Shown: in pieces, positions 1-64,000 of the stretch
Layout: every line of letters starts with the position of its first letter
Position numbering within the stretch: the stretch's first letter is position 1
Assembly: GCF_037044555.1 (NCBI RefSeq)
Contig: NZ_CP146275.1
Location: 2,832,501-2,896,500 of the forward strand
Source: Pelagibacterium nitratireducens
GTDB lineage: Bacteria; Pseudomonadota; Alphaproteobacteria; Rhizobiales; Devosiaceae
Length of the DNA stretch: 64,000 nt
Direction: 5' to 3'
Position numbers and translations under genes: made by a program
The notes under the pieces: generated by a model
What the model was told of the DNA's origin: nothing
Databases searched by the model: none
The model's input: the letters and a program-made list of their open reading frames with translations, nothing else

Positions 1-47
1 ATCTTCTTGTTGCCGCCCAGATCCGCATTGTGATGGATCGATGCCAT
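1..47 (-). CDS. N-terminal fragment of a cox-operon gene, probably cytochrome c oxidase assembly protein CtaG (Cox11)
   Basis: An ATG at 47 opens a frame that runs off the window edge; only 15 codons are visible (MASIHHNADLGGNKK). It lies 3 nt after the stop of the preceding small gene and has GGAG just upstream. In rhizobial cox operons the gene after ctaB and the small membrane protein is usually ctaG, the CuB-inserting chaperone. The identification rests on that gene order; the residues seen are too few to confirm it. Confidence 0.4.
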   Translation of the reverse strand, partial: MASIHHNADLGGNKK

Positions 48-50
48 GGT

Positions 51-215
51 CTAGAGCTCCCGAACCATGACTTCGGGACCGATATTGACAATGGTGATCG
101 CGTAAAAGATCGCGACCAGAACAGCCAGCACGATGCCGATGGCGATTGAACGCTTGCGGCGGCGCTTGAGGAAGGCTTCCCTCTGTTGTTCGGTCAAATT
201 CTGCTCGACGGTCAT
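51..215 (-). CDS. small single-pass membrane protein of the cox operon (CoxF-like)
   Basis: A 54-residue protein with a basic N-terminal segment (residues about 15-24, KRRRKRS) followed by one hydrophobic helix (about 25-47) and a short tail. The ATG at 215 overlaps the ctaB stop as TGATG, so translation is probably coupled to ctaB; an ATG 18 nt further upstream would lie inside ctaB. Rhizobia carry a small CoxF-type protein here, between heme O synthase and CtaG. A role in oxidase assembly or in anchoring heme O/A synthesis is inferred from position only. Confidence 0.65.
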   Translation of the reverse strand: MTVEQNLTEQQREAFLKRRRKRSIAIGIVLAVLVAIFYAITIVNIGPEVMVREL

Positions 216-1144
216 CAGAGCACTCCAAACCATCTGATCAGGCCCACATCGGCCAGCAGCGCAACGAACAACACAAACAGGTACAGCAGGGAATAGGTGA
301 AAAGGACGCGGGCCCGCCGCTTCATCTCGACGCCTTCGGCAAAGCGCAGACGAATGGCCAGAACAGAGAACGCGACGCCTAAAATTGTGGCTGGAATGGC
401 ATAGAACCAGCCCACAAGGCCGGTCAGGACCGGACCGAACCCTATCGCCGTGAGCAGGATGGTGTAGATGACGATCTGGTTCTGGGTGGCGCGCTCACCC
501 GCGACATTGGGCAGCATCGGGATGCCGGCGGCCTCGTAGTCGCCCTTCTTGTAGAGTGCGAGCGCCCAGAAATGCGGCGGCGTCCACAAAAAGATGATCA
601 TGAAAAGAATCAGTGAGTCCCAGGAAACGCTGCCCGTGACCGCCGCCCAACCGATCATCGGCGGAAATGCGCCGGCCGCCCCGCCGATCACAATGTTCTG
701 CGGCGTCGAGCGCTTGAGCCACATCGTGTAGATCACGGCATAAAAGAAGATCGTGAACGCCAAAAGCCCGGCTGCCAGCCAGTTTGTGGCAAGACCAAGC
801 GTTGCCACGGAAAATCCGGCAAGCGTGACACCAAAGACCAGCGCGTTTTCGCCCGTGACACGACCCGAAGGGATCGGGCGGTTGAGCGTGCGGCTCATGA
901 TGGCGTCGATATCGGCATCGTACCACATGTTGAGCGCACCCGAGGCACCGGCCCCCACTGCGATACACAATATGGCGATGAACCCGATCACCGGATTGAT
1001 ACCACCAGGCGCCACCAGCATGCCCACAAAGCCGGTAAAGACGACAAGCTGCATCACCCGGGGCTTTAAGAGCTCCAGATAGTCTTCCACCTGCCCGCCC
1101 AGATCGACGGTTGTGGTCGGGTTGCTGTCGTCTGCGTAAGCCAA
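215..1144 (-). CDS. ctaB: protoheme IX farnesyltransferase (heme O synthase)
   Basis: A 309-residue polytopic UbiA-superfamily prenyltransferase that adds a farnesyl group to protoheme to make heme O, the precursor of heme A for the aa3 oxidase. The first Asp-rich signature [19 protein letters not shown] is present at about residues 73-91, and the length is normal. The frame opens with TTG at 1144; no ATG is available until well inside the first helix, so a TTG start with a weak upstream GGAA is the best choice. It lies 83 bp after ctaD and overlaps the next small gene by 1 nt, as expected for the ctaCDB operon. Confidence 0.95.
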
Positions 1145-1227
1145 TGTGAGGTTCCGGCTCGGGGTTCAATTCAAAGCGCAACCCGGTCTCCCGGGTTGCC
1201 AATGTTCGGTTCGGTCTTTCGCCGGGC

Positions 1228-2910
<1,683 letters not shown>

Positions 2911-3816
2911 TTACTGGATCGACGCCATCAGCGCAGTGTTGGCGTCGGCCAGGCTGCCTTCTTCCGCGGCCGCCAGCCATGTATCGAACTGGTCCTGCTC
3001 GACGACGCGTACCGCGATGGGCATGAACGAGTGATCCTTGCCGCAAAGTTCAGAGCACTGGCCATAGTAAATACCGGTTTCACGGGCATAGAACCAGGTT
3101 TCGTTGTTGCGGCTGGTGACCGCGTCGACCTTGATGCCGAAGGAGGGGACGGCAAAGGCGTGCAGCACGTCGGCGGCGGTGACGAGCACGCGGACCGTGG
3201 TGTTGACGGGAACAACCAGTTCGTTGTCGACGGCCAGAAGGCGTGGCTGGTCGGGCTTGCTGGCTTCGCGCTGCTCTTCATCGAGCATGATCGAAACGAA
3301 GTCGACGCCCTCGTCCATATACTCATATCCCCAGTACCACTGGTAGCCGGTCGCCTTGATGGTGAGGGACGGCTCGGGGACCTCGACGTCGCCGCCGAAA
3401 ATCTGCGACCCGAGATAGGTACGCTCGCCATCCGGAATGGTCTGCTGATCGGCCAGAACGCCAAATGAGGGAATGGCGATCACAAAGAGAACCAGAACCG
3501 GAACCACGGTCCAGACGATCTCGATGAGCGTATTGTGCGTCACCTTCGATGGGGTTGGATTGGTGCGCTGGTTGAAGCGCACGATCACAACGATCAGCAG
3601 CACCAGAACGAGCAGCACGATCGCGGTGATGATCCACATCAAGAGGTTGTCATGGAACGCGATAATCGAATCCATGATCGGGGTAACCGCGGGCTGAAAG
3701 CCGATCTGACCTGGAACGGCATGACCGACCTGCTGAGCCGAGGCTATTGCCGGGATCAGCGCAAAAAACAGCGCGGCGAGTGAGGCTCTGACCAGACGGA
3801 AAGAAAATCCTGTCAC
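2911..3816 (-). CDS. ctaC: cytochrome c oxidase subunit II
   Basis: A 301-residue subunit that receives electrons from cytochrome c. It has a cleavable signal peptide (residues 1-27, ending ASA), two membrane helices (about 50-72 and 95-117) and a periplasmic cupredoxin domain. The CuA-binding stretch YYGQCSELCGKDHSFMP carries both Cys, a His and the Met ligand, and the aromatic electron-entry patch YQWYWGYEY is present. It starts with GTG at 3816 behind an AGGAG. It is the first gene of the ctaC-ctaD-ctaB operon. Confidence 0.98.
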   Translation of the reverse strand: MTGFSFRLVRASLAALFFALIPAIASAQQVGHAVPGQIGFQPAVTPIMDSIIAFHDNLLMWIITAIVLLVLVLLIVVIVRFNQRTNPTPSKVTHNTLIEIVWTVVPVLVLFVIAIPSFGVLADQQTIPDGERTYLGSQIFGGDVEVPEPSLTIKATGYQWYWGYEYMDEGVDFVSIMLDEEQREASKPDQPRLLAVDNELVVPVNTTVRVLVTAADVLHAFAVPSFGIKVDAVTSRNNETWFYARETGIYYGQCSELCGKDHSFMPIAVRVVEQDQFDTWLAAAEEGSLADANTALMASIQ

Positions 3817-4134
3817 CTGGACTTCTCCTGAACGTAATTTTTGTTATTGCGCTCCCTAGCATGTCCGCTCCGCGTGGCAAACGCCGCACGCTCCCGACTC
3901 ATACTGGGGTGCCCGATTTTTCTCGTGGCAGCTAAACCACATGTTTTTGACCAAGGCAATTGGACTGGAGGTCACATTTCGTGCGTCAAATTGCGCCAAT
4001 GGCGCCTTATGGGTGCCCCAGTTGTGGGATTTGTGCCCGGTTTGGCCCGCTCGTGTTGACAAGAACCGCCCTGCTGCCCGACACATCACAACAACCGCCC
4101 GCTTGCCGGGAACTGCCAGGAGACAATAGCTTTC
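3817..4134. other. intergenic region between divergent ctaC and the IalB-like gene
   Basis: About 318 bp that should hold the back-to-back promoters of ctaC (minus) and the IalB-like gene (plus). The strand next to ctaC is locally AT-rich. An AGGAGA ribosome-binding site sits before the plus-strand gene. I see no convincing operator, hairpin or small gene; a 139-codon minus-strand frame through here has no family resemblance and reads into the neighbouring coding sequence. Confidence 0.5.
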
Positions 4135-4629
4135 ATGCGCCATCTCGCACCACTTGCCGCCATTGTGGCCTCCCTTTGCCTCGCCGGCCCGGCAGCCGCG
4201 CAGGGCGCTGTCCGCTCCCAGCATGGAGATTGGCAGATGACCTGCGACCTGGTGCCCGGGGCGACCGAGGAGCAATGCGCGCTGATCCAGAACGTTACAG
4301 CCGAAGATCAGCCCAATGTTGCGCTTTCGGTGATCGTGCTCAAGACGGCCGATCAGGAAGCACGGCTGTTGCGCGTCCTGGCACCGCTGGGCGTACTTTT
4401 GCCGAACGGGCTCGGGCTCAACATAGACGGCGAGGATCTGGGCCGCGTCGCGTTCGTTCGCTGCCTGCCCAATGGCTGCGTTGCCGAAGTGGTCATGGAT
4501 GACGAGTTGATGAGCCAGCTCTCAGACGGCGAGAATGCCATTTTCATTGTGTTCCGCACACCCGAAGAGGGAATCGGCATCCCCGTTTCGCTCAATGGAT
4601 TCGACGAGGGCTTTGCCGCCCTGCCCTGA
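4135..4629 (+). CDS. IalB (invasion-associated locus B) family secreted protein
   Basis: A 164-residue protein with a signal peptide (residues 1-22, ending AAA-Q). The mature domain has the IalB layout: a HGDWQMTC opening, a conserved Cys pair (EEQCALIQ and the later VRCLPNGC), a region ending in a GLGLNIDG-type strand, and a C-terminal GIGIPVSLNGFDEGF motif typical of the family. The name comes from a Bartonella erythrocyte-invasion protein, but homologues are widespread in non-pathogenic Hyphomicrobiales as periplasmic proteins of unknown function. It is monocistronic and divergent from ctaC, with AGGAGA about 11 nt before the ATG. Confidence 0.85.
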   Translation: MRHLAPLAAIVASLCLAGPAAAQGAVRSQHGDWQMTCDLVPGATEEQCALIQNVTAEDQPNVALSVIVLKTADQEARLLRVLAPLGVLLPNGLGLNIDGEDLGRVAFVRCLPNGCVAEVVMDDELMSQLSDGENAIFIVFRTPEEGIGIPVSLNGFDEGFAALP

Positions 4630-4640
4630 CGTCCGGACAC

Positions 4641-4669
4641 AAAAAAGCCGGACCGCAAGCGGCCCGGCT
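4641..4669 (-). terminator. intrinsic terminator for the DUF1127 gene
   Basis: AGCCGG and CCGGCT arms with a nested CCG/CGG stem form a GC-rich hairpin at 4646-4669. On the minus strand it is followed by six Ts (4646-4641). It lies downstream of the minus-strand DUF1127 gene and also sits just behind the IalB-like stop, but there is no T-tract in the plus direction. Confidence 0.75.
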
Positions 4670-4790
4670 GGGGCTAGGAAACAAGGTCATAGGCAAAATC
4701 GACCCTGTTTCGGTCGGGCTCTCTTTGGACGGTCAGACGTACCGGCAAAATACGCCAAACCAAGAGCCCGATCAGGACTTCAGCAAGGGG

Positions 4791-4997
4791 TCACTGAAGC
4801 CATTGGGCTGCGCGCGCGTTGCGGCGCGCATCGAGAAGCTGGCCGGCGGCAGCACCGCCATGGCGCATTGCTTCTGCGATATCGTAACGGGTCAAACCCA
4901 TATCGCTGAGCAGCGATGCATCCATCTGCATCATCGAGCGCAGCGTAGAACGGCGCATACCGGCACCGGAGCGGGATTTAAAATTGAACAGGGCCAT
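4791..4997 (-). CDS. DUF1127 (YjiS-like) small protein
   Basis: A 68-residue basic protein with the DUF1127 core (LLSDMGLTRYDIAEAM, residues about 29-44) that ends the conserved LxDIGLxRxDI helix. It has its own intrinsic terminator at 4641-4669 and stands divergent from a LysR regulator. In related bacteria, short DUF1127 proteins are highly expressed RNA- or membrane-associated factors in phosphate, carbon and stress physiology, and several are direct targets of the LysR regulator VtlR/LsrB in Brucella and relatives. A perfect inverted repeat lies 24 nt before the start codon. Confidence 0.88.
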   Translation of the reverse strand: MALFNFKSRSGAGMRRSTLRSMMQMDASLLSDMGLTRYDIAEAMRHGGAAAGQLLDARRNARAAQWLQ

Positions 4998-5020
4998 GAT
5001 CTTACTCCATCACCCCATCC

Positions 5021-5041
5021 ACTCTATCGTTTTGATAGAGT
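5021..5041. promoter_or_regulatory. perfect 8-5-8 inverted repeat in the DUF1127/LysR divergent region
   Basis: ACTCTATC (5021-5028) and GATAGAGT (5034-5041) flank a GTTTT spacer. It contains a LysR-type T-N11-A arrangement (T5025 to A5037). It lies 24 bp upstream of the DUF1127 ATG. It could be the operator of the adjacent LysR protein or a leader hairpin in the DUF1127 mRNA. Confidence 0.55.
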
Positions 5042-5128
5042 TTAATGGGAGGCTTGTGTCTGACCGGTAGATAGGGGCTTGCCCTCCATTATTCAAACAA
5101 ATAGATTTCATTCTCACGATCAATTTTT

Positions 5129-6055
5129 GTGATGGATTTGGCGATGGTCAGCCCCCTCGATCTGGATCAGTTGCAGACCTTCTGCGCCATTGCCGATTGC
5201 GGCAGCTTCACCGAGGCTGCGCGGCGGGTATACAAGACGCAATCGGCGGTTTCGATGCAGATCAAGCGGCTCGAAGAGCGGCTGGGACAGCCCTTGTTTC
5301 TGCGCGACGGACGCAAGGTTTCGCTGACCACGGAGGGCGAGGCGCTTTATGCCCGCGCCCGTCGCATGCTCAAGATCAACGCCGAGATCGTCGACATGTT
5401 CTCCAAGGACGATCTGGTGGGTAATATCCGCTTTGGCGTGCCTGACGATTATGCGGTCAAGCTCTTGCCGGTGATCCTGTCGAGCTTTCAGCGCACCCAT
5501 CCGCGCATTACCGTCGACGTGCGCTGCCAGCCCTCCGAGGAGCTTTTGGCCGGTATGCGGTCGGGCCGGTACGACATCATCGTTTTCACGCAAGGGACCA
5601 TGCATGAATTCGGCGAATTGTTCCGGACTGAAAAGATGTACTGGGTGGCAAGCCATGGCGGTCGCGCGCTGGCGTCCGATCCCCTGCCTCTGGCTTGCGG
5701 TCCGTCCTACTGCACATGGCGGGCCGATGCCGTCGAGGCGCTCAACCGCATCAACCGCGATTTCCGCATTGCCTATACCTCCTCTAACGCCACGGCGATT
5801 TCGTCGGCGGTCCTCTCGGATCTCGCTGTCGGATTTCTGCCCGAAAGTGCATTGCAGCCGGGGATGCGAGTGATTTCACAGGAACAGGGCCTGCCGCGCC
5901 TCAACGAGGCGCAAATCGCTCTGTTGCGTGCATCCCATGCCTATGGCGGAATTTACGACGCCCTGGCGACCCATATCGTGGAAAGCATGGGAAACCTTCC
6001 CGGCTCTTTTTACGCACGCGACGAAGCGACAGCCGAACCATCGGCCGCCGAGTAG
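5129..6055 (+). CDS. LysR-family transcriptional regulator (VtlR/LsrB-like)
   Basis: A 308-residue LysR regulator. The winged HTH occupies residues about 10-70 (LDLDQLQTFCAIADCGSFTEAARRVYKTQSAVSMQIKRLEERLG), with an effector-binding periplasmic-protein-like domain after it. The opening LDLDQLQTF plus KTQSAVSMQ is close to the VtlR/LsrB group of rhizobial regulators as I know it. Starts at GTG 5129, ATG 5132 or ATG 5144 are all possible; 5129 is the longest. It diverges from a DUF1127 gene, the class of target VtlR activates in Brucella, so local cross-regulation is a reasonable inference. Confidence 0.88.
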   Translation: MMDLAMVSPLDLDQLQTFCAIADCGSFTEAARRVYKTQSAVSMQIKRLEERLGQPLFLRDGRKVSLTTEGEALYARARRMLKINAEIVDMFSKDDLVGNIRFGVPDDYAVKLLPVILSSFQRTHPRITVDVRCQPSEELLAGMRSGRYDIIVFTQGTMHEFGELFRTEKMYWVASHGGRALASDPLPLACGPSYCTWRADAVEALNRINRDFRIAYTSSNATAISSAVLSDLAVGFLPESALQPGMRVISQEQGLPRLNEAQIALLRASHAYGGIYDALATHIVESMGNLPGSFYARDEATAEPSAAE

Positions 6056-6059
6056 CCGA

Positions 6060-6644
6060 TCAGTCCTCGAACAGGTCCGGGGATACATCGATTCCCTTGT
6101 GCCGCGCAGCGCGAATAGTGGCCGTCATTGCCCTTGTGTCACGCTCAAAGGCGCGGGCTTCCACCAGTCGATCCTCCGGAGCGGCATTGGCGGCCGGCAG
6201 GTGGAGTTCGAGCAGGCGGGCGCGCTCGTTGTTTACCGCGGTGCTTATGGCCAGGTAGCGCAAAACCGCCTCAAGCTCGGCCTCGGAAAATCCCGAGGTC
6301 ATCAGGGCGCCAATCTCTGCGAACTGCCCGAATATCCGCGCGACAATCGTTCTGGTGAACGGAGTCAGCTCGACCCAGATCTTGCGCCGGTCGGCTTCGT
6401 CGCGCTTTCGCACAATATATCCGGCCGTTTCCAGACGGTCGATGAGGGCCGTCACGGCCCCCGTGGTCAGGCCCGCCTGCTCGGCCAGTTGACCGGCCGT
6501 CATTCGCTGGTTCTGGTCGATCAAATCGAGGCAGCGTCCGTCGGTCCGGTTGATGCCGAGGAACCGGTTCATGACTTCATCGAAGCGCGCATTGGCCACC
6601 TGGTCCAATCGCACGGCCTGAGAGAGACGCCCTCCAATCGACAT
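6060..6644 (-). CDS. MarR-family transcriptional regulator
   Basis: A 194-residue winged-helix regulator from the ATG at 6644 (a TTG at 6692 would add 16 residues but lies in the divergent promoter). The HTH runs over MTAGQLAEQAGLTTGAVTALIDRLETAGYIVRKRDEADRRK, including the wing with the conserved DRRxxWVELT. The C-terminal dimerisation helix region is longer than in typical 140-150-residue MarR proteins. It diverges from an ABC exporter operon and probably represses it in response to a toxic ligand. Its stop lies 4 bp from that of the convergent LysR gene. Confidence 0.9.
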   Translation of the reverse strand: MSIGGRLSQAVRLDQVANARFDEVMNRFLGINRTDGRCLDLIDQNQRMTAGQLAEQAGLTTGAVTALIDRLETAGYIVRKRDEADRRKIWVELTPFTRTIVARIFGQFAEIGALMTSGFSEAELEAVLRYLAISTAVNNERARLLELHLPAANAAPEDRLVEARAFERDTRAMTATIRAARHKGIDVSPDLFED

Positions 6645-6660
6645 CCGGCTTGACACTCCA

Positions 6661-6698
6661 TTATCTTGATCGCTAAGATAATTATATATCAAGTTATC
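6661..6698. promoter_or_regulatory. candidate MarR operator between marR and the ABC exporter
   Basis: An inverted repeat TTATCTT (6661-6667) / AAGATAA (6675-6681) is followed by ATCAAGTTATC (6688-6698), which resembles one arm again. The AT-rich palindromic stretch occupies the divergent promoter and is of the size MarR dimers bind. Assignment to this MarR is inferred from position. Confidence 0.55.
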
Positions 6699-6701
6699 TC
6701 C

Positions 6702-7694
6702 ATGGGCCAGCTAAAAATGATGACAGAGTTTCCGGAGACGATGATTTCAGCATACGGGCTGAAGCGGGTTTACAAGACAGGGAAATCGGAAATCAACGCA
6801 GTTCGCGGCGTCGATCTTACGGTCAAGCGGGGCGAGATTGTCGGTTTTCTCGGGCCAAATGGCGCCGGCAAGACAACAACGCTCAAGATGTTGTGCACGC
6901 TACTCGAACCCACGGACGGATCGGGCACCGTTGCCGGTTGCGATCTGCGCGCCGATTCCGAAGGCGTGCGGCGGCGTATCGGTTATGTTTCGCAGTCAGG
7001 CAGCACACTGGGCGATGCATTGGCGGGCAACGAGATCGTCGACCATGCGCGGCTCTACGGCATCGACAGGAAAACGGCGATTGAACGGGGCAAGGCGCTG
7101 CTCAAGGCCCTCGACCTCGAGGGTATCTGGGATCGCAAATGCAACGCGCTTTCAGGCGGGCAGCGGCGGCGACTCGATATCGTCATGGGCCTGATCAACG
7201 AGCCGATGCTGGTGTTTCTCGACGAACCCTCTACCGGACTGGACCCGCAGAGTCGCGCCAATTTATGGGGCCACATCAGCAAATTGCGCGATGAGATGGG
7301 CACCACCGTGTTTATCACCACCCATTATATGGACGAGGCCGACCAGCTCTGTGACCGCATCCTCGTCATGGATCACGGCGAAATCGTCGCCGAAGGCACG
7401 CAGGCCGAGCTCAAGAAGAAGTTTTCCGGCGACATGGTGAGCATAACAGTGGCCGAAGAGACCCATGTTGCCGTCGCGGCCGAACTGGCCGCACAGCTTG
7501 AAGGGGCCGACACTCCGACCATCGAAGGGTGCACGGTCAGCCTGCATGTGCCCGAGGGCGGTTCGGTATTGCCGCGCCTCTTGCGTGAACTCGACCACAA
7601 GGGCGTCGAGATCATCGGCGTGGAGCTCAAGCGCCCTACCCTCGACGATGTATTTCTGACCCTCACCGGGCGCTCGCTGCGCGAAGCGGCGTAA
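6702..7694 (+). CDS. ABC exporter ATP-binding protein (DrrA/NodI family)
   Basis: About 330 residues (the frame can be extended to 6666). Walker A GPNGAGKTTT, signature LSGGQRRRLD, Walker B LVFLDEPSTGLD and the H-loop TTHYMDEAD are all present. The C-terminal 90 residues form the DrrA-type accessory domain ending in LKRPTLDDVFLTLTGRSL. It is paired with an ABC-2 permease 14 bp downstream. Candidate starts are ATG 6702, 6717/6720 and 6741, the last with GGAG very close; the exact start is uncertain. The likely role is export of an antibiotic or other hydrophobic compound under MarR control. Confidence 0.93.
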   Translation: MGQLKMMTEFPETMISAYGLKRVYKTGKSEINAVRGVDLTVKRGEIVGFLGPNGAGKTTTLKMLCTLLEPTDGSGTVAGCDLRADSEGVRRRIGYVSQSGSTLGDALAGNEIVDHARLYGIDRKTAIERGKALLKALDLEGIWDRKCNALSGGQRRRLDIVMGLINEPMLVFLDEPSTGLDPQSRANLWGHISKLRDEMGTTVFITTHYMDEADQLCDRILVMDHGEIVAEGTQAELKKKFSGDMVSITVAEETHVAVAAELAAQLEGADTPTIEGCTVSLHVPEGGSVLPRLLRELDHKGVEIIGVELKRPTLDDVFLTLTGRSLREAA

Positions 7695-7708
7695 GGGAGA
7701 CCGCGGCA

Positions 7709-8470
7709 ATGCGCTACTTAAACGAGACCCTTGTCGTCTTCCAACGCCAGCTTCGCCTGTCGCTGGCCAACCCGACATGGATGGCCATTTCCATTCTTCA
7801 GCCGATTCTCTATCTCACCCTGTTCGGGCCTTTGCTCGAGCAGGTTGCGGCGACGCCGGGCTTTCCGCCAGGTGACGCCTGGGCTGTTTTCGTACCGGGA
7901 CTGCTGGTCCAACTCGGCATTTTCGGTGCTTCGTTCGTGGGCTTCGGAATCATTGCCGAATGGCGGTCCGGGGTCATCGACCGGATGCTCGTCACTCCGG
8001 CCAGCCGGTGGTCATTGATCGGCGGGCGCGTACTGCACGATACGCTGATGGTCATGGTGCAGGGCGCCATTCTGGTGGCTGCCGCGACGCTGATGGGCTT
8101 GCGCGCGCCGCTTGAGGTCATCATCCTGGGGCTTATGCTGGTGGGGCTTCTGGGCGCCGCGTTTTCAGCCATCTCTTATGGAGCGGCGCTCTCGCTCAAA
8201 AGCGAGAATGCCTTTGCCCCACTCATCAACATGTTTGCGCTGCCCATCCTGCTGCTCTCGGGCATCTTGCTGCCCATGACGCTGGCTCCGGGCTGGTTGC
8301 AGATCGCCTCCGATTTCAACCCGATCAAACATGTCGTTGATGGACTGCGCACCGTCTATCGCGGCGAAATCCTTGCCCCGGAAACGTTGCTCGGTTTTGC
8401 CATCGCGCTGATTTTCGTTCTGATCGGCGCCTGGTTTGGCGCACGGGTGTTCAAAGCGCAGACAAAGTAG
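7709..8470 (+). CDS. ABC-2 type exporter permease (DrrB-like)
   Basis: A 253-residue integral membrane protein with six predicted helices and the ABC-2 signature in the region LLSGILLPMTLAPGWLQIASDFNPIKHVVDGLR. It forms the transmembrane half of the exporter with the ATPase encoded 14 bp upstream. Its length matches DrrB-type permeases. The substrate cannot be read from the sequence; MarR-linked DrrAB systems usually export drugs. Confidence 0.92.
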   Translation: MRYLNETLVVFQRQLRLSLANPTWMAISILQPILYLTLFGPLLEQVAATPGFPPGDAWAVFVPGLLVQLGIFGASFVGFGIIAEWRSGVIDRMLVTPASRWSLIGGRVLHDTLMVMVQGAILVAAATLMGLRAPLEVIILGLMLVGLLGAAFSAISYGAALSLKSENAFAPLINMFALPILLLSGILLPMTLAPGWLQIASDFNPIKHVVDGLRTVYRGEILAPETLLGFAIALIFVLIGAWFGARVFKAQTK

Positions 8471-8471
8471 T

Positions 8472-9851
8472 TCAGGCGGCGTGGCGGGCCATGCCGTAGT
8501 CGGAAAAGGCACGGCTGATATCGCCGTTCCACTCGCCGCGATAGAGGTCCAAGAGGCGCTCTGCAGGCGTCTTGCCGGTCTCGATCGTGTAATCGAGGGG
8601 CTTGAGGAACACGGTTTCGTCGGCCCCTTCCCAATTGAGTTTGTTGCGGGCCTTGAGCCCGGATCGCGCAATCGCCAACGCCTGTTTGGCGATATCGAAC
8701 AGGGTACCATTTCGGAACGGCGTCTTGAGCCCCAGACGCGGGACCTCGTCGCGCAGCCTCTGGCGCTCCTCGTCGGTCCAGTCCCTGACCAGATCCCAGG
8801 CCGCATCGAGTGCAGTCTGATCGTAGAGCAGCCCGACCCAAAAGGCGGGAAGCGCACATATGCCCTGCCAGGGTGCCCCATCGGCGCCGCGCATTTCGAG
8901 GAACTGTTTCATGCGCACTTCGGGAAAAAGGGTGGACAGATGGTCTTCCCAATCCTTGATGGTTGGAAGTTCACCCGGCAATTGCGGGAGCTTGCCATCA
9001 AGGAAGGCGCGGAAACTTTCGCCGGCGCAATTGACGTATTCCCCCTTACGGATGACGAAATACATCGGCACATCGAGCGCATAATCGACATAGCGCTCAA
9101 AGCTCATGCCGTCCTCGAACGCAAACGGCATCATGCCGGTACGATCCTTGTCGGTGTTGAGCCAGATATGGGAGCGGAATGAGAGAAGGCCGTTCGGTTT
9201 GCCCTCAAGGAATGGCGAATTGGCAAACAACGCCGTCGCCAAAGGCTGCAGCGCCAGGCTAACCCGCATCTTCCTCACCATATCCGCCTCGGACGCGAAA
9301 TCGAGGTTGACCTGCACGGTGGCCGAGCGGAACATCATGGAGGTGCCGAGCGTGCCGACCTTTTCCATATAGGGTTTCATGATGCCATACCGGCTCTTGG
9401 GCATGACGGGTATTTCATCGAGCGTCCATGTGGGCGTTACGCCAAGACCGAGGAAGTCGATACCCATCGGATCGGTGAATTTGCGCAAGAGTTTCAGGTG
9501 CTCATTGGCCTCGGTGCAAGTCTGGTGGATGGTTTCCAACGGCGCACCGGAAAGCTCGAATTGCCCGCCAGGTTCGAGCGAAATCGCGCCGCCGCCCAAG
9601 GGGTTGTTGAGGCCGATTACCTTGTCGCGATCATAATAGGGAAGCCATGCGGTTTCAGCCTGCACCTTGTCGAGCAGCGCTCCGATGCCACGCTCGCCCT
9701 CATAGGGGACGGGCCGATGGTCGTCGCGATAGAAAGTGAATTTCTCGTGCTCGGTTCCGATCCGCCAATCGGACTTTGGCTTGTTGCCGCGCGAAATCGC
9801 CTCGATCAACTGGCTTTTGGATTCGATCGTGGGCGAAGGCGTGTCGGCCAT
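8472..9851 (-). CDS. gshA: glutamate--cysteine ligase (plant/rhizobial type)
   Basis: A 459-residue ATP-dependent enzyme for the first step of glutathione synthesis, joining Glu and Cys by a gamma-peptide bond. The sequence (IGTEHEKFTFY, ALLDKVQAETAWLPYY, SLEPGGQFELSGAPLETIHQT) is the class of GCL shared by alphaproteobacteria and plants, not the E. coli class. ATG 9851 is preceded by TGAGG at 7 nt, so it is preferred over the longer frame beginning at 9884. It is convergent with the exporter permease (1 bp apart). An 8-bp-arm inverted repeat lies upstream at 9930-9951. Confidence 0.95.
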   Translation of the reverse strand: MADTPSPTIESKSQLIEAISRGNKPKSDWRIGTEHEKFTFYRDDHRPVPYEGERGIGALLDKVQAETAWLPYYDRDKVIGLNNPLGGGAISLEPGGQFELSGAPLETIHQTCTEANEHLKLLRKFTDPMGIDFLGLGVTPTWTLDEIPVMPKSRYGIMKPYMEKVGTLGTSMMFRSATVQVNLDFASEADMVRKMRVSLALQPLATALFANSPFLEGKPNGLLSFRSHIWLNTDKDRTGMMPFAFEDGMSFERYVDYALDVPMYFVIRKGEYVNCAGESFRAFLDGKLPQLPGELPTIKDWEDHLSTLFPEVRMKQFLEMRGADGAPWQGICALPAFWVGLLYDQTALDAAWDLVRDWTDEERQRLRDEVPRLGLKTPFRNGTLFDIAKQALAIARSGLKARNKLNWEGADETVFLKPLDYTIETGKTPAERLLDLYRGEWNGDISRAFSDYGMARHAA

Positions 9852-9929
9852 AGAATACCTCAAGAAATAAGGGCATGGTCCCATGCCAGTGCGGCGACAA
9901 TAGCGGGCGCTGATTTCAGATCAATACCC

Positions 9930-9951
9930 TTTATCGTCATCTTACGATAAA
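9930..9951. promoter_or_regulatory. perfect 8-6-8 inverted repeat upstream of gshA
   Basis: TTTATCGT (9930-9937) and ACGATAAA (9944-9951) are separated by 6 nt. It lies 79 bp upstream of the gshA ATG and 2 bp beyond the rsmE stop on the same strand. It could be an operator for gshA or a weak hairpin at the end of rsmE; no T-tract follows, which favours an operator. Confidence 0.45.
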
Positions 9952-9952
9952 T

Positions 9953-10693
9953 CTACCAGTCACCGGCTACGGCCTGAATCAGGGCCAGCGCGGCCACTGC
10001 CGCCGTGTCGGCGCGCAGGATTCTCGGTCCCAGGCTGATCGGCACCACAAAATCGCGTTCAAGCAATGTTTCGCGCTCCTTCTCGGAAAATCCGCCCTCC
10101 GGGCCGATCAATAGCCCCAATCGCCTTCCTTTTAGCCGGTTGAGCGTTTCGACCGGGGAAGCCGAAGCGGCCGCCTCATCGCAAAAGATCAGAATGCGGT
10201 CGGCATGGATATCGCGCCAACTGGCCAGAAGTTTGTCGAAACTGATCTCGGGCGAAATCTCGGGTACGCTGAGCACCTCGCATTGCTGAGCCGCCTCAAT
10301 GGCATGGGCTTTGAGCTTATCGGGGTTCAGGCGGGCATTTTGCACATAGCGGGTGATGACCGGCTGGAGCTTGCCGGCGCCCATCTCGGTTGCCTTCTGG
10401 ATCTCGTAGTCTAGACGCTTGATCGGTGCAAAACCGAACCAGAGATCGTTGGCCGGAGTTTGTTGGGCGCTTCGCTCGATCAGACGCAGCGACACCAGTT
10501 TCTTGGCGACCTGCACGATCTCGGCAAGAAAGGCGCCGTCCTGACCATTGAAGACAATGCAATTGTCTCCCGGGGCCCTGCGCAAGACGTTCACCAGATG
10601 GTTGGTCTGGTCTTTGTCGAGGTCAATTTCGGCGCCGTTCGACAGCGGGGTTTCGACATAGAGGCGCGGCAGGGTCTTATGGGTACGCGGCAT
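9953..10693 (-). CDS. rsmE: 16S rRNA (uracil(1498)-N(3))-methyltransferase
   Basis: A 246-residue SPOUT-fold methyltransferase that N3-methylates U1498 of 16S rRNA at the decoding site. An N-terminal PUA-like domain (MPRTHKTLPRLYVETPL..) is followed by the knotted SAM-binding region with LGLLIGPEGGFSEKE and the C-terminal LGPRILRADTAAVAALALIQ, both diagnostic. ATG 10693 gives the family length; a longer frame to 10813 overlaps the divergent ubiA promoter. It lies upstream of gshA on the same strand, a gene pair often seen in rhizobia. Confidence 0.95.
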   Translation of the reverse strand: MPRTHKTLPRLYVETPLSNGAEIDLDKDQTNHLVNVLRRAPGDNCIVFNGQDGAFLAEIVQVAKKLVSLRLIERSAQQTPANDLWFGFAPIKRLDYEIQKATEMGAGKLQPVITRYVQNARLNPDKLKAHAIEAAQQCEVLSVPEISPEISFDKLLASWRDIHADRILIFCDEAAASASPVETLNRLKGRRLGLLIGPEGGFSEKERETLLERDFVVPISLGPRILRADTAAVAALALIQAVAGDW

Positions 10694-10766
10694 GGGGCGG
10701 TTGACTTGAGCTTGTGAGCGGTTAGAGCCTTTTTGCCAGACAATGATGCGGCACAAAAGGCTATCC

Positions 10767-11693
10767 ATGCACGAGAACACTCCGGGCTCTGTCGCCGATG
10801 CTCCGAAAGGCAATTGGGTCGACCGTTATGCACCAGCCTACGCCAAGCCCTATCTGCGCATGTCGCGGCTCGACCGACCGATAGGCTACCAGCTTCTGTT
10901 CTGGCCATGCGCCTACGCCTTGGGACTGGTCAGTGTCGCCAAAGACAGCGCTTTCAACTGGTGGCATCTGGTCCTGTTTTTCATCGGCGCCATTGCCATG
11001 CGGGGTGCCGGTTGCACGTTCAACGACATTGTCGATCGGGACATCGACGACAAGGTGGCCCGAACGCGGTCACGGCCCATTCCGTCCGGGCAGGTTAGCG
11101 TGAAGCAGGCGGCAATCTGGCTGGTCGCGCAATCGCTGGTCGGGCTTGCGGTGCTGGTCCAGTTCAATGGATTTGCCATTCTCCTCGGTATCGCCTCGCT
11201 GGTGCTGGTGGCGATCTATCCGTTCATGAAGCGTGTCACGTACTGGCCACAGCTTTTTCTCGGGCTGGCCTTTTCGTGGGGCGCCCTGCTGGGCTGGGCC
11301 ACGGAAACGGGGGCTCTGGCCTGGCCCGCGCTGGTCCTCTATCTGGGATGCATCGCCTGGACCATCGGATACGACACCATCTATGCGCTGCAGGATGTCG
11401 AAGACGATGCGCTAATCGGGGTGAAATCGACTGCACGGCTGGTCGGTTCTGACGTCAAGCCGTTCGTTGCGGCATTTTATGCATTGGCAGCGGTCCTATG
11501 GAGCGTTGCGGCACTGATGGTGGGCGCTGGACTTGTGTTCTTCGTCCTGTTCCTTTTGACAGTGGCTATGCTGGCCTGGCAGGTGGCGACCATCCAGCGC
11601 ACCAATGGCGCGCGCAGCCTGATGCTGTTTAAATCCAACCATTGGCTGGGCGCTGCTCTGACAGCGGCATTCGTTATTGAGGGGCTATTCTAG
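10767..11693 (+). CDS. ubiA: 4-hydroxybenzoate polyprenyltransferase
   Basis: A 308-residue membrane prenyltransferase that attaches the polyprenyl tail to 4-hydroxybenzoate in ubiquinone synthesis. Both Mg-diphosphate motifs are present: FNDIVDRDIDDKVARTRSRP and YDTIYALQDVEDDALIGVKS. ATG 10767 (MHENTPGS) fits the family; 10743 is an alternative start. It is divergent from rsmE with about 70 bp between them. It feeds quinone to the respiratory chain ending in the aa3 oxidase encoded earlier in the window, although the two loci are separate. Confidence 0.95.
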   Translation: MHENTPGSVADAPKGNWVDRYAPAYAKPYLRMSRLDRPIGYQLLFWPCAYALGLVSVAKDSAFNWWHLVLFFIGAIAMRGAGCTFNDIVDRDIDDKVARTRSRPIPSGQVSVKQAAIWLVAQSLVGLAVLVQFNGFAILLGIASLVLVAIYPFMKRVTYWPQLFLGLAFSWGALLGWATETGALAWPALVLYLGCIAWTIGYDTIYALQDVEDDALIGVKSTARLVGSDVKPFVAAFYALAAVLWSVAALMVGAGLVFFVLFLLTVAMLAWQVATIQRTNGARSLMLFKSNHWLGAALTAAFVIEGLF

Positions 11694-11707
11694 GCACCAA
11701 ATGCAAA

Positions 11708-11728
11708 CGCCCCGCCAGTGGCGGGGCG
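11708..11728 (-). terminator. GC-rich hairpin between convergent ubiA and the DUF6101-like gene
   Basis: GCCCCGCC (11709-11716) and GGCGGGGC (11720-11727) form an 8-bp stem with a 3-nt loop. It is followed on the minus strand by GTTTGCATTT, a weak T-rich tail, so it probably ends the minus-strand gene and may act in both directions. Confidence 0.55.
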
Positions 11729-11760
11729 GTATCTGCTTTCAGAGGTCGCAGGGAGTACGA

Positions 11761-12273
11761 TCAGGCCTGCTTTTCACCGGGCTTGCGACGGCGGGCGAAA
11801 CGAGTGCGACGTTCGGCTTCTGCCGAGAGCATGCGTCGGCCGTTTGAATTGCCAACCATGACGCCGTCGATCTGCTGGGAGTAGGCAACAAGCGCACCAT
11901 CGCCAGAGCGGATGTAGAGGGGCAGCCGCAGTTTGCGGCCCCAGTTCTGCCATTCGGCCACGACGTTGGAATTGCCTTCTTCCTCAAAGACCCGGTAATT
12001 GAGGTCGTCATTTGAATGGATCAGTTCAATTGCGCTCGAGAGATTGCCCTCGTCGGTGATCCGGGTGGAGACGGCAACGCCGACATATTCGGCAACGGGA
12101 ACCTTGATCTTGACCGTGACGCCACTCTTGTCGAGTTTGCGCCGCACGGTCACGGTCATCATGTCGTCGCGCCGGCCATTATCATTGGCTGCGCTATGAA
12201 CCCGATGCCGCGGATAGACCGCGCCTTGCAACAGAGTCGATGGAAACCCATCGACGATCATGCCGAAAACCAT
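11761..12273 (-). CDS. DUF6101-like protein
   Basis: A 170-residue soluble protein of unknown function. The middle shows the pattern of the rhizobial DUF6101 group: a basic beta-rich stretch (RRKLDKSGVTVKIKVPVAEY), then NVVAEWQNWGRKLRLPLYI, and a C-terminal Arg-rich tail (RRTRFARRRKPGEKQA). ATG 12273 has AGGAAGG 7 nt upstream and is preferred over 12291. It is a single gene ended by the hairpin at 11708-11728. Family assignment is from memory of conserved motifs and could be off; no catalytic site is evident. Confidence 0.65.
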   Translation of the reverse strand: MVFGMIVDGFPSTLLQGAVYPRHRVHSAANDNGRRDDMMTVTVRRKLDKSGVTVKIKVPVAEYVGVAVSTRITDEGNLSSAIELIHSNDDLNYRVFEEEGNSNVVAEWQNWGRKLRLPLYIRSGDGALVAYSQQIDGVMVGNSNGRRMLSAEAERRTRFARRRKPGEKQA

Positions 12274-12510
12274 TGTGAGCCTTCCTGTCAACTTCCGAGA
12301 GCTTTTTGTTTTGGTGCTCTCTTTTCGTTGGAGCCAATCTAGCGCGGCGCTCTCATCATCGGCTTAAAAAACGGGGTTAAGTTTCTCTTGTGTGAAAATG
12401 GGTTAGCGGAATCTCACCCTGTGTAAGAAGCGATTAACCGCACCGCTTGCGCGCACCCGATTATCAGCCTAACAAGGGCGCAAAGTGCCGCCCGCGCCAG
12501 CGGAGGGCGC

Positions 12511-13377
12511 GTGACACTGATCGGTTTGGGAGTGGGCATGCCCACCACTGTCCCCCAGGGCATTAAAGACGACATCAAGCTGCTTAAATCGGCAGCGGTC
12601 CATGCGGGGATCATCGCGCTCGGTTTTTTCAGAACCGACATGCGAACCTGGACAAAAAATATCACATCTCCCGTTTCGGAAGCCGATATCGCGGTCGACA
12701 ATTTTCTGTCCGGCGCCCTGCGGGCCGCGCGCCCCGATTACGGGTGGCTTAGCGAGGAAACCGCAGACTCCCCTGCTCGCCTTGAACATCGACGCATTTT
12801 CATCGTCGATCCCATCGACGGGACGCGCGGATATATACGCGGGGAAGACAGCTGGACGATTTCGCTGGCCGTTGTCGAAGACGGAGTCGCGGTCGCCGGT
12901 GTCGTCTATGCGCCGGCGCGCGATGAGATGTATGTGGGCGGGCTGGGCCTGGGGGCGACGTGCAACGACGTGCCATTGCAAGCCGAGCACGCGCGTTCGG
13001 AATCTCCCCTCATTCCGGCACCGGCCGCTGTGCATCACGAACTCGCCACCCTCGGGCTGAGCTATACAAAAGGCCCGGCCTATCCTTCTCTTGCCTACCG
13101 GCTGGTGCAAGTGGCCGCCGGCAAACTCGATGCGGCGGTTGCACGGCGCGGTGCCCAGGATTGGGATATCGCGGGCGCCGACATCATCCTTTCGGAAGCA
13201 GGCGCGCGGTTTGAGGACGTCTGTCTGGGCACCCCGCGCTACAACGGCGCCGATACGCGCCACGCGGCGCTTGCCGCGACGGCCGACATTTCACTATTAT
13301 CGCCCTTGTGCGATGCCTTGCGCGTCGTTTATGGCTGCCCGCAACCCGATTCCGACAATCCAGAACCACAGGCTTAA
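12511..13377 (+). CDS. 3'(2'),5'-bisphosphate nucleotidase (CysQ-like), inositol monophosphatase family
   Basis: A 288-residue Mg-dependent, Li-sensitive phosphatase fold. The metal site is complete: the early Glu pair (WLSEETADS), DPIDGTRGYIRGEDSW (motif A) and WDIAGADIILSEAG (motif B). Members hydrolyse PAP or PAPS, or inositol-1-phosphate; a 3',5'-bisphosphate nucleotidase role is the usual call in rhizobia. GTG 12511 follows CGGAGG; ATG 12538 with GGAG is an alternative. It is cotranscribed with the DUF4170 gene 3 bp downstream, a conserved rhizobial pairing. Confidence 0.85.
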   Translation: MTLIGLGVGMPTTVPQGIKDDIKLLKSAAVHAGIIALGFFRTDMRTWTKNITSPVSEADIAVDNFLSGALRAARPDYGWLSEETADSPARLEHRRIFIVDPIDGTRGYIRGEDSWTISLAVVEDGVAVAGVVYAPARDEMYVGGLGLGATCNDVPLQAEHARSESPLIPAPAAVHHELATLGLSYTKGPAYPSLAYRLVQVAAGKLDAAVARRGAQDWDIAGADIILSEAGARFEDVCLGTPRYNGADTRHAALAATADISLLSPLCDALRVVYGCPQPDSDNPEPQA

Positions 13378-13380
13378 GGC

Positions 13381-13617
13381 ATGAGCGAAGCACCGGCCAA
13401 ACAATTGCTCCACCTCGTCATCGGCGGAGAGATGTCCGCTCTGGAGGGCGTCGAGTTCAAAAATCTCGATGAAGTCGATATCGTGGGTGTCTATCCCAAT
13501 TATGCTTCGGCCTATGCGGTCTGGAAACAGAAGGCGCAGATGACCGTGGATAATGCCGAGATGCGCTATTTCATCGTGCACATGCACAAGCTGCTGGATC
13601 CGGCCCAACCCAGCTGA
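13381..13617 (+). CDS. DUF4170 small protein
   Basis: A 78-residue protein with the DUF4170 pattern: LHLVIGGEM..FKNLDEVDIVGVYPNYASA followed by AWKxKAQxTVDxAxMRYFIVHMHKLLDP. The family is restricted to alphaproteobacteria and has no known activity. It overlaps the ribosome-binding region of the cysQ-like gene's end (ATG 3 bp after its stop) and should be translated from the same mRNA. It is convergent with the DUF2093 gene. Confidence 0.88.
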   Translation: MSEAPAKQLLHLVIGGEMSALEGVEFKNLDEVDIVGVYPNYASAYAVWKQKAQMTVDNAEMRYFIVHMHKLLDPAQPS

Positions 13618-13624
13618 AAGCGCG

Positions 13625-13846
13625 CTATTTCTCGCCGATGGACCGTTGGTAGGCCGTAAAGGCCGCCTGTGCGTCGACGTAAGCCTCCTGCCTGTCCACA
13701 CTCCAATAGGCCAGATCCTCGATAGGGATGGGCGCGTTGGTGATCGCGCAGCGCACGAAGGTGCCCGGCTTGACGACGACATAGTCGGCATCGAGATAGC
13801 GTATCTTGGCTTCGGACGGCGCAAAACCGGAATCGAGAATGTTCAT
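13625..13846 (-). CDS. DUF2093 small protein
   Basis: A 73-residue protein with the DUF2093 core EAKIRYLDADYVVVKPGTFVRCAITNAPIPIEDLAYWSVDRQEAYV, including a Cys in the RCAIT strand and the IPxEDLxYWSVxRQE motif. Function is unknown. The ATG at 13846 follows GAGGAAAG at 7 nt. It lies 46 bp after xseA on the same strand, the arrangement seen in many Hyphomicrobiales, so it is likely an operon partner of xseA. Confidence 0.9.
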   Translation of the reverse strand: MNILDSGFAPSEAKIRYLDADYVVVKPGTFVRCAITNAPIPIEDLAYWSVDRQEAYVDAQAAFTAYQRSIGEK

Positions 13847-13892
13847 GAGCGGCTTTCCTCTGCGCCTTGTTTAGCGGGCTTTGGGATGGCGG

Positions 13893-15443
13893 TCAAAACA
13901 GACTTTCCTGTTCGCCACCGCCGTCTTCCGAGCGCGGCTTCCTGCGCGGAATCGGGGGCGCACCGGAAACGGTTGCAGCAATCGAGCCCTGCGCCACGTC
14001 AATTGTCAGTGCATCACCGGGTTTGACGTCATCGGACGCACGCACGAGATTGCCGCCGGCATCGGTGACGAGAGCGAACCCCCGGGCCAGCACCTGATGA
14101 TAGCTGACCGACGACAGCAACTTAGACAGCCCGTCGAGCCTGGCCCTTCGGGTCTCCGCGATGCGGATGAAGGCCGGATCCATGCGGTTGGAGATTGCAT
14201 CGAGATGGCGGCGTCCCTGAGCGATCGGTGTCGTCAAAAGACCCGGGCGCAAACGGCTGGCGATGGGCGAAAACGCCACCCGCGCACGCCCTGCCCTTGT
14301 CTGCAAGCCATGGCGCCCGCGCGTGCTCGCGGTTTGCAGCCGATTGGCGGCGGCATCGAGCCTCTGGCGCAGCAGACCGATGGCAAGCCGCCCAGCAACG
14401 CGCTGGTGATCCATGGCCTTGGTGTGCTGAGCGGCACGCAAGCCAGAGCTCAATCTTGCCGTTGCCATATCGAGGCGCTGGCGCTGGGTGGACACCAGGT
14501 CAGCGGCCCGCGGCAGTCCAGCCGACGCGGCCCGGAGACGGTCTTTGAGATTGGCCGCGATGCGGCGTGCGGCCATACGCTGGCGCGAACCGAGATCTTC
14601 GACATAGGCGATCAATTCGCCACGCACCGGCACGGCCATTTCGGCCGCGCCCGTGGGCGTGGGCGCACGCCTGTCGGCAACATAATCAATAAGCGTGATA
14701 TCTGTTTCATGCCCGACGGCCGATATGACCGGGATTTCCGAGCGCGCGACGGCACGGACCACACTCTCCTCGTTGAAACCCCAAAGATCCTCGATCGAGC
14801 CACCACCGCGCGCGACGATCAGAAGATCAGGCCGAGGGACCGGGCCATCGGGCGAGAACGCATTGAAGCCATCGATAGCGGCGGTCACTTCGGGTGCACA
14901 GGTGTCGCCTTGCACCCGAACCGGCCAGACGATGACGTGGGAAGGAAAGCGATCATCGAGGCGGTGCAGAATGTCGCGGATCACGGCACCGGTCGGAGAG
15001 GTCACAACCCCGATCACCCGCGGCAGATAGGGAAGTTCCTTCTTGCGTTCGGGCGCAAACAGACCCTCGGCAATGAACTTTTTCCGCCGCTCCTCGAGCA
15101 GTGCCATGAGCGCGCCAGCGCCGGCGGGCTCAATGTTTTCAATGACAATCTGATATTTTGACGAGCGCGGATATGTGGTCAGCCGCCCGGTTGCAATGAC
15201 CTCCAGCCCTTCCTGTGGCTTGAAGGCAAGGCGCGAATAGCTGCCCTTCCAGACCACCGCATCCATGGCGGCGGCATCGTCTTTCAGGGTAAAATAGCAA
15301 TGGCCCGAACTGTGCTGACCGCGAAAGCCGGAGATTTCCCCGCGCACCCGCACATAGCCGAACTGGTCCTCGACGGTGCGTTTGACCGCCTGGGAGATTT
15401 CGGAAACGGTAAATTCGAAGGCGTTGGACTGATTATCGCTCAT
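13893..15443 (-). CDS. xseA: exodeoxyribonuclease VII large subunit
   Basis: A 516-residue catalytic subunit of the single-strand-specific exonuclease VII. An N-terminal OB fold (residues about 10-115, VRVRGEISGFRGQHSSGHCYFTLKD) precedes the nuclease domain, where VIGVVTSPTGAVIRDILHRL, DLLIVARGGGSIEDLWGFN and ISAVGHETDITLIDYVADRRAPTPT are diagnostic. A long coiled Arg/Ala-rich region (about 300-440) and a C-terminal basic tail follow. No xseB is seen nearby. Confidence 0.96.
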   Translation of the reverse strand: MSDNQSNAFEFTVSEISQAVKRTVEDQFGYVRVRGEISGFRGQHSSGHCYFTLKDDAAAMDAVVWKGSYSRLAFKPQEGLEVIATGRLTTYPRSSKYQIVIENIEPAGAGALMALLEERRKKFIAEGLFAPERKKELPYLPRVIGVVTSPTGAVIRDILHRLDDRFPSHVIVWPVRVQGDTCAPEVTAAIDGFNAFSPDGPVPRPDLLIVARGGGSIEDLWGFNEESVVRAVARSEIPVISAVGHETDITLIDYVADRRAPTPTGAAEMAVPVRGELIAYVEDLGSRQRMAARRIAANLKDRLRAASAGLPRAADLVSTQRQRLDMATARLSSGLRAAQHTKAMDHQRVAGRLAIGLLRQRLDAAANRLQTASTRGRHGLQTRAGRARVAFSPIASRLRPGLLTTPIAQGRRHLDAISNRMDPAFIRIAETRRARLDGLSKLLSSVSYHQVLARGFALVTDAGGNLVRASDDVKPGDALTIDVAQGSIAATVSGAPPIPRRKPRSEDGGGEQESLF

Positions 15444-15543
15444 GGGTCTCGTTGGTGACCGAGCCTTGCGGCGCCGTCAAGGGTGGCGGGTTGTCATCGC
15501 TCATGATAGAGGGGCGCCAAACTCAAGGCAAAGAGGGTGAGCC

Positions 15544-16803
15544 ATGCGGGTGTTGCTGATCGGATCGGGTGGACGCGAGCATGCGCTGGCCTGGAAGATG
15601 ACGCAATCGGAGCGGCTCGAAAAGCTGTTTGTCGCGCCGGGCAATGGCGGCACCCAGACCATTGCTGAAAATGTCGCTCTCGATGTGGCCAATCACGCGG
15701 CTGTTGTCGATTTTTCGTTGCGCGAGCAAATCGACCTTGTGGTGGTGGGCCCCGAAGTACCGCTGGTCGCGGGAATTTCGGACGATCTGCGCGCAGCCGG
15801 AATTGCCGTTTTCGGCCCGTCCAAGATCGCCGCCCAACTCGAAGGCTCCAAGGCCTTTACCAAGGCGTTGTGCGATGAAATGGGCATTCCCACGGCGGCG
15901 TATGGGAAATTCGACACGCTCGAACCCGCGCTTGCCTATCTGGATCAGCACGGCGCTCCAATCGTTATCAAGGCCGATGGGCTGGCTGCCGGAAAGGGCG
16001 TTACGGTGGCCGAGACGTCGGAACAGGCGCGAGAGGCAGTGCGCGACTGCTTTTCCGGCGCATTCGGTACGGCAGGCGCTGAAGTGGTGATCGAAGAGTA
16101 TCTCGTAGGCGAAGAAGCGAGCCTTTTTGCCATTTGCGATGGCGAACATACTATCCTCTTGCCCGCCGCGCAGGATCACAAGCGCGCATTCGATGAAGAC
16201 AAGGGCCCCAATACGGGCGGCATGGGCGCCTACGCCCCGGCTCCGGTGATGACCGATGCGTTGATCGAACGCGCCTATCGCGAGATTATTGCTCCGGCCA
16301 TCAAGGGCATGGCGGCGCGGGGAACGCCGTTTTCCGGGGTTCTGTTCACCGGGTTAATGATCACCAAGGATGGCCCCAAGCTCATTGAATTCAACACGCG
16401 GTTCGGCGATCCCGAAACGCAGGTGTTGATGATGCTGCTCGAGAGTGATCTGCTCGATATTCTCCAGGCCACCGCAAATGGCACGCTCGACAACGTCTCG
16501 CCGCGCTGGAAGCGGCACGTCGCATTGACGGTGGTCCTCGCGGCCAACGGATATCCGGGCGCCTACGAGAAAAATACCGTCATAAAGAATGCCGACGGGT
16601 TGGATAGCGACACCGTTCAGGTCTTTCATGCAGGAACGGTACGAGACGGAGATGCCCTGCTTGCCAATGGCGGACGAGTGCTCAATGTCACGGCGATTGG
16701 CGAGAGTGTGAACGAAGCGCGTAAGCGCGCCTATGCAGCACTCGGAGCCATTGACTGGCCGGACGGGTTTTGTCGCCGCGACATCGGATGGCGCGCGCTT
16801 TAG
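15544..16803 (+). CDS. purD: phosphoribosylamine--glycine ligase
   Basis: A 419-residue ATP-grasp enzyme that makes glycinamide ribonucleotide in purine synthesis. Diagnostic stretches are [18 protein letters not shown] (N-terminal), the ATP-grasp P-loop [35 protein letters not shown] and [13 protein letters not shown]. The GAGGGTGAG before the ATG gives good initiation. Its length is typical. It is divergent from xseA across a 100-bp gap. Confidence 0.97.
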
Positions 16804-16868
16804 AAGCAATCTCTTCTCAATACGATATGGCTAGACTAGGCTGAGGGAAGAACCGGAGGGCCCGTACC

Positions 16869-17732
16869 ATGGGGACGATAAGGGATCCCAGAATCGGGAT
16901 TGCGCTGGGGGGCGGAGCGGCCCGTGGACTGGCCCATATTCCCTTTATCGAAGCGATGGACGAACTTGGGCTCGTTCCGCACCGTATCGCCGGCACATCG
17001 ATCGGCGCGCTGATCGGCTCGGGCTGGGCGGCCGGGCTCAAGGGCCACGAAATCCGCGAGCTATCGTATGAAATGCTGGGCACGATGAACGGGCTGTTCG
17101 GGCGCCTTCTCTCGACCCAGGTCCGTTCCATGGCCAAGATTTTTCGTGAAGGCATCTCGATTCAACTCGATCCGGTACAGGTGGTCGACACATTCACGCC
17201 TGACGACATGCCGGAAACATTTCAGGGGCTCAAGATTCCGTTTACCTGCGTTGCGACCGATTTCCGGTCCTGGCACCAGGTTGCCTTTCATGAGGGCGCG
17301 CTGAGGCCGGCGGTAGCGGCATCGCTTGCCGTTCCGAGCCTTTATCGGCCCGTCAGCTATCACAAAACGGTTCTTGTCGACGGCGGCGTGGTCAATCCGC
17401 TGCCCCTCGATCATGCGGCGGCAGGCACCGACATTCTGGTCGGAATCGACGTCAATGGCGATCCGCACGTATGGCCGGACGGTTATATTCCGACAATGAT
17501 CGATATCGGGTTCGGGTCAGCCCAGATCATGATGCATCAATTGATTGCAAACATGATCGCGGCCTATCCGCCGGACCTTTATTTTCGGCCGCACCACGTC
17601 AATATCGGCGCACACGAATATTGGCGCGTACGGGAAATCATTGAGGCCGGCGAGGCCGAGAAGGATCGCTTCAAGCGGGCGATCACAGCAAAGATCGAGG
17701 GGTTCATCGCCGCTCAGCGAAGAATTTCCTGA
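16869..17732 (+). CDS. patatin-like phospholipase (RssA-type)
   Basis: A 287-residue patatin-domain hydrolase. It carries the oxyanion loop GGGAARGLAH (residues about 12-21), the nucleophile elbow GTSIG (Ser about 45), and the catalytic Asp in VDGGVVNPLP, making a complete Ser-Asp dyad. Bacterial RssA-like proteins are lipid acyl hydrolases of mostly unknown substrate. No signal peptide is visible, so it acts from the cytoplasmic side. Its last 29 bp overlap the convergent tadA gene. Confidence 0.9.
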   Translation: MGTIRDPRIGIALGGGAARGLAHIPFIEAMDELGLVPHRIAGTSIGALIGSGWAAGLKGHEIRELSYEMLGTMNGLFGRLLSTQVRSMAKIFREGISIQLDPVQVVDTFTPDDMPETFQGLKIPFTCVATDFRSWHQVAFHEGALRPAVAASLAVPSLYRPVSYHKTVLVDGGVVNPLPLDHAAAGTDILVGIDVNGDPHVWPDGYIPTMIDIGFGSAQIMMHQLIANMIAAYPPDLYFRPHHVNIGAHEYWRVREIIEAGEAEKDRFKRAITAKIEGFIAAQRRIS

Positions 17733-18153
17733 GCATCTCGGCAGCCCGGCTGGCGGCGACGCCACCGATAACCTCTGGTGAATGGTGACAGGTGGGCTGG
17801 TCGAAAAACCGGACGCCATTGTCGACCGCGCCGCCCTTGGGATCTTCCGCAGCGTAGTAAATCCGCCGCAATTTAACATGGGCGATAGCGCCGGCGCACA
17901 TGGTGCACGGTTCCAATGTTACATAGAGGTCGCAATCGGCTAGACGCCCCGTGCCGTCGGCGCCGAGCGCCGCACGGATGGCGTTGAACTCGGCATGGGC
18001 TGTCGGATCTGCACGCTCCCGCATTGTGTTGCGGCCCGTGGCCAAGACTTGACCACCGCGCATGATGACAGCGCCGACCGGCACTTCGCCGGCAGCGGCG
18101 GCCTCGGCGGCAAGCGCGAATGCAATTTCCATGGGATTGTCGGGCTTGGTCAT
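17704..18153 (-). CDS. tadA: tRNA adenosine(34) deaminase
   Basis: A 149-residue zinc deaminase that converts A34 to inosine in tRNA-Arg(ACG). The active-site motifs are intact: HAEFNAIR (zinc His and proton-shuttle Glu) and PCTMCAGAI (two zinc Cys). The C-terminal tail AAEMLRKFFAERR matches TadA and separates it from cytosine and guanine deaminases. It is convergent with the patatin gene and overlaps it by 29 bp. Confidence 0.95.
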   Translation of the reverse strand: MTKPDNPMEIAFALAAEAAAAGEVPVGAVIMRGGQVLATGRNTMRERADPTAHAEFNAIRAALGADGTGRLADCDLYVTLEPCTMCAGAIAHVKLRRIYYAAEDPKGGAVDNGVRFFDQPTCHHSPEVIGGVAASRAAEMLRKFFAERR

Positions 18154-18227
18154 GGTCTGGCGCTCATATCAGCTTTGGCGCTTGTTGTCCGCCCCGTTAG
18201 ACTGGCCACGAAGGAGAATCAGCACAT

Positions 18228-20048
18228 ATGGCCATCCGCCAGCTTCCAGACGATCTGGTCAACAAGATTGCCGCCGGCGAAGTCGTCGAGCGGCCGGCCA
18301 GTGTGGTCAAGGAACTGGTCGAAAATGCACTCGATGCGGGAGCAAAACGCATCGCCATTACCACTGCGGCGGGCGGAAAGAGCCTGATCCGCATTGAAGA
18401 TGACGGGCACGGCATGGACGAAGCCGACCTCGTGCTGTCGGTCGAGCGGCATGCGACATCGAAACTCAAGGGTGACGGGCTCGACGATATCCGAACGCTG
18501 GGGTTCCGGGGCGAGGCTTTGGCTTCTATCGGGTCGGTATCCGATCTTTCGATAGCTTCGCGGACAGAGGACGCCGAAACGGGGCTCAAGATCTCGCTCA
18601 AGCGCGGCGTCAAGTCCGGTCCGGTGCCGCATCCGATCAATCGCGGCACCATAGTCGAGGTCAAGAACCTCTTTGCCGACATTCCTGCGCGGCTGAAATT
18701 CCTCAAGACCGACAGGGCAGAGACCGGCGCGATAACCGACGTCATCAAGCGCCTCGCCATGGCACATCGTGGGGTGCATTTCGTCTTATCGGGCACCGAC
18801 CGACAGCCGATCAACTGGCCCGCGCAGACCGGAGAAAACGCCGTCCACGCCAGGCTGGCGCAGATCATCGGGGCGGATTTTCCCGAGAACGCGCAGCAGA
18901 TCGGATTTTCGCGCGGCGGGATTGTGGTCGGTGGGTTGGCAGGATTGCCGACCTATTCGCGCGCAAACACACTCAATCAGTTCTACTTTGTCAACGGACG
19001 CTCGGTGCGCGACAAGGTACTGCTCGGGGCGGTGCGGGCGGCCTATGCCGATTTTCTGCACCGCGACCGGTTTCCGGTCATTGCACTGTTCGTTGCCATC
19101 GATCCTGGTGAGGTCGATGTCAATGTCCACCCGACCAAAGCCGAGTTGCGGTTTCGCGATCCGGGCGCGGTACGGGGCTCTGTTATCCGGGCCATTGGCG
19201 AAGCGCTGACGGCAGCGGGCTTTCGTGCGTCGTCAAGCGTGTCGGATTCGGCTCTGGCCAGTTTTCGAGCTCCGGCACCGCAAGACAGGACCGAACCGGC
19301 GAGCAGTTTTGCCGAGCCGGCCGGCCCTTCAGCGGGCTACAGGGCGCCCTCGCCCCTGCTGGGACAGCAGAGCAACTTTTCACCAGGCCTGGCCGCGGAG
19401 ATCCGCAAATTCGATGCCCCCAGCGCCCGGCACGAGACAATTGAAGGACCGACGGCGGAGCAGCAGGACTTCCCTCTCGGTGTCGCACGGGCACAGGTCT
19501 TTGAGAATTACATCGTTGCCCAGAATGGCGACGCTCTGGTGCTGATCGATCAACACGCAGCCCATGAGCGGCTGGTCTATGAACGGTTTCGCACCCAATT
19601 GCGCAACGGGCCCGTCGCCAGCCAGCGGCAGTTGATCCCGGTGGTAATCGACCTTCCGGAAGAAGATTGCGGGCGGCTCGAGGATGCCGCGCCAGTGCTC
19701 GAAAAGCTCGGACTTTATCTTGAACGGTTCGGAGCGGGAGCCGTAGCGATCAACGAAACCCCTGCCCTTTTGGGCCAAAGCGACATTGAGGGCCTCGTGC
19801 GCGATCTTGCCGATGGACTGGCTGAGTGGGACAATGTGGCCGTACTCGAAGAACGTATGGACGCGATCATCGCTCGGATGGCCTGCCACGGATCAGTCCG
19901 CTCGGGACGACGTTTACGGGCGGACGAAATGAATGCGTTGCTGCGCGAAATGGAAGCTACGCCCCATTCGGGCCAGTGCATCCACGGGCGCCCGACCTAT
20001 ATCGAACTCAAGAAGGGCGATCTGGAGCGCCTGTTCGGGCGGCGATAG
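18228..20048 (+). CDS. mutL: DNA mismatch repair protein MutL
   Basis: A 606-residue GHKL ATPase linking MutS recognition to repair. N-terminal motifs IAAGEVVERPASVVKELVENALDAGA, DDGHGM and TLGFRGEALASI (ATP lid) are followed by a transducer domain with FVNGRSVRDK and the DVNVHPTKAELRF motif. A Pro/Ala-rich linker (about 340-420) leads to the C-terminal dimerisation domain with QxHAAHERxxYE and MACHGSVRSGRRL. AAGGAG precedes the ATG. Confidence 0.97.
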   Translation: MAIRQLPDDLVNKIAAGEVVERPASVVKELVENALDAGAKRIAITTAAGGKSLIRIEDDGHGMDEADLVLSVERHATSKLKGDGLDDIRTLGFRGEALASIGSVSDLSIASRTEDAETGLKISLKRGVKSGPVPHPINRGTIVEVKNLFADIPARLKFLKTDRAETGAITDVIKRLAMAHRGVHFVLSGTDRQPINWPAQTGENAVHARLAQIIGADFPENAQQIGFSRGGIVVGGLAGLPTYSRANTLNQFYFVNGRSVRDKVLLGAVRAAYADFLHRDRFPVIALFVAIDPGEVDVNVHPTKAELRFRDPGAVRGSVIRAIGEALTAAGFRASSSVSDSALASFRAPAPQDRTEPASSFAEPAGPSAGYRAPSPLLGQQSNFSPGLAAEIRKFDAPSARHETIEGPTAEQQDFPLGVARAQVFENYIVAQNGDALVLIDQHAAHERLVYERFRTQLRNGPVASQRQLIPVVIDLPEEDCGRLEDAAPVLEKLGLYLERFGAGAVAINETPALLGQSDIEGLVRDLADGLAEWDNVAVLEERMDAIIARMACHGSVRSGRRLRADEMNALLREMEATPHSGQCIHGRPTYIELKKGDLERLFGRR

Positions 20049-20070
20049 TCCCCTCCGACCTCAACGCCAC

Positions 20071-20199
20071 TCAGACCGAGCGGCTATTGGTGCTTTGGGA
20101 CCGGGCGTCGACCTCGGCCTGCGCGGAGATCAGCAGTCCAGCAGTGGCCGCGGCCACCGTGACCAAAGCGCCAATAATGGTTAGGATGACGAGTGCCAT
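20071..20199 (-). CDS. hypothetical 42-residue single-pass membrane protein
   Basis: A short frame with ATG at 20199 and TGA at 20073-20071. The first 25 residues (MALVILTIIGALVTVAAATA..) form one hydrophobic helix, followed by a polar tail. CTGGAGG 9 nt before the ATG is an excellent ribosome-binding site, the main argument for translation. It sits alone between the mutL and rsmD 3' ends. I do not recognise the family and suggest no function. Confidence 0.5.
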   Translation of the reverse strand: MALVILTIIGALVTVAAATAGLLISAQAEVDARSQSTNSRSV

Positions 20200-20340
20200 T
20201 TTGTTTGCCTCCAGATTGCGTGATGCAGACCCAACCCGCGTCGCGTGTCAGCGGTTCCTGAAAAAAGGCCGGGGGCGGCAAATTTGTGGCTGGTGTGTGG
20301 CAATGAACACTTCCCCCGCCCTCTTCCCCATCTGCCGGCG

Positions 20341-20895
20341 TCAGGCGACATCAAGAAAGGTGACGGCCGTCTCGGCATATTCTCGGCGGTCGATGATTTG
20401 CGTACCGGAGGGAGCCTCAATGGCGATGTCCTTGCGCTCCTCGAGTACGACAAGGGCCTCAGGTGCTATCCAGCCGCCGGAAAGCGCGCTTACGAGCGCT
20501 CTTTCGCCAAGTCCCCTGCCGTATGGCGGGTCAAGGAACACAAGGTCGGAAGGCCTGATCCGTTCGGCCGGGCCAAGATCGGTGGCGTCGCGTTTGAGGA
20601 GCTTTGTCTGGCCGCCAACGCCAAAATGCTCAATGTGTCCCCGAATCAAGCCGCGGGCCTCAATGCCAGTATCGATGAAGACGCAGTGCGCAGCGCCGCG
20701 CGACAGCGCTTCAAAGCCCAGCGCTCCCGTGCCGGCGAAAAGGTCGAGGACATAGAGCCCCTCAAGTTGAGGGCCGATGCGGCTTCCGAGTATCGAGAAC
20801 ACGGCTTCGCGCACGCGGTCCGAAGTGGGACGAATATCGTCCGACTTCGGAGCTTCGAGCTGCTTGCCGCGGAATTTTCCGGCGACGATTCGCAT
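20341..20895 (-). CDS. rsmD: 16S rRNA (guanine(966)-N(2))-methyltransferase
   Basis: A 184-residue Rossmann methyltransferase acting on G966 of 16S rRNA. It begins MRIVAGKFRGKQL, holds the SAM motif VLDLFAGTGALGFEALSRGA and has the amino-methyltransferase catalytic motif DPPYG (LVFLDPPYGRG). It lies 4 bp after the pseudouridine synthase gene on the same strand, a conserved rhizobial operon of rRNA modification enzymes. Confidence 0.96.
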   Translation of the reverse strand: MRIVAGKFRGKQLEAPKSDDIRPTSDRVREAVFSILGSRIGPQLEGLYVLDLFAGTGALGFEALSRGAAHCVFIDTGIEARGLIRGHIEHFGVGGQTKLLKRDATDLGPAERIRPSDLVFLDPPYGRGLGERALVSALSGGWIAPEALVVLEERKDIAIEAPSGTQIIDRREYAETAVTFLDVA

Positions 20896-20899
20896 CTAG

Positions 20900-22495
20900 C
20901 TATTTGTCCTCGTCCGGGCGCGGCCGGCGGGGGCGATCAGGCCGGTTGCCTGTCGATGGCCTGGCACCCGGGCGCGGAGGGCGTGGGCCGGACGGCCTGT
21001 CGGCTCCAGCTTCGCGGCGCGGACCCTTGGCGAAAGACTTCCCACCGGGCCGGGTCTGACCACCGGGGCCTTTGGAGACCGGACGATCGGAACCTGCGCC
21101 TTCGCGCCGGGGTCCTTTGGAAAAGGGCCGGTCTGCGCCAGTGCCCTCCCGACGTGGCCCTTTGGAAAACGGACGGTCGCCGCCTGCGCCTTCGCGGCGT
21201 GGCCCTTTGGAAAACGGGCGATCACCACCCGCTCCCTCGCGACGCGGACCGTTTGAGAAGGGGCGCTCTCCGCCACCTTCCTTCCGGGGTCCCTTGTTAA
21301 ACGGGCGGTCGCCTCCGGCCGATTCCCGGCGCGGCGGGCGATCGGCATCCTTGCGGAAAGGGCGGTCACCGCCACTTCCGGCATCGCGGGGGCCTTTGGC
21401 GAACGACTTGCCGCCGGGACGCTGAGGACGATCACCAAAGGATTTTTCTCCCCTGTCGAATCGCTTTGTACCAGCGTCATCGCGTCGGGGCCTGTCGCCG
21501 AAGCCACCCTCGTTGCGCTTGCCCTTGCGGTCTCCGCCGGACGGAACAAAGCTCTGGGAGGGACGACCGTCGTCAAAGTGTACGGTGCGGGGCGCTTCCT
21601 CGCGCCGCTCTGGGCGCTTGAAATCGGGACGCTTACGCAGGCCGCCGAAGCGGTCGCGCTCGGTGGGCTGGCTTTCGCGCTGGGGGGAGCGGCGGCGCGG
21701 CTGATTGGGCTCCTCGGCTATGGGCGAGTCAAAATCGGCTCCCGCACTTTCGGCCAGCCGCTTGCCCAGCTGATCCTGGAGAATGCGCGTCTTGACCTTT
21801 TCGACCGAGCCGGTCGGCAGATCACCAAGCTGGAACGGGCCATAGGAGAGGCGGATCAGCCGGTTGACCTCAAGCCCGAGGGCGCCGAGGACGTTGCGAA
21901 CCTCACGGTTCTTGCCCTCGCGCAGGCTCATCGTGATCCAGACATTGGATCCACTGGTGCTGTCGAGCGCTGCTTCGATGGGTCCGTAGTCGACGCCTTC
22001 GACTGTCGTGCCGTTTGCAAGGGTGTCGAGCTGTTCCTGAGTCACGGAGCCGAAGGCACGAACGCGGTAACGTCGCACCCAGCCGGTTGCTGGCAATTCG
22101 AGCGTGCGCTTGAGGCCGCCGTCATTGGTCAGTAGCAATAGGCCCTCGGTGTTATAATCGAGCCGTCCGACGGTCAGCACGCGCGGCAGGCCGAGCTTTT
22201 CGAACTCGGAAAAGACCGTCGCGCGGCCCTCGGGATCCTTTTCGGTGACCATGAGGCCGGCGGGCTTGTGGTACAGCCAAAGCTGAGTTGCCTGCTTGCG
22301 AGCCAAAGGCTTTCCATCGACGGCGATCGTATCGCTTTCGACGACATTGAAGGCGGGGGTCTTGACCGGGCTGCCGTTGACCGCGATGCGGCCGGCGGTG
22401 ATCCAGGCTTCGGCATCGCGGCGCGAACAGACTCCTGCGCGGGCGATGACCTTGGCGAGGCGCTCGCCGGAGGGGGGTGGGGCTTTATCGCTCAT
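20900..22495 (-). CDS. rluB: RluB/RsuA-family 23S rRNA pseudouridine synthase with long repetitive basic tail
   Basis: A 531-residue protein from ATG 22495. Residues about 10-60 are an S4 domain (RLAKVIARAGVCSRRDAEAWI). The synthase domain follows with the catalytic Asp in VGRLDYNTEGLLLLTNDG and REGKNREVRN. From about residue 250 the protein is disordered, Arg/Gly/Pro-rich and contains a tandem 15-residue repeat (GGDRPFSKGPRREGA type, roughly 21070-21300). Such tails are common in rhizobial RluB and probably bind rRNA. It is upstream of rsmD, 4 bp apart. Confidence 0.9.
   Translation of the reverse strand: MSDKAPPPSGERLAKVIARAGVCSRRDAEAWITAGRIAVNGSPVKTPAFNVVESDTIAVDGKPLARKQATQLWLYHKPAGLMVTEKDPEGRATVFSEFEKLGLPRVLTVGRLDYNTEGLLLLTNDGGLKRTLELPATGWVRRYRVRAFGSVTQEQLDTLANGTTVEGVDYGPIEAALDSTSGSNVWITMSLREGKNREVRNVLGALGLEVNRLIRLSYGPFQLGDLPTGSVEKVKTRILQDQLGKRLAESAGADFDSPIAEEPNQPRRRSPQRESQPTERDRFGGLRKRPDFKRPERREEAPRTVHFDDGRPSQSFVPSGGDRKGKRNEGGFGDRPRRDDAGTKRFDRGEKSFGDRPQRPGGKSFAKGPRDAGSGGDRPFRKDADRPPRRESAGGDRPFNKGPRKEGGGERPFSNGPRREGAGGDRPFSKGPRREGAGGDRPFSKGPRREGTGADRPFSKGPRREGAGSDRPVSKGPGGQTRPGGKSFAKGPRREAGADRPSGPRPPRPGARPSTGNRPDRPRRPRPDEDK
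21072..21310. repeat. tandem 45-bp coding repeat in the rluB tail
   Basis: About five degenerate 45-bp units encode the 15-residue motif DRPFSKGPRREGAGG and variants. Units are in frame, so copy-number change would alter tail length without breaking the protein. Boundaries are approximate. Confidence 0.75.
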
Positions 22496-22582
22496 TGGAG
22501 CGTCTTCTTTCGATCTGGAGCTATAAAGACAAAGCGAGGCCAATGGCCCCGCCTTGAGCATTTTTTGGTACTGCGCGCGAAA

Positions 22583-23191
22583 TCAGCGTGAGGCTGCGGC
22601 GCGCACATCGGGCGGACAGCGGGGATCGGACAGGGTGACAAGGTCACCATTGGCCGCCTCGCATATAAGTTGCTGGCCCGCCACTGTCTGGAAATACTGT
22701 TCGGGCGGCAGATAGATGTTGCGCTCGGTCAAGCCCTGGGCATTGCGATAGGCCGCCATGCGCGCAGCGAGCTGGCGGGCTTCGGGTTCGGTCAGCGGTC
22801 GGCCCGAGGTGGCGCCCGATGACAGCACGCGTCCAGTCCGCAGCGCCTCAAGATCGGCGGTGGTCAGGCCGGTGGTGTCGATGGTCACGGCGCCCGAATC
22901 CTCGGGAATGACTGCTGTCGACTGGCTGGGGGGCGGTGGCGTTGCGCCCGAGGCCGGGAGCACAAGCGGGCTGCGCTCACCCGAAACCATCGGTTTTTCC
23001 TCACGCGGCACGATACCCACGCCCTGCAGCGTCGAGCGCATCACTTCGCGCTCAAACGTCAGCGGATCGGTGAGCGCATTGGTGCCCTCGACGGTGGTGC
23101 AGGCCGCGAGCGCCGAGGCTGCTGCAACAGCGAGAAATGTCAGACGCAACAGGCGCTTAGTCCTGTTCCTACTCGTTACAACCGTACCCAT
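22583..23191 (-). CDS. hypothetical lipoprotein
   Basis: A 202-residue protein from ATG 23191. A basic start and hydrophobic helix end in a lipobox-like LAAC (about residues 27-30), so it is probably lipid-anchored after the Cys. A Pro/Ser-rich linker (PPPPSQS) separates the N-terminal region from a helical segment (RPLTEPEARQLAARMAAYRNAQ) and a C-terminal stretch with two Cys. It lies 82 bp after lspA, which encodes the peptidase that would process it. I do not recognise a named family. Confidence 0.7.
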   Translation of the reverse strand: MGTVVTSRNRTKRLLRLTFLAVAAASALAACTTVEGTNALTDPLTFEREVMRSTLQGVGIVPREEKPMVSGERSPLVLPASGATPPPPSQSTAVIPEDSGAVTIDTTGLTTADLEALRTGRVLSSGATSGRPLTEPEARQLAARMAAYRNAQGLTERNIYLPPEQYFQTVAGQQLICEAANGDLVTLSDPRCPPDVRAAASR

Positions 23192-23273
23192 AGACGCCTC
23201 GACCACCCTGATGATCCCTTATTTTCGTGGGGTTATAGCCCATTGGCGGGCGTAAGGCCAGAATTTGGCCGAT

Positions 23274-23756
23274 TTACGATTTCGATTCCGGTTCGGGCCG
23301 GGGGCGGAGGACGTCGATGATGAGAGCGATGACGCCTGTGGTAATGGCCATGTCCGCGATGTTGAAAACATAGGGGAAAAAGCTCAGCGAGAAAAAATCG
23401 GCGACCGCGCCGTAAACCACGCGGTCAATGGCGTTGGAGAGGGCGCCGCCGATGGCGAGGGCGATGCCGATGCGGGTGAGAAGAGAGTCTTCCTTTACCC
23501 ACCACCAGGCCAGCGCGACCATGGCCAACCCCATGATAAGCAACAACATTTCCGGGGTCATGCCGCCCATGAGACCGTAGGAAATGCCGGTGTTCCAGAC
23601 GAGCGTGTAGTCGAAAAATGGCGCCACTTCAATGACTTCGCCGCCTGTCCAGCCGGCCATATCGACCTGAAAATACTTGTGCAAGCGGTCGAAAATCAGG
23701 ACGTCCAGGCCGAGGAAAAAGCTCCACAGGACCGATGGTTTCATCAAGAAATTCAT
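23274..23756 (-). CDS. lspA: lipoprotein signal peptidase (signal peptidase II)
   Basis: A 160-residue four-helix membrane aspartyl protease that cleaves prolipoproteins before the lipidated Cys. The catalytic pair is visible in NAIDRVVYG and FNIADMAI. The N-terminal family motif appears as FDRLHKYF rather than the commoner DQxTK. ATG 23756 overlaps the ileS stop as ATGA, so it is translationally coupled to ileS; the longer frame to 23870 is an overlap artefact. The ileS-lspA order is widespread. Confidence 0.94.
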
Positions 23757-26728
23757 ACGCTTAACCCTGCGGCCGCCCGCTCGCGCATGGCCTGGGCGTC
23801 GCGGGGGGTCAGATCGGGGTATTCGGGGTCCGAACCGACCTCCGGCGAGACCTTCCATGAGCGGGCGCAACGGGTTCCCTCTGCTCTCGCGAAGGCCACC
23901 TGGACCCCCGGCACCTCGTCCAAACTAAAGAATTGTTGGCTCGAAAATGCATGGAGTTGAGTGGAAATTGCCGACACAATGCACAATTCGGCGAGATCGT
24001 GAGTTTCAACCGCTTTGGCAAGTTCGGGATCGGTGATGGCAACGATGGGCGCGGCCTCGAGCGAGGAGCCGATCACCTTGTTCTTGCGCTCGATTTCGAG
24101 CGCTCCAGTCACCACCCGACGCACGGCACGGATCTTTGCCCATTTTGCCGCCAGCGCGTCGTCGCGCCATTCGGAGGGCACTTCGGGGAAGGTGCGGGCG
24201 TGGACCGAGGAGGCGTCGCCCGGGTTCCGCTCGAGCCAGACTTCTTCCATGGTAAAGACCAGCACCGGGGCCAGCCATGCGGTGAGGCATGAATAGAGCT
24301 GGTCGAGGACGGTCAGGGCTGCCTTGCGCTTTTCCGATGAGATCGGATCGCAATAGAGCGCGTCCTTGCGGATGTCGAAATAGAACGCCGAGAGTTCGAG
24401 GTTCATGAAATTGGCGATGGTGTTGACCACGCGCTTGTAGTCATAGGCCTTGTAGCCGGCGCGGACCTCGCCATCGAGCACAGCGAGGCGGTGCAGGATG
24501 AGTTTTTCGAGCTCGGGCATGTCGGCATAGGCCACCGCTTCCTCGGGCTTGTAATGGGCAAGGTTGCCCAGAAGCCAGCGGAAGGAATTGCGCATCTTGC
24601 GATACATCTCGACGGTGTTGGCGAGGATCTCATCGCCAATGCGGTGATCTTCGGCGTAATCGATGGTCGCGGCCCAAAGGCGCAGGATGTCGGCGCCGAA
24701 CTTCTTGATGATGTCCTGGGGAGCAATGGTGTTGCCCACGGACTTGCTCATCTTGAAGCCCTTGCTGTCCATGGTGAAGCCATGGGTCAGGACAGATTCA
24801 TAGGGGGCAAAGCCGTTGGTGGCGCAGCTTTCGAGCAGCGAGGAATGGAACCAGCCGCGATGCTGGTCGGAGCCTTCGAGATACATGGAGGCGGGGAATT
24901 TCAGGTCCGGCCATTTTTCCCTGTTGCGCAGAACGAAGGCATGGGTCGAGCCCGAGTCAAACCAGACGTCGAGAATGTCGGTGACCTTGGTCCAGTTTTC
25001 CAGGTCTGCGACATCATTGCCGAGGAAGCGCTGTTTGGCGTCTTCGGCAAACCAGGCGTCGGCGCCCTCGGCGTTGAAGGCGGCAATGATGCGGGCGTTG
25101 ACGGCATCGTTTTTGAGGATTTCGCCGGTGTCAGAATTGACGAAAACGGTGATCGGCACACCCCAGGCGCGCTGGCGCGAAAGCACCCAATCGGGGCGAT
25201 CGGCGATCATCGAGCGCAGGCGGTTCTGGCCGGCGGCGGGAACGAACTTTGTGGCGTCGATGGCAGAAAGGGCGCGGGTGCGTAGGGTGTCGTCCGCTCC
25301 CTTGCCAAGGTCCTTGTCCATATAGACGAACCATTGGGGGGTGTTGCGGAAGATGATGGGTTTTTTCGAGCGCCATGAATGGGGGTACTGGTGCTTGAGC
25401 CGACCGCGCGCGAAGAGATTGTTTGCGGCGATGAGGGCGGTGATGACGCGCTGATTGGCGTCGCCCTTCTTGCCCTTGTCGTCAATGACGCGTGCGGGAC
25501 CGCCTTCGGCGTCGGGGCCGAAGCCGGAGGCGTCCTTGGTGTAAAAACCGGCGTCGTCGACGGTGAAGGGGATCGTCGTGTCGATGCCCTTTGCGGCGAT
25601 GGCGCGGCCCTCGGCCATCCAGATTTCAAAGTCGTCAGCACCGTGGCCGGGGGCGGTGTGGACAAAGCCGGTGCCGGCATCGTCGGTGACGTGGTCGCCG
25701 TCGAGCATGGGCACGAGGAAATCGTAGCCGCCACCGAAACCGCGCAACGGATGGTGCAGGGTCGTGGCGCCAAGCTCATCCGCGGTGACGTCGGCCAGGC
25801 GTTTGAAGGTGAGTTTTGCCTTTGTCGCGCTTTCTTCGGCGAGGTTGTCGGCAAAGATCAGCTTTTCGCCGGGCTGGGGGCCAAAATCGTTCTCGGCGGA
25901 CTCCACTTCATAAAGGCCGTAGGCGATGCGCGAGGAATAGGAGACGGCGCGATTGCCGGGGATCGTCCACGGGGTGGTGGTCCAGATGACGACGGATGCA
26001 CCGACCAAATTAAGGCCTGCATCGTAAGTCATTCCAGTAGCCACCGGAAATTTCACCCAGATCGCGTCGCTCTCATAATCCTGGTATTCGATCTCGGCTT
26101 CGGCGAGCGCTGTGCGTTCGACGACCGACCACATCACGGGCTTGGAGCCGCGATAAAGCTGGCCGGAGGCGGCGACTTTCATCAGTTCGGACGCGATGGT
26201 GGCTTCGGCGTCGAAGCTCATGGTGAGATAGGGGTTGGCCCAATCGCCATTGATGCCGAGGCGCTTGAATTCTTCGCGCTGGACGTCGACCCAGTGCTCG
26301 GCAAAGGTGCGGCATTCGGCGCGGAACTCGTTGACCGGCACTTCGTCCTTGTTGAGGCCCTTGGCGCGGTATTGTTCCTCGATCTTCCATTCGATGGGCA
26401 GGCCGTGGCAGTCCCAGCCCGGCACATAGGCGGAATTATAGCCCAGCATCTGCATGGAGCGGGACACAAGATCCTTCAATGTCTTGTTGAGCGCGTGGCC
26501 GATATGGATGTTGCCGTTGGCGTAGGGAGGGCCATCGTGGAGCGTGAATTTTTCACGATCACGGCTCTGCTCGCGCAGCATCTTATAGAGGTCCATATCC
26601 TCCCAGCGCTTGAGCCATTCGGGCTCACGCTGGGGAAGGCCGGCCCGCATGGGGAAATCGGTCCGGGGCAGGAACAGGGTGTTTGAATAGTCGCGTTCGG
26701 TTGTCGCGCCTTGTTGCGTGTCGGTCAT
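23753..26728 (-). CDS. ileS: isoleucyl-tRNA synthetase
   Basis: A 991-residue class Ia synthetase. It has the HIGH motif ([14 protein letters not shown]), the long CP1 editing domain (about 210-560, including [13 protein letters not shown]), the WFDSGSTH block and the KMSKS loop ([11 protein letters not shown]). The C-terminal end keeps only part of the zinc motif (CARSWKVS). It has the usual length, is the first gene of an ileS-lspA unit and is coupled to lspA by a 4-nt overlap. Confidence 0.98.
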
Positions 26729-26845
26729 AAGAACTCGCGGAAATCTTCAGTCATGAGATCGGGACCGCTTTTAACAGCGGTGGCGGAGGATTGCCAATGG
26801 GTTTGGCGGCGCGGCAAGGTGCGGGGCGATCACGGCCTCTGAGTG

Positions 26846-26879
26846 TACTGGATCCCGGCTCGGGGCCAGGATGACAAGT
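26846..26879. repeat. REP-like palindromic element between ribF and ileS
   Basis: ATCCCGGC (26852-26859) and GCCAGGAT (26865-26872) form an imperfect stem in the form GGATCCCGGC-TC-GGGGCCAGGATGAC. This sequence type is a common dispersed intergenic repeat in alphaproteobacteria. It sits in the 174-bp gap upstream of ribF and upstream of ileS, where I see no other signal. Confidence 0.5.
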
Positions 26880-26902
26880 GAGAGTGCTGCAACCAACGAG
26901 AT

Positions 26903-27898
26903 TTAGCCGAAAGACCCATCGACAAAGCCCAGGGCGGCGTCCAGCTCGGAGAGCGGGCGTGCCTGGGCGGTGATAATTCGCGCCGTCGCCGTGTCCTTGT
27001 CCATCCGTTCTATAAGCGGGGCGAGACCATCAAACGTCATCTGGCCCCGGATGAAGCCGAGCAAGGCGATGTCGAGGGTCTTGCCATAGATGGTGCGGTC
27101 GAAATCGAAAATGAAGGTCTCAAACGGCGGCCGGGCGTTGTCAAACATCGGTTTGCCATAGGCGGCGACGCCATCGAACATTTCGCCATCGAGCCGTATT
27201 TTGACGGCATAGACGCCCTGCGCCAGACCGAAGGTCTGGGGCACGGCCATGTTGGCGGTCGGGTAGCCCAGTTCACGGCCGCGCTTGTCGCCTTCGATGA
27301 CCGTTCCGGAAAAGAAATGGTGATAGCCCAGAAGATTGTTGGCGGTTTCGACATCGCCGCCGGCAAGCGCATCGCGGACGCGCGAGGACGATACGGGCTC
27401 GGTGCCATCATCGAGCATGGCGCAGATCTCGACCGAAAAGCCGTGCTCTTCGCCCTGCGCGACAAGGAAATCGGGCGTACCCGCCCTGCCCTTGCCGAAA
27501 TGGAAATCGGCGCCAACGACAACCCCGGAGACCTCGAGCGCTTCGAGCAGGTAGCGTGCGACGAAATCGCTTGCCTCGACGGATGCCAGATCGCGGGAAA
27601 ATTCCATGAAGGCAACGGCATCAAAGCCCAGCGCCTCGATGAGCGCGGCTTTTTGATCGGCATGGGTCAGCCGATACAGAAAGGGCTGCGGCGCGAAGAC
27701 GTCGCGCGGGTGCGGCTCGAAGGTCAGGACCAGCGCCGGCACGCCCTTTTTTTCCGCCATGGCACGGGCGGCGGCGAAGACCTGCTGATGGCCGCGATGG
27801 CAACCATCGAAATTGCCAATGGCCACCACACCACCCTTAAGGGCGGATGGGACGGCGGAAAGGCCATCGAGTCGGGCGAAATTTTTGCCTGCGGTCAT
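26903..27898 (-). CDS. ribF: bifunctional riboflavin kinase / FMN adenylyltransferase
   Basis: A 331-residue two-domain enzyme converting riboflavin to FMN and then FAD. The N-terminal adenylyltransferase has IGNFDGCHRGHQQVF (nucleotide-binding HxGH) and VSSSRVRDALAGG. The C-terminal kinase has GRELGYPTANM, the DxxY-type substrate loop and FETFIFDFDRTIYGK. It is a single gene of normal length. FAD made by this enzyme would serve flavoproteins such as the double flavoprotein near 61 kb. Confidence 0.96.
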   Translation of the reverse strand: MTAGKNFARLDGLSAVPSALKGGVVAIGNFDGCHRGHQQVFAAARAMAEKKGVPALVLTFEPHPRDVFAPQPFLYRLTHADQKAALIEALGFDAVAFMEFSRDLASVEASDFVARYLLEALEVSGVVVGADFHFGKGRAGTPDFLVAQGEEHGFSVEICAMLDDGTEPVSSSRVRDALAGGDVETANNLLGYHHFFSGTVIEGDKRGRELGYPTANMAVPQTFGLAQGVYAVKIRLDGEMFDGVAAYGKPMFDNARPPFETFIFDFDRTIYGKTLDIALLGFIRGQMTFDGLAPLIERMDKDTATARIITAQARPLSELDAALGFVDGSFG

Positions 27899-28006
27899 AT
27901 TGGTCTGGATCGTTTCGTCGCGCTTTTTTGACGGAAGAGTTGGGTGAGGCCACGCAAAGTCGGGCGGAAACTGCCTCTTTGTGGGTGCGATTGCAAGAGC
28001 GCAGGA

Positions 28007-28678
28007 TCAGGTCCTTGCGCCAATATAGCGCCAGACCTGCGCGGGGCGCGGTTCTGCCGTCGCGGGTTCGCCAAAATCGACCAGCGGATAGGAGCCGAGG
28101 GCCTGCATGCGATCGCGCGGCAGATGCTCGCGGCCGATGTCTCCGACATAGATCCGGCAATGTGCGGCAAGGCAGCGGTCGAGAAAGGCCACGACGCGTC
28201 CGGCCAGCGTGCTTTCGTAGAAAAGATCGCCGACCAGGACGATTTCGGCCTCGGGTACGGGGCCATCGAGGAGATCGGCGTGTTGGGTCTGGACCGTTAC
28301 CGAATTGAGGGCGGCGTTGAGCGCAACGGCGGCGATGGCATTTGCATCGGTATCGCAGGCCACGATCCTGTCGGCCCCGCTCAGGGCTGCCGCGATGGCG
28401 ACAAGGCCCGAGCCTGTGCCCAGATCGAGGACGGTACGGCCCGCGACGATATCGGGATTGGCCATGATGTGGCGGGCCAAAACCAGCCCACCGGGCCAAA
28501 ACCACGCCCAATAGGGCGGCACGCCGTCGCGCGCCAGCGTCCAGACCCCGCTCTGGGGGACGGCAAGGTGAAGCCGGATATCGGGAAGCCCCGGCACCGG
28601 AGCGACGGGCAGTCTATCCTTGATAAAGCCGCACGCGTCTATATCCAGGGCCTGCCGCTCTTCTTGGAATCGCGCCAT
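28007..28678 (-). CDS. METTL20-like protein-lysine methyltransferase
   Basis: A 223-residue seven-beta-strand methyltransferase. SAM motif VLDLGTGSGLVAIAAALSGA and the acidic loop ACDTDANA are followed by the post-motif LVGDLFYESTLAGRV, typical of the METTL20/ETFBKMT group. The known bacterial member, from Agrobacterium, trimethylates lysines of ribosomal protein L7/L12 and of the ETF beta subunit. The same substrates are inferred here. A more distant PrmA-like role is less likely given the GDLFYE motif. It lies about 110 bp upstream of ribF. Confidence 0.8.
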   Translation of the reverse strand: MARFQEERQALDIDACGFIKDRLPVAPVPGLPDIRLHLAVPQSGVWTLARDGVPPYWAWFWPGGLVLARHIMANPDIVAGRTVLDLGTGSGLVAIAAALSGADRIVACDTDANAIAAVALNAALNSVTVQTQHADLLDGPVPEAEIVLVGDLFYESTLAGRVVAFLDRCLAAHCRIYVGDIGREHLPRDRMQALGSYPLVDFGEPATAEPRPAQVWRYIGART

Positions 28679-28698
28679 GCTCTAGACCTTATGTTGTC

Positions 28699-28767
28699 GC
28701 GCTTCCGAACCGGAAAAGTGGAACCCATCCCCGATCGAGTCGAGGACAGGCTTCTTCCTGGAAGCCC
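28699..28767. repeat. degenerate copy of the GCGCTTCC palindromic repeat
   Basis: Starts GCGCTTCCGAACCGGAAAAG (28699-28718) and ends with GGAAGCCC near 28760-28767. The middle is longer and diverged relative to the copies at 29.7 kb. It lies between the methyltransferase and HAD genes. Confidence 0.65.
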
Positions 28768-28775
28768 TCCGGGCG

Positions 28776-29639
28776 CTACCAGACCAGCCGGGGCATGAAG
28801 CCGACCATGTTGGCGCGGGAGACCGAGACGAAATCGGCGACCCTTCGGGCCGGAGGATCGTTGAAGGCATCGAGTTCGGCGGCGTGGATCGAGCCGGTGA
28901 TGAACAGAAGGTCGATGCCGAACTGGGCGGCGCCCATCGCGTCGGTGCGCACGGAATCGCCGATGGCCAGAATCTGGCTTTTCTCGAAGCGCTGACCGGC
29001 GGCCTCGTCGGCCAAAGCCTTGGTCTGCTCATAGATGGGGTTATAGGGCTTGCCGGCCATCATCACCCGGCCGCCGATGTCCTCATAGGCATCGGCCAGC
29101 GCGCCGCCGCAGTAAACTATACGATCCCCCTCCTCGACCACCTTGTCGGGGTTGGCGCAGATCAGGGGCAGATTGCGGGCCTTCCAGATGGCCATGCGGT
29201 CCGCATAATCGGCGGGGGTGTCGTCATCGGTATCGAGATCGGTGACGGCGACGGCGGTCGCTTCCTCATCGGAGCCGAAGGTGAGATCGAGGCCTTCGAA
29301 CAAGACATCATCGACGGCCGGGCCGACCCGGGCGACGGTGCGGCCGCGCCAGTTCTCCAGCAATGTGCGGGTGGCATCGCCAGAAGAGACGAGCGCGTCA
29401 TAGGCATCGCGCGGGATATTCATGGCGTCGAGCTGGGCGATGATCGAGGCGCCGGGCCGGGGCGCATTGGTGATGAGCACGACGCGGCCACCGCCGGCGC
29501 GGAATTGGCTGAGCGCCTCGACGGCACCCCAGTGCGGGGTGACGCCATTGTGCAGCACGCCCCAGACGTCGGACAGCACAGCGCCATAGCGTGTGGCGAG
29601 GCTGGAAAGACCGGGAGTGGGGCCGGTGAGAGCGGGCAT
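28776..29639 (-). CDS. HAD-superfamily class IIA hydrolase (TIGR01459 type)
   Basis: A 287-residue phosphatase-like protein. HAD motif I is LSDVWGVLHNG (Asp nucleophile), motif II LITNAPRPG, motif III the Lys in VMMAGKPYNPIYE, and motif IV ILAIGDSVRTDAMGA. The class IIA cap lies between motifs II and III. This subgroup is widespread in alphaproteobacteria and related to NagD and p-nitrophenyl phosphatases; its substrate is unknown. It is flanked on both sides by copies of the palindromic repeat. Confidence 0.9.
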   Translation of the reverse strand: MPALTGPTPGLSSLATRYGAVLSDVWGVLHNGVTPHWGAVEALSQFRAGGGRVVLITNAPRPGASIIAQLDAMNIPRDAYDALVSSGDATRTLLENWRGRTVARVGPAVDDVLFEGLDLTFGSDEEATAVAVTDLDTDDDTPADYADRMAIWKARNLPLICANPDKVVEEGDRIVYCGGALADAYEDIGGRVMMAGKPYNPIYEQTKALADEAAGQRFEKSQILAIGDSVRTDAMGAAQFGIDLLFITGSIHAAELDAFNDPPARRVADFVSVSRANMVGFMPRLVW

Positions 29640-29671
29640 GGGTTTCCTTGGCTCAAGTCTTTTGTTCGGTC

Positions 29672-29716
29672 GCGCTTCCGAACCGAATAAGTGGTGCCCA
29701 CTTATCCTGGAAGCGC
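29672..29716. repeat. palindromic repeat, copy 1 of a tandem pair
   Basis: Outer arms GCGCTTCC (29672-29679) / GGAAGCGC (29709-29716) and an inner arm pair around AAGTGG-TG-CCCACTT predict a long hairpin. It repeats at a 59-bp period with copy 2. It lies between the EAL and HAD genes, both minus strand. Confidence 0.8.
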
Positions 29717-29730
29717 TCGGGTGTTCGGTC

Positions 29731-29775
29731 GCGCTTCCGAACCGGATAAGTGGTGCCCACTTATCCTGGAAGCGC
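29731..29775. repeat. palindromic repeat, copy 2 of a tandem pair
   Basis: Near-identical to the copy 59 bp upstream; one base differs in the inner arm (GGATAAG versus GAATAAG), making the inner stem fully paired here. It ends 5 bp before the stop codon of the EAL gene. Confidence 0.8.
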
Positions 29776-29779
29776 TGTG

Positions 29780-31003
29780 TTATCGCGCCGCAGCCTGGCG
29801 CAGATCGTCATCGCCATCGTCGCGCAGATCGGGCCGCAGGGGTCCGGTTTCGCCCATCACGGGGCCTTGCGCAAGCTTTATGCCATCATCGAGCAGGGCA
29901 AGGATCTCGCTCTCGCTCTCAAGGTCGGTGACGACGAGATTGATGCCGAAGCGCTTTATATAGTCATTGATGTCGGATGAATGGAAATCGGTGAGCGCGG
30001 CGGGTGTCTTGAGGAAGGTGTGGGCGCTGGTTTCGATGTAGCGCACCCCTTTTTCGGCAAGGCCGCCAAAATCGAGGCGCAGCGTCGTCGCATTGCGCAG
30101 GGCGACGAACACCCCCTGCTGCACGAGGGTTGCCAGACCATCCGACTGGGGCCGCGACAGGCCGGTCCATTCCTCGTAATCGAGGGCAAAGACGATATCG
30201 GAATTGACGGCGCGGTTGGCGGCAAGAAGGCTCAAGGTCTGATCGAGCGCCGGCTTGTCGCCCAGGCTTGCGGGGGAAACATCGACGAGCAGGCGGACCG
30301 GATCGCCGCTCAAACGCGCCCGGCGGACGATGCGGATGGCCTCCTCGGCGCAGAGCCGGTCGATGCGGCGGAGAACCACGGTGCCCTCGCCGGTGGGGAC
30401 GGGCATGTATTGGGGCGGATCGACAAGCTGGCGGCCATCGATCTGCAGGCGCGGCACCATGTCGAAAGCGTGAATTTTGCGCTGGGGGAGCGTGAGGATG
30501 GGGCGGGCGTGGTGGATCAGGCGGCCCTCGTCGAGGGCGCGCTTGACGTCATCGAGGGCAATGGTGGGCACGCGGCGGGGTTCGGGGCCCGAGCCTGTAG
30601 CACGGTCGTCTTTGAGGGCCGGTGCGGAGGCGGCCTGAGCGGTTTCGAGATCGGATACCGCTTCGGCCACCTGACGGACCACGGTGCCCAGAACGCTCAT
30701 GTCGGCTTCGATCACGTCGAGGCGCGAGCCGAGCTCGAGATCGACAAGGGCGTTGACGCGCTGGCTGAGAACCTGGCCGGCCTTGGCGTCGGTGGCGAGA
30801 AGGCGCCCCATTTCCTCAACGCCCTGTTCGAGGCGACGGAAGGCGCGGCGGCGGGCATTGCGCTCCTCGAGCATGGCGCCGCCCAGCATGATGACAAGCG
30901 CCAGCAGCCCGGCTTCAATGGGGGTGAGGCCGAGGGCAAAATAGGCCGCTGCGCCAATGGCGACGCCGCAAACCCCGATAAAGATCAGCACCAGATTTTG
31001 CAC
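29780..31003 (-). CDS. membrane-anchored degenerate EAL-domain protein
   Basis: A 407-residue protein, GTG start behind GGAG. Two N-terminal helices (about 3-22 and 28-47) lead to a coiled-coil-like stretch (50-125) and a C-terminal EAL-like domain (about 150-390). The EAL signature position reads DMV, the metal Asn of the next strand is Asp (LLVDVSP), and the DDFG loop is LDFGG without the acidic pair. c-di-GMP hydrolysis is therefore unlikely; binding or protein interaction is more plausible. It is divergent from the sigma-54 activator. Confidence 0.8.
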   Translation of the reverse strand: MQNLVLIFIGVCGVAIGAAAYFALGLTPIEAGLLALVIMLGGAMLEERNARRRAFRRLEQGVEEMGRLLATDAKAGQVLSQRVNALVDLELGSRLDVIEADMSVLGTVVRQVAEAVSDLETAQAASAPALKDDRATGSGPEPRRVPTIALDDVKRALDEGRLIHHARPILTLPQRKIHAFDMVPRLQIDGRQLVDPPQYMPVPTGEGTVVLRRIDRLCAEEAIRIVRRARLSGDPVRLLVDVSPASLGDKPALDQTLSLLAANRAVNSDIVFALDYEEWTGLSRPQSDGLATLVQQGVFVALRNATTLRLDFGGLAEKGVRYIETSAHTFLKTPAALTDFHSSDINDYIKRFGINLVVTDLESESEILALLDDGIKLAQGPVMGETGPLRPDLRDDGDDDLRQAAAR

Positions 31004-31164
31004 CCGGCTCCATGCCCCCTGCGGGAATCAAATTCGGCTTTCATTTAAAGGTTTACCACTCCCTCTGGCGACTAAAAAGCGGGGGTGCCAACCCTTTGTT
31101 TACCCTAATGGATTGATAATGGCTCATCGAGTTCAGCCTTCATCTGGCAAGGAGTAGCCGCCTG

Positions 31165-32577
31165 ATGCGTGATGGAACCCCGTCGGACGCAGATGTGAAT
31201 CTGTTGCTGATCGAACGCTCGCCCGAGAGAGCGCGTGCGACCATGTCCGCCATTTTTGGCCAATGGGGCCACGGGATCACGCTCGTCCACTGTTCGAGCG
31301 GCCCGCAGGCGCTGCGCAGCCTCAAGACGGAACGTTTCGATGTCATTTTGGCGGAAACCGAGAGCCTGGACGGGTTTGCGGGCGATGAGGAAGCCGCGTT
31401 CGGTGCGCTGGCAAATGCGTCCGATGGGGCGCTCATCATCGCGCTGTCCGATGGCGGATCGGTTTCGCTTGCGGTGGCGGCCATGCGGGCGGGAGCCCAT
31501 GACTATCTGCCATTGCCGGTCTCGGGGCCGGTTCTGGCCTCCCGGCTGGGCGAGTTGGGCCAGCGCCACGGCAAGGCGCGGGCCATGGTGTGCGACACAC
31601 TGGCCGAACAGCGCCCCGACTTTGAAGGATTTGTGGGGACAACGCCGCAGATGCAGGCGATTTACGACCAGATCCAACGGATTGCGCCCTCGGCGGCCCC
31701 GGTGTTCATCACCGGAGAAAGCGGGACGGGCAAGGAAGTGACGGCCGAAGCGCTGCACAAGCGCAGCCCGCGCGCCAAAAAACGGTTCATTGCCATCAAT
31801 GCCGGCGCGATTCCGCGCGAATTGATGGAGTCCGAGGTGTTCGGGGCGGTCAAGGGCTCGTATACGGGCGCCCATGAGGACCGCAAGGGCGCCATCGAGA
31901 TGGCCGATGGCGGCACGCTGTTTCTCGACGAAGTCGGGGAAATGGACCTCGCCCTGCAGTCCAAGCTCCTGCGGTTCTTGCAGACCGGGACAATTACGCG
32001 GGTGGGAGAATCGGTGTCCCGGCCGGTCGATGTGCGGGTGATCTGCGCGACCAACCGCAATCCGATGCAACTGGTCAGCGAAAAGAAATTCCGCGAAGAT
32101 CTGTTCTATCGCCTGCATGTGCTGCCCATCCACCTGCCGCCCCTGCGGCAAAGGCCGGGCGATATCATGCCGCTGGCGCAGAGCTTTCTTGCGACATTCT
32201 CCAAGGAAGAAGGCAAGGGTTTTGCCGGATTTGCTCCCGATGTCGCCAATCTGTTCGTGGCGCGCGAATGGCCGGGCAATGTGCGCCAGCTGCAAAATCT
32301 GGTGCGCCGGATCGTCGTGATGTTCGATGGCGGCATGGTGACGGCTCAGATGGCGCTGGCGGCCGATATCGAATCGCGTGATGCCTTTGAGGTTGCCGTG
32401 CTCTCGAATGGATCGGTGCCCGATATCCTGCCCATGTGGCAGCAGGAGCAAAAGATCATCGAGGACGCGCTTGGCGCATTCGGCGGCAACATCGCCCGCG
32501 CCGCCGCGGCGCTGGAGATCAGCCCCTCGACGATCTACCGCAAGCGGCTGGGCTGGGAGCGGGCGGGAGCGGCGTAG
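31165..32577 (+). CDS. atypical sigma-54-dependent response regulator (NtrC family)
   Basis: A 470-residue protein. Residues 10-125 are a receiver-like domain with Glu64 where the phosphoacceptor Asp is expected (VILAET), Leu117 in place of the conserved Lys, and no N-terminal acidic pair. The AAA+ domain (155-385) has Walker A GESGTGKE (184-191), a sigma-54 contact loop GSYTGA (231-236) instead of GAFTGA, and Walker B TLFLDEVGEM. A Fis-type HTH ends the protein (IARAAAALEISPSTIYRKRL). Control by phosphorylation looks lost; Glu may mimic the phosphorylated state. Confidence 0.9.
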   Translation: MRDGTPSDADVNLLLIERSPERARATMSAIFGQWGHGITLVHCSSGPQALRSLKTERFDVILAETESLDGFAGDEEAAFGALANASDGALIIALSDGGSVSLAVAAMRAGAHDYLPLPVSGPVLASRLGELGQRHGKARAMVCDTLAEQRPDFEGFVGTTPQMQAIYDQIQRIAPSAAPVFITGESGTGKEVTAEALHKRSPRAKKRFIAINAGAIPRELMESEVFGAVKGSYTGAHEDRKGAIEMADGGTLFLDEVGEMDLALQSKLLRFLQTGTITRVGESVSRPVDVRVICATNRNPMQLVSEKKFREDLFYRLHVLPIHLPPLRQRPGDIMPLAQSFLATFSKEEGKGFAGFAPDVANLFVAREWPGNVRQLQNLVRRIVVMFDGGMVTAQMALAADIESRDAFEVAVLSNGSVPDILPMWQQEQKIIEDALGAFGGNIARAAAALEISPSTIYRKRLGWERAGAA

Positions 32578-32605
32578 CAGCTTACAACGCGAGCGGCGGT
32601 CTTTC

Positions 32606-34135
32606 TTACCGGGGTCTGTACCCCTGAGCGTAATAGAGCTGGATATTGCCCAACTCTATTACACCATTGCGCTCAATGGATATGGTTCCGAGATGTTCGA
32701 TGCTCTCAAAGCTGTCCGAATGGACGTTGGGCACACGATCGGCGTTGGGGGTCTGGGCAACGATATAGGCGTTCCAGCCGGTGTGGGCCTGCCTGTCGAA
32801 ATTGAATTCGAGATTGCGGGGATCGCTGCCGAAACAGGCCAATGGCAAGCGGCCCGAGACCTGCGTGTCGATGTAGCCGCAATCGATCCAGTTGGTGCCG
32901 GCGACGAACAGTTCGCCCTGCCCGAAGGCGCCAAGTTCATCGAGCGCCTCGCCCAGTTCGGTCCATGGCAGTTGCAGTGCCGTCGGGTCTTCCCAATCGC
33001 CCGGGAACACGGCGCGAGCCCATCCGGTTGCGGCGTGGGACACGAGCAGCGAAAGAATGACCAGCGTGGCGATGGCCGAGCCGAACAGCCAGGCGCGGAC
33101 GGCCTTGCCGTCCCGATCGGCTGCCCAGGCGCCCATGAGCATGAACAGCATCAGATAGCCCGGTGCCTGCCAATGGAAATGGAACTGGGTGTCTGACCAC
33201 AGCGCAACGATTGTGAAAAAGATGACGACCGGCCAGCCGATATAGGCAAAGAGCGCCGCCGCCCCCGGTTCGGCGCCCGAGGGAAACTGTCCGCGAGCCC
33301 CCGCGCCCAGGGCACGAACGCCAACATAAAGCGCGGGCAGCGCCAGCCAGGGAACCATGTAAAGGAGCTGCCCCCAGATCATGCGGATCAATCCGTCCCA
33401 GCGCAAACCGGATTCGGCCAGCGCCCTGCCCCCCTGGAAGCCGAAGGATACCCAATCGTTCTGCGCGTTCCAGACCAGGACGGGCGAGAAGATGGCCAGA
33501 GCGATCAGCAGAGCCAGCCATGGCGCACGATGGGTGAGCCAGCGGCGCTGGGTGGAATTGGCGAGAATGAACAGGCCGGTGCCGGCCACGAGGAAGACCG
33601 CGTGATATTTCGAAAGGAATGTCAGCCCGAGAAATAGCCCGGCAAGGCTCCAATAGAGAAACGGCCGCTGGGCGCCCTTGCCGAAGAATATCTCGATCAG
33701 AACGCGGATCGTTGCGAGCCAGAACAAGACCATGGGGGCATCGGGCTGTGTCCATGAGCCGACAGAGAGTGAAAACAGCACGCAGGCATTGACGATCAGT
33801 GCTGCAAAAAAGCCGCCGAGCGGGGAATGGATGCGCCGGACAATGTCAAAGACCAGCCAGGTCGAGACAGCGAACATCACGATGAAAGGCAGCCGGATGA
33901 TCAGCAGGTTGTCCGATCCGGTCAATTGCAGCGTTGCCCAGATGGTCCAGAGCGAGACAGGCGGCTGGTCGAAATAGCTCAGGTGAAACTGGCGGGCCGA
34001 GGCAAGATAATAGGCCTCTCCCGTGCCCCAGCCGACCACCGCGCCACCGATCATGCGCAGGACCAGAGTGACGGCGATGAGGATCAGAGTGGCCTGAGCG
34101 GGCGAGAAGGGGCCGATGCGATCACGCAAGGTCAT
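32606..34135 (-). CDS. GT39/ArnT-like membrane glycosyltransferase
   Basis: A 509-residue polytopic GT-C enzyme (about 10-12 helices). The N-terminal periplasmic loop holds TGEAYYLASARQFHLSYFDQPP, the acidic and aromatic catalytic pattern of ArnT/PMT-type enzymes that use polyprenyl-phosphate sugars. It lies 4 bp after the GT2-GtrA gene, which would make the polyprenyl-phosphate sugar donor. Together they probably transfer a sugar to a lipid or envelope polymer on the periplasmic side. Confidence 0.85.
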   Translation of the reverse strand: MTLRDRIGPFSPAQATLILIAVTLVLRMIGGAVVGWGTGEAYYLASARQFHLSYFDQPPVSLWTIWATLQLTGSDNLLIIRLPFIVMFAVSTWLVFDIVRRIHSPLGGFFAALIVNACVLFSLSVGSWTQPDAPMVLFWLATIRVLIEIFFGKGAQRPFLYWSLAGLFLGLTFLSKYHAVFLVAGTGLFILANSTQRRWLTHRAPWLALLIALAIFSPVLVWNAQNDWVSFGFQGGRALAESGLRWDGLIRMIWGQLLYMVPWLALPALYVGVRALGAGARGQFPSGAEPGAAALFAYIGWPVVIFFTIVALWSDTQFHFHWQAPGYLMLFMLMGAWAADRDGKAVRAWLFGSAIATLVILSLLVSHAATGWARAVFPGDWEDPTALQLPWTELGEALDELGAFGQGELFVAGTNWIDCGYIDTQVSGRLPLACFGSDPRNLEFNFDRQAHTGWNAYIVAQTPNADRVPNVHSDSFESIEHLGTISIERNGVIELGNIQLYYAQGYRPR

Positions 34136-34139
34136 GGGT

Positions 34140-35270
34140 TCACCGCCAGGTAAAAATGCGGGTGACCGCGTAGTTGAAGACCACGCTCATCACCGCCCCG
34201 GCCACCCCGGCGACGATGAAGTTGGCCATGTGGGTTTCAAACAGCACGCTGGCCACCGAGACATTGGCGAGCGTGCCGAAGCTGCAGACCAGATAGAAAC
34301 TGAGCAGCCCGGTCCAGAAGCGAGAGCCCGTCAGTTTCTTGTCGGCGTAGGTCAATTCGTTGTTGAGCAGGTAGTTGGTGGTCATGGCCACCAACGTTGC
34401 CGCCAACTGGCTGTTGGCGAAGTTGAAGTCGAGAACTTCGAAGACAAATGTCAGCACCGAAAGATGCACCACAACGCCCGACGCCCCGACCAGCGAAAAC
34501 AGAAGAAAGCTGGTGGGCAGGATGCCACGGGAAATCTGCGACACGATGAGCCCGAGAAACTGGGCGACGACCAGGGCGCTCATCTTGCTTTCGCCGGCAA
34601 AACGCGGGCGGAAGGTGTAGGGCACCTCGGTGATCGTCAGCTTGCGCCCCAGTTGGCGGTTGCCCGTGGCGATGATGTCGAGCAGGATCTTGAAGCCTTC
34701 GCGCGACAGGCGCGGGACGATTTCATTGAACAGCGACCGGCGCAGCAGGAAAAAGCCGCTCATCGGATCGGACAGGGCCTTGCCGGTGAGAATGCCCGAA
34801 AGCCGGGTTGCCAGTTCGGACCCCTTCTGACGGCTGGCGGAAAAACCATCCTGGGAACTGCCCTCCCCCGTGTAGCGTGAGCCAACGACAATGTCGGCCC
34901 CGGCGCGGGCCTGGTCGAGCATCTGGGTCAGAATCGTTTCGTCGTGCTGATGGTCGGCATCGATCACGGCCACAAATTCTGCCGCCGAGGATGCCATGCC
35001 TTCGATGCAGGCCGATGACAGGCCGCGCCGACCGATACGGTGAATACATCTGACATGGGGCTTTTGCGCTGCGATCTGCTTGGCCAGATCGGCGGTGCCG
35101 TCCGGGCTGTTGTCATCGACGATGATGACTTCAAAGCTGATGCCTGCCAGCGCCGCCTCGAGCTTTTCGATGAGCGGGGCAATGTTGTCGCGTTCATTGA
35201 AGGTGGGGACGATGACCGACAGGGTCGGCGGAATCCAATCTCGTGCGGACATATTTTCCAATTCTGTCAT
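34140..35270 (-). CDS. polyprenyl-phosphate glycosyltransferase (GT2) fused to a GtrA-like domain
   Basis: A 376-residue fusion. Residues 15-245 are a DPM1-like GT2 domain (LSVIVPTFNERDNIAPLIEKL, IIVDDNSPDGTADL, AVIDADHQHDE with the DAD metal site). The C-terminal 130 residues have four hydrophobic helices like GtrA flippases. Such fusions make a polyprenyl-phosphate sugar and move it across the membrane. First gene of a two-gene operon with the ArnT-like transferase. ATG 35252 is an alternative start. Confidence 0.88.
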   Translation of the reverse strand: MTELENMSARDWIPPTLSVIVPTFNERDNIAPLIEKLEAALAGISFEVIIVDDNSPDGTADLAKQIAAQKPHVRCIHRIGRRGLSSACIEGMASSAAEFVAVIDADHQHDETILTQMLDQARAGADIVVGSRYTGEGSSQDGFSASRQKGSELATRLSGILTGKALSDPMSGFFLLRRSLFNEIVPRLSREGFKILLDIIATGNRQLGRKLTITEVPYTFRPRFAGESKMSALVVAQFLGLIVSQISRGILPTSFLLFSLVGASGVVVHLSVLTFVFEVLDFNFANSQLAATLVAMTTNYLLNNELTYADKKLTGSRFWTGLLSFYLVCSFGTLANVSVASVLFETHMANFIVAGVAGAVMSVVFNYAVTRIFTWR

Positions 35271-35370
35271 CGTCTCGTCTTTTTATGTCCGCATGAACGG
35301 CTGGCATGCAAATCGCGCAACGGCATAACAAGCCCCTGTCCGCGATGCAAAATTTTTTGCGTGCGGCATT

Positions 35371-35399
35371 CTTGACTCCCGCACCCCCCTCTCCTATCT
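35371..35399 (+). promoter_or_regulatory. groESL promoter
   Basis: CTTGAC (35371-35376) and CCTATCT (35393-35399) are separated by 16 bp. The pair suits both a housekeeping promoter (TTGACT/CTATCT) and the alphaproteobacterial RpoH pattern (CTTG ... CYTAT). It sits just upstream of the CIRCE element, so transcription would start near it. Confidence 0.6.
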
Positions 35400-35412
35400 G
35401 CACCATATGCTG

Positions 35413-35439
35413 CTAGCACTCCCGACGTTAGAGTGCTAA
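35413..35439 (+). promoter_or_regulatory. CIRCE element (HrcA operator)
   Basis: CTAGCACTC (35413-35421), a 9-bp spacer, and GAGTGCTAA (35431-35439). It differs from the consensus TTAGCACTC-N9-GAGTGCTAA at the first base only. It lies 47 bp before the groES ATG, so HrcA should repress groESL, with heat or misfolded protein relieving it. Confidence 0.95.
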
Positions 35440-35485
35440 TAGCGGAGGAAATTGCATCTCAACTTCACGTTCCAAAGGAGCGACT

Positions 35486-35776
35486 ATGAGCTTCCGTCCC
35501 CTGCATGACCGCGTTGTGGTCCGCCGCGTCGACAGCGAATCCAAGACCGCTGGCGGCATCATCATTCCAGACACCGCCAAGGAAAAACCCTCCGAGGGCG
35601 TTATCGTTTCCGTCGGCGCCGGAGCCCGCGACGACAATGGCAAGGTCGTTCCGCTCGACGTCAAGGAAGGCGACCGCGTCTTGTTTGGCAAGTGGAGCGG
35701 CACCGAAGTCAAGGTTGGCGGCGAAGACCTGCTGATCATGAAAGAGTCCGACATCATGGGCGTGATCGAAGGTTAA
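35486..35776 (+). CDS. groES: co-chaperonin GroES
   Basis: A 96-residue seven-membered lid of the GroEL chamber. [33 protein letters not shown] is the conserved start and mobile loop ([10 protein letters not shown]); the end [21 protein letters not shown] is also canonical. AAAGGAG precedes the ATG. First gene of the CIRCE-controlled operon. An 8-bp hairpin (GCGCTTCC/GGAAGCGC, 35784-35803) separates it from groEL. Confidence 0.98.
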
Positions 35777-35854
35777 TCCGGACGCGCTTCCGGTTGGAAG
35801 CGCCCCCAAAACCTTCGGATGCCCTTTTTCATTTTTTGCAAGGAGCAGAATTAA

Positions 35855-37498
<1,644 letters not shown>

Positions 37499-37653
37499 GG
37501 AATCCATTTCGCTCACGGGTCGTACCACATTCGGCCCGACGCGCTAAAACCGCGCTGGGCCGAATGCTGGCCCTGCGCGGGCGCGGCCAACGATGGCCGG
37601 GCGCTCTTTACGCCTTAAAGAAAAAGAATTGGGACCTCTCCAGGGTCTCGAAC

Positions 37654-37899
37654 GGGAAGGGCAGTGCTTCGGCGCTGCCCTTTTCGTTTGGAACTTCCCG
37701 TTCGCTTTTGCCTGGCACGGCTTTGTCGGCGCCTGCAAAGGCAGGCTTGCACGCCGTGCGCGGGAAGGGCAGTGCTCCGGTGCTGCCCTTTTCGTTTGGA
37801 ACTTCCCGTTCGCTTTTGCCTGGCATGGCTTTGTCGGCGCCTGCAAAGCAGGCTTGCACGCCGTGCGCGGGAAGGGCAGTGCTTGGACGCTGCCCTTTT
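37654..37899 (+). terminator. triple terminator array in tandem 108-bp repeats behind groEL
   Basis: Two complete units (37654-37761, 37762-37868) and the start of a third (37869 to about 37907). Each begins GGGAAGGGCAGTG and forms a GGGCAG/CTGCCC hairpin followed by TTTTCGTTT: stems at 37659-37680, 37767-37788 and 37874-37895. Units 1 and 2 each end with a GCCTGC-type arm and TTGCACGCCGTGCGC. The 411-bp gap from groEL to the TSUP gene otherwise holds no gene; open frames across the repeats look spurious. Confidence 0.85.
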
Positions 37900-37909
37900 C
37901 GTTTGGGAC

Positions 37910-38698
37910 TCAGGGGAAAAAGAGCAGCTTTATTGCGAGGATGATCGAGACGACGATCACCAGGGGGCGGATGATTTTGGCGCCGTAGCGGATGCCGGTG
38001 ACGGCGCCGAGGTAGCCGCCGAGGATCTGGCCTGTGGCCATGACGATCGCCACTGGCCAGACGACGTCTCCGGCGATGATGAAAAAGATCAAGGCAGCGA
38101 GGTTGGAGACGACGTTGAGAATCTTGGTGTGGGCCGAGGCGCGGGCTGCCGAGAGGCCGAACAGGGCGACGAAGGCCAGCATGAAGAACGAGCCGGTGCC
38201 GGGGCCGAAAAGGCCATCGTAAAAGCCGATCACGAAGGCGAAGGCGGGAACGAAGGTTGCAAATTTGAGGCGGGCGGCGCCATCGATGTCCCTGATCGAG
38301 GGCGAGAAGGTGAAATAGAGCGCGACGGCGATCACGGCGACCGGGACAAGGATCTCAAGAGCGGAGGTATCGACCTGCTTGACGACGATGGCGCCGAAAA
38401 GCGAACCGGCGAAGGCCGCGCCGATGGCGGGGACCAGCGACAGGATCGAGACGTGGCCCTGGCGCCAATAGGTCCAGGCGGCCATCGTGGTGCCGACGAT
38501 CGATTGGGCCTTGTTGGTGGCGATGGCGCCCAATGGCGGCAGGCCGGCCCAGAGCAGCGCAGGGATGGTGATCAGGCCGCCGCCGCCGGCAACGGCATCG
38601 ACAAAGCCGGCGATGACGCTGACGCCGCCCAGCGCCACAAGGACCCAGATATCGTACACGGAAAGGACTCGTCGTTGCGTGGTGGCGCTTGCTGGCAC
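37910..38698 (-). CDS. TSUP-family transporter (TauE/SafE, YfcA-like)
   Basis: A 262-residue membrane protein with about eight helices. The paired family motifs GFVDAVAGGGGLITIPALL near the N-terminus and GFYDGLFGPGTGSFFML in the second half are diagnostic of TSUP proteins, which export or import small sulfur or organic anions such as sulfite or sulfoacetate. The substrate is not evident. The start is GTG 38698 or GTG 38659; neither has a strong ribosome-binding site. Confidence 0.9.
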   Translation of the reverse strand: MPASATTQRRVLSVYDIWVLVALGGVSVIAGFVDAVAGGGGLITIPALLWAGLPPLGAIATNKAQSIVGTTMAAWTYWRQGHVSILSLVPAIGAAFAGSLFGAIVVKQVDTSALEILVPVAVIAVALYFTFSPSIRDIDGAARLKFATFVPAFAFVIGFYDGLFGPGTGSFFMLAFVALFGLSAARASAHTKILNVVSNLAALIFFIIAGDVVWPVAIVMATGQILGGYLGAVTGIRYGAKIIRPLVIVVSIILAIKLLFFP

Positions 38699-38849
38699 GA
38701 AGCGGGGCGGTTTGCAACCGGATCGATGCTGGGGGCGCCGCTACTGTATATTGATTGGCGAACAATCTGTCGGTGACAGGTGGATTTTTCAAACGGTGGT
38801 CATGCGGCAGTGTCCGGTCATCGCAAATCGGATACTGGACGCAAAGACC

Positions 38850-39230
38850 ATGAACGCGCTTCAAACCTATCTACCGACTGTGGGCCGCATCTTTCTGGCC
38901 CTCATCTTCATTCTCGCCGGCCTGAGCAAGATCCCGGCCATCGAGGGCAATGTGGGCTATATGGAAATGTTCGGCGTGCCGGGCCTCCTGATCTGGCCGA
39001 CCATCCTTGTGGAAGTCGTTGGCGGCATCATGCTGGCGATCGGGTTCAAGGCCCGCTGGGCGGCGGCGGCACTGGGTGCCTTCTCGCTGGTTGCGGCATT
39101 GATCTTCCACACCGACTTTTCCAACCAGATGGAAATAACCAATTTTCTCAAGAACGTCGCCATCGTGGGCGGCATGCTTTACGTCATCGCCTTCGGGCCG
39201 GGCGCGCTGGCGGTCGATACCCGCAAGTAG
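38850..39230 (+). CDS. DoxX-family membrane protein
   Basis: A 126-residue protein with four helices. GRIFLALIFILAGLSKIPAIEG and MEMFGVPGLLIWPTILVEVVGGIMLAIGF match DoxX/DUF417-type quinone-associated membrane proteins. Its role is unknown; relatives are linked to redox stress and thiosulfate:quinone oxidoreduction. ATG 38850 is used; ATG 38802 would add 16 polar residues. It ends before a strong bidirectional terminator shared with hisG. Confidence 0.85.
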   Translation: MNALQTYLPTVGRIFLALIFILAGLSKIPAIEGNVGYMEMFGVPGLLIWPTILVEVVGGIMLAIGFKARWAAAALGAFSLVAALIFHTDFSNQMEITNFLKNVAIVGGMLYVIAFGPGALAVDTRK

Positions 39231-39253
39231 GCGCAATTGCCAAAAACGAAAAA

Positions 39254-39278
39254 GGGCCGCGAAAGCGGCCCTTTTTTT
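39254..39278. terminator. bidirectional terminator between doxX and hisG
   Basis: GGGCCGC (39254-39260), GAAA loop, GCGGCCC (39265-39271), then seven Ts on the plus strand and a run of As before it that gives Ts on the minus strand. The hisG stop codon overlaps its edge. Confidence 0.92.
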
Positions 39279-39987
39279 ACGGCTGGAAGCGGGTGGCGTC
39301 GATGGCGTCGGTCAGCCGGTTGAGGACAGCCAGCCTGCCCTCGTGCCACTCGGCGTTGCTGGCGACGAGCAGCAGGGATTCGCTCTTGAGCATCACGCCA
39401 TCTTCAAGGATGCGCAGGCCGTTGGCCTTGAGCGTTGCGCCGGTCGAGGTGATGTCGACGATGAGATCGGCGGCGCCGGAGGCCGGGGCGGCTTCGGTGG
39501 CGCCGAGGCTTTCGACAATCCGGTATTCGGCAATGCCGTGGGCGGCGAAGTGACGGCGGGTGAGATTGACGAATTTGGTGGCGATCCTGAGCCAGCGGCC
39601 GTGGCGGGCGCGGAAATCGGCGGCGACGTCGGAGAGGTCGTCCATTGTGGTGACGTCGATCCAGGAATCGGGAACGGCCACCACCGCATCGGCGCGGCCG
39701 AAGCCGAGGCGCTTGACGATTTCGACCTGCTGGGGACCGGTTTCGGCTGTTTCGTGGATCAGGTCCTCGCCGGTGATGCCGATATCGATGGTGCCGCGGA
39801 TCAACTCGCGGGCGATTTCCGACGCCGAGAGAAAGCGCACGATCACATCGGGCATGGCGGCCATTTCGCCCAGATAGGAGCGTGCGCCACCGGGGCGCTC
39901 GATGGTCAGGCCGGCTTTTTCAAAGACCGCTACAGCTTCTTCCTGAATACGACCCTTGGAGGGCAGCGCGAGCATGATCGAGCTCAT
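39277..39987 (-). CDS. hisG: ATP phosphoribosyltransferase catalytic subunit (short form)
   Basis: A 236-residue HisG-S enzyme for the first step of histidine synthesis. It has MSSIMLALPSKGRIQEEA, GITGEDLIHE and the phosphoribosyl loop ADLIVDITSTGATLKANGL. The short form lacks the regulatory domain and needs HisZ, encoded directly upstream. ATG 39987 overlaps the hisZ stop (ATGA); the longer frame to 40089 runs into hisZ. Third gene of the hisS-hisZ-hisG operon, ended by the terminator at 39254. Confidence 0.95.
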   Translation of the reverse strand: MSSIMLALPSKGRIQEEAVAVFEKAGLTIERPGGARSYLGEMAAMPDVIVRFLSASEIARELIRGTIDIGITGEDLIHETAETGPQQVEIVKRLGFGRADAVVAVPDSWIDVTTMDDLSDVAADFRARHGRWLRIATKFVNLTRRHFAAHGIAEYRIVESLGATEAAPASGAADLIVDITSTGATLKANGLRILEDGVMLKSESLLLVASNAEWHEGRLAVLNRLTDAIDATRFQP

Positions 39988-41123
39988 GGCCGAACCTCCG
40001 CTGAACCTTCCTCGTCGCGGAATTGCTGCGAAAAACCGGCATCCACTTTTTCGCATTCCGCTTCCAGTCGATCCACCCAGACGGCGCAACCGACGGCGGG
40101 GATATCCTGGGACGCTCCGAGGCGTTTGAGCAGGCGGTCATATTGTCCGCCCGAGACGAGCACCAGCCCCCCTGCCCCGGTCACCTCGAAGGTGATGCCG
40201 GTGTAATAATCGAGACGCGGGGAAAAGCCGGCATCGAAAAGGATCGATTTTGCTTTCAGGCCATCGCGCAATTGGTCGACGCGACGGCTTGCGCCTTGCA
40301 GTGCGGACGTCAGATAAATCCCTGCGGTCTGGCCAAGAGCACCGATTGCCGCGAGCGATTTGTCGGCGGGGCCGGAGATGGCGAGATAATTGCGCAGCAG
40401 GTCGATTGTCGGGCCCGGAACGCGCTGGGCTTCGAGCGCCTGTTTTTCGAGATAGCGGGCGGCGATTTCCTGGGGCGTGCGGCTTTCGGTGAGGCTCAAT
40501 CCGTTGGTGAGCATGAGTTCACCGACCCAATCGGCGATATCGCCGGCCGGCAGACCGGCCGGGCCGGGCATGGGGGGCCTTGGATCGGCCAGGCGGTCGA
40601 GCAGCGCCGTCATGGCCTCGGGGTGACCGAAGCGGGCGCGGACGCGGGGGCGCCAGACATCGGGCATGTCGCAGGCGGCGAGCAGGGTTTCAAAAAGATC
40701 GATATCGCCGACGCGGATATGGGGCGCTGTGACGCCATAGATGTCGGTGACGGCGCGGGCAAAGCCGATCACCTGGTCGAGCGCGGCATCGGCGTCGGGG
40801 AGCGCCAAAAGCTCGATGCCGCCCTGATCGAACTGGGCGGGGCCATCGGTGCGCTGGCGAAAGACCGGACCGAGATAGCCATAGGCCGCTGGCGTGGCGG
40901 CCCCATTGGCGATGTGGTCGATGGCGATGGGCAGGGTGAAATCGGGCCGCAGGCAGAATTCCGAGCCATCCATGCCCTGGGTAAGGATCATGCGCGCGCC
41001 CAGTTCTTCGCCAGCCAGATCAAAATAGGCGGCTGGGGAGACGAGGATCGGTGGCGCGGCAAGGGTGACGCCGGGAGCCGAAACCAGCGCTTCGAGGGCG
41101 GCGCGGCGGGCGATGGCGGTCAT
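39984..41123 (-). CDS. hisZ: ATP phosphoribosyltransferase regulatory subunit
   Basis: A 379-residue HisRS-like paralogue without aminoacylation activity that forms the octameric HisG-HisZ complex and mediates histidine feedback. It has FRQRTDGPAQFDQGGIELL and GFSPRLDYYTGITFEV in place of the full HisRS motifs, and a shorter C-terminus. The ATG at 41123 overlaps the hisS stop as TGATG, and its own stop overlaps hisG, so all three products are translationally coupled. Confidence 0.93.
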   Translation of the reverse strand: MTAIARRAALEALVSAPGVTLAAPPILVSPAAYFDLAGEELGARMILTQGMDGSEFCLRPDFTLPIAIDHIANGAATPAAYGYLGPVFRQRTDGPAQFDQGGIELLALPDADAALDQVIGFARAVTDIYGVTAPHIRVGDIDLFETLLAACDMPDVWRPRVRARFGHPEAMTALLDRLADPRPPMPGPAGLPAGDIADWVGELMLTNGLSLTESRTPQEIAARYLEKQALEAQRVPGPTIDLLRNYLAISGPADKSLAAIGALGQTAGIYLTSALQGASRRVDQLRDGLKAKSILFDAGFSPRLDYYTGITFEVTGAGGLVLVSGGQYDRLLKRLGASQDIPAVGCAVWVDRLEAECEKVDAGFSQQFRDEEGSAEVRP

Positions 41124-42763
41124 CACCCGTTCGCCTTCATCCATGCGGCGACGGCCGGGATCTGTTTGACGAATTCGACCATTTCAGAAAGCGGGACCGA
41201 ATACTGGCCGGGGCGTTCGGTTTTCCAGGCGGCGTTATCGGTGATCGAGGCGGCCGCTTCGGCGCCTTCAGCGAGATCCTTGATCTGGACGACGCCCTGC
41301 TCGCGCTCATCGGAGCCCTGGATGATGACGGCGGGGGCGTTGCGTTTGTCGGCGTATTTCATCTGCTTGCCCATGTTCTTGGACGAACCCAGGAACAACT
41401 CGGCGCGGATGCCGGCGGCGCGCAGATCGGCGACCATTTTCTGGTAGTCGGCGATGCGGTCCTTTTCCATGACGGTGACGACGACGGGGCCGGTGACCGG
41501 GGTGGCATCGAGATTGCCGGTGAGTTTGAGGGCCGAAGCGAGGCGCGAGACGCCGATGGAAAAGCCAGTGGCGGGGGTGTGCTCGTTGCGGAAGCGCGAG
41601 ACGAGGCCATCGTAACGGCCACCGCCGCCGACCGAGCCGAATACAACGTCCTGGCCCTTTTCGTTCTGGACGGTGAAGGTCAGTTCGATCTCGAAGACCG
41701 GGCCGGTGTAATATTCGAGGCCGCGGACGACGGAGGGGTCGATCTTGATGCGGTCGGGACCGTAGCCAGCAGAGGCAAATAGCTGAGCCATTTGATACAG
41801 CTCATCATAACCTGCATAAGCCGTCGGGTTTGTGTCTAAGTTCTTGCCAAGCATCAAGAACACCGCCTTGATGAAACCAAGCCTCAGAGCCGCCTGTTCA
41901 CCAACCCGATCAGCAAGTTTCTGGTAGTGGGACGGAATTCCTTCTGAATCAATTTCGTCCCTTGAGCGTTCCTGCAATGAAAAGCTGCTGAGATCGTTGC
42001 CCTGTGTGATGACCATCTCGGAATTGTCGTCGGAGCTACCAAACAAGAGCAACAATGCGTTGATTTGGTCGCCTCCAAGTCCCGCGCCCTCTGTGAAATC
42101 GCCGCTCTCGTCCTTCCGCCCCTTGCCAAGCAGGAGGCGGACACCTTCGGGACCGAATTTGTCGAGCTTGTCTATGGCGCGCAAGATAGTCAACTTCTGC
42201 GCTTCATCGACAACGCCGATGGCCTGCATTACCCCGTCGAGCACTTTGCGGTTGTTGACGCGGACGACGTATTTGCCGGCCAGACCCAGCGCGTCCATGG
42301 TGTCGGCCATCATCATGCACATTTCGGCGTCCGATTCCGGGCCACCGGCGCCGACCGTATCGGCGTCGAACTGCATGAACTGGCGGAAGCGGCCGGGGCC
42401 GGGCTTTTCGTTGCGGAACACCCAGCCCTGCCGGTAGGAGCGGAAGGGTTTGGGCAGGTCCTGATAGTTCTGGGCGAAATAGCGGGCGAGCGGGGCTGTG
42501 AGATCGTAGCGCAGGCTCATCCACTGTTCGTCATCGTCCTGCACGGAAAACACCCCGGCATTGGGGCGGTCGGTGTCGGGCAGGAATTTGCCCAGGGCTT
42601 CGGTGTATTCGAAGAACGGGGTCTGGATGGGATCGAAGCCGTAGCGCTCGTACACATGGCGGATTTTGGCGACCATCTGTTCGATGGCGGCGAGGTCCGC
42701 GGGTTCGGAGTCGATAAAACCGCGCGGCAGGCGCGGCTCGATGAGCGCTGAATTCTTGGCCAT
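41123..42763 (-). CDS. hisS: histidyl-tRNA synthetase, divergent alphaproteobacterial type
   Basis: A 546-residue class II synthetase, longer than the roughly 420 of E. coli. Motif 2 appears as [18 protein letters not shown], the His-A motif as [12 protein letters not shown], and motif 3 as [13 protein letters not shown]. The insertion (about residues 185-330, with [16 protein letters not shown]) belongs to the divergent HisRS that recognises tRNA-His lacking G-1. The DNA for that insertion is visibly AT-richer than the flanks. A tRNA-His of matching type lies 2.6 kb away. Confidence 0.96.
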
Positions 42764-42983
42764 GAGTTTGGTCCCTGAAGTCCCTACAATACGGGGCTTT
42801 TAGATGTATGGCCCGTTCCCTAAACGATAAGGCTTTTCGAGACAAGGCAACGGAGCACTGTTGCCGTTTCGCCACAGGCAAATAGCAAGTGCGACAACCC
42901 GCCACATCAGGGCTTGGCGATCACGGATTCGTTAGCTATCAATTCGGCGTCTTCAACACAAACCTCTCAAGGGAGGCGTTCCT

Positions 42984-43076
42984 ATGACAGCATTCGCAAA
43001 CGTCCTCACCCGTGGTGTTGAAGCCTTCGGCTGGGCCCTGTCCCGCCGCCTCAATCGCACCGGCGTCAAAGCCTGA
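42984..43076 (+). CDS. predicted 30-residue small peptide
   Basis: ATG 42984 to TGA at 43076, encoding MTAFANVLTRGVEAFGWALS followed by RRLNRTGVKA. It is an amphipathic, basic helix. AAGGGAGG 7 nt upstream is a strong ribosome-binding site. It resembles the short helical N-terminal parts of DUF1127-type proteins but is too short to classify. It sits in a 530-bp gap upstream of hisS without other clear genes. Confidence 0.45.
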   Translation: MTAFANVLTRGVEAFGWALSRRLNRTGVKA

Positions 43077-43290
43077 CAGCCTTTGCGATAATCAGGTCGC
43101 TCTAACCGACCAGATTTTCAAAAACACCCCCAAAAGCCAACCCATCCTGACGACAGCACATTTGCGTCCTGCCGCCCGGATTCCAACCAGACTCAACCCT
43201 TGGACACGTTTCCGGGCCGGATGAACCGACTCTCGAAAACGTCTCCAGCAACATGGAGCCAGTGCGCCTTTGCGCGCCTGGGTGACGACG

Positions 43291-43536
43291 ATGTCGCACG
43301 TAAACATGCAAGTGGAAGGCGCGATCCTGCGCATTTCGCTCGATACACTGATGGCCGAGCACGGCAAATGGCGCGTGGTCATGGCCGCGATAAAAGCGAT
43401 GGTGCGCGGCCGGCGCCGGGTGCAGACGATCCGTCCGCAAGATCTGCCCAATTCGATCCGCGCCGACATAGGGCTGCCCACAATCGTGGACCCGCCTAGA
43501 ATGCCGACGGTGATGATGGTCTTTGCACGGCCATAA
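43291..43536 (+). CDS. small protein with a DUF1127-like RxDIGLP motif
   Basis: An 81-residue basic protein. The middle (HGKWRVVMAAIKAMVRGRRR) and the motif LPNSIRADIGLP match the form of rhizobial DUF1127-like proteins (W-R-V helix then L-S-D-x-L-R-x-D-I-G-L). The start is ATG 43291 with GGTGAC upstream; 43270 is an alternative. It is convergent with tag. The function is unknown. Confidence 0.6.
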   Translation: MSHVNMQVEGAILRISLDTLMAEHGKWRVVMAAIKAMVRGRRRVQTIRPQDLPNSIRADIGLPTIVDPPRMPTVMMVFARP

Positions 43537-43605
43537 CCGTCGGCGCATTAACGGGACGCTTGCCCTGGGCCTTTCCGCATGAAACGCGGGGAGGCCCAAG
43601 GTCTT

Positions 43606-44214
43606 TCAGGGCCGCACGAACCGGGCGCGTTGCGCCTCGATGGGCGCGCGGCAATGGCAGCCCTCGACATGGTCGTTGACCAAGCCCATGGCCTGCATGA
43701 ACGCATAGCAGGTGGTGGGGCCAACGAAGGAAAAGCCGCGCTTTTTGAGGTCTTTCGAGAGCCTTATCGACTCGGGCGATGTGGCCTGCTGACGCAGACT
43801 GTCCCACGAATAATCGGTGGGGCGATCCTCGGGGCGGGGTTCGAAACTCCAGAAATAGGTGGCGAGCGAGCCGAACTCGTCGCGCAGCGCCTGAGCGCGG
43901 CGGGCATTGTTGATGGTCGAAACGATCTTGCCGCGATGGCGCACGATGCCGGCATCGGCAAGCAGGCGATCGATATCGGGTTCATCGAAGGCGGCGACCG
44001 TGTCGATATCGAATCGCGCGAAAGCGGCGCGGAAATTCTCGCGCTTTTTGAGGATGGTCAGCCAGGATAGGCCCGACTGAAAGCCTTCAAGGCAAAGCTT
44101 TTCAAACAGGCGCGTATCGCTTTCGACCGGATAGCCCCATTCGGTATCGTGATAGGACTGGTACAGCGGATCGGCGCCTGCCCAGGGGCAGCGCACGGGT
44201 TCGGCATCGGTCAT
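43606..44214 (-). CDS. tag: DNA-3-methyladenine glycosylase I
   Basis: A 202-residue base-excision enzyme removing 3-methyladenine. It starts with the zinc-binding CPWAGADPLYQSYHDTEWGYP block, has CLEGFQSGLSWLTILKKRENF (substrate pocket with Glu) and ends with FVGPTTCYAFMQAMGLVNDHVEGCHC, completing the zinc snap. ATG 44214 gives the family N-terminus; 44259 would add unrelated residues. Confidence 0.95.
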   Translation of the reverse strand: MTDAEPVRCPWAGADPLYQSYHDTEWGYPVESDTRLFEKLCLEGFQSGLSWLTILKKRENFRAAFARFDIDTVAAFDEPDIDRLLADAGIVRHRGKIVSTINNARRAQALRDEFGSLATYFWSFEPRPEDRPTDYSWDSLRQQATSPESIRLSKDLKKRGFSFVGPTTCYAFMQAMGLVNDHVEGCHCRAPIEAQRARFVRP

Positions 44215-44335
44215 GGAATCGTCTCGCCTAGCATTTTGATAACCATAGCGGTGGAGCAAGATTTAACCATCCCATTTGACTCAATCTTTGCCGGATGCGG
44301 GCAGGATCGGCTTTCCTTTTGAAGCCCGAGACGAG

Positions 44336-44956
44336 ATGCAGATGATCCGTATCGCCCCTGCCCTTTTGATCCTCCTGATTCTGGCCGCGCCCGCGCAGGC
44401 TGCATCCGGCTATCGCGGCTATCTCAATGCCATGTTCGGCCCGCCGCCGGGCATGGTGCTGACACCCGACGAGCCCCAGACCATGCTCGAATATCAGACG
44501 GAGTATGTCAGCCACCCCATGTGGCTGCGCCAGGTGGTCAGCTACCGGACCAACGAAGCGCCGGGCACGCTGATTGTCGATACGCGCCGGCACTTCCTGT
44601 TTCTCGTGCTGGAAAACGGGCACGCCATGCGCTACGGCATCGGAGTGGCGCGGATGGGGTTCGAGTGGAGCGGAACCCATCGGGTGAGCGCCAAGCGCGA
44701 ATGGCCGAGCTGGACACCGCCGGCCGAAATGCACGCCCGCCAGCCGGGCCTGCCCAAATTCATGCCCGGAGGGCCGAACAATCCGATGGGGGCGCGGGCG
44801 CTCTATCTGGGGTCGACCCTCTATCGCATCCACGGCACGAACGAGCCGTGGAGCATCGGGCGGTCGGTCTCTTCGGGGTGTATCCGGATGACCAATGAAG
44901 ATGTGATCGATCTTTACGGGCGGGTGCCCGTCGGGGCCAAGGTCATCGTGGTGTAG
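44336..44956 (+). CDS. L,D-transpeptidase (YkuD domain), exported
   Basis: A 206-residue protein with a signal peptide (residues 1-20, ending AQA-A) and a YkuD domain. The catalytic block RIHGTNEPWSIGRSVSSGCIRM carries the His and the nucleophile Cys. It is likely to crosslink peptidoglycan 3-3 or attach proteins to it in the periplasm; rhizobial cell walls are rich in 3-3 links. ATG 44336 gives a proper signal peptide. A short gap separates it from the Fis-like gene. Confidence 0.93.
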   Translation: MQMIRIAPALLILLILAAPAQAASGYRGYLNAMFGPPPGMVLTPDEPQTMLEYQTEYVSHPMWLRQVVSYRTNEAPGTLIVDTRRHFLFLVLENGHAMRYGIGVARMGFEWSGTHRVSAKREWPSWTPPAEMHARQPGLPKFMPGGPNNPMGARALYLGSTLYRIHGTNEPWSIGRSVSSGCIRMTNEDVIDLYGRVPVGAKVIVV

Positions 44957-45031
44957 GCGCCGGCAACCTGTGAGCCGCCGGGCCAAGAGCGTGATGGTTA
45001 TAAATCCGAAGCGATTGCCACGCTTTCGGTT

Positions 45032-45268
45032 TTACGCCGCATGGGGAATATTGAACCCCTTATCGGCATAGTCCTTGAGCTTGTTGCGAACCGTACGGAT
45101 CGAGAGCCCGAGGATCTGGGCGGCGCGGGTGCGATTACCATTGGTCTGTCGCAGGGTGGCGAGAATCAGCGTTCTCTCCACTTCGGCAACCGGCAAACCC
45201 ACCATAGCCTCCGCCAGTTCGGCGTTTGGAGCAAAGTCGTACACTGCACGTCCTTTCTGAGCCCCCAT
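45032..45268 (-). CDS. stand-alone Fis-type helix-turn-helix protein
   Basis: A 78-residue protein; residues 25-70 (VAEVERTLILATLRQTNGNRTRAAQILGLSIRTVRNKLKDY) are the C-terminal DNA-binding domain of NtrC/FlbD-type regulators without receiver or AAA+ parts. It may bind enhancers as Fis does, or antagonise a full-length FlbD-like activator. An imperfect CtrA-type box (TTAA-N7-CTAA, 45307-45321) lies 40 bp upstream. It is minus strand, downstream of tRNA-His. Confidence 0.8.
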   Translation of the reverse strand: MGAQKGRAVYDFAPNAELAEAMVGLPVAEVERTLILATLRQTNGNRTRAAQILGLSIRTVRNKLKDYADKGFNIPHAA

Positions 45269-45306
45269 ACGCTTTGTCTAACGCCTCTAAGGGTCATCCC
45301 TTATGG

Positions 45307-45321
45307 TTAACAAAGCCCTAA
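45307..45321 (-). promoter_or_regulatory. imperfect CtrA-type box upstream of the Fis-like gene
   Basis: TTAA (45307-45310), 7 bp, CTAA (45318-45321). The consensus is TTAA-N7-TTAA; one base differs. It is 39 bp upstream of the ATG at 45268. Chance occurrence is possible. Confidence 0.35.
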
Positions 45322-45403
45322 CAGCGGAGCTTACGAGAACGGCTTTTGCCTAACCCATGATAGGCATGGCGCGTTACGGTGCCATCCTGGTGCAAAAAGG
45401 GGG

Positions 45404-45480
45404 TGGTACCGTCGCCCCGAATTGAACGGGGGACCTCTAGATCCACAATCTAGCGCTCTAACCAACTGAGCTACGACGGC
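45404..45480 (-). tRNA. tRNA-His (GTG), A73-type without G-1
   Basis: A cloverleaf folds from 45480 to 45404. The anticodon loop TTGTGGA is closed by CTAGA/TCTAG. The acceptor GCCGTCG pairs with CGACGGT, giving G1:U72, and the discriminator base is A73; CCA is encoded. No G precedes position 1 (the base is T), so the canonical G-1:C73 pair of tRNA-His is absent. This is the alphaproteobacterial variant recognised by the divergent HisRS. Confidence 0.97.
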
Positions 45481-45616
45481 ATGGTGACGCGGACACTTTG
45501 ACGCTATGGCAGCGTCGTCCCGAAACGGGGCGGAACATAGGTCGAGATGACGGCAAAGACAAGGGCGGTTTTGGCAAGACCTGCAGGTTTTTTCGTGTCG
45601 GGCGCGGCGCGGTGCC

Positions 45617-45701
45617 TTAACCATTTCCAACCTTTGAAGGGTCAAGAATGGCGCTAGACATGGACCGGGCCGCGGAGTCCCTATATTTAAGGTTTCGTCA
45701 A
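45617..45701 (+). promoter_or_regulatory. two candidate CtrA-binding sites before the pseudo-histidine kinase
   Basis: TTAACCAT (45617-45624), a consensus CtrA half-site, and TTAA-GGTTTCG-TCAA (45687-45701), one base from TTAA-N7-TTAA. They lie 128 and 58 bp upstream of the ATG at 45745, in the 264-bp gap between tRNA-His and the kinase-like gene. CtrA control is inferred. Confidence 0.45.
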
Positions 45702-45744
45702 CCATCGGCCCGGACCGGGTCGAGGACGGACATACGGACATGAC

Positions 45745-48108
45745 ATGACGCTCGACTGGACAAGCGCAGAACAGGCCCAAACCGTAACGCGGCTCGAGGA
45801 CGATCCGCGCCCGGCATGGCTATGGCCGGTCGACGGGACGCAGCCGGTCTGGACCAACCGGGCGGCCGGGCTGTTTGGCGCCAGGACCAAGGGCGGGGAA
45901 ATCAAGACCCAGGAGCCGGCCGTACCCATCAAGGGCCAGATCGCACGGATCGTGCGGCTGGGACTGACGGGGCGGCCGACGCTGTCACGGATGCAGTTTC
46001 TGGCCGGCCGCAAGCCGCTTTCGGCGACCTGCCATTGCACACCGCTGCGTTTGGGCGACGACGGGCTGTATCTGCTGGTGGTCGGGGTCGATCCGATCAG
46101 CGATGACGTGCTGGCGGCGGCCGGGCAGCAGCCGGATGAGATTGCACCCGCCGAGCCCGAAGCCCTGCCGGTGGCCAATGAGCAGACCGAGGATGGGCCG
46201 GAGGAAGACGATAGCGAGAGCGAAGGGTTGGCGGTGCTTGTCGACAGACTGGCCGGACACGAGCACCTTTTCGAGCCTCTCGATGCCGACGACGATGCGC
46301 CGTTCGCCGGCGCTGTCCCGAGCCGCGATTTTGCCGACATCGCCTTTGACGAAAACGTCGAAGCGGTTTCGGGCGAAGGTCAATCCGATTGGGGCATGGA
46401 CGATCTGGCCAATGAGGAAGAGGCGTTCACCGCCGACGGCAATGACGACGAAGCTCCGGTGCGCGCGGGATTGTGGCAGGTCACCGGGCGGGGGCTGACC
46501 GTTTCGCGCATCAGCTACGATGAAAGCGAGCCCGATTTGCCTGCCGCAGACGCGGCAAACCAGGCTGACGAGGATCACGCGGCCCCCGACGCCGGCGAGC
46601 AAACGACGCGGTACAATTTCGAAGAGCTTTCGCGCATTCTGACCGACCGGATCAATCGCGAGGACCCGCCCGAGCCGGCGTCTGCCCCCCTGCCCCGGAC
46701 GCCGGAGCGAACGGGGGGCGAGCTGGTAGCGCTGAGCGAAGAAGCGCTGGTGCTCAACCGGCTGCCGATCGGCATTCTGATCTTTCGCGACCAGGATATT
46801 CTGTTTGCCAACCGTGCACTGGTCGACCTGACGGGCTATGAGAACGCAACGACCCTGCGTGGATTGGGGCTTTCGGCGATTTTCCCAACCGTTGATGGTG
46901 GTGAGCCGGCGGGGCCGGTCAGCCATTTGCTGCGCCGGGATGGCGAGAAAATCGCGGTCAATGCCCGGCTTAACGCCATCACCTGGCAGGGTCGGCCCGG
47001 CTTCATGCTTTCGGCCAGGGCCAACGACATCGAGCCGCTGCGCGAAGCGGAAGTCGGCCAGTTTGCAGCGCTTTGGGCCAAGGTCGCCAATTTCGATTTC
47101 GTCACGGCGGACCGGACCGGGCTCATCGCCAGCTTCACGAATGGCCGGGACGACAGTTCGGCCGCCGAAATCGGAACGCCGATCACCAATCTGATCGCCC
47201 AGAGCGATCATTCCGCGTTGCGGCAGTTTCTGAGCCTGCCGGCGCGCTATGCGGGCGGCGTGCGGCCCGCGATTTCGCTCAAGGGAAAGCGGGCCGGACA
47301 CACGCTGACGCTTTTCGCCGAGGGACGCGCCGGCATCGTTTCGGGCTATTTCGGCCTGCTTGGTCCCGCCGATACCCAGGCCGTCGCGCCGGGTCCGCGG
47401 GCGGGGCTGCCGACCGCCACGCTGAGCCGGATCACGCGCGGGCTGCGCCGTCCGCTCAACACCATTGCGGGGTTTTCCGAGTTGATCGTATCGGAATCCT
47501 TCGGGCCATTGGCCAATGCGCGCTATCTCGAATACGCACGCGACATCCGCTCGGCGAGCGGCGAGATCGGCGATTTGGCCGATGAACTCGACGATTATGT
47601 GCGGCTCGCCGAGGGCGAGTTGGCGCTCTCTCCGGCCGATGTGGATATCGCAACGCTTCTGGCCGAGAGTCTGGTGCGGGTGCGCGCTCAGGCCGGACGG
47701 GCCCGGGTGTTGCTGCGCAGCGCGATCAGCGAACGGCTGCCCTATGTCCGGGTCGATGCCGCAACGCTCAAGCAGGCCGTGCTCAACATGCTGGCCAGCG
47801 CGATCAGCGAAGGTGGCGAGGGATCCAAGGTCGTGCTCTCGGGACAGGTCGAGGACGATGGCTCGGTTTCCATCCATGTTCGCGACACGGCCAAGGCACC
47901 CAATGCCCTGGCCGAGCGTTTCATGGTGTTTCGTGACGGGGTGGCGGCGGATGGCAGCGAGCGCAAACCGAGCCAGTCGAGCATCGGGCTGACGCTGACC
48001 CGGTCGCTGGTGGCGGTCAATGCCTGTTCACTGAGCCTTGCGCCGGCCAGCGAGAGCGGCACGCTGATGACGCTGACCATTCCGGCTAGCCTGGTGGTGC
48101 GGGGCTGA
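45745..48108 (+). CDS. PdhS-like sensor protein with degenerate histidine-kinase core
   Basis: A 787-residue protein without a transmembrane region. The N-terminus (RPAWLWPVDG..VWTNRAAGLFG) looks like the PAS-type start of PdhS cell-cycle kinases. A long acidic linker (about 130-290) precedes a PAS domain (335-440). The HisKA-like helix reads TRGLRRPLN, so Arg565 replaces the phospho-His of SHELRTPLN. The ATPase-like domain has NMLASA for NLLxNA and lacks the DxGxG loop. It should neither bind ATP normally nor autophosphorylate. CtrA-like boxes lie upstream. Confidence 0.85.
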   Translation: MTLDWTSAEQAQTVTRLEDDPRPAWLWPVDGTQPVWTNRAAGLFGARTKGGEIKTQEPAVPIKGQIARIVRLGLTGRPTLSRMQFLAGRKPLSATCHCTPLRLGDDGLYLLVVGVDPISDDVLAAAGQQPDEIAPAEPEALPVANEQTEDGPEEDDSESEGLAVLVDRLAGHEHLFEPLDADDDAPFAGAVPSRDFADIAFDENVEAVSGEGQSDWGMDDLANEEEAFTADGNDDEAPVRAGLWQVTGRGLTVSRISYDESEPDLPAADAANQADEDHAAPDAGEQTTRYNFEELSRILTDRINREDPPEPASAPLPRTPERTGGELVALSEEALVLNRLPIGILIFRDQDILFANRALVDLTGYENATTLRGLGLSAIFPTVDGGEPAGPVSHLLRRDGEKIAVNARLNAITWQGRPGFMLSARANDIEPLREAEVGQFAALWAKVANFDFVTADRTGLIASFTNGRDDSSAAEIGTPITNLIAQSDHSALRQFLSLPARYAGGVRPAISLKGKRAGHTLTLFAEGRAGIVSGYFGLLGPADTQAVAPGPRAGLPTATLSRITRGLRRPLNTIAGFSELIVSESFGPLANARYLEYARDIRSASGEIGDLADELDDYVRLAEGELALSPADVDIATLLAESLVRVRAQAGRARVLLRSAISERLPYVRVDAATLKQAVLNMLASAISEGGEGSKVVLSGQVEDDGSVSIHVRDTAKAPNALAERFMVFRDGVAADGSERKPSQSSIGLTLTRSLVAVNACSLSLAPASESGTLMTLTIPASLVVRG

Positions 48109-48154
48109 AAGCGCCGCTTGACAAGCACCGGCATGGTCAGCCTTAACTCGTCCC

Positions 48155-49240
48155 ATGAGCAAGTTCGAGCCGATCCTGCGGATTGAAAACGTGTCGCGCC
48201 ATTTCGGCAGCGTGGCGGCTCTCGATGGCGTTTCCTTCGAGATCGCGCCGGGTGAGATCGTGTGCCTGGTCGGCCATTCGGGATGTGGGAAATCGACCCT
48301 GTTGCGGACAATTTCAGGGGTCGAGCAGATCGACGGCGGGTCTGTGATGCTGGCCGGCACGGTCGTCAGCGGCGCAGAGGGGTTCGTTGAGCCAGAGGAC
48401 CGCAACATCGGCTTCATGTTTCAGGACTATGCGCTGTTTCCCCATCTGACAGCACGCCAGAATATCGGCTTCGGGCTCCGGGGCATGAGCCGCAAGGACG
48501 CAGCGACCCGTGTTGGCGACGTCATTGCACGGCTCGAAATCGAGGCGCTGGCCGAGCGCTATCCCCACATGCTTTCGGGCGGCGAGCAACAGCGCGTCGC
48601 ACTGGCCCGCGCCCTGGCACCTCAGCCGCGTATCCTATTGATGGACGAGCCTTTTTCCAATCTCGACCGAGGCCTGCGCGACACGATCCGGCGCGAAACC
48701 GTGGCGCTGCTGCGCCAGTTGGGAACGACGGCGATCGTGGTGACGCATGATCCGGAAGAAGCTCTGGCGATCGGGGACAAGGTCGTCCTGATGCACAAGG
48801 GCAAGGTGATCGAAAGCGGGACCGGCGACGCCATTTACAGCTTTCCCCAGACCGCTTATGCGGCTGCGTTTTTTTCGCAGGTCAACCGCATTCCGGCCCG
48901 GCGCTCGGGCGACTGGCTGGACAGTGCGCTTGGCCGGTTTCCGGCGCCGTGCGGGAGTTCCGGGCCGGTACAGCTTTTCATTCGCCCCCAGGCGCTGACC
49001 CTGAACGAGGGCGGAACCACGGCAACGGTGAAGGCGCGGGTACTGCTTGGCGAGATCGAGGAGTTGACGCTCGATGTTGCCGGCCTCGACGATCCACTGG
49101 TCATGCGCACCAGCGCCCGGCGGGGGGTTGAAGTCGGCCAACGGGTGAGCGTAGGTGTCGCCCCCAACGACGTGCTGGTGTTTGCAGCGGACGAGGCGGC
49201 GCGGTCCACCCTGCCGCACGGCCCGGTGGCCGCAGAATAA
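48155..49240 (+). CDS. fbpC: ferric iron ABC transporter ATP-binding protein
   Basis: A 361-residue ATPase. It has Walker A GHSGCGKST, the Q-loop MFQDYALFPHLT, signature LSGGEQQRVALARAL, Walker B ILLMDEPFSNLD and the H-loop VTHDPEEAL, followed by a C-terminal TOBE-like domain (FIRPQALTL). It energises import of Fe(III) with FbpA and FbpB encoded downstream. A 145-bp gap with an Irr box separates it from fbpA, so the two may be differently controlled. Confidence 0.92.
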   Translation: MSKFEPILRIENVSRHFGSVAALDGVSFEIAPGEIVCLVGHSGCGKSTLLRTISGVEQIDGGSVMLAGTVVSGAEGFVEPEDRNIGFMFQDYALFPHLTARQNIGFGLRGMSRKDAATRVGDVIARLEIEALAERYPHMLSGGEQQRVALARALAPQPRILLMDEPFSNLDRGLRDTIRRETVALLRQLGTTAIVVTHDPEEALAIGDKVVLMHKGKVIESGTGDAIYSFPQTAYAAAFFSQVNRIPARRSGDWLDSALGRFPAPCGSSGPVQLFIRPQALTLNEGGTTATVKARVLLGEIEELTLDVAGLDDPLVMRTSARRGVEVGQRVSVGVAPNDVLVFAADEAARSTLPHGPVAAE

Positions 49241-49260
49241 ATTCCGTTACGGATCAACTG

Positions 49261-49277
49261 TTTAGAATGGCTCTAAA
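49261..49277 (+). promoter_or_regulatory. Irr box (iron control element) upstream of fbpA
   Basis: TTTAGAA (49261-49267), TGG, CTCTAAA (49271-49277). It matches the rhizobial Irr ICE motif TTTAGAA-N3-TTCTAAA at all but one position. It lies 109 bp before the fbpA ATG. Irr controls iron genes in Hyphomicrobiales through heme status; whether it activates or represses here depends on the promoter position. Confidence 0.7.
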
Positions 49278-49385
49278 CTGGGTTTGAAATTTCTTGACTC
49301 ATACTATCACCTATGGGGTAGTGCCGTTCTGGGCGCGCTTTGGCCTTCGGCGCCCTTGATGCAACAACACCAAGGGAATACCCAA

Positions 49386-50414
49386 ATGACACGACTTTTG
49401 AAGACGTTTTCGGCCGCCAGTCTTCTGGCGCTGGGCGCAGCCGTGCCTGCCCTGGCCCAAGAGGTCAATATCTACACCACCCGCGAGCCGGGCTTGATCC
49501 AGCCGATCCTTGATGCGTTTACCGCTGAGACCGGAATTGCCGTCAACACCGTCTTTTTGCAGGACGGGCTGATCGAGCGTGTTTCGGCAGAGGGCGAGAG
49601 CTCCCCCGCCGACATCCTGATGACTGTCGATTTCGGGGCACTGATCGATCTGGTCGATACCGGCCTGACCCAGCCGGTGGATTCGGACGTGCTCGAAGCC
49701 GCCGTTCCCGAGGCGCTCCGCGACCCCGAGGGCAACTGGTTCGCCTTGTCGGGCCGCGCGCGCGTGCTCTATGCCGCCAAGGATCTCGATCTCGACAGCT
49801 TCACCTATGAGCAGCTCGACGATGAAGAATGGCGCGGGCGGCTGTGCATCCGGTCGGGCCAGCATCCCTACAACACGGCAATGTTTGCGGCCTATATGGC
49901 CAAATATGGCGAAGAGGAAACCCGGACCTGGCTCGAGGGCATCAAGGCCAATCAGGCTCGCGTTGCCGCTGGTGGTGACCGCGACGGCGCGCGCGACATT
50001 GCCGCGGGCATTTGCGACATCGCCATCGGCAACTCCTATTACGTCGGGCTGATGACTTCGGGGGCCGGCGGTGAAGAGCAGCAGGCATGGTCCGAGGAAA
50101 TCAAGGTCATCCTGCCGACTTTCGAGAATGGCGGTACGCTGGTCAATATATCGGGCGCCGGGCTGGCCGCACATGCGCCCAACCATGACGAGGCCGTGCA
50201 ATTGCTCGAGTATCTGGTCTCTGACGAGGCGCAGAAGCTCTATGCTGAAGCCAATTTCGAATATCCGGTTTCCGCATCGGCAGAGGTGCATCCGATCATC
50301 GCCGCTTTCGGCGAGCTCGAAGCTGACGAGCTCTCGCTGACCGAAGTGCTGCCGTTCCGCACGCGGGCCAGCGAACTTGTCGACGAAGTCAACTTCGACA
50401 CGTTCGAAAACTAG
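49386..50414 (+). CDS. fbpA: ferric iron ABC transporter substrate-binding protein
   Basis: A 342-residue periplasmic protein with a signal peptide (residues 1-24, ending ALA-Q). The mature N-terminus VNIYTTREPGLIQPILDAF is typical of class III Fe(III)-binding proteins, and the tandem iron-ligand tyrosines are seen in AIGNSYYVG. ATG 49386 has AGGGA upstream; the longer frame to 49284 contains the regulatory region. It is followed by a 10-bp hairpin and then fbpB. Confidence 0.93.
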   Translation: MTRLLKTFSAASLLALGAAVPALAQEVNIYTTREPGLIQPILDAFTAETGIAVNTVFLQDGLIERVSAEGESSPADILMTVDFGALIDLVDTGLTQPVDSDVLEAAVPEALRDPEGNWFALSGRARVLYAAKDLDLDSFTYEQLDDEEWRGRLCIRSGQHPYNTAMFAAYMAKYGEEETRTWLEGIKANQARVAAGGDRDGARDIAAGICDIAIGNSYYVGLMTSGAGGEEQQAWSEEIKVILPTFENGGTLVNISGAGLAAHAPNHDEAVQLLEYLVSDEAQKLYAEANFEYPVSASAEVHPIIAAFGELEADELSLTEVLPFRTRASELVDEVNFDTFEN

Positions 50415-50419
50415 GAAAC

Positions 50420-50444
50420 GCGCGGCGGGGATGACCCGCCGCGC
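50420..50444 (+). promoter_or_regulatory. perfect 10-bp hairpin between fbpA and fbpB
   Basis: GCGCGGCGGG (50420-50429), 5-nt loop, CCCGCCGCGC (50435-50444), ending 8 nt before the fbpB ATG. No T-tract follows. It is likely to protect the fbpA 3' end and limit fbpB translation, so that more binding protein than permease is made. Confidence 0.6.
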
Positions 50445-50452
50445 CATCCTCG

Positions 50453-52120
50453 ATGGCAGATTTGACTCGGAGCCGGCCCGCAGCGCGGCACCACATCAGA
50501 CTTTCGCTCTGGGCCGCGATGGCATTTGCCGCCGCGGCTCTCGCGCTGTTGCCGGTGGCAACGATCGGCGTGACGGCGATTGCCGATACGGGCACGCTGT
50601 GGTCGCATGTCCTCGCCAATATCCTGCCGCAGGCGGCCTGGAACACCGCCATTTTGCTGCTCGGTACCGGGATCATTGCGACCTGTGTGGGAACGGGGGC
50701 GGCGTGGCTGGTTTCGGCCTATGATTTCCGCGGGCGGGGCGTGCTCGAGTGGGCGTTGCTGCTGCCGCTGGCCGTGCCGACCTATATCATGGCCTATGCC
50801 TATCTCGATGTCTTGAGCCCGCTTGGGCCCATTCAAGGCGCCCTCCGCTGGGTGCTGGGCTATTCGAGCCCGCGCGAATTCCGGCTTCCCGATATTCGCG
50901 CCATGTGGGGAGCAATCGGTGTTTTCGGATTTGTGCTCTACCCTTACGTGTATCTGACCACGCGGGCGATGTTTCTGACGCAGGCGGCCAATCTGGTGGA
51001 AATTTCCCGGACACTGGGGGTGACCCGCAGCGGCGTATTCTGGCGGGTCGGGCTGCCCCTTGCGCGTCCGGCGATTGCCGTTGGCGTATCGCTGGCGCTC
51101 ATGGAAGCGCTTAACGATGTGGGGGCGGCACAGTTTCTGGGCATCCGCACGCTGACGGCATCGGTCTATACCACCTGGATCGTGCGCACGGATCTGGCCG
51201 GGGCCGCGCAGATCGCCATTGCCATGCTGGTGGTGGTGATCGCGCTGATCGTTTTCGAGCGCTGGGCACGGCGCAACCAGCGTTTCGCCGCCAGCGCGCA
51301 AAGGGCACGGCCCATGCCGCCGCGCCGGCTGAACGGGGTCAAGGGATTGGGTGCCTTTGCCCTGGGGTTTCTGCCCATTCTTATCGGATTTGCGGGGCCG
51401 GCGATCTATCTGGTTGTAGCGGCGATCAGGCGGATCGAATTTGCCGGCATTTCTCCAGCGCTGGTGCGGGCGACACTCAACACGATTTCGGTTTCGGCCA
51501 TCGCCACTGCCGTGGTGCTGGTGCTTGGCTTTACCATTGCCTATGCGGCGCGGATCGAGCCGGGGCGGAAAACCTCGATTGCAGCGCGGATTGCGACACT
51601 GGGCTATGCCGTGCCCGGAACGGTGCTGGCCATCGGCATCCTGATCCCTGTTGCTGCGTTCGACCGTACGCTGGACGGGCTGATGCGCAACTGGTTCGGG
51701 GTTTCGAGTGGCCTGTTGCTGCTCGGCTCGGGGGCGGCGCTCATCTATGCCTATACGGCGCGGTTTCTGGCGATTTCGGCGGGCGGAATCGAGGCCGGGC
51801 TGAGCCGCATCCCGGCATCGTATGATCATGCATCACGCACGCTGGGACAGGGCGCCACGGGGACCTTGTTTCGGGTTCACCTGCCACTGTCGCGGACGGC
51901 GCTGACCGCGGCGGGCCTTCTGGTTTTCGTCGATTGCATGAAGGAATTGCCGGCAACACTTTTGCTGCGGCCCCTCAATTTCGAGAGCCTTGCGACGCTG
52001 CTTTATGGCGAGGCGGCACGCGGAACCTATGAAGACGCGGCGCTGGCGGCGCTGATCATCGTGGTTATCGGGATTTTGCCGGTGGTGCTTCTGGCGCGAA
52101 TGGGCCGGACCGATCGGTAG
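50453..52120 (+). CDS. fbpB: ferric iron ABC transporter permease
   Basis: A 555-residue fused permease with about 12 helices, the double-length form made of two homologous halves. Each half has an EAA-type loop (ISRTLGVTRSGVFWRVGLPLARPAIAVG and ASRTLGQGATGTLFRVHLPLSRTALTAAGL). It forms the channel of the FbpABC importer. The ATG at 50453 lacks a visible Shine-Dalgarno and lies just behind a strong hairpin; ATG 50519 is a less likely start. Confidence 0.9.
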   Translation: MADLTRSRPAARHHIRLSLWAAMAFAAAALALLPVATIGVTAIADTGTLWSHVLANILPQAAWNTAILLLGTGIIATCVGTGAAWLVSAYDFRGRGVLEWALLLPLAVPTYIMAYAYLDVLSPLGPIQGALRWVLGYSSPREFRLPDIRAMWGAIGVFGFVLYPYVYLTTRAMFLTQAANLVEISRTLGVTRSGVFWRVGLPLARPAIAVGVSLALMEALNDVGAAQFLGIRTLTASVYTTWIVRTDLAGAAQIAIAMLVVVIALIVFERWARRNQRFAASAQRARPMPPRRLNGVKGLGAFALGFLPILIGFAGPAIYLVVAAIRRIEFAGISPALVRATLNTISVSAIATAVVLVLGFTIAYAARIEPGRKTSIAARIATLGYAVPGTVLAIGILIPVAAFDRTLDGLMRNWFGVSSGLLLLGSGAALIYAYTARFLAISAGGIEAGLSRIPASYDHASRTLGQGATGTLFRVHLPLSRTALTAAGLLVFVDCMKELPATLLLRPLNFESLATLLYGEAARGTYEDAALAALIIVVIGILPVVLLARMGRTDR

Positions 52121-52166
52121 GATCGGCCCGGCCCCGGAGCCTTATCGCACTCCAGCAATTTCAACC

Positions 52167-52205
52167 TAGAGCCGTGGACTTGATTCAATCGAAGCCCCGG
52201 CTCTA
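52167..52205. repeat. palindromic repeat between fbpB and aglK
   Basis: TAGAGCCG (52167-52174) and CGGCTCTA (52198-52205) enclose an inner GATT/AATC pair. It belongs to the same style of intergenic hairpin as 52221-52264 and lies between the convergent fbpB and aglK genes. Confidence 0.65.
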
Positions 52206-52220
52206 ATCCCTTGTTTTGTC

Positions 52221-52264
52221 GCGTGTCCGAACCGCAAAACCGTTTCCACTTTTGCTGGACACGC
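52221..52264. repeat. palindromic repeat with compensated arms behind aglK
   Basis: GCGTGTCC (52221-52228) and GGACACGC (52257-52264) enclose GCAAAA/TTTTGC inner arms. Its layout and the CCGAACCG spacer match the GCGCTTCC copies at 28.7 and 29.7 kb, but both arms have changed together. It ends 1 bp before the aglK stop codon and may terminate both convergent operons. Confidence 0.75.
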
Positions 52265-52265
52265 T

Positions 52266-53516
52266 CTACACCTTCGGTTTGGCCGGGGCCTTGCGGACAG
52301 GAGCCTTTTTGGCCGCGGCGGTCTTGACCGCACCAGCCTTGGGGGTGGCTGTCTTTGCTTTTGCGGCGGGCTTGCGCGCCGGCTTGGCGGGCATGGCGAC
52401 CGCGCCGGCGCCGCCGACAACGCCCTCATCGGGCGTGCCCTGGGTCGTCGGGTTTGCCGGCTTTGCCGATTTGGCGGCGGGAGTGGCTCTGGCCGGTGCG
52501 CTGGCACCGGTCGTCATCGGTTTTCCTGCCTTATCGAACAGGTGATAGAGATCGCCCTTTGGGGCAAAGCTGATCTGGGCGCCGGACTTGTAGGGCGTCT
52601 TGCCTTCCTGGCGGATGATGATCGCGTCTTCCTCACCAATATCGACATAGATGAAGCTGTCCGAGCCAAGGTCTTCGGAGTAGATGACCTTACCCGACCA
52701 AACACCCTTGCCGGCGGGCACGATTTCCATGTGCTCGGGACGCACGCCAACAGTGGTTGCCTTGTAGGACTCGGCATTCTTGCCGGTCAGGAAATTCATC
52801 TTCGGCGAGCCGATGAAGCCCGCGACGAAAAGCGATTGGGGATGATCGTAGAGCTCCATGGGGGTGCCCACCTGCATCACCACGCCATCCTTGAGCACCA
52901 CGATGCGGTCGGCGAGCGTCATGGCCTCGACCTGGTCGTGAGTGACGTAAACCATGGTGGTGCCGGGCAGCGATTCCTTGAGCTTGGCGATTTCCATACG
53001 GGTCGCAACGCGCAGGGCGGCGTCGAGGTTGGAAAGCGGTTCGTCGAACAGGAAGACCTGCGGATTGCGAACGATGGCGCGGCCGATGGCGACGCGTTGA
53101 CGCTGACCACCGGAAAGCGCCTTGGGGAGCCGTTCGAGATAGGGGCCGAGCTGGAGCATTTCGGCAGCGGCCTCGACCTTTTTCCTGATCTCGTCTTTGG
53201 GCGTGCGTGTCAGCTTGAGCGAATAGGCCATGTTGTCGAACACTGTCATATGCGGATAAAGCGCATAGGACTGGAAGACCATGGCGATGCCGCGCTTGGA
53301 GGGCGCTACGTCGTTGACGACGCGGCCACCGATTTCAAGCTGACCGGCCGAAATCGTCTCGAGCCCCGATATGGTGCGCAGCAGCGTTGACTTGCCGCAG
53401 CCCGAGGGGCCGACAAAAACGATGAACTCACCCGACTTGATGTCGAGATTGATATCCTTGAGCACTTCGACATTGCCGTAGCGCTTGTAGAGATTGGTAA
53501 TCTGCAGGTCAGACAT
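52266..53516 (-). CDS. aglK: alpha-glucoside ABC transporter ATPase with histone-like C-terminal tail
   Basis: A 416-residue UgpC/MalK-type ATPase. It has Walker A GPSGCGKST, signature LSGGQRQRVAIGRAI, Walker B FLFDEPLSNLD and VTHDQVEAMTLADRIVVL; the regulatory TOBE domain carries VGVRPEHMEIVP. Normal members end near residue 335. Here about 80 more residues (337-416) are almost only Ala, Lys, Pro, Thr and Gly (AKPARKPAAKAKTATPKAGA type). It lies 26 bp after aglA and serves the AglEFG importer. Confidence 0.9.
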   Translation of the reverse strand: MSDLQITNLYKRYGNVEVLKDINLDIKSGEFIVFVGPSGCGKSTLLRTISGLETISAGQLEIGGRVVNDVAPSKRGIAMVFQSYALYPHMTVFDNMAYSLKLTRTPKDEIRKKVEAAAEMLQLGPYLERLPKALSGGQRQRVAIGRAIVRNPQVFLFDEPLSNLDAALRVATRMEIAKLKESLPGTTMVYVTHDQVEAMTLADRIVVLKDGVVMQVGTPMELYDHPQSLFVAGFIGSPKMNFLTGKNAESYKATTVGVRPEHMEIVPAGKGVWSGKVIYSEDLGSDSFIYVDIGEEDAIIIRQEGKTPYKSGAQISFAPKGDLYHLFDKAGKPMTTGASAPARATPAAKSAKPANPTTQGTPDEGVVGGAGAVAMPAKPARKPAAKAKTATPKAGAVKTAAAKKAPVRKAPAKPKV

Positions 53517-53542
53517 CGTTACTCCCCTGGACTGTTTTGTCC

Positions 53543-55225
53543 TTAATTCATACGCCCAATATAGGCCCCGAACGGACCGAAACTCAACCGATTGGCTTCC
53601 AGCTGGGCATCGGCGCCGGGCGCGCCCGCATCTTCGAGGACCAGGCCGTCCGGCACATCGACGATGATGGGCTCAGGGGCCATGTTGAAGGCGCAGAACA
53701 GTTTATCTTCGCCCACCGTGCGCGTGAATGCCAGGACCGTTTCCGGCACACCTTCGACCAGCTCGAGATCACCCTTGATCAGGACCGGATGCTCGCGCCG
53801 GAAGCGCAAAATGGCGCGGTAAAGCGAGAGGATCGAATTGGCAACATTGTCCTGCTGATCGACAGCGTAAGGCAGATGCTGGGCCGGTACGGGCAACCAT
53901 GTGCGATTGGCCGTAGAGAACCCGCCATTGCGGACATGGGACTGCCAGACCATCGGTGTGCGGCAGCCGTCGCGGCCCTTGAACTCGGGCCAGAATTCGA
54001 TGCCGTAGGGATCGACAAGGTCGTCATAGGCGATCTCGGCCTCGGTCAGACCGAGCTCTTCGCCCTGGTAAAGGCAGACCGAACCGCGCATGGTCATAAG
54101 CAGCAGCGCGGTCTGACGGGTCAGACGATCCTCGAACCCGTGCGGCGCCCAGCGGCTGACGTGACGGACGACGTCATGGTTGGAAAAGGCAAGGCATATC
54201 CAGCCATCCGGGGCCTTTTCCTGCGTCAGGCGCAGCGCGTCGCGGAAATGAGGGGCGGTGTATTCGCCGCCGAGATAATCGAACGTGTAGCACATGTGCA
54301 GCTTGTCATTGCCCGAAGTGTACTGGGCCATGATCTCGAGCTGATGCTGGGCATCGCCGATTTCGCCGACGGCGGTTGTGCCGGGATACTCGTTGAGCAG
54401 TGCGCGCATGCGCTGAAGGAAGGCAATGTTTTCAGGACGGCTCTTGTCGTAGAGGTGTTCCTGAAGATTGTAGGGATTGACCGCGGGCGCAGTCGAGGCG
54501 TTGAACTCTTCGGGCCTGACCGGGGGATTGTTTTCAAGTCCCTGGGAATGGAAATAGAAATTGACCGTATCGAGCCGGAAGCCATCGACGCCGCGTTCGA
54601 GCCAGAAACGCATTTCACCCAGCAGGGCGTCCTGAACTGCGAGGTTGTGGAAGTTCAGATCGGGCTGGGAGACAAGGAAATTGTGCAGGTAGTACTGCAT
54701 GCGCCGCCCGTCCCAGTGCCAGGCCGAGCCGCCAAAGATCGAGAGCCAGTTGTTGGGCGGGCTGCCATCGGGCTTGGGATCGGCCCAGACGTACCAGTCG
54801 GCCCTTTCATTGGTGCGAGACAGGCGGCTTTCGGCAAACCAGGGATGGCGGTCCGAGGAGTGCGAAATCACCTGGTCGATGATGACTTTGAGGCCCAGCG
54901 AGTGGGCCTTTTCAAGCAGCCGGTCGAAATCTTCGAGCGATCCGAAGGTGGGGTCGATATCGCGATAGTTCGAGACGTCGTAGCCGAAATCCTTCATGGG
55001 CGAGGTGAATACCGGGGAGAGCCAGATCGCATCGACCCCCAGATCGGCGACGTATTCGAGGCGCGAGGTGATGCCCACCAGATCGCCAACGCCGTCGGTG
55101 TTGTTGTCCTGGAACGATCGCGGATAGATCTGATAGATCACCGCACCGCGCCACCAGTCGCTGGCGGCAGACGAGGTGTCTTCGGGATGCACGAACTGGC
55201 GTGACTCGGTCGCAAAATAACTCAT
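53543..55225 (-). CDS. aglA: intracellular alpha-glucosidase (GH13)
   Basis: A 560-residue GH13 enzyme without a signal peptide. Region II GFRLDTVNFYF supplies the catalytic Asp, region III TTAVGEIGDA the acid Glu, and region IV FSNHDVVRH the transition-state Asp; WWRGAVIYQIYPRSFQDNNTDGVGDL is the typical opening. It hydrolyses sucrose, maltose or trehalulose-type alpha-glucosides taken up by AglEFGK. It is convergently spaced with aglK on the same mRNA, and a LacI-type operator lies 118 bp upstream. Confidence 0.95.
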   Translation of the reverse strand: MSYFATESRQFVHPEDTSSAASDWWRGAVIYQIYPRSFQDNNTDGVGDLVGITSRLEYVADLGVDAIWLSPVFTSPMKDFGYDVSNYRDIDPTFGSLEDFDRLLEKAHSLGLKVIIDQVISHSSDRHPWFAESRLSRTNERADWYVWADPKPDGSPPNNWLSIFGGSAWHWDGRRMQYYLHNFLVSQPDLNFHNLAVQDALLGEMRFWLERGVDGFRLDTVNFYFHSQGLENNPPVRPEEFNASTAPAVNPYNLQEHLYDKSRPENIAFLQRMRALLNEYPGTTAVGEIGDAQHQLEIMAQYTSGNDKLHMCYTFDYLGGEYTAPHFRDALRLTQEKAPDGWICLAFSNHDVVRHVSRWAPHGFEDRLTRQTALLLMTMRGSVCLYQGEELGLTEAEIAYDDLVDPYGIEFWPEFKGRDGCRTPMVWQSHVRNGGFSTANRTWLPVPAQHLPYAVDQQDNVANSILSLYRAILRFRREHPVLIKGDLELVEGVPETVLAFTRTVGEDKLFCAFNMAPEPIIVDVPDGLVLEDAGAPGADAQLEANRLSFGPFGAYIGRMN

Positions 55226-55342
55226 GGCCGAGCGAACTCCCCCTAAGCGTGTACGCGGCAGGGTTGCTCCCTTGCCCGCAAATATAAAACCCTGATTTGT
55301 CGGCGCCCTCGGGCACCCGCCAAACGCCTTTATTGCTTGTAT

Positions 55343-55356
55343 CCAAAACGTTTTGG
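55343..55356. promoter_or_regulatory. AglR operator between aglA and aglR
   Basis: CCAAAACGTTTTGG, a perfect 14-bp palindrome with the central CG of LacI-family operators. It lies 118 bp before aglA and 155 bp before aglR. The same sequence occurs before aglE at 60304. Confidence 0.85.
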
Positions 55357-55510
55357 CTTAGAATCCTTACGCTGACGGTCCGACTGGCGTCAACCGGGAC
55401 TTGCATTGTCTCGCGCAATATTGTGCAAGAGGCAACAAGGCCGATGCCCACCGAGAAACAAAGGGATCGGCAGTGGTGAGGCGTGCGGGTGGAGGAGCCC
55501 TGAACAGACG

Positions 55511-56599
55511 ATGACCACAGGCCCGGACCGGTCGCGCAAGCAGACCGGGGCGCAGAACCGAAACGTCACGATCAAGGATCTGGCGGCCGAACTCGACGTT
55601 TCGATCACCACCATATCGCGGGCGCTCAACGGCTATGCCGATGTGGGCGAAAAGACCCGCAAGAAGGTGATCGATGCGGCGCGCCGGCTTGGCTATACGC
55701 CCAACCGCAATGCGCAACGCCTCGTGACACGGCGCAGCCATTCGATCGCCTGGGTTCAGGCCGATGACGACAACAAGTTCGTCGATCCCCATTTTGTCGA
55801 GGTGATGGCCGGGGTTTTGCGCGAGGCGCGGATCGACCACTACGATATCGTGATGACCAGCGAGACGCCCGAGCGGCAATTGGCGACCTATGAGCGCTAT
55901 GTGCGTGATGGGAGCGTCGACGGATTCATCGTCGACCTGCCCCGCCCCAACGATCCGCGCATCAATTTTCTGCTCGAGGCCGAGGTGCCGTTCGTGGTGC
56001 ATGGGCGCGAAGAGCGGCAGGACCGGTATGGCTGGGTGGACGTCGATAATTACGGCAATTTCTATAATCTCACCAAGCTGATCCTGGCCAATGGGCACAG
56101 GCGCATCGCCTTCATCAACGGTGATGAGCGCTTCCTTTATGCGACGACGCGACGGCAGGCAGTGTATGATGCACTGCGCGATCTCGGCCATGCGCCTGAG
56201 ACCGTGATGTATCTCGAAGGCACGCACCCGATGGTGGAAGCTGGATTTCAGCTCACCGAACTGGCGCTGACCGACCCCTCGATCACGGCATTTCTCTATT
56301 CGTCGATCCTTCTGGCAACCGAGGGGCTGACGGCGGTATCACGGGCCGGGCGCGTGCCGGGGGAGGATGTCATGATCGCCTCGATGAATGACGAGTTGCA
56401 ATATCTCAATCTCGCGCCGGTCGATGGTCAAATCACCTATGTACGTTCATCCCTGCGGGCCGCGGGCCGGGCGCTGGTGGCCGAAGTGATCCGGCAATGC
56501 GAACGCAAGAAGACAAGCGGCATATTGATTCCGTCCCTATTCGATCTGGGGGATGGGGTTTCGGGCGAAGCCATCGCCGGCAGCGTGCATTTTGCATAA
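55511..56599 (+). CDS. aglR: LacI-family regulator of alpha-glucoside genes
   Basis: A 362-residue regulator. The HTH and hinge helix (VTIKDLAAELDVSITTISRALNGYADVGEKTRKKVIDAARRLGY, residues about 19-62) are typical, followed by a periplasmic-binding-protein-like sensor. ATG 55511 gives the normal N-terminus; the longer frame from 55406 includes the promoter. The gene sits inverted inside the agl cluster, divergent from aglA and convergent with aglG. It should bind CCAAAACGTTTTGG sites before aglA and aglE and be released by an alpha-glucoside. Confidence 0.92.
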   Translation: MTTGPDRSRKQTGAQNRNVTIKDLAAELDVSITTISRALNGYADVGEKTRKKVIDAARRLGYTPNRNAQRLVTRRSHSIAWVQADDDNKFVDPHFVEVMAGVLREARIDHYDIVMTSETPERQLATYERYVRDGSVDGFIVDLPRPNDPRINFLLEAEVPFVVHGREERQDRYGWVDVDNYGNFYNLTKLILANGHRRIAFINGDERFLYATTRRQAVYDALRDLGHAPETVMYLEGTHPMVEAGFQLTELALTDPSITAFLYSSILLATEGLTAVSRAGRVPGEDVMIASMNDELQYLNLAPVDGQITYVRSSLRAAGRALVAEVIRQCERKKTSGILIPSLFDLGDGVSGEAIAGSVHFA

Positions 56600-56628
56600 A
56601 AAAAGGGCCGCCCTTTCGAGCGACCCTT
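56598..56628 (-). terminator. terminator of the aglEFG operon
   Basis: AAGGG-c-CG (56603-56610) pairs with CG-a-CCCTT (56621-56628), and on the minus strand seven Ts follow. It lies 21 bp after aglG and overlaps the convergent aglR stop. Confidence 0.65.
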
Positions 56629-56648
56629 CGTAACGATCGAATGTACCC

Positions 56649-57848
56649 TCAACCGCCCTTGACCGAACCGGCAAGAAGGCCGCGCACGAAGTAGCGTTGT
56701 AGCGAGAAGAACACGATCAACGGAACGATGATCGAGATGAACGCGCCGGCGGTCAGGATTTCCCAATTATCGCCACGCGATCCGAGCAGGGCCCGCAACT
56801 GTCCGGTGAGCACCAGTTCGTCCGAACTTTGTCCAAGAAAGACGATGGCGACCAGAAGATCGTTCCAGACCCAGAGGAACTGAAAGATCGCAAACGATGC
56901 CAGGGCCGGAAACGAGAGCGGGAGAACCATGGTCGCGAAAATCTGGAAGTGCGAAGCACCATCCATACGCGCGCTTTCCATGATCTCGCGCGGCAGGCCC
57001 GCCATATAGTTGCGCAGCAGGTAGATGGCGAGCGGCAGACCGAAGGCGGTGTGGGCGAGCCATATCCCCAGATAGGTTTTCGAGTTGCCGCCGAACGTCG
57101 TTGCGATGCCGTTATACATCCGTAACAGCGGAATAAGCGACATCTGCAATGGCACAACGAGCAAACCGACCATCAGCGCAACCAGCAGCGTTCGGCCCGG
57201 AAACCGCATCCACGCCAGCGCATAGGCGGCAAAAGCGGCGATGAGGATGGGGATGATGGTGGCTGGCACGGTTACGGTGAACGAGTTGACGAAGGCCCGC
57301 CCGATACCCGCCGAGGTCAGCACTTCGGTGTAGTTTTCCAGCGTGAACCGGGGCGGGACCGCCGAGGTGTAGAACAGCCTTACCCGGTCATGCTCGAAGG
57401 CGGTCGGCGAGGTCCAGACGTAGGAGCCGTCTTCGGAGACGATGATTTCGCCGCCAACGCGCATTTGGGCCGGTGACCCCACAGAAAACTCGGTCGGGTT
57501 GTTGATCGAGGTGCCGAAGCTGACGATGGTTTCGTTGGAGCCTTCGGCCAGAACATTGCCGCGGATGACGTATTGTCCACCCTCCTCGACCTGATCCTCG
57601 GCGGTGCCGAGAACGCCGGCACTGCTGCGCTCGACAGTGGTCAGCGAGGTCCACCAGCCGGAAACGGCGAGTTGATCCTTATCCCGGACCGAGGAAATCA
57701 ACAGACCGAACGTGGGCACAGTCCAGATCACGACAAGGAGCAACAGGGCAAGATGAGCCACTGCGCGTCCCGGTGTAACGCGGACCTTGCTCAGCCAGTT
57801 GCTCCTGGCCCCAGCGCTTGTCGTCTGCACGTCTGCAATCGTAGCCAT
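56649..57848 (-). CDS. aglG: alpha-glucoside ABC transporter permease 2
   Basis: A 399-residue permease. After the first helix a long periplasmic segment (about 55-165, with SAGVLGTAEDQVEEGGQYVIRG) precedes five helices. The EAA loop is MESARMDGASHFQIFATMVLPLSFPALASF. The extended periplasmic segment is a known feature of AglG and MalG-like proteins. Its ATG overlaps the aglF stop as TGATG. Confidence 0.92.
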   Translation of the reverse strand: MATIADVQTTSAGARSNWLSKVRVTPGRAVAHLALLLLVVIWTVPTFGLLISSVRDKDQLAVSGWWTSLTTVERSSAGVLGTAEDQVEEGGQYVIRGNVLAEGSNETIVSFGTSINNPTEFSVGSPAQMRVGGEIIVSEDGSYVWTSPTAFEHDRVRLFYTSAVPPRFTLENYTEVLTSAGIGRAFVNSFTVTVPATIIPILIAAFAAYALAWMRFPGRTLLVALMVGLLVVPLQMSLIPLLRMYNGIATTFGGNSKTYLGIWLAHTAFGLPLAIYLLRNYMAGLPREIMESARMDGASHFQIFATMVLPLSFPALASFAIFQFLWVWNDLLVAIVFLGQSSDELVLTGQLRALLGSRGDNWEILTAGAFISIIVPLIVFFSLQRYFVRGLLAGSVKGG

Positions 57849-58855
57849 CAGTGCGTCCCCTGCTCAGAACTGGCCTGGCGGATGTTCCAGATCATCACCG
57901 GCAGAACCGCAATCATGATGACCAGTGCAACGACCGATCCGTGGCCGAAATGGTTGGCGCGGAACATCTGGTCGTACATGAGGTTGGCCAGAACCTGGGT
58001 GTCCCACTGCCCGCCGGTCATGGCGAGCACGATGTCGAAAATCTTGAGCACGACGATGGTGATGGTGGTCCAGACCACGAGGATTGTGGGCAGGATCTGC
58101 GGGATCATGATATCGAAAAATATCCTGATATCGCTCGCGCCATCGATGCGTGCAGCCTCGATTGTTTCCTCGGGGATGCCGCGAAGCGCCGCCGAGAGGA
58201 TGACCATGGCAAAGCCGGTCTGAATCCAGACCAGGATCACCATCAAAAAGAAGTTGTTCCAGAAGGGCAGCGTGATCCAGGCCTGAGGCTCACCGCCGAA
58301 GGCCATGACAGCGGCGTTGAGCAAACCGATCTGCTCACCGGTGCCGCGATAGTCGTAGATGAACTTCCAGATCACCGATGCGCCGACGAAGGATATGGCC
58401 ATCGGCATGAAAACGAGTGATTTGGCGATATTGCCCCACCAGAGCCGGTCGGCAAGGACCGCTACCAGCAGGCCAAACGCGGTTGCTGCGGAAGGCACCA
58501 CGATCAACCAGAGCGCATTGTTGATGAGCGACTGAACGAAAGCGGGGCTGTTGAGCGCCCAGAACCAGTTGGAAGCGCCGACAAAATTGCGCCCGCCGCC
58601 ATCATAGAAGGTCAGTCTTATGGTCTCGAAAACCGGATAGACCAGATAGACCGTAAGAAAGAAAAGTGCTGGAAAAAGGAAAAGCCAGGGACGTATGCGC
58701 GTGCGCAGGGTGTCACGCCGGATCGAGGCCGCACCATCGACATTGTCCGTCGACAGGGCCTTGTCGAGAAGCCAGTTGCTTCCCCAGAAATAGATGAACG
58801 CGAAGCCAACGCCGACAACGATGGTTATGGCCGCATAGAGAACCTGATTGACCAT
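57848..58855 (-). CDS. aglF: alpha-glucoside ABC transporter permease 1
   Basis: A 335-residue permease with two N-terminal helices more than the core six; the first (about 4-25) is a probable anchor. The EAA loop is IEAARIDGASDIRIFFDIMIPQILPTILVV. It pairs with AglG. ATG 58855 follows GGGGGAG and is preferred to GTG 58867. It lies 80 bp after aglE, with a terminator-like hairpin in the gap. Confidence 0.92.
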   Translation of the reverse strand: MVNQVLYAAITIVVGVGFAFIYFWGSNWLLDKALSTDNVDGAASIRRDTLRTRIRPWLFLFPALFFLTVYLVYPVFETIRLTFYDGGGRNFVGASNWFWALNSPAFVQSLINNALWLIVVPSAATAFGLLVAVLADRLWWGNIAKSLVFMPMAISFVGASVIWKFIYDYRGTGEQIGLLNAAVMAFGGEPQAWITLPFWNNFFLMVILVWIQTGFAMVILSAALRGIPEETIEAARIDGASDIRIFFDIMIPQILPTILVVWTTITIVVLKIFDIVLAMTGGQWDTQVLANLMYDQMFRANHFGHGSVVALVIMIAVLPVMIWNIRQASSEQGTH

Positions 58856-58896
58856 TTGCTCCCCCACACTCTTTTTGTGAGTGTCTTGTTGGAAAA

Positions 58897-58921
58897 CGCC
58901 GGAGCGGCAAACGCTCCGGCG
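58897..58921 (-). terminator. leaky terminator-like hairpin between aglE and aglF
   Basis: CGCCGGAGCG (58897-58906) and CGCTCCGGCG (58912-58921), a perfect 10-bp stem with a 5-nt loop. On the coding (minus) strand it is followed by TTTTCC. Placed after the binding-protein gene, it should lower permease transcription and protect the aglE mRNA. Confidence 0.7.
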
Positions 58922-58934
58922 TCAGTTTGTCAGA

Positions 58935-60242
58935 TCAGAGATTGTTCCAGGCAGCTTCGATCTCGGAAGCCACCTCTTCAGCCGAGTCGCCTCCGACGAA
59001 ATCGACCATGCCGGTCCAGAATGCACCGGCGCCGATGGCACCTGGCATAAGGTCCGAACCGTCGAACCGGAAGGTATCGGCGGCGAGCAGGATCTCACCC
59101 TGAGCGCGCAGGGTATCGTCGGCATAGGCTGCCAGATCGACACCGGTGTGCGGTGTCAGGAAGCCGGCGGTCGCCATCCAGATTTCGTGCGCTTCGGGAT
59201 CCTTGAGAAAGTCCATGAAGGCGCGTGCACCCGGGGTGTCGTTGGTGATGGCAGCGAGCGTGCCGGCACCGAGGACCGGGTTGCCAAGATCTTTTTCGGC
59301 ATAGCCGGGGAAGTAGAAGAAGTCGGCGTCCACACCGAGTTCGGTGCCTTCAGGGAAGAAGGCCGAGATGAAGGAAGCCTGGCGGTGCATGTAGCACTGG
59401 GGCGGAACCTGGAAGAGACCGGCAGGGCTATCGCGGAAGTCGGTCGTGCCAACTGCCTGAGCACCACCAGCAGCCCAGCCGTCGGACTTGACGAACGTGC
59501 CGAAAGTATCGATCGCCTCGACCACACGCGGGTCGTCGAACGCAATTTCGTGGGCAACCCACTGGTCATAGACGCTGGGCTCCTGGGTGCGGAGCATCAG
59601 ATCTTCCACCCAGTCGGTGGCCGGCCAGCCGGTTGCTGCGTCCGATCCGATGCCAATGCACCAGGGCGTGCCGCCATCGGCCACGATCTGCTCGGAAAGT
59701 GCAAGCAGGTCTTCCATGGTCTCGGGCACTTCATAACCGGCATCGGCGAAGTTGTCAGGGACGTACCAGACCAGCGATTTCAGGTTCACGTTGTAGAAGA
59801 AGCCGTAAAGCTCTTCCTCACCGTTTTCGTTGGCGTAGGTGCCCAGATCGACCCAGGACTCGCCGGCAGCATAATTGTCGCGAATCCAGTCACCCGAACC
59901 TTCGGGGAGCGGCGTCAGGAAACCCTGGGACGCCATGGTGGCGGCGAGGCCGGGCTGCGGGAAGAAAGTGACCTCCGGCGCGGAACCGGCCTGGGCGTCA
60001 ATCACGATCTGCTGTTCAAGGCTGTCGGAGCCGACATATTCAGCGTTCGCACCCGTGCGTTCGTTGAAGGCATCGACAACGGCCTCGAAGGACTCGATTT
60101 CAACACCACCGACCCAGGGGCCGAAAATGGTAAATTCTTCGCCGTTCAAATCAGGCAGGTCGACGGCCTGCGCGGCGGCAGGAGCCGCAAGGGCAAGGGA
60201 AAGCGCCAGAGCTGAAGCTCCAGCCAATAGGGTTTTGTGCAT
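58935..60242 (-). CDS. aglE: alpha-glucoside ABC transporter substrate-binding protein
   Basis: A 435-residue periplasmic protein with a signal peptide (residues 1-25, ending AAA-Q). The mature start is VDLPDLNGEEFTIFGPWVGG; the fold is that of large carbohydrate-binding proteins (cluster B). ATG 60242 has GGGAGG 6 nt upstream; the longer frame to 60536 contains the operators. First gene of aglEFG, controlled by two AglR sites upstream. Confidence 0.93.
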   Translation of the reverse strand: MHKTLLAGASALALSLALAAPAAAQAVDLPDLNGEEFTIFGPWVGGVEIESFEAVVDAFNERTGANAEYVGSDSLEQQIVIDAQAGSAPEVTFFPQPGLAATMASQGFLTPLPEGSGDWIRDNYAAGESWVDLGTYANENGEEELYGFFYNVNLKSLVWYVPDNFADAGYEVPETMEDLLALSEQIVADGGTPWCIGIGSDAATGWPATDWVEDLMLRTQEPSVYDQWVAHEIAFDDPRVVEAIDTFGTFVKSDGWAAGGAQAVGTTDFRDSPAGLFQVPPQCYMHRQASFISAFFPEGTELGVDADFFYFPGYAEKDLGNPVLGAGTLAAITNDTPGARAFMDFLKDPEAHEIWMATAGFLTPHTGVDLAAYADDTLRAQGEILLAADTFRFDGSDLMPGAIGAGAFWTGMVDFVGGDSAEEVASEIEAAWNNL

Positions 60243-60303
60243 GTAGTCCTCCCATGGCACATGGAGACGCATATTATGGCGTCTGTCTGCCGAATACGAC
60301 ATT

Positions 60304-60334
60304 CCAAAACGTTTTGGCAACCAAAACGTTTTTG
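60304..60334. promoter_or_regulatory. tandem AglR operators before aglE
   Basis: CCAAAACGTTTTGG (60304-60317) is perfect; CCAAAACGTTTTTG (60321-60334) has one mismatch. They are 17 bp apart centre to centre, about 1.6 helical turns, and 62-92 bp before the ATG. Cooperative repression or looping with 55343 is possible. Confidence 0.85.
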
Positions 60335-60454
60335 CCGCCCCTTTTAGCATTATGGGCTTTGTCGTGCGGCCCTTGGAGCGTTGCACAAAGCTTAAGGTTT
60401 GCCAAGCCGGTAACGCGGTGTTGCAGGGCGTTTGGCTGCCCCCATGCACCGGAC

Positions 60455-60847
60455 CTATCGGCCTTGCGACCCTGCCGATCCGGCATCGTAGCTGGCCCGT
60501 GCCGCGTCGATGGTAGAAACGTTTTCCGCCGCCCAATTGCTCAGTACGGTGACCGGTGCCTGCAGCGAGCGTCCCAGATCGGTCAGTTCATATTCGACAC
60601 GAGGGGGAAGCGTGGCAATGACGGTGCGGCGCACGAGGCCGTCGCGCTCGAGGCCGCGCAGGGTGCGGGTCAGCATGCGCTGGGAAATATCGTCAATGGA
60701 GCGCAGCAATTGCCCGAACCGCAGAGATCCCTCCCCCAACCGCGTCACGATCAACAGACTCCATTTGTCGCCGATACGCCCGAGAACCTGACTGACCTTG
60801 AGGCACGTTTCAGTGGGATGGGTTTCTTGCATCGTCGTTACAGTCAT
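60455..60847 (-). CDS. HxlR-family transcriptional regulator
   Basis: A 130-residue winged-helix regulator. CLKVSQVLGRIGDKWSLLIVTRLGEGSLRFGQLLRSIDDISQRMLTRTLRGLERDGLV covers the HTH and wing, with the characteristic Cys at about residue 14 and the GDKWSLLI motif. Some HxlR proteins (HypR, QorR) sense electrophiles or oxidants through that N-terminal Cys. ATG 60847 has AAGG upstream. It diverges from the double flavoprotein gene and is its likely regulator. Confidence 0.92.
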   Translation of the reverse strand: MTVTTMQETHPTETCLKVSQVLGRIGDKWSLLIVTRLGEGSLRFGQLLRSIDDISQRMLTRTLRGLERDGLVRRTVIATLPPRVEYELTDLGRSLQAPVTVLSNWAAENVSTIDAARASYDAGSAGSQGR

Positions 60848-60851
60848 GTGC

Positions 60852-60923
60852 CTTACCTTACAGAAAAGTGCCGTCTTGCGGGCTGTTCGACTTACTCTCA
60901 TATACGACAGGAACAAAAAGTAA
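60852..60923. promoter_or_regulatory. repeats in the hxlR/flavoprotein divergent promoter
   Basis: CTTAC occurs at 60852-60856, 60857-60861 and 60891-60895, with an inverted GTAA at 60920-60923 (as AAAGTAAC). ACTTACT/AGTAAGT-type sites are typical of HxlR regulators. This is the only recognisable structure in the 91-bp gap. Confidence 0.4.
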
Positions 60924-60938
60924 CAAGAGGAACCGGCA

Positions 60939-63215
60939 ATGCCTGACTATGGCCACGAGCTAATGTTCGGGACATTTACGACACCATCCGCCAAGGATCC
61001 CCAGCACGCCGTTGCGATTGCCCAAGTGGCCGAAGCGGCGGGGCTGGATGCCGTGACGATCCAGGACCACCCCTATAATTCGGACTTTCTGGACACCTAC
61101 ACGCTGCTGACCTGGATCGCAGCCAAGACCAGCCGCATCAGGGTAGCCGCCAATGTCACCAATCTGCCGCTTCGCCCGCCAGTGGTGCTGGCCAAGGCGG
61201 CCGCAAGCATCGACCTGCTTTCGGGCGGGCGGTTTGAGATGGGGCTGGGGGCCGGCGGGTTTGGCGATGCGATCAAGGCGGCAGGCGGGCGGGATCTGAC
61301 CGCCGGCCAGCGCGTCGATGCGCTCGAAGAGGCAATCGGGATCATGCGGTCGATCTGGGATACCAGCCGGGCCGGGCTCAAGCATGAGGGCGAGCACTAT
61401 CAGATCAATGGTCTGCGGCGCGGACCACGTCCCGCGCACGAGATCGGGATCTGGCTGGGCGCCTACAAGCCCCGCATGCTTCGGATCACCGGAGCCAAAG
61501 CCGATGGATGGCTGCCAAGCTGGGATTATCTCAAGTCGCCCACGATGGTTGAATCGAACGCGATGATCGACGAGGCGGCGCGTGCAGCCGGACGGCAGCC
61601 TTCCGATATCAAACGGCTGCTCAATTTCGGACGTCCGGCCATTCTGTCGGCCAATGGCGGGTTCTTGCAGGGACCGGTACGCCAGTGGGTCGAGCAATTG
61701 TCCGAGTTGATCCTCGAACACGGGTTCAGCGGGTTCTTTTTCGGGGGCGACGACCCGGACCTGCTGCGGGCGATTGGCGAAGAGATCGCGCCGGAGGTCC
61801 GAAGCGTTGTGAGCAGGGCGCGGGCCGGTTCAGGTGTTGTGGCGCCGCGTCCGAGTGCGGTGCTATCCAAGCGGATGGAGGGGATCGATTATGACGGCTT
61901 GCCCCCTGCCCTTGCGGACCGCGCCATCGAACCGGGCGATTTTCGCTATGAGGGCGTGCGGCATTCCTACATCTGGTCAGGGCGGCCTGGGCTGGTGATC
62001 AAGCCGGAAACGGCCGAAGAGGTTTCGGCGGCGGTGCTTTATGCGCGCAAGCAAGACGTGCCGCTTTCGGTGCGCAGCGGCGGACATGGGATCAGCGGGC
62101 GTTCGACCAACAGAGGCGGGATCATCATCGATCTTGGGTCGATGAACGCCATTGAGGTGCTCGATGCGCAAAGCGGGCTGGTGCGGCTGGGCGCCGGTGC
62201 GCGCTGGAGTGAGGTTGCGGCAAAGCTCGGCGAGCATGGGCTGGCAATGAGTTCGGGCGATTATGGCGGCGTCGGGGTTGGCGGGCTCGCAACGGCGGGC
62301 GGGCTGGGTTATCTGGCGCGCAAGTTCGGGCTGACCATCGATCATGTGGCGGCCGCGGAGATTGTTTTGGCCGATGGGCGGATCGTGCGGGCGGACAAGG
62401 ACAATGAGCCCGATTTATTGTGGGCCATTCGCGGTGCTGGCGGCAATTTCGGCATCGTTACGTCATTCGAACTTGAAGCCTATCCCCTGGGCAATGTGAT
62501 CCAGGCCGTTCAGGTATTCGATGGCAGCGATATGGCGGGCGTTCTCGAGCGCTGGGGCGCGCTGGTCGAGGCATCGCCGCGCGAGTTGACCAGCTTTCTC
62601 ATGGCGGTGCCCGGACGGGCCGACCAGGGGCCGCTGGCCCAGGCGATCAGCGTTTATGCAGGCGAGGATGCCGATGCGGCGGCCGAGGCGATCAATGCTT
62701 TGGGCGAAGCCGGGCCGATTCTCGATCAGCGGGCATATCTCACGCCCTATGCCGGCGTTGTGGCCCATCCGGGCGGTGAGCATCGCGGGGGGAGCGCTGT
62801 GATCAGGTCGGGGCTGGTTGACCACATCACGCCCGAAGTCGCGGCGCGGGCGAACGGGCTGCTGGCCGCGGGGGCGGCCAATCTGTTGCAGATCAGATCG
62901 GTGGGCGGAGCCGTCAACGATGTTGCGGCTGACGCCATGGCCTATCCGCACCGGACGCAGAATTTTTCGCTGACTGCCGCCGGCAGTCGCGGGCGGGCGG
63001 AACTGCTCGATGGGCAATGGGGCGACCTTCGGCCACTGCTCAAGGGCATGTATCTCAATTTCGAGACCGACACACATCCAGACAGGCTGGTCGAGGCGTT
63101 TCCCGAGCCCACATTGTCACGATTGCGAGCGCTGAAACGGCGCTACGACCCCGACAATGTGTTCAATCTGAACTTTGCAATTGAACCCCAGGAGAGCATT
63201 CGCGCCGCCTCATGA
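60939..63215 (+). CDS. fusion of luciferase-like monooxygenase and VAO/BBE-type FAD oxidase
   Basis: A 758-residue protein. Residues 1 to about 290 are an LLM-class flavin monooxygenase (LMFGTFTTPSAKDPQHAVAIA, SGGRFEMGLGAGGF, GIWLGAYKPRML). Residues about 335-510 are a PCMH FAD domain with RSGGHGISG (His383, expected covalent flavin link) and GDYGGVGVGGL, where Tyr442 replaces the second (Cys) link of bicovalent BBE enzymes. The C-terminus YDPDNVFNLNFAI is a BBE tail. No signal peptide is seen. GAGG precedes the ATG. The substrate is unknown. Confidence 0.88.
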   Translation: MPDYGHELMFGTFTTPSAKDPQHAVAIAQVAEAAGLDAVTIQDHPYNSDFLDTYTLLTWIAAKTSRIRVAANVTNLPLRPPVVLAKAAASIDLLSGGRFEMGLGAGGFGDAIKAAGGRDLTAGQRVDALEEAIGIMRSIWDTSRAGLKHEGEHYQINGLRRGPRPAHEIGIWLGAYKPRMLRITGAKADGWLPSWDYLKSPTMVESNAMIDEAARAAGRQPSDIKRLLNFGRPAILSANGGFLQGPVRQWVEQLSELILEHGFSGFFFGGDDPDLLRAIGEEIAPEVRSVVSRARAGSGVVAPRPSAVLSKRMEGIDYDGLPPALADRAIEPGDFRYEGVRHSYIWSGRPGLVIKPETAEEVSAAVLYARKQDVPLSVRSGGHGISGRSTNRGGIIIDLGSMNAIEVLDAQSGLVRLGAGARWSEVAAKLGEHGLAMSSGDYGGVGVGGLATAGGLGYLARKFGLTIDHVAAAEIVLADGRIVRADKDNEPDLLWAIRGAGGNFGIVTSFELEAYPLGNVIQAVQVFDGSDMAGVLERWGALVEASPRELTSFLMAVPGRADQGPLAQAISVYAGEDADAAAEAINALGEAGPILDQRAYLTPYAGVVAHPGGEHRGGSAVIRSGLVDHITPEVAARANGLLAAGAANLLQIRSVGGAVNDVAADAMAYPHRTQNFSLTAAGSRGRAELLDGQWGDLRPLLKGMYLNFETDTHPDRLVEAFPEPTLSRLRALKRRYDPDNVFNLNFAIEPQESIRAAS

Positions 63216-63218
63216 GGG

Positions 63219-64000
63219 TCAGGCGACGCGCGAGCGATTGGCTCCCGTGAGAAGAGACTGGAAGGCACGGTAGGACGATTTGGGCGTGCGTTTCTGGGTC
63301 TTGTAGTCGACGTGAACCAGCCCGAAGCGCTTGTCATAACCTTCGGCCCATTCGTAATTGTCGAGCAGGGACCAGCCGAAATAGCCCCGCACGTCAGCGC
63401 CGCGTCTTTGCGCGGCGAGGACGGCGCCCAGATGGCCGTCGTAATAAGCGATGCGACGCGGATCGTCGGTGCCCTCGATCTCGGCCATGCCGTTTTCAGT
63501 CACATAAAGCGGGATGTCGGTATAATCGGCAGCGATGCGGGTGAGGATTTCCTCGAGGCCCTCGGGGAAGATTTCCCAGCCGATGGCCGTCTTTTCGAGG
63601 GGGCCATCAACCTTGCGCAGCGGAAAGGCGCCGCGTTCGGGAGCGTGCTCGTAAAGGCCGCGGGTGTAGTAATTGACGCCGAACCAATCGAGAGGCGTTG
63701 AAACCACCGCCATATCGTCGGCGAAATCATCGGGCATGTGGGGCGCGAAATGAGCGAGGACGTCGGCGGGGTATTTGCCCTTGAACAATCCGTCGAGATA
63801 CCAGCGGTTGAAGATGCCGTCCCAAAGGCGCGCGGCGCCCATATCCTCGGGCTTGCCGGTGGCGCCCTGGGCGACTTCGAAATTGCAAACGATACCGAGG
63901 TTCTTGCCGCCTTCGGCGCGCATGGCGTTGATGGCCATGCCGTGGGCCAGGAGCACATGATGAGAGGCACGGGCCGCGGCGCGGATGTCGCGATAGCCCG
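63219..64000 (-). CDS. GH1 beta-glucosidase, 3' part
   Basis: The gene enters the window from the right; about 260 C-terminal residues are present (beginning GYRDIRAAARASHHVLLAHG). The nucleophile motif YVTENGMAE supplies the catalytic Glu; the acid/base NEP motif is outside the window. GWSLLDNYEWAEGYDKRFGL and VDYKTQKRTPKSS are typical of bacterial GH1. The stop is 3 bp from the convergent fusion gene. It hydrolyses beta-glucosides such as cellobiose in the cytoplasm and may belong to a transport operon beyond the window. Confidence 0.95.
   Translation of the reverse strand, partial: GYRDIRAAARASHHVLLAHGMAINAMRAEGGKNLGIVCNFEVAQGATGKPEDMGAARLWDGIFNRWYLDGLFKGKYPADVLAHFAPHMPDDFADDMAVVSTPLDWFGVNYYTRGLYEHAPERGAFPLRKVDGPLEKTAIGWEIFPEGLEEILTRIAADYTDIPLYVTENGMAEIEGTDDPRRIAYYDGHLGAVLAAQRRGADVRGYFGWSLLDNYEWAEGYDKRFGLVHVDYKTQKRTPKSSYRAFQSLLTGANRSRVA

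Follow-up and report, generated by a model that had tools for sequence, protein, structure and literature searches.

Why does a single polypeptide combine a luciferase-like (LLM) domain with a BBE-type FAD oxidase, and what might the two halves do together? The question is raised by a gene in the window, a 64,000-nucleotide stretch of the Pelagibacterium nitratireducens genome, where it lies divergent from an HxlR-family regulator gene (Table 1). The initial annotation had read the gene as two redox enzymes in one 758-residue chain, and the domain content confirms this. In Pfam searches Bac_luciferase (PF00296) covered residues 17-228 (165.6 bits against a cut-off of 27.9), FAD_binding_4 residues 350-485 (111.3 against 26.4) and BBE residues 705-748 (29.0 against 20.6).

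The fusion is authentic

We checked whether the fusion could be a sequencing error, as the initial annotation had advised. The best 80 of at least 584 confirmed stretches in genome_contigs match the query at near full length, and at 79 of these 80 related loci a single open frame runs through both halves, ruling out an artefact. In the 80th locus (L100) the first ~142 residues are shifted to another frame, and in the close relative G009 a TGA interrupts the frame at residue 191, hence a 556-aa database entry. The gene is free of stops in the close relatives G001, G008, G010 and G011.

Table 1. Coordinates of the regulator, the fusion gene and its predicted functional residues in the window.
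Feature	Position	Strand	Basis
HxlR-family regulator, 130 aa, likely ATG at 60847	60455..60847	-	PF01638, 99.5 bits against cut-off 20.8
Divergent gap between hxlR and fusion gene, 91 bp	60848..60938		ORF positions, likely ATG
Fusion gene, LLM half plus BBE-type FAD half	60939..63215	+	758 aa, single ORF, Pfam domains
LLM/LLHT (luciferase-like) half, residues 1-291, probably F420-dependent	60939..61811	+	PF00296; likeness to Mer; F420 co-occurrence
IQDHPY motif, residues 41-46, holding Asp43-His44	61059..61076	+	Conserved; role presumed
Variable linker, residues 292-329	61812..61925	+	Gaps and few conserved columns in alignment
FAD_binding_4 plus BBE half, residues 330-758, EncM-like oxidase	61926..63212	+	Pfam; EncM match
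His383, predicted FAD-linking histidine	62085..62087	+	86/86 fusion rows; GGH motif aligned with EncM
Tyr442, place of second (Cys) FAD link in bicovalent relatives	62262..62264	+	Placement presumed
Val445, aligned with EncM Thr139	62271..62273	+	Val in 86/86
Arg653, invariant, candidate anion-binding residue	62895..62897	+	86/86; Leu in EncM; putative role
Tyr705, invariant, candidate catalytic base	63051..63053	+	86/86; role by analogy with BBE-like oxidases

The LLM half is probably F420-dependent

Within the IQDHPY motif, Asp43 is kept in 79 and His44 in 77 of the 81 rows of the fusion alignment, and we take this pair to stand where F420 LLM enzymes have their catalytic Asp-His residues. 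The motif also occurs in all 11 hemerythrin-fused LLMs described below and in the separate LLMs shown with them. By sequence, the closest solved chains to the LLM half are those of F420-dependent Mer (E 1e-17); the FMN enzyme RutA is a significant match too (E 2e-14). Among the best 25 of 40 matching NCBIfam families no F420 LLM model reached its cut-off, the best LLM match being TIGR03619 (127.7 bits against 166.9), and TIGR03560 scored 119.7 against 231.4. At the acid position of FGD, presumably its Glu109, the LLM half has Gly/Ala107. It shares the LLM domain, the Asp-His motif and F420-using genomes with the LLHT enzymes Mer, FGD, Adf and fHMAD, but is fused to an FAD oxidase and falls below the F420 LLM cut-offs (among those best 25 of 40). 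To our knowledge, none of these LLHT enzymes is fused to an FAD oxidase.

The occurrence of genes for F420, a rare, vitamin-like cofactor, was then examined in 49 carrier genomes, namely those of 43 of the 80 loci and 6 of the window's genus. All 49 have CofE, the final F420 enzyme, including G009, whose fusion gene is broken. CofH, the F420 core enzyme, was present at 245 bits or more in 21, with 14 above the curated cut-off. The putative F420-0 importer TIGR03868 scored above cut-off in 27 of the other 28, the window's genome included, and the 28th has a TIGR03868 fragment 1.3 kb from CofE. One or the other at these thresholds was thus found in 48 of 49 carriers, with the fragment in the 49th. 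In the window's genus, CofE was present in 6/6 carriers against 1/6 non-carriers (P 0.008); importer-like proteins below cut-off (187-262 bits) also occur in the five CofE-less members. Of 246 sampled genomes from one actinobacterial class, 43 gave a family hit (E<=1e-100), and every one of these was among the 204 with CofE (P 1e-4, uncorrected for relatedness), although CofE is frequent in the class in any case and the rows are not independent. Among 397 genomes of the window's order, 3/3 carriers were among the 63 with CofE.

In the window's own genome, CofE (TIGR01916, 212 bits against a cut-off of 181), F420-0 importer-like parts and LLM genes form one cluster. The importer parts include TIGR03868 (414 against 392), TIGR03869 (483 against 437) and the importer ATPase TIGR03873, which is below its cut-off (317.7 against 372.4). 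The reading that a genome without CofH has no F420 and must use FMN was dropped because CofE and an importer-like cluster were found here, and CofE and the putative importer then in other carriers. CofD (PF01933) was discarded as an F420 marker for actinobacteria because the family also includes the YvcK paralogue; the E. coli control was also positive. The upstream neighbours at L057 and L092, above the Pfam F420_oxidored cut-off but below that of the NCBIfam F420 reductase, were left unused.

The co-occurrence with F420 genes therefore indicates that the LLM half is probably an F420 hydride transferase and not an FMNH2/O2 monooxygenase. The initial annotation had assigned it reduced-flavin chemistry with O2 activation; given the phylogenetic profile this is probably wrong, since an F420-dependent half would transfer hydride without activating O2. 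We consider it improbable that the LLM half is a group C FMNH2-dependent monooxygenase supplied by a separate flavin reductase, with the FAD half oxidising the same substrate before or after oxygenation. RutA-type enzymes do match the half, the fold is common to FMN and F420 LLM enzymes, and a flavodoxin-fold/FMN-reductase-like gene (Flavodoxin_2/FMN_red) adjoins the one unfused, two-gene locus. By contrast, the tested carriers have F420 synthesis or putative salvage, the best solved and NCBIfam matches of the LLM half are F420 families, and none of the 25 commonest families downstream of the fusion (134 families, 69 loci) is a flavin reductase.

The FAD half is predicted to be a simple oxidase

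The initial annotation had noted that His383 is kept while Tyr442 replaces the second linking Cys, and had predicted monocovalent FAD. Both residues are as described. The histidine is invariant in 86 fusion rows, and position 442, which from the BBE motif we take to be the second-link place, is Tyr in 63, His in 10, Phe in 8, Ser in 5 and Cys in none; in the 81-row alignment the counts were 81 for His383 and 58 for Tyr442, again with no Cys. The best PDB match of the FAD half is EncM, which aligns along nearly its whole chain with residues 326-751 (184.9 bits, E 2e-53). With the branch of EncM, mitomycin radical oxidase and 6-hydroxy-D-nicotine oxidase, the half shares FAD_binding_4 plus BBE and a predicted single His link; it differs in having Val at the place of EncM Thr139, Arg653 in place of the EncM Leu, and a preceding LLM half.

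This match raises the question of whether the FAD half works as an oxygenase through a flavin-N5-oxide, as EncM does. The linking His is common to both proteins, being His78 in EncM according to PMC7662398. However, Thr139 is replaced by Val in every fusion row, the same source ascribes oxidase activity to the EncM T139V variant, and the BagK/FevA1 equivalog model scored only 166 against a cut-off of 800. N5-oxide chemistry is thus very improbable. The linking His, the missing second Cys and the Val at the Thr139 position together lead us to predict a simple oxidase.

The neighbouring regulator varies

The initial annotation had pointed to an N-terminal Cys in HxlR as a possible electrophile sensor. 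Cys15 is indeed present, and it is common in the family: counted by eye, a Cys occupies this place in 24 of 28 aligned non-truncated HxlR rows, which include own-genus and some non-adjacent sequences. Nor is hxlR always adjacent, a point that had been left for checking. Neighbouring genes were predicted by a codon-usage caller written in-house, and HxlR ORFs with an HMM built for this analysis; of the 80 loci, 74 entered the upstream count and 69 the downstream count. The upstream neighbour was of MarR type in 29/74 loci and HxlR in 20/74, and the HxlR proteins themselves gave no match to MarR models. G009 and G011 carry a broken hxlR gene, as L023 apparently does too. From an alignment of the 91-bp gap in five Pelagibacterium sequences we claim no palindrome as an operator motif. 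Downstream, a scan of the 69 loci for a recurrent gene pointing to the substrate found none beyond five LLM genes.

Tandem, split and alternative fusions

At 13 loci the fusion has a separate LLM gene next to it. In all 12 scored tandem pairs this gene shows the better conservation, keeping 65-68 of 68 family-invariant LLM residues against 21-64 in the fused LLM half. The fused halves were scored over the whole frame, giving for instance 54 in L089, 49 in L111 and 24 in L121. The FAD half at the same loci keeps 70-73 of 73. The frameshifted L100 was outside the invariant-residue set, and the separate LLM of L081, frameshifted in its record, was unscored. The tandem loci resemble LuxA/LuxB in having two LLM polypeptides per locus, one of which lacks the active-site His in 7/13, but the decayed copy here is joined to an FAD oxidase. 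A two-gene form beside HxlR also exists, in which the LLM and FAD genes overlap by 4 bp.

The LLM half has a second fusion partner. All 10 class-sample hits without an FAD half, plus one plasmid protein, are LLM-hemerythrin fusions of actinomycetes. Their LLM half is 54-58% identical to that of the window protein in 10/11 and 47% in the 11th, and keeps 54-68 of the 68 invariant residues, but in place of an FAD oxidase they carry a hemerythrin HHE domain at the C-terminus. For a free relative of the FAD half (52% identical, 72/73 invariants), the annotation shows no LLM within 4 kb.

These forms bear on whether the halves are coupled at all. They could be catalytically independent and fused for co-expression only, as the alternative hemerythrin partner, the separate LLM genes and the free FAD-half relative would suggest. 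On the other hand, an intact LLM gene adjoins the decayed fused half in 12/12 scored cases, although these were found through that neighbouring gene itself and co-expression alone predicts the same. We regard independence as possible but rather unlikely.

A two-centre oxidoreductase is the proposed function

There is, in our judgement, about an even chance that the protein is a two-centre oxidoreductase joining an F420-dependent LLM half to a His-linked FAD oxidase. The LLM half, of LLHT type and with Asp43-His44 in its active site, would transfer a hydride from F420 to a small organic compound or the other way round. In the window organism the F420 would derive from imported F420-0 and be finished by CofE. 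The C-terminal half, with FAD on His383 and Tyr705 as its probable base, would be an ordinary O2-reducing oxidase releasing H2O2, and the two halves may share one compound or act on successive intermediates. Since a small-molecule-sensing type of regulator is common beside the fusion, the protein may modify or detoxify a small compound, perhaps anionic or phenolic, in a self-contained and inducible step; inducibility is only suggestive, as the type of regulator is not conserved. The architecture, residue conservation, F420-gene co-occurrence and decay of the fused LLM beside a separate intact LLM are computed; the cofactors bound, the direction of hydride transfer, a shared substrate, the inducer and the identity of the substrate are inferred.

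A different coupling is conceivable, if unlikely: a self-contained F420-linked oxidase, in which the FAD centre, or the hemerythrin diiron centre of the LLM-hemerythrin fusions, passes electrons from F420H2 or the LLM product to O2. F420H2 is not readily reactive with O2, and the LLM half alone would therefore be reversible. Such an arrangement would make F420-dependent dehydrogenation irreversible, and an F420-dependent LLM with a swappable O2-reactive partner would amount to a design principle new to F420 enzymes. The two-centre oxidoreductase, if correct, would mean that deazaflavin (F420) and flavin (FAD) chemistry are widely coupled within one chain, a pairing hidden by automatic annotation. 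Aerobic bacteria would gain a further class of F420 enzymes, among them proteobacteria that apparently import F420-0 rather than make F420. The fused, split, decayed and hemerythrin-partnered forms would then offer a natural series for the coupling of F420 enzymes to O2.

Distribution of the family

The initial annotation knew of no characterised protein of this architecture. Our full-text literature search, in which subscription journals are largely absent, agrees: it returned neither a description of an LLM-FAD_binding_4 fusion nor a characterised member of the family. Both family names occur in the text of a Brucella ovis flavoproteome paper (PMC9045290). In PMC8498797, 'berberine', 'fused' and 'uptake' have zero occurrences and the sole 'transporter' is a possible exporter.

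Among actinobacteria the fusion is widespread; in the window's order it is rare (3/397 sampled genomes, all in the window's genus). A plasmid collection gave 642 matching records, of which 2 span at least 80% of the query, one being an 11.85-Mb replicon. Automatic annotation names the fusion proteins, for example, 'LLM class flavin-dependent oxidoreductase', and the plasmid LLM-hemerythrin fusions are annotated only as LLM oxidoreductase. In a larger FastTree phylogeny with uncertain roots, the includable tandem fused LLM halves cluster with low support (0.15) and the hemerythrin-fused LLMs do not form one clade. In the FastTree phylogeny of LLM halves, the window gene sits among actinobacterial sequences.

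Distribution of the fusion

The gene joining a luciferase-like (LLM) half to a FAD_binding_4 and BBE (FAD) half is a real, established fusion. Among the best 120 of 4182 related proteins, the set on which the fusion share was counted, 119 contained both PF00296 and PF01565, the exception (P0010) lacking PF00296. A genome scan returned at least 80 loci, 44-99% identical in the best segment and each covering nearly the whole query, and in 79 of the best 80 a single unbroken frame held both halves, confirming the one-chain architecture proposed by the initial annotation. Had a sequencing error joined two genes, the frame of close relatives should break around residue 300; it does not, the four genus members compared besides G009 being stop-free.

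Ten of the best 120 relatives were 75-95% identical, the named ones being Pelagibacterium or Rhizobiales, and the remainder were 49-65% identical with mostly actinomycete names. One 1065-aa relative, P0027, is filed under the yeast Metschnikowia pulcherrima; as it is 49% identical to the window's protein and its kin are chiefly bacterial, contamination is suggested.

In the window's genus the fusion was found in 6 of 12 genomes searched. The five carriers whose surroundings were compared, including the window's own, agreed in the order and size of the genes to either side, with a GH1 glycosidase downstream (identified in the near-identical record L022) and upstream genes that by eye resemble a sugar ABC transporter. 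Across the order, three of 397 sampled genomes carried the fusion, all within this genus, and a 62% identical Devosia protein (P0017) indicates that further carriers exist. The LLM-half tree placed the window gene in a group of 11, eight of them actinobacterial (support 0.996), and the fusion of this genus was thus probably derived from actinobacteria.

Coordinates of the features analysed
Feature	Location	Strand	Remarks
Fusion gene, 758 aa	60939-63215	+	LLM, then FAD_binding_4, then BBE, all above Pfam cut-offs
HxlR regulator gene, divergent from fusion	60455-60847	-	Above Pfam cut-off
F420-0 salvage-like cluster (L102)	own genome C1:3119000-3130000		CofE, importer, TIGR03557-type LLM, TIGR03842 LLM
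Fused LLM halves whose active-site motif is degraded or missing, beside intact LLM	L097:6897-9026, L084:5989-8295, L121, L124
LLM-hemerythrin HHE fusions	L110:4001-5545, L112-L120, L123		LLM domain 47-58% identical to the window's

Regulation and decay of the module

HxlR was not a constant neighbour of the fusion. At 74 loci the upstream gene encoded MarR_2 in 29 and HxlR in 20, with few of any other type. No MarR model matched any of 21 rescanned HxlR proteins, so these counts do not overlap. By first-pass calls, the upstream gene lay on the opposite strand in 56 of 77 cases. The differing regulator families at the same place suggest small-molecule induction of the fusion gene.

In P. flavum (G009) a TGA interrupts the fusion gene at residue 191, and hxlR is frameshifted close to its start in both this genome and G011. 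The module thus seems, from these lesions, to be decaying in their lineage (loci L103 and L003, respectively). Record L023 has the same shortened hxlR reading frame.

The FAD half is predicted to be an oxidase

The nearest solved protein to the FAD half was EncM (184.9 bits, residues 326-751). In 86 fusion sequences His383, Arg653 and Tyr705 were invariant and position 442 was Tyr (63), His (10), Phe (8) or Ser (5), never Cys. A single covalent FAD link is therefore predicted, as the initial annotation had proposed. Position 445, aligned with EncM Thr139, was Val in all 86. Since the EncM T139V variant has oxidase activity, according to a review (PMC7662398), we expect the FAD half to act as an oxidase rather than an N5-oxide oxygenase. 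By analogy with cannabinoid synthases, for which a tyrosine has been proposed as base (PMC11375781), Tyr705 is a candidate base.

The LLM half occurs with F420 genes

PDB matches of the LLM half were led by the F420-family Mer (E 1e-17), then the FMN-dependent RutA (2e-14), and its NCBIfam F420 matches, TIGR03619 and TIGR03560, each fell below their cut-offs. Sequence similarity alone could not settle FMN versus F420, so occurrence was tested in 49 carriers: six genomes of the window's genus (including G009, with its broken copy) and those of 43 of the 80 loci. CofH is needed for making the F420 core and CofE attaches the glutamate tail. CofH scored at least 245 bits in only 21 of the 49 carriers (14 exceeding the curated cut-off), which taken alone would argue against F420. 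This was countered by CofE, present in all 49, and by importer matches in CofH-less carriers. The binding protein of a putative F420-0 importer (TIGR03868) exceeded its cut-off in 27 of these 28; the 28th has a partial copy lying roughly 1.3 kb away from CofE. Among controls, it exceeded the cut-off in none of five genus members lacking both fusion and CofE (related proteins at 187-262 bits), and in none of four examined of the 21 carriers with CofH; it did exceed the cut-off in G007, the sole genus non-carrier with CofE.

Among 246 genomes sampled from a single actinobacterial class, all 43 with a family match (33 including some or all of the FAD half, 10 having hemerythrin in its place) fell among the 204 with CofE (P = 1.3e-4, relatedness ignored). 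From this occurrence profile, the LLM half seems to be retained only where F420 is available, and the initial annotation's reading of it as a reduced-flavin, O2-activating enzyme is probably wrong. Weighing against this are the frequency of CofE in that class, the relatedness of the genomes, and the chance that small genomes lack both on other grounds.

CofD was absent from all 13 genomes of the window's genus, and the window's own genome had no CofD or CofH match. There, the importer adjoining CofE fits the NCBIfam 'putative F420-0 ABC transporter' models (binding protein 414 versus 392 bits, permease 483 versus 437), its ATPase scoring 318 bits, below its cut-off of 372. One cluster LLM gene passes TIGR03842 (F420) and the other TIGR03557 (F420), the latter's top match being the FMN-named TIGR03885, below cut-off. 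Judged on these matches, the cluster probably represents F420-0 salvage in an alphaproteobacterium. In genus g16 of the same family, CofE matched in 11 of 11 sampled genomes, in the Pelagibacterium score range; none of these 11 had a fusion match at E<=1e-100.

Pairing of the two halves

A separate LLM gene adjoined the fusion at 8 of the 80 loci and at five further ones. These tandem loci were scored at 68 LLM and 73 FAD positions at least 95% conserved across 72 single-copy fusions, whose own lowest scores were 65 and 68. At the 12 scorable loci the separate LLM retained 65-68 of 68 positions versus 21-64 in the fused LLM half (paired Wilcoxon P 5e-4), a pattern and not a rate, since positions were picked on single-copy fusions and loci were noticed through the separate LLM. 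The FAD half retained 70-73 of 73. In the fused LLM half, the His44 stretch was lost at five loci (L097, L111, L121, L124 and L125), His44 was replaced by Asp in L084 and Glu in L089, and it was retained at six (L076, L079, L081, L082, L092 and L126). A decayed fused half beside an intact separate LLM resembles the LuxA/LuxB division of labour.

An unfused form was found on a Streptomyces sp. NBC_00316 plasmid, where HxlR and an LLM gene (38% identical) diverge and the latter shares a 4-bp overlap with a FAD oxidase gene (43%). Taken together, the intact separate LLM of tandem loci and this overlapping pair suggest that the FAD oxidase requires an intact LLM close by, in cis or trans. Strict pairing is countered by a free FAD relative with no annotated LLM within 4 kb and by the LLM-hemerythrin HHE fusions, comprising all 10 class-sample matches without the FAD half and one plasmid protein.

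In the mechanism we propose, the LLM half would move hydride between a substrate and F420, made or imported, in either direction; the FAD half would abstract hydride from that compound or its successor, with O2 receiving the electrons. A bolder reading assigns the re-oxidation of F420H2 to the C-terminal partner, be it FAD oxidase or hemerythrin, which would account for both alternative partners being O2-reactive.

As the initial annotation had supposed, no characterised protein of this architecture was found in the literature searched. Each half is of a known kind and the combination appears undescribed there. Many such proteins stand in databases under general names.
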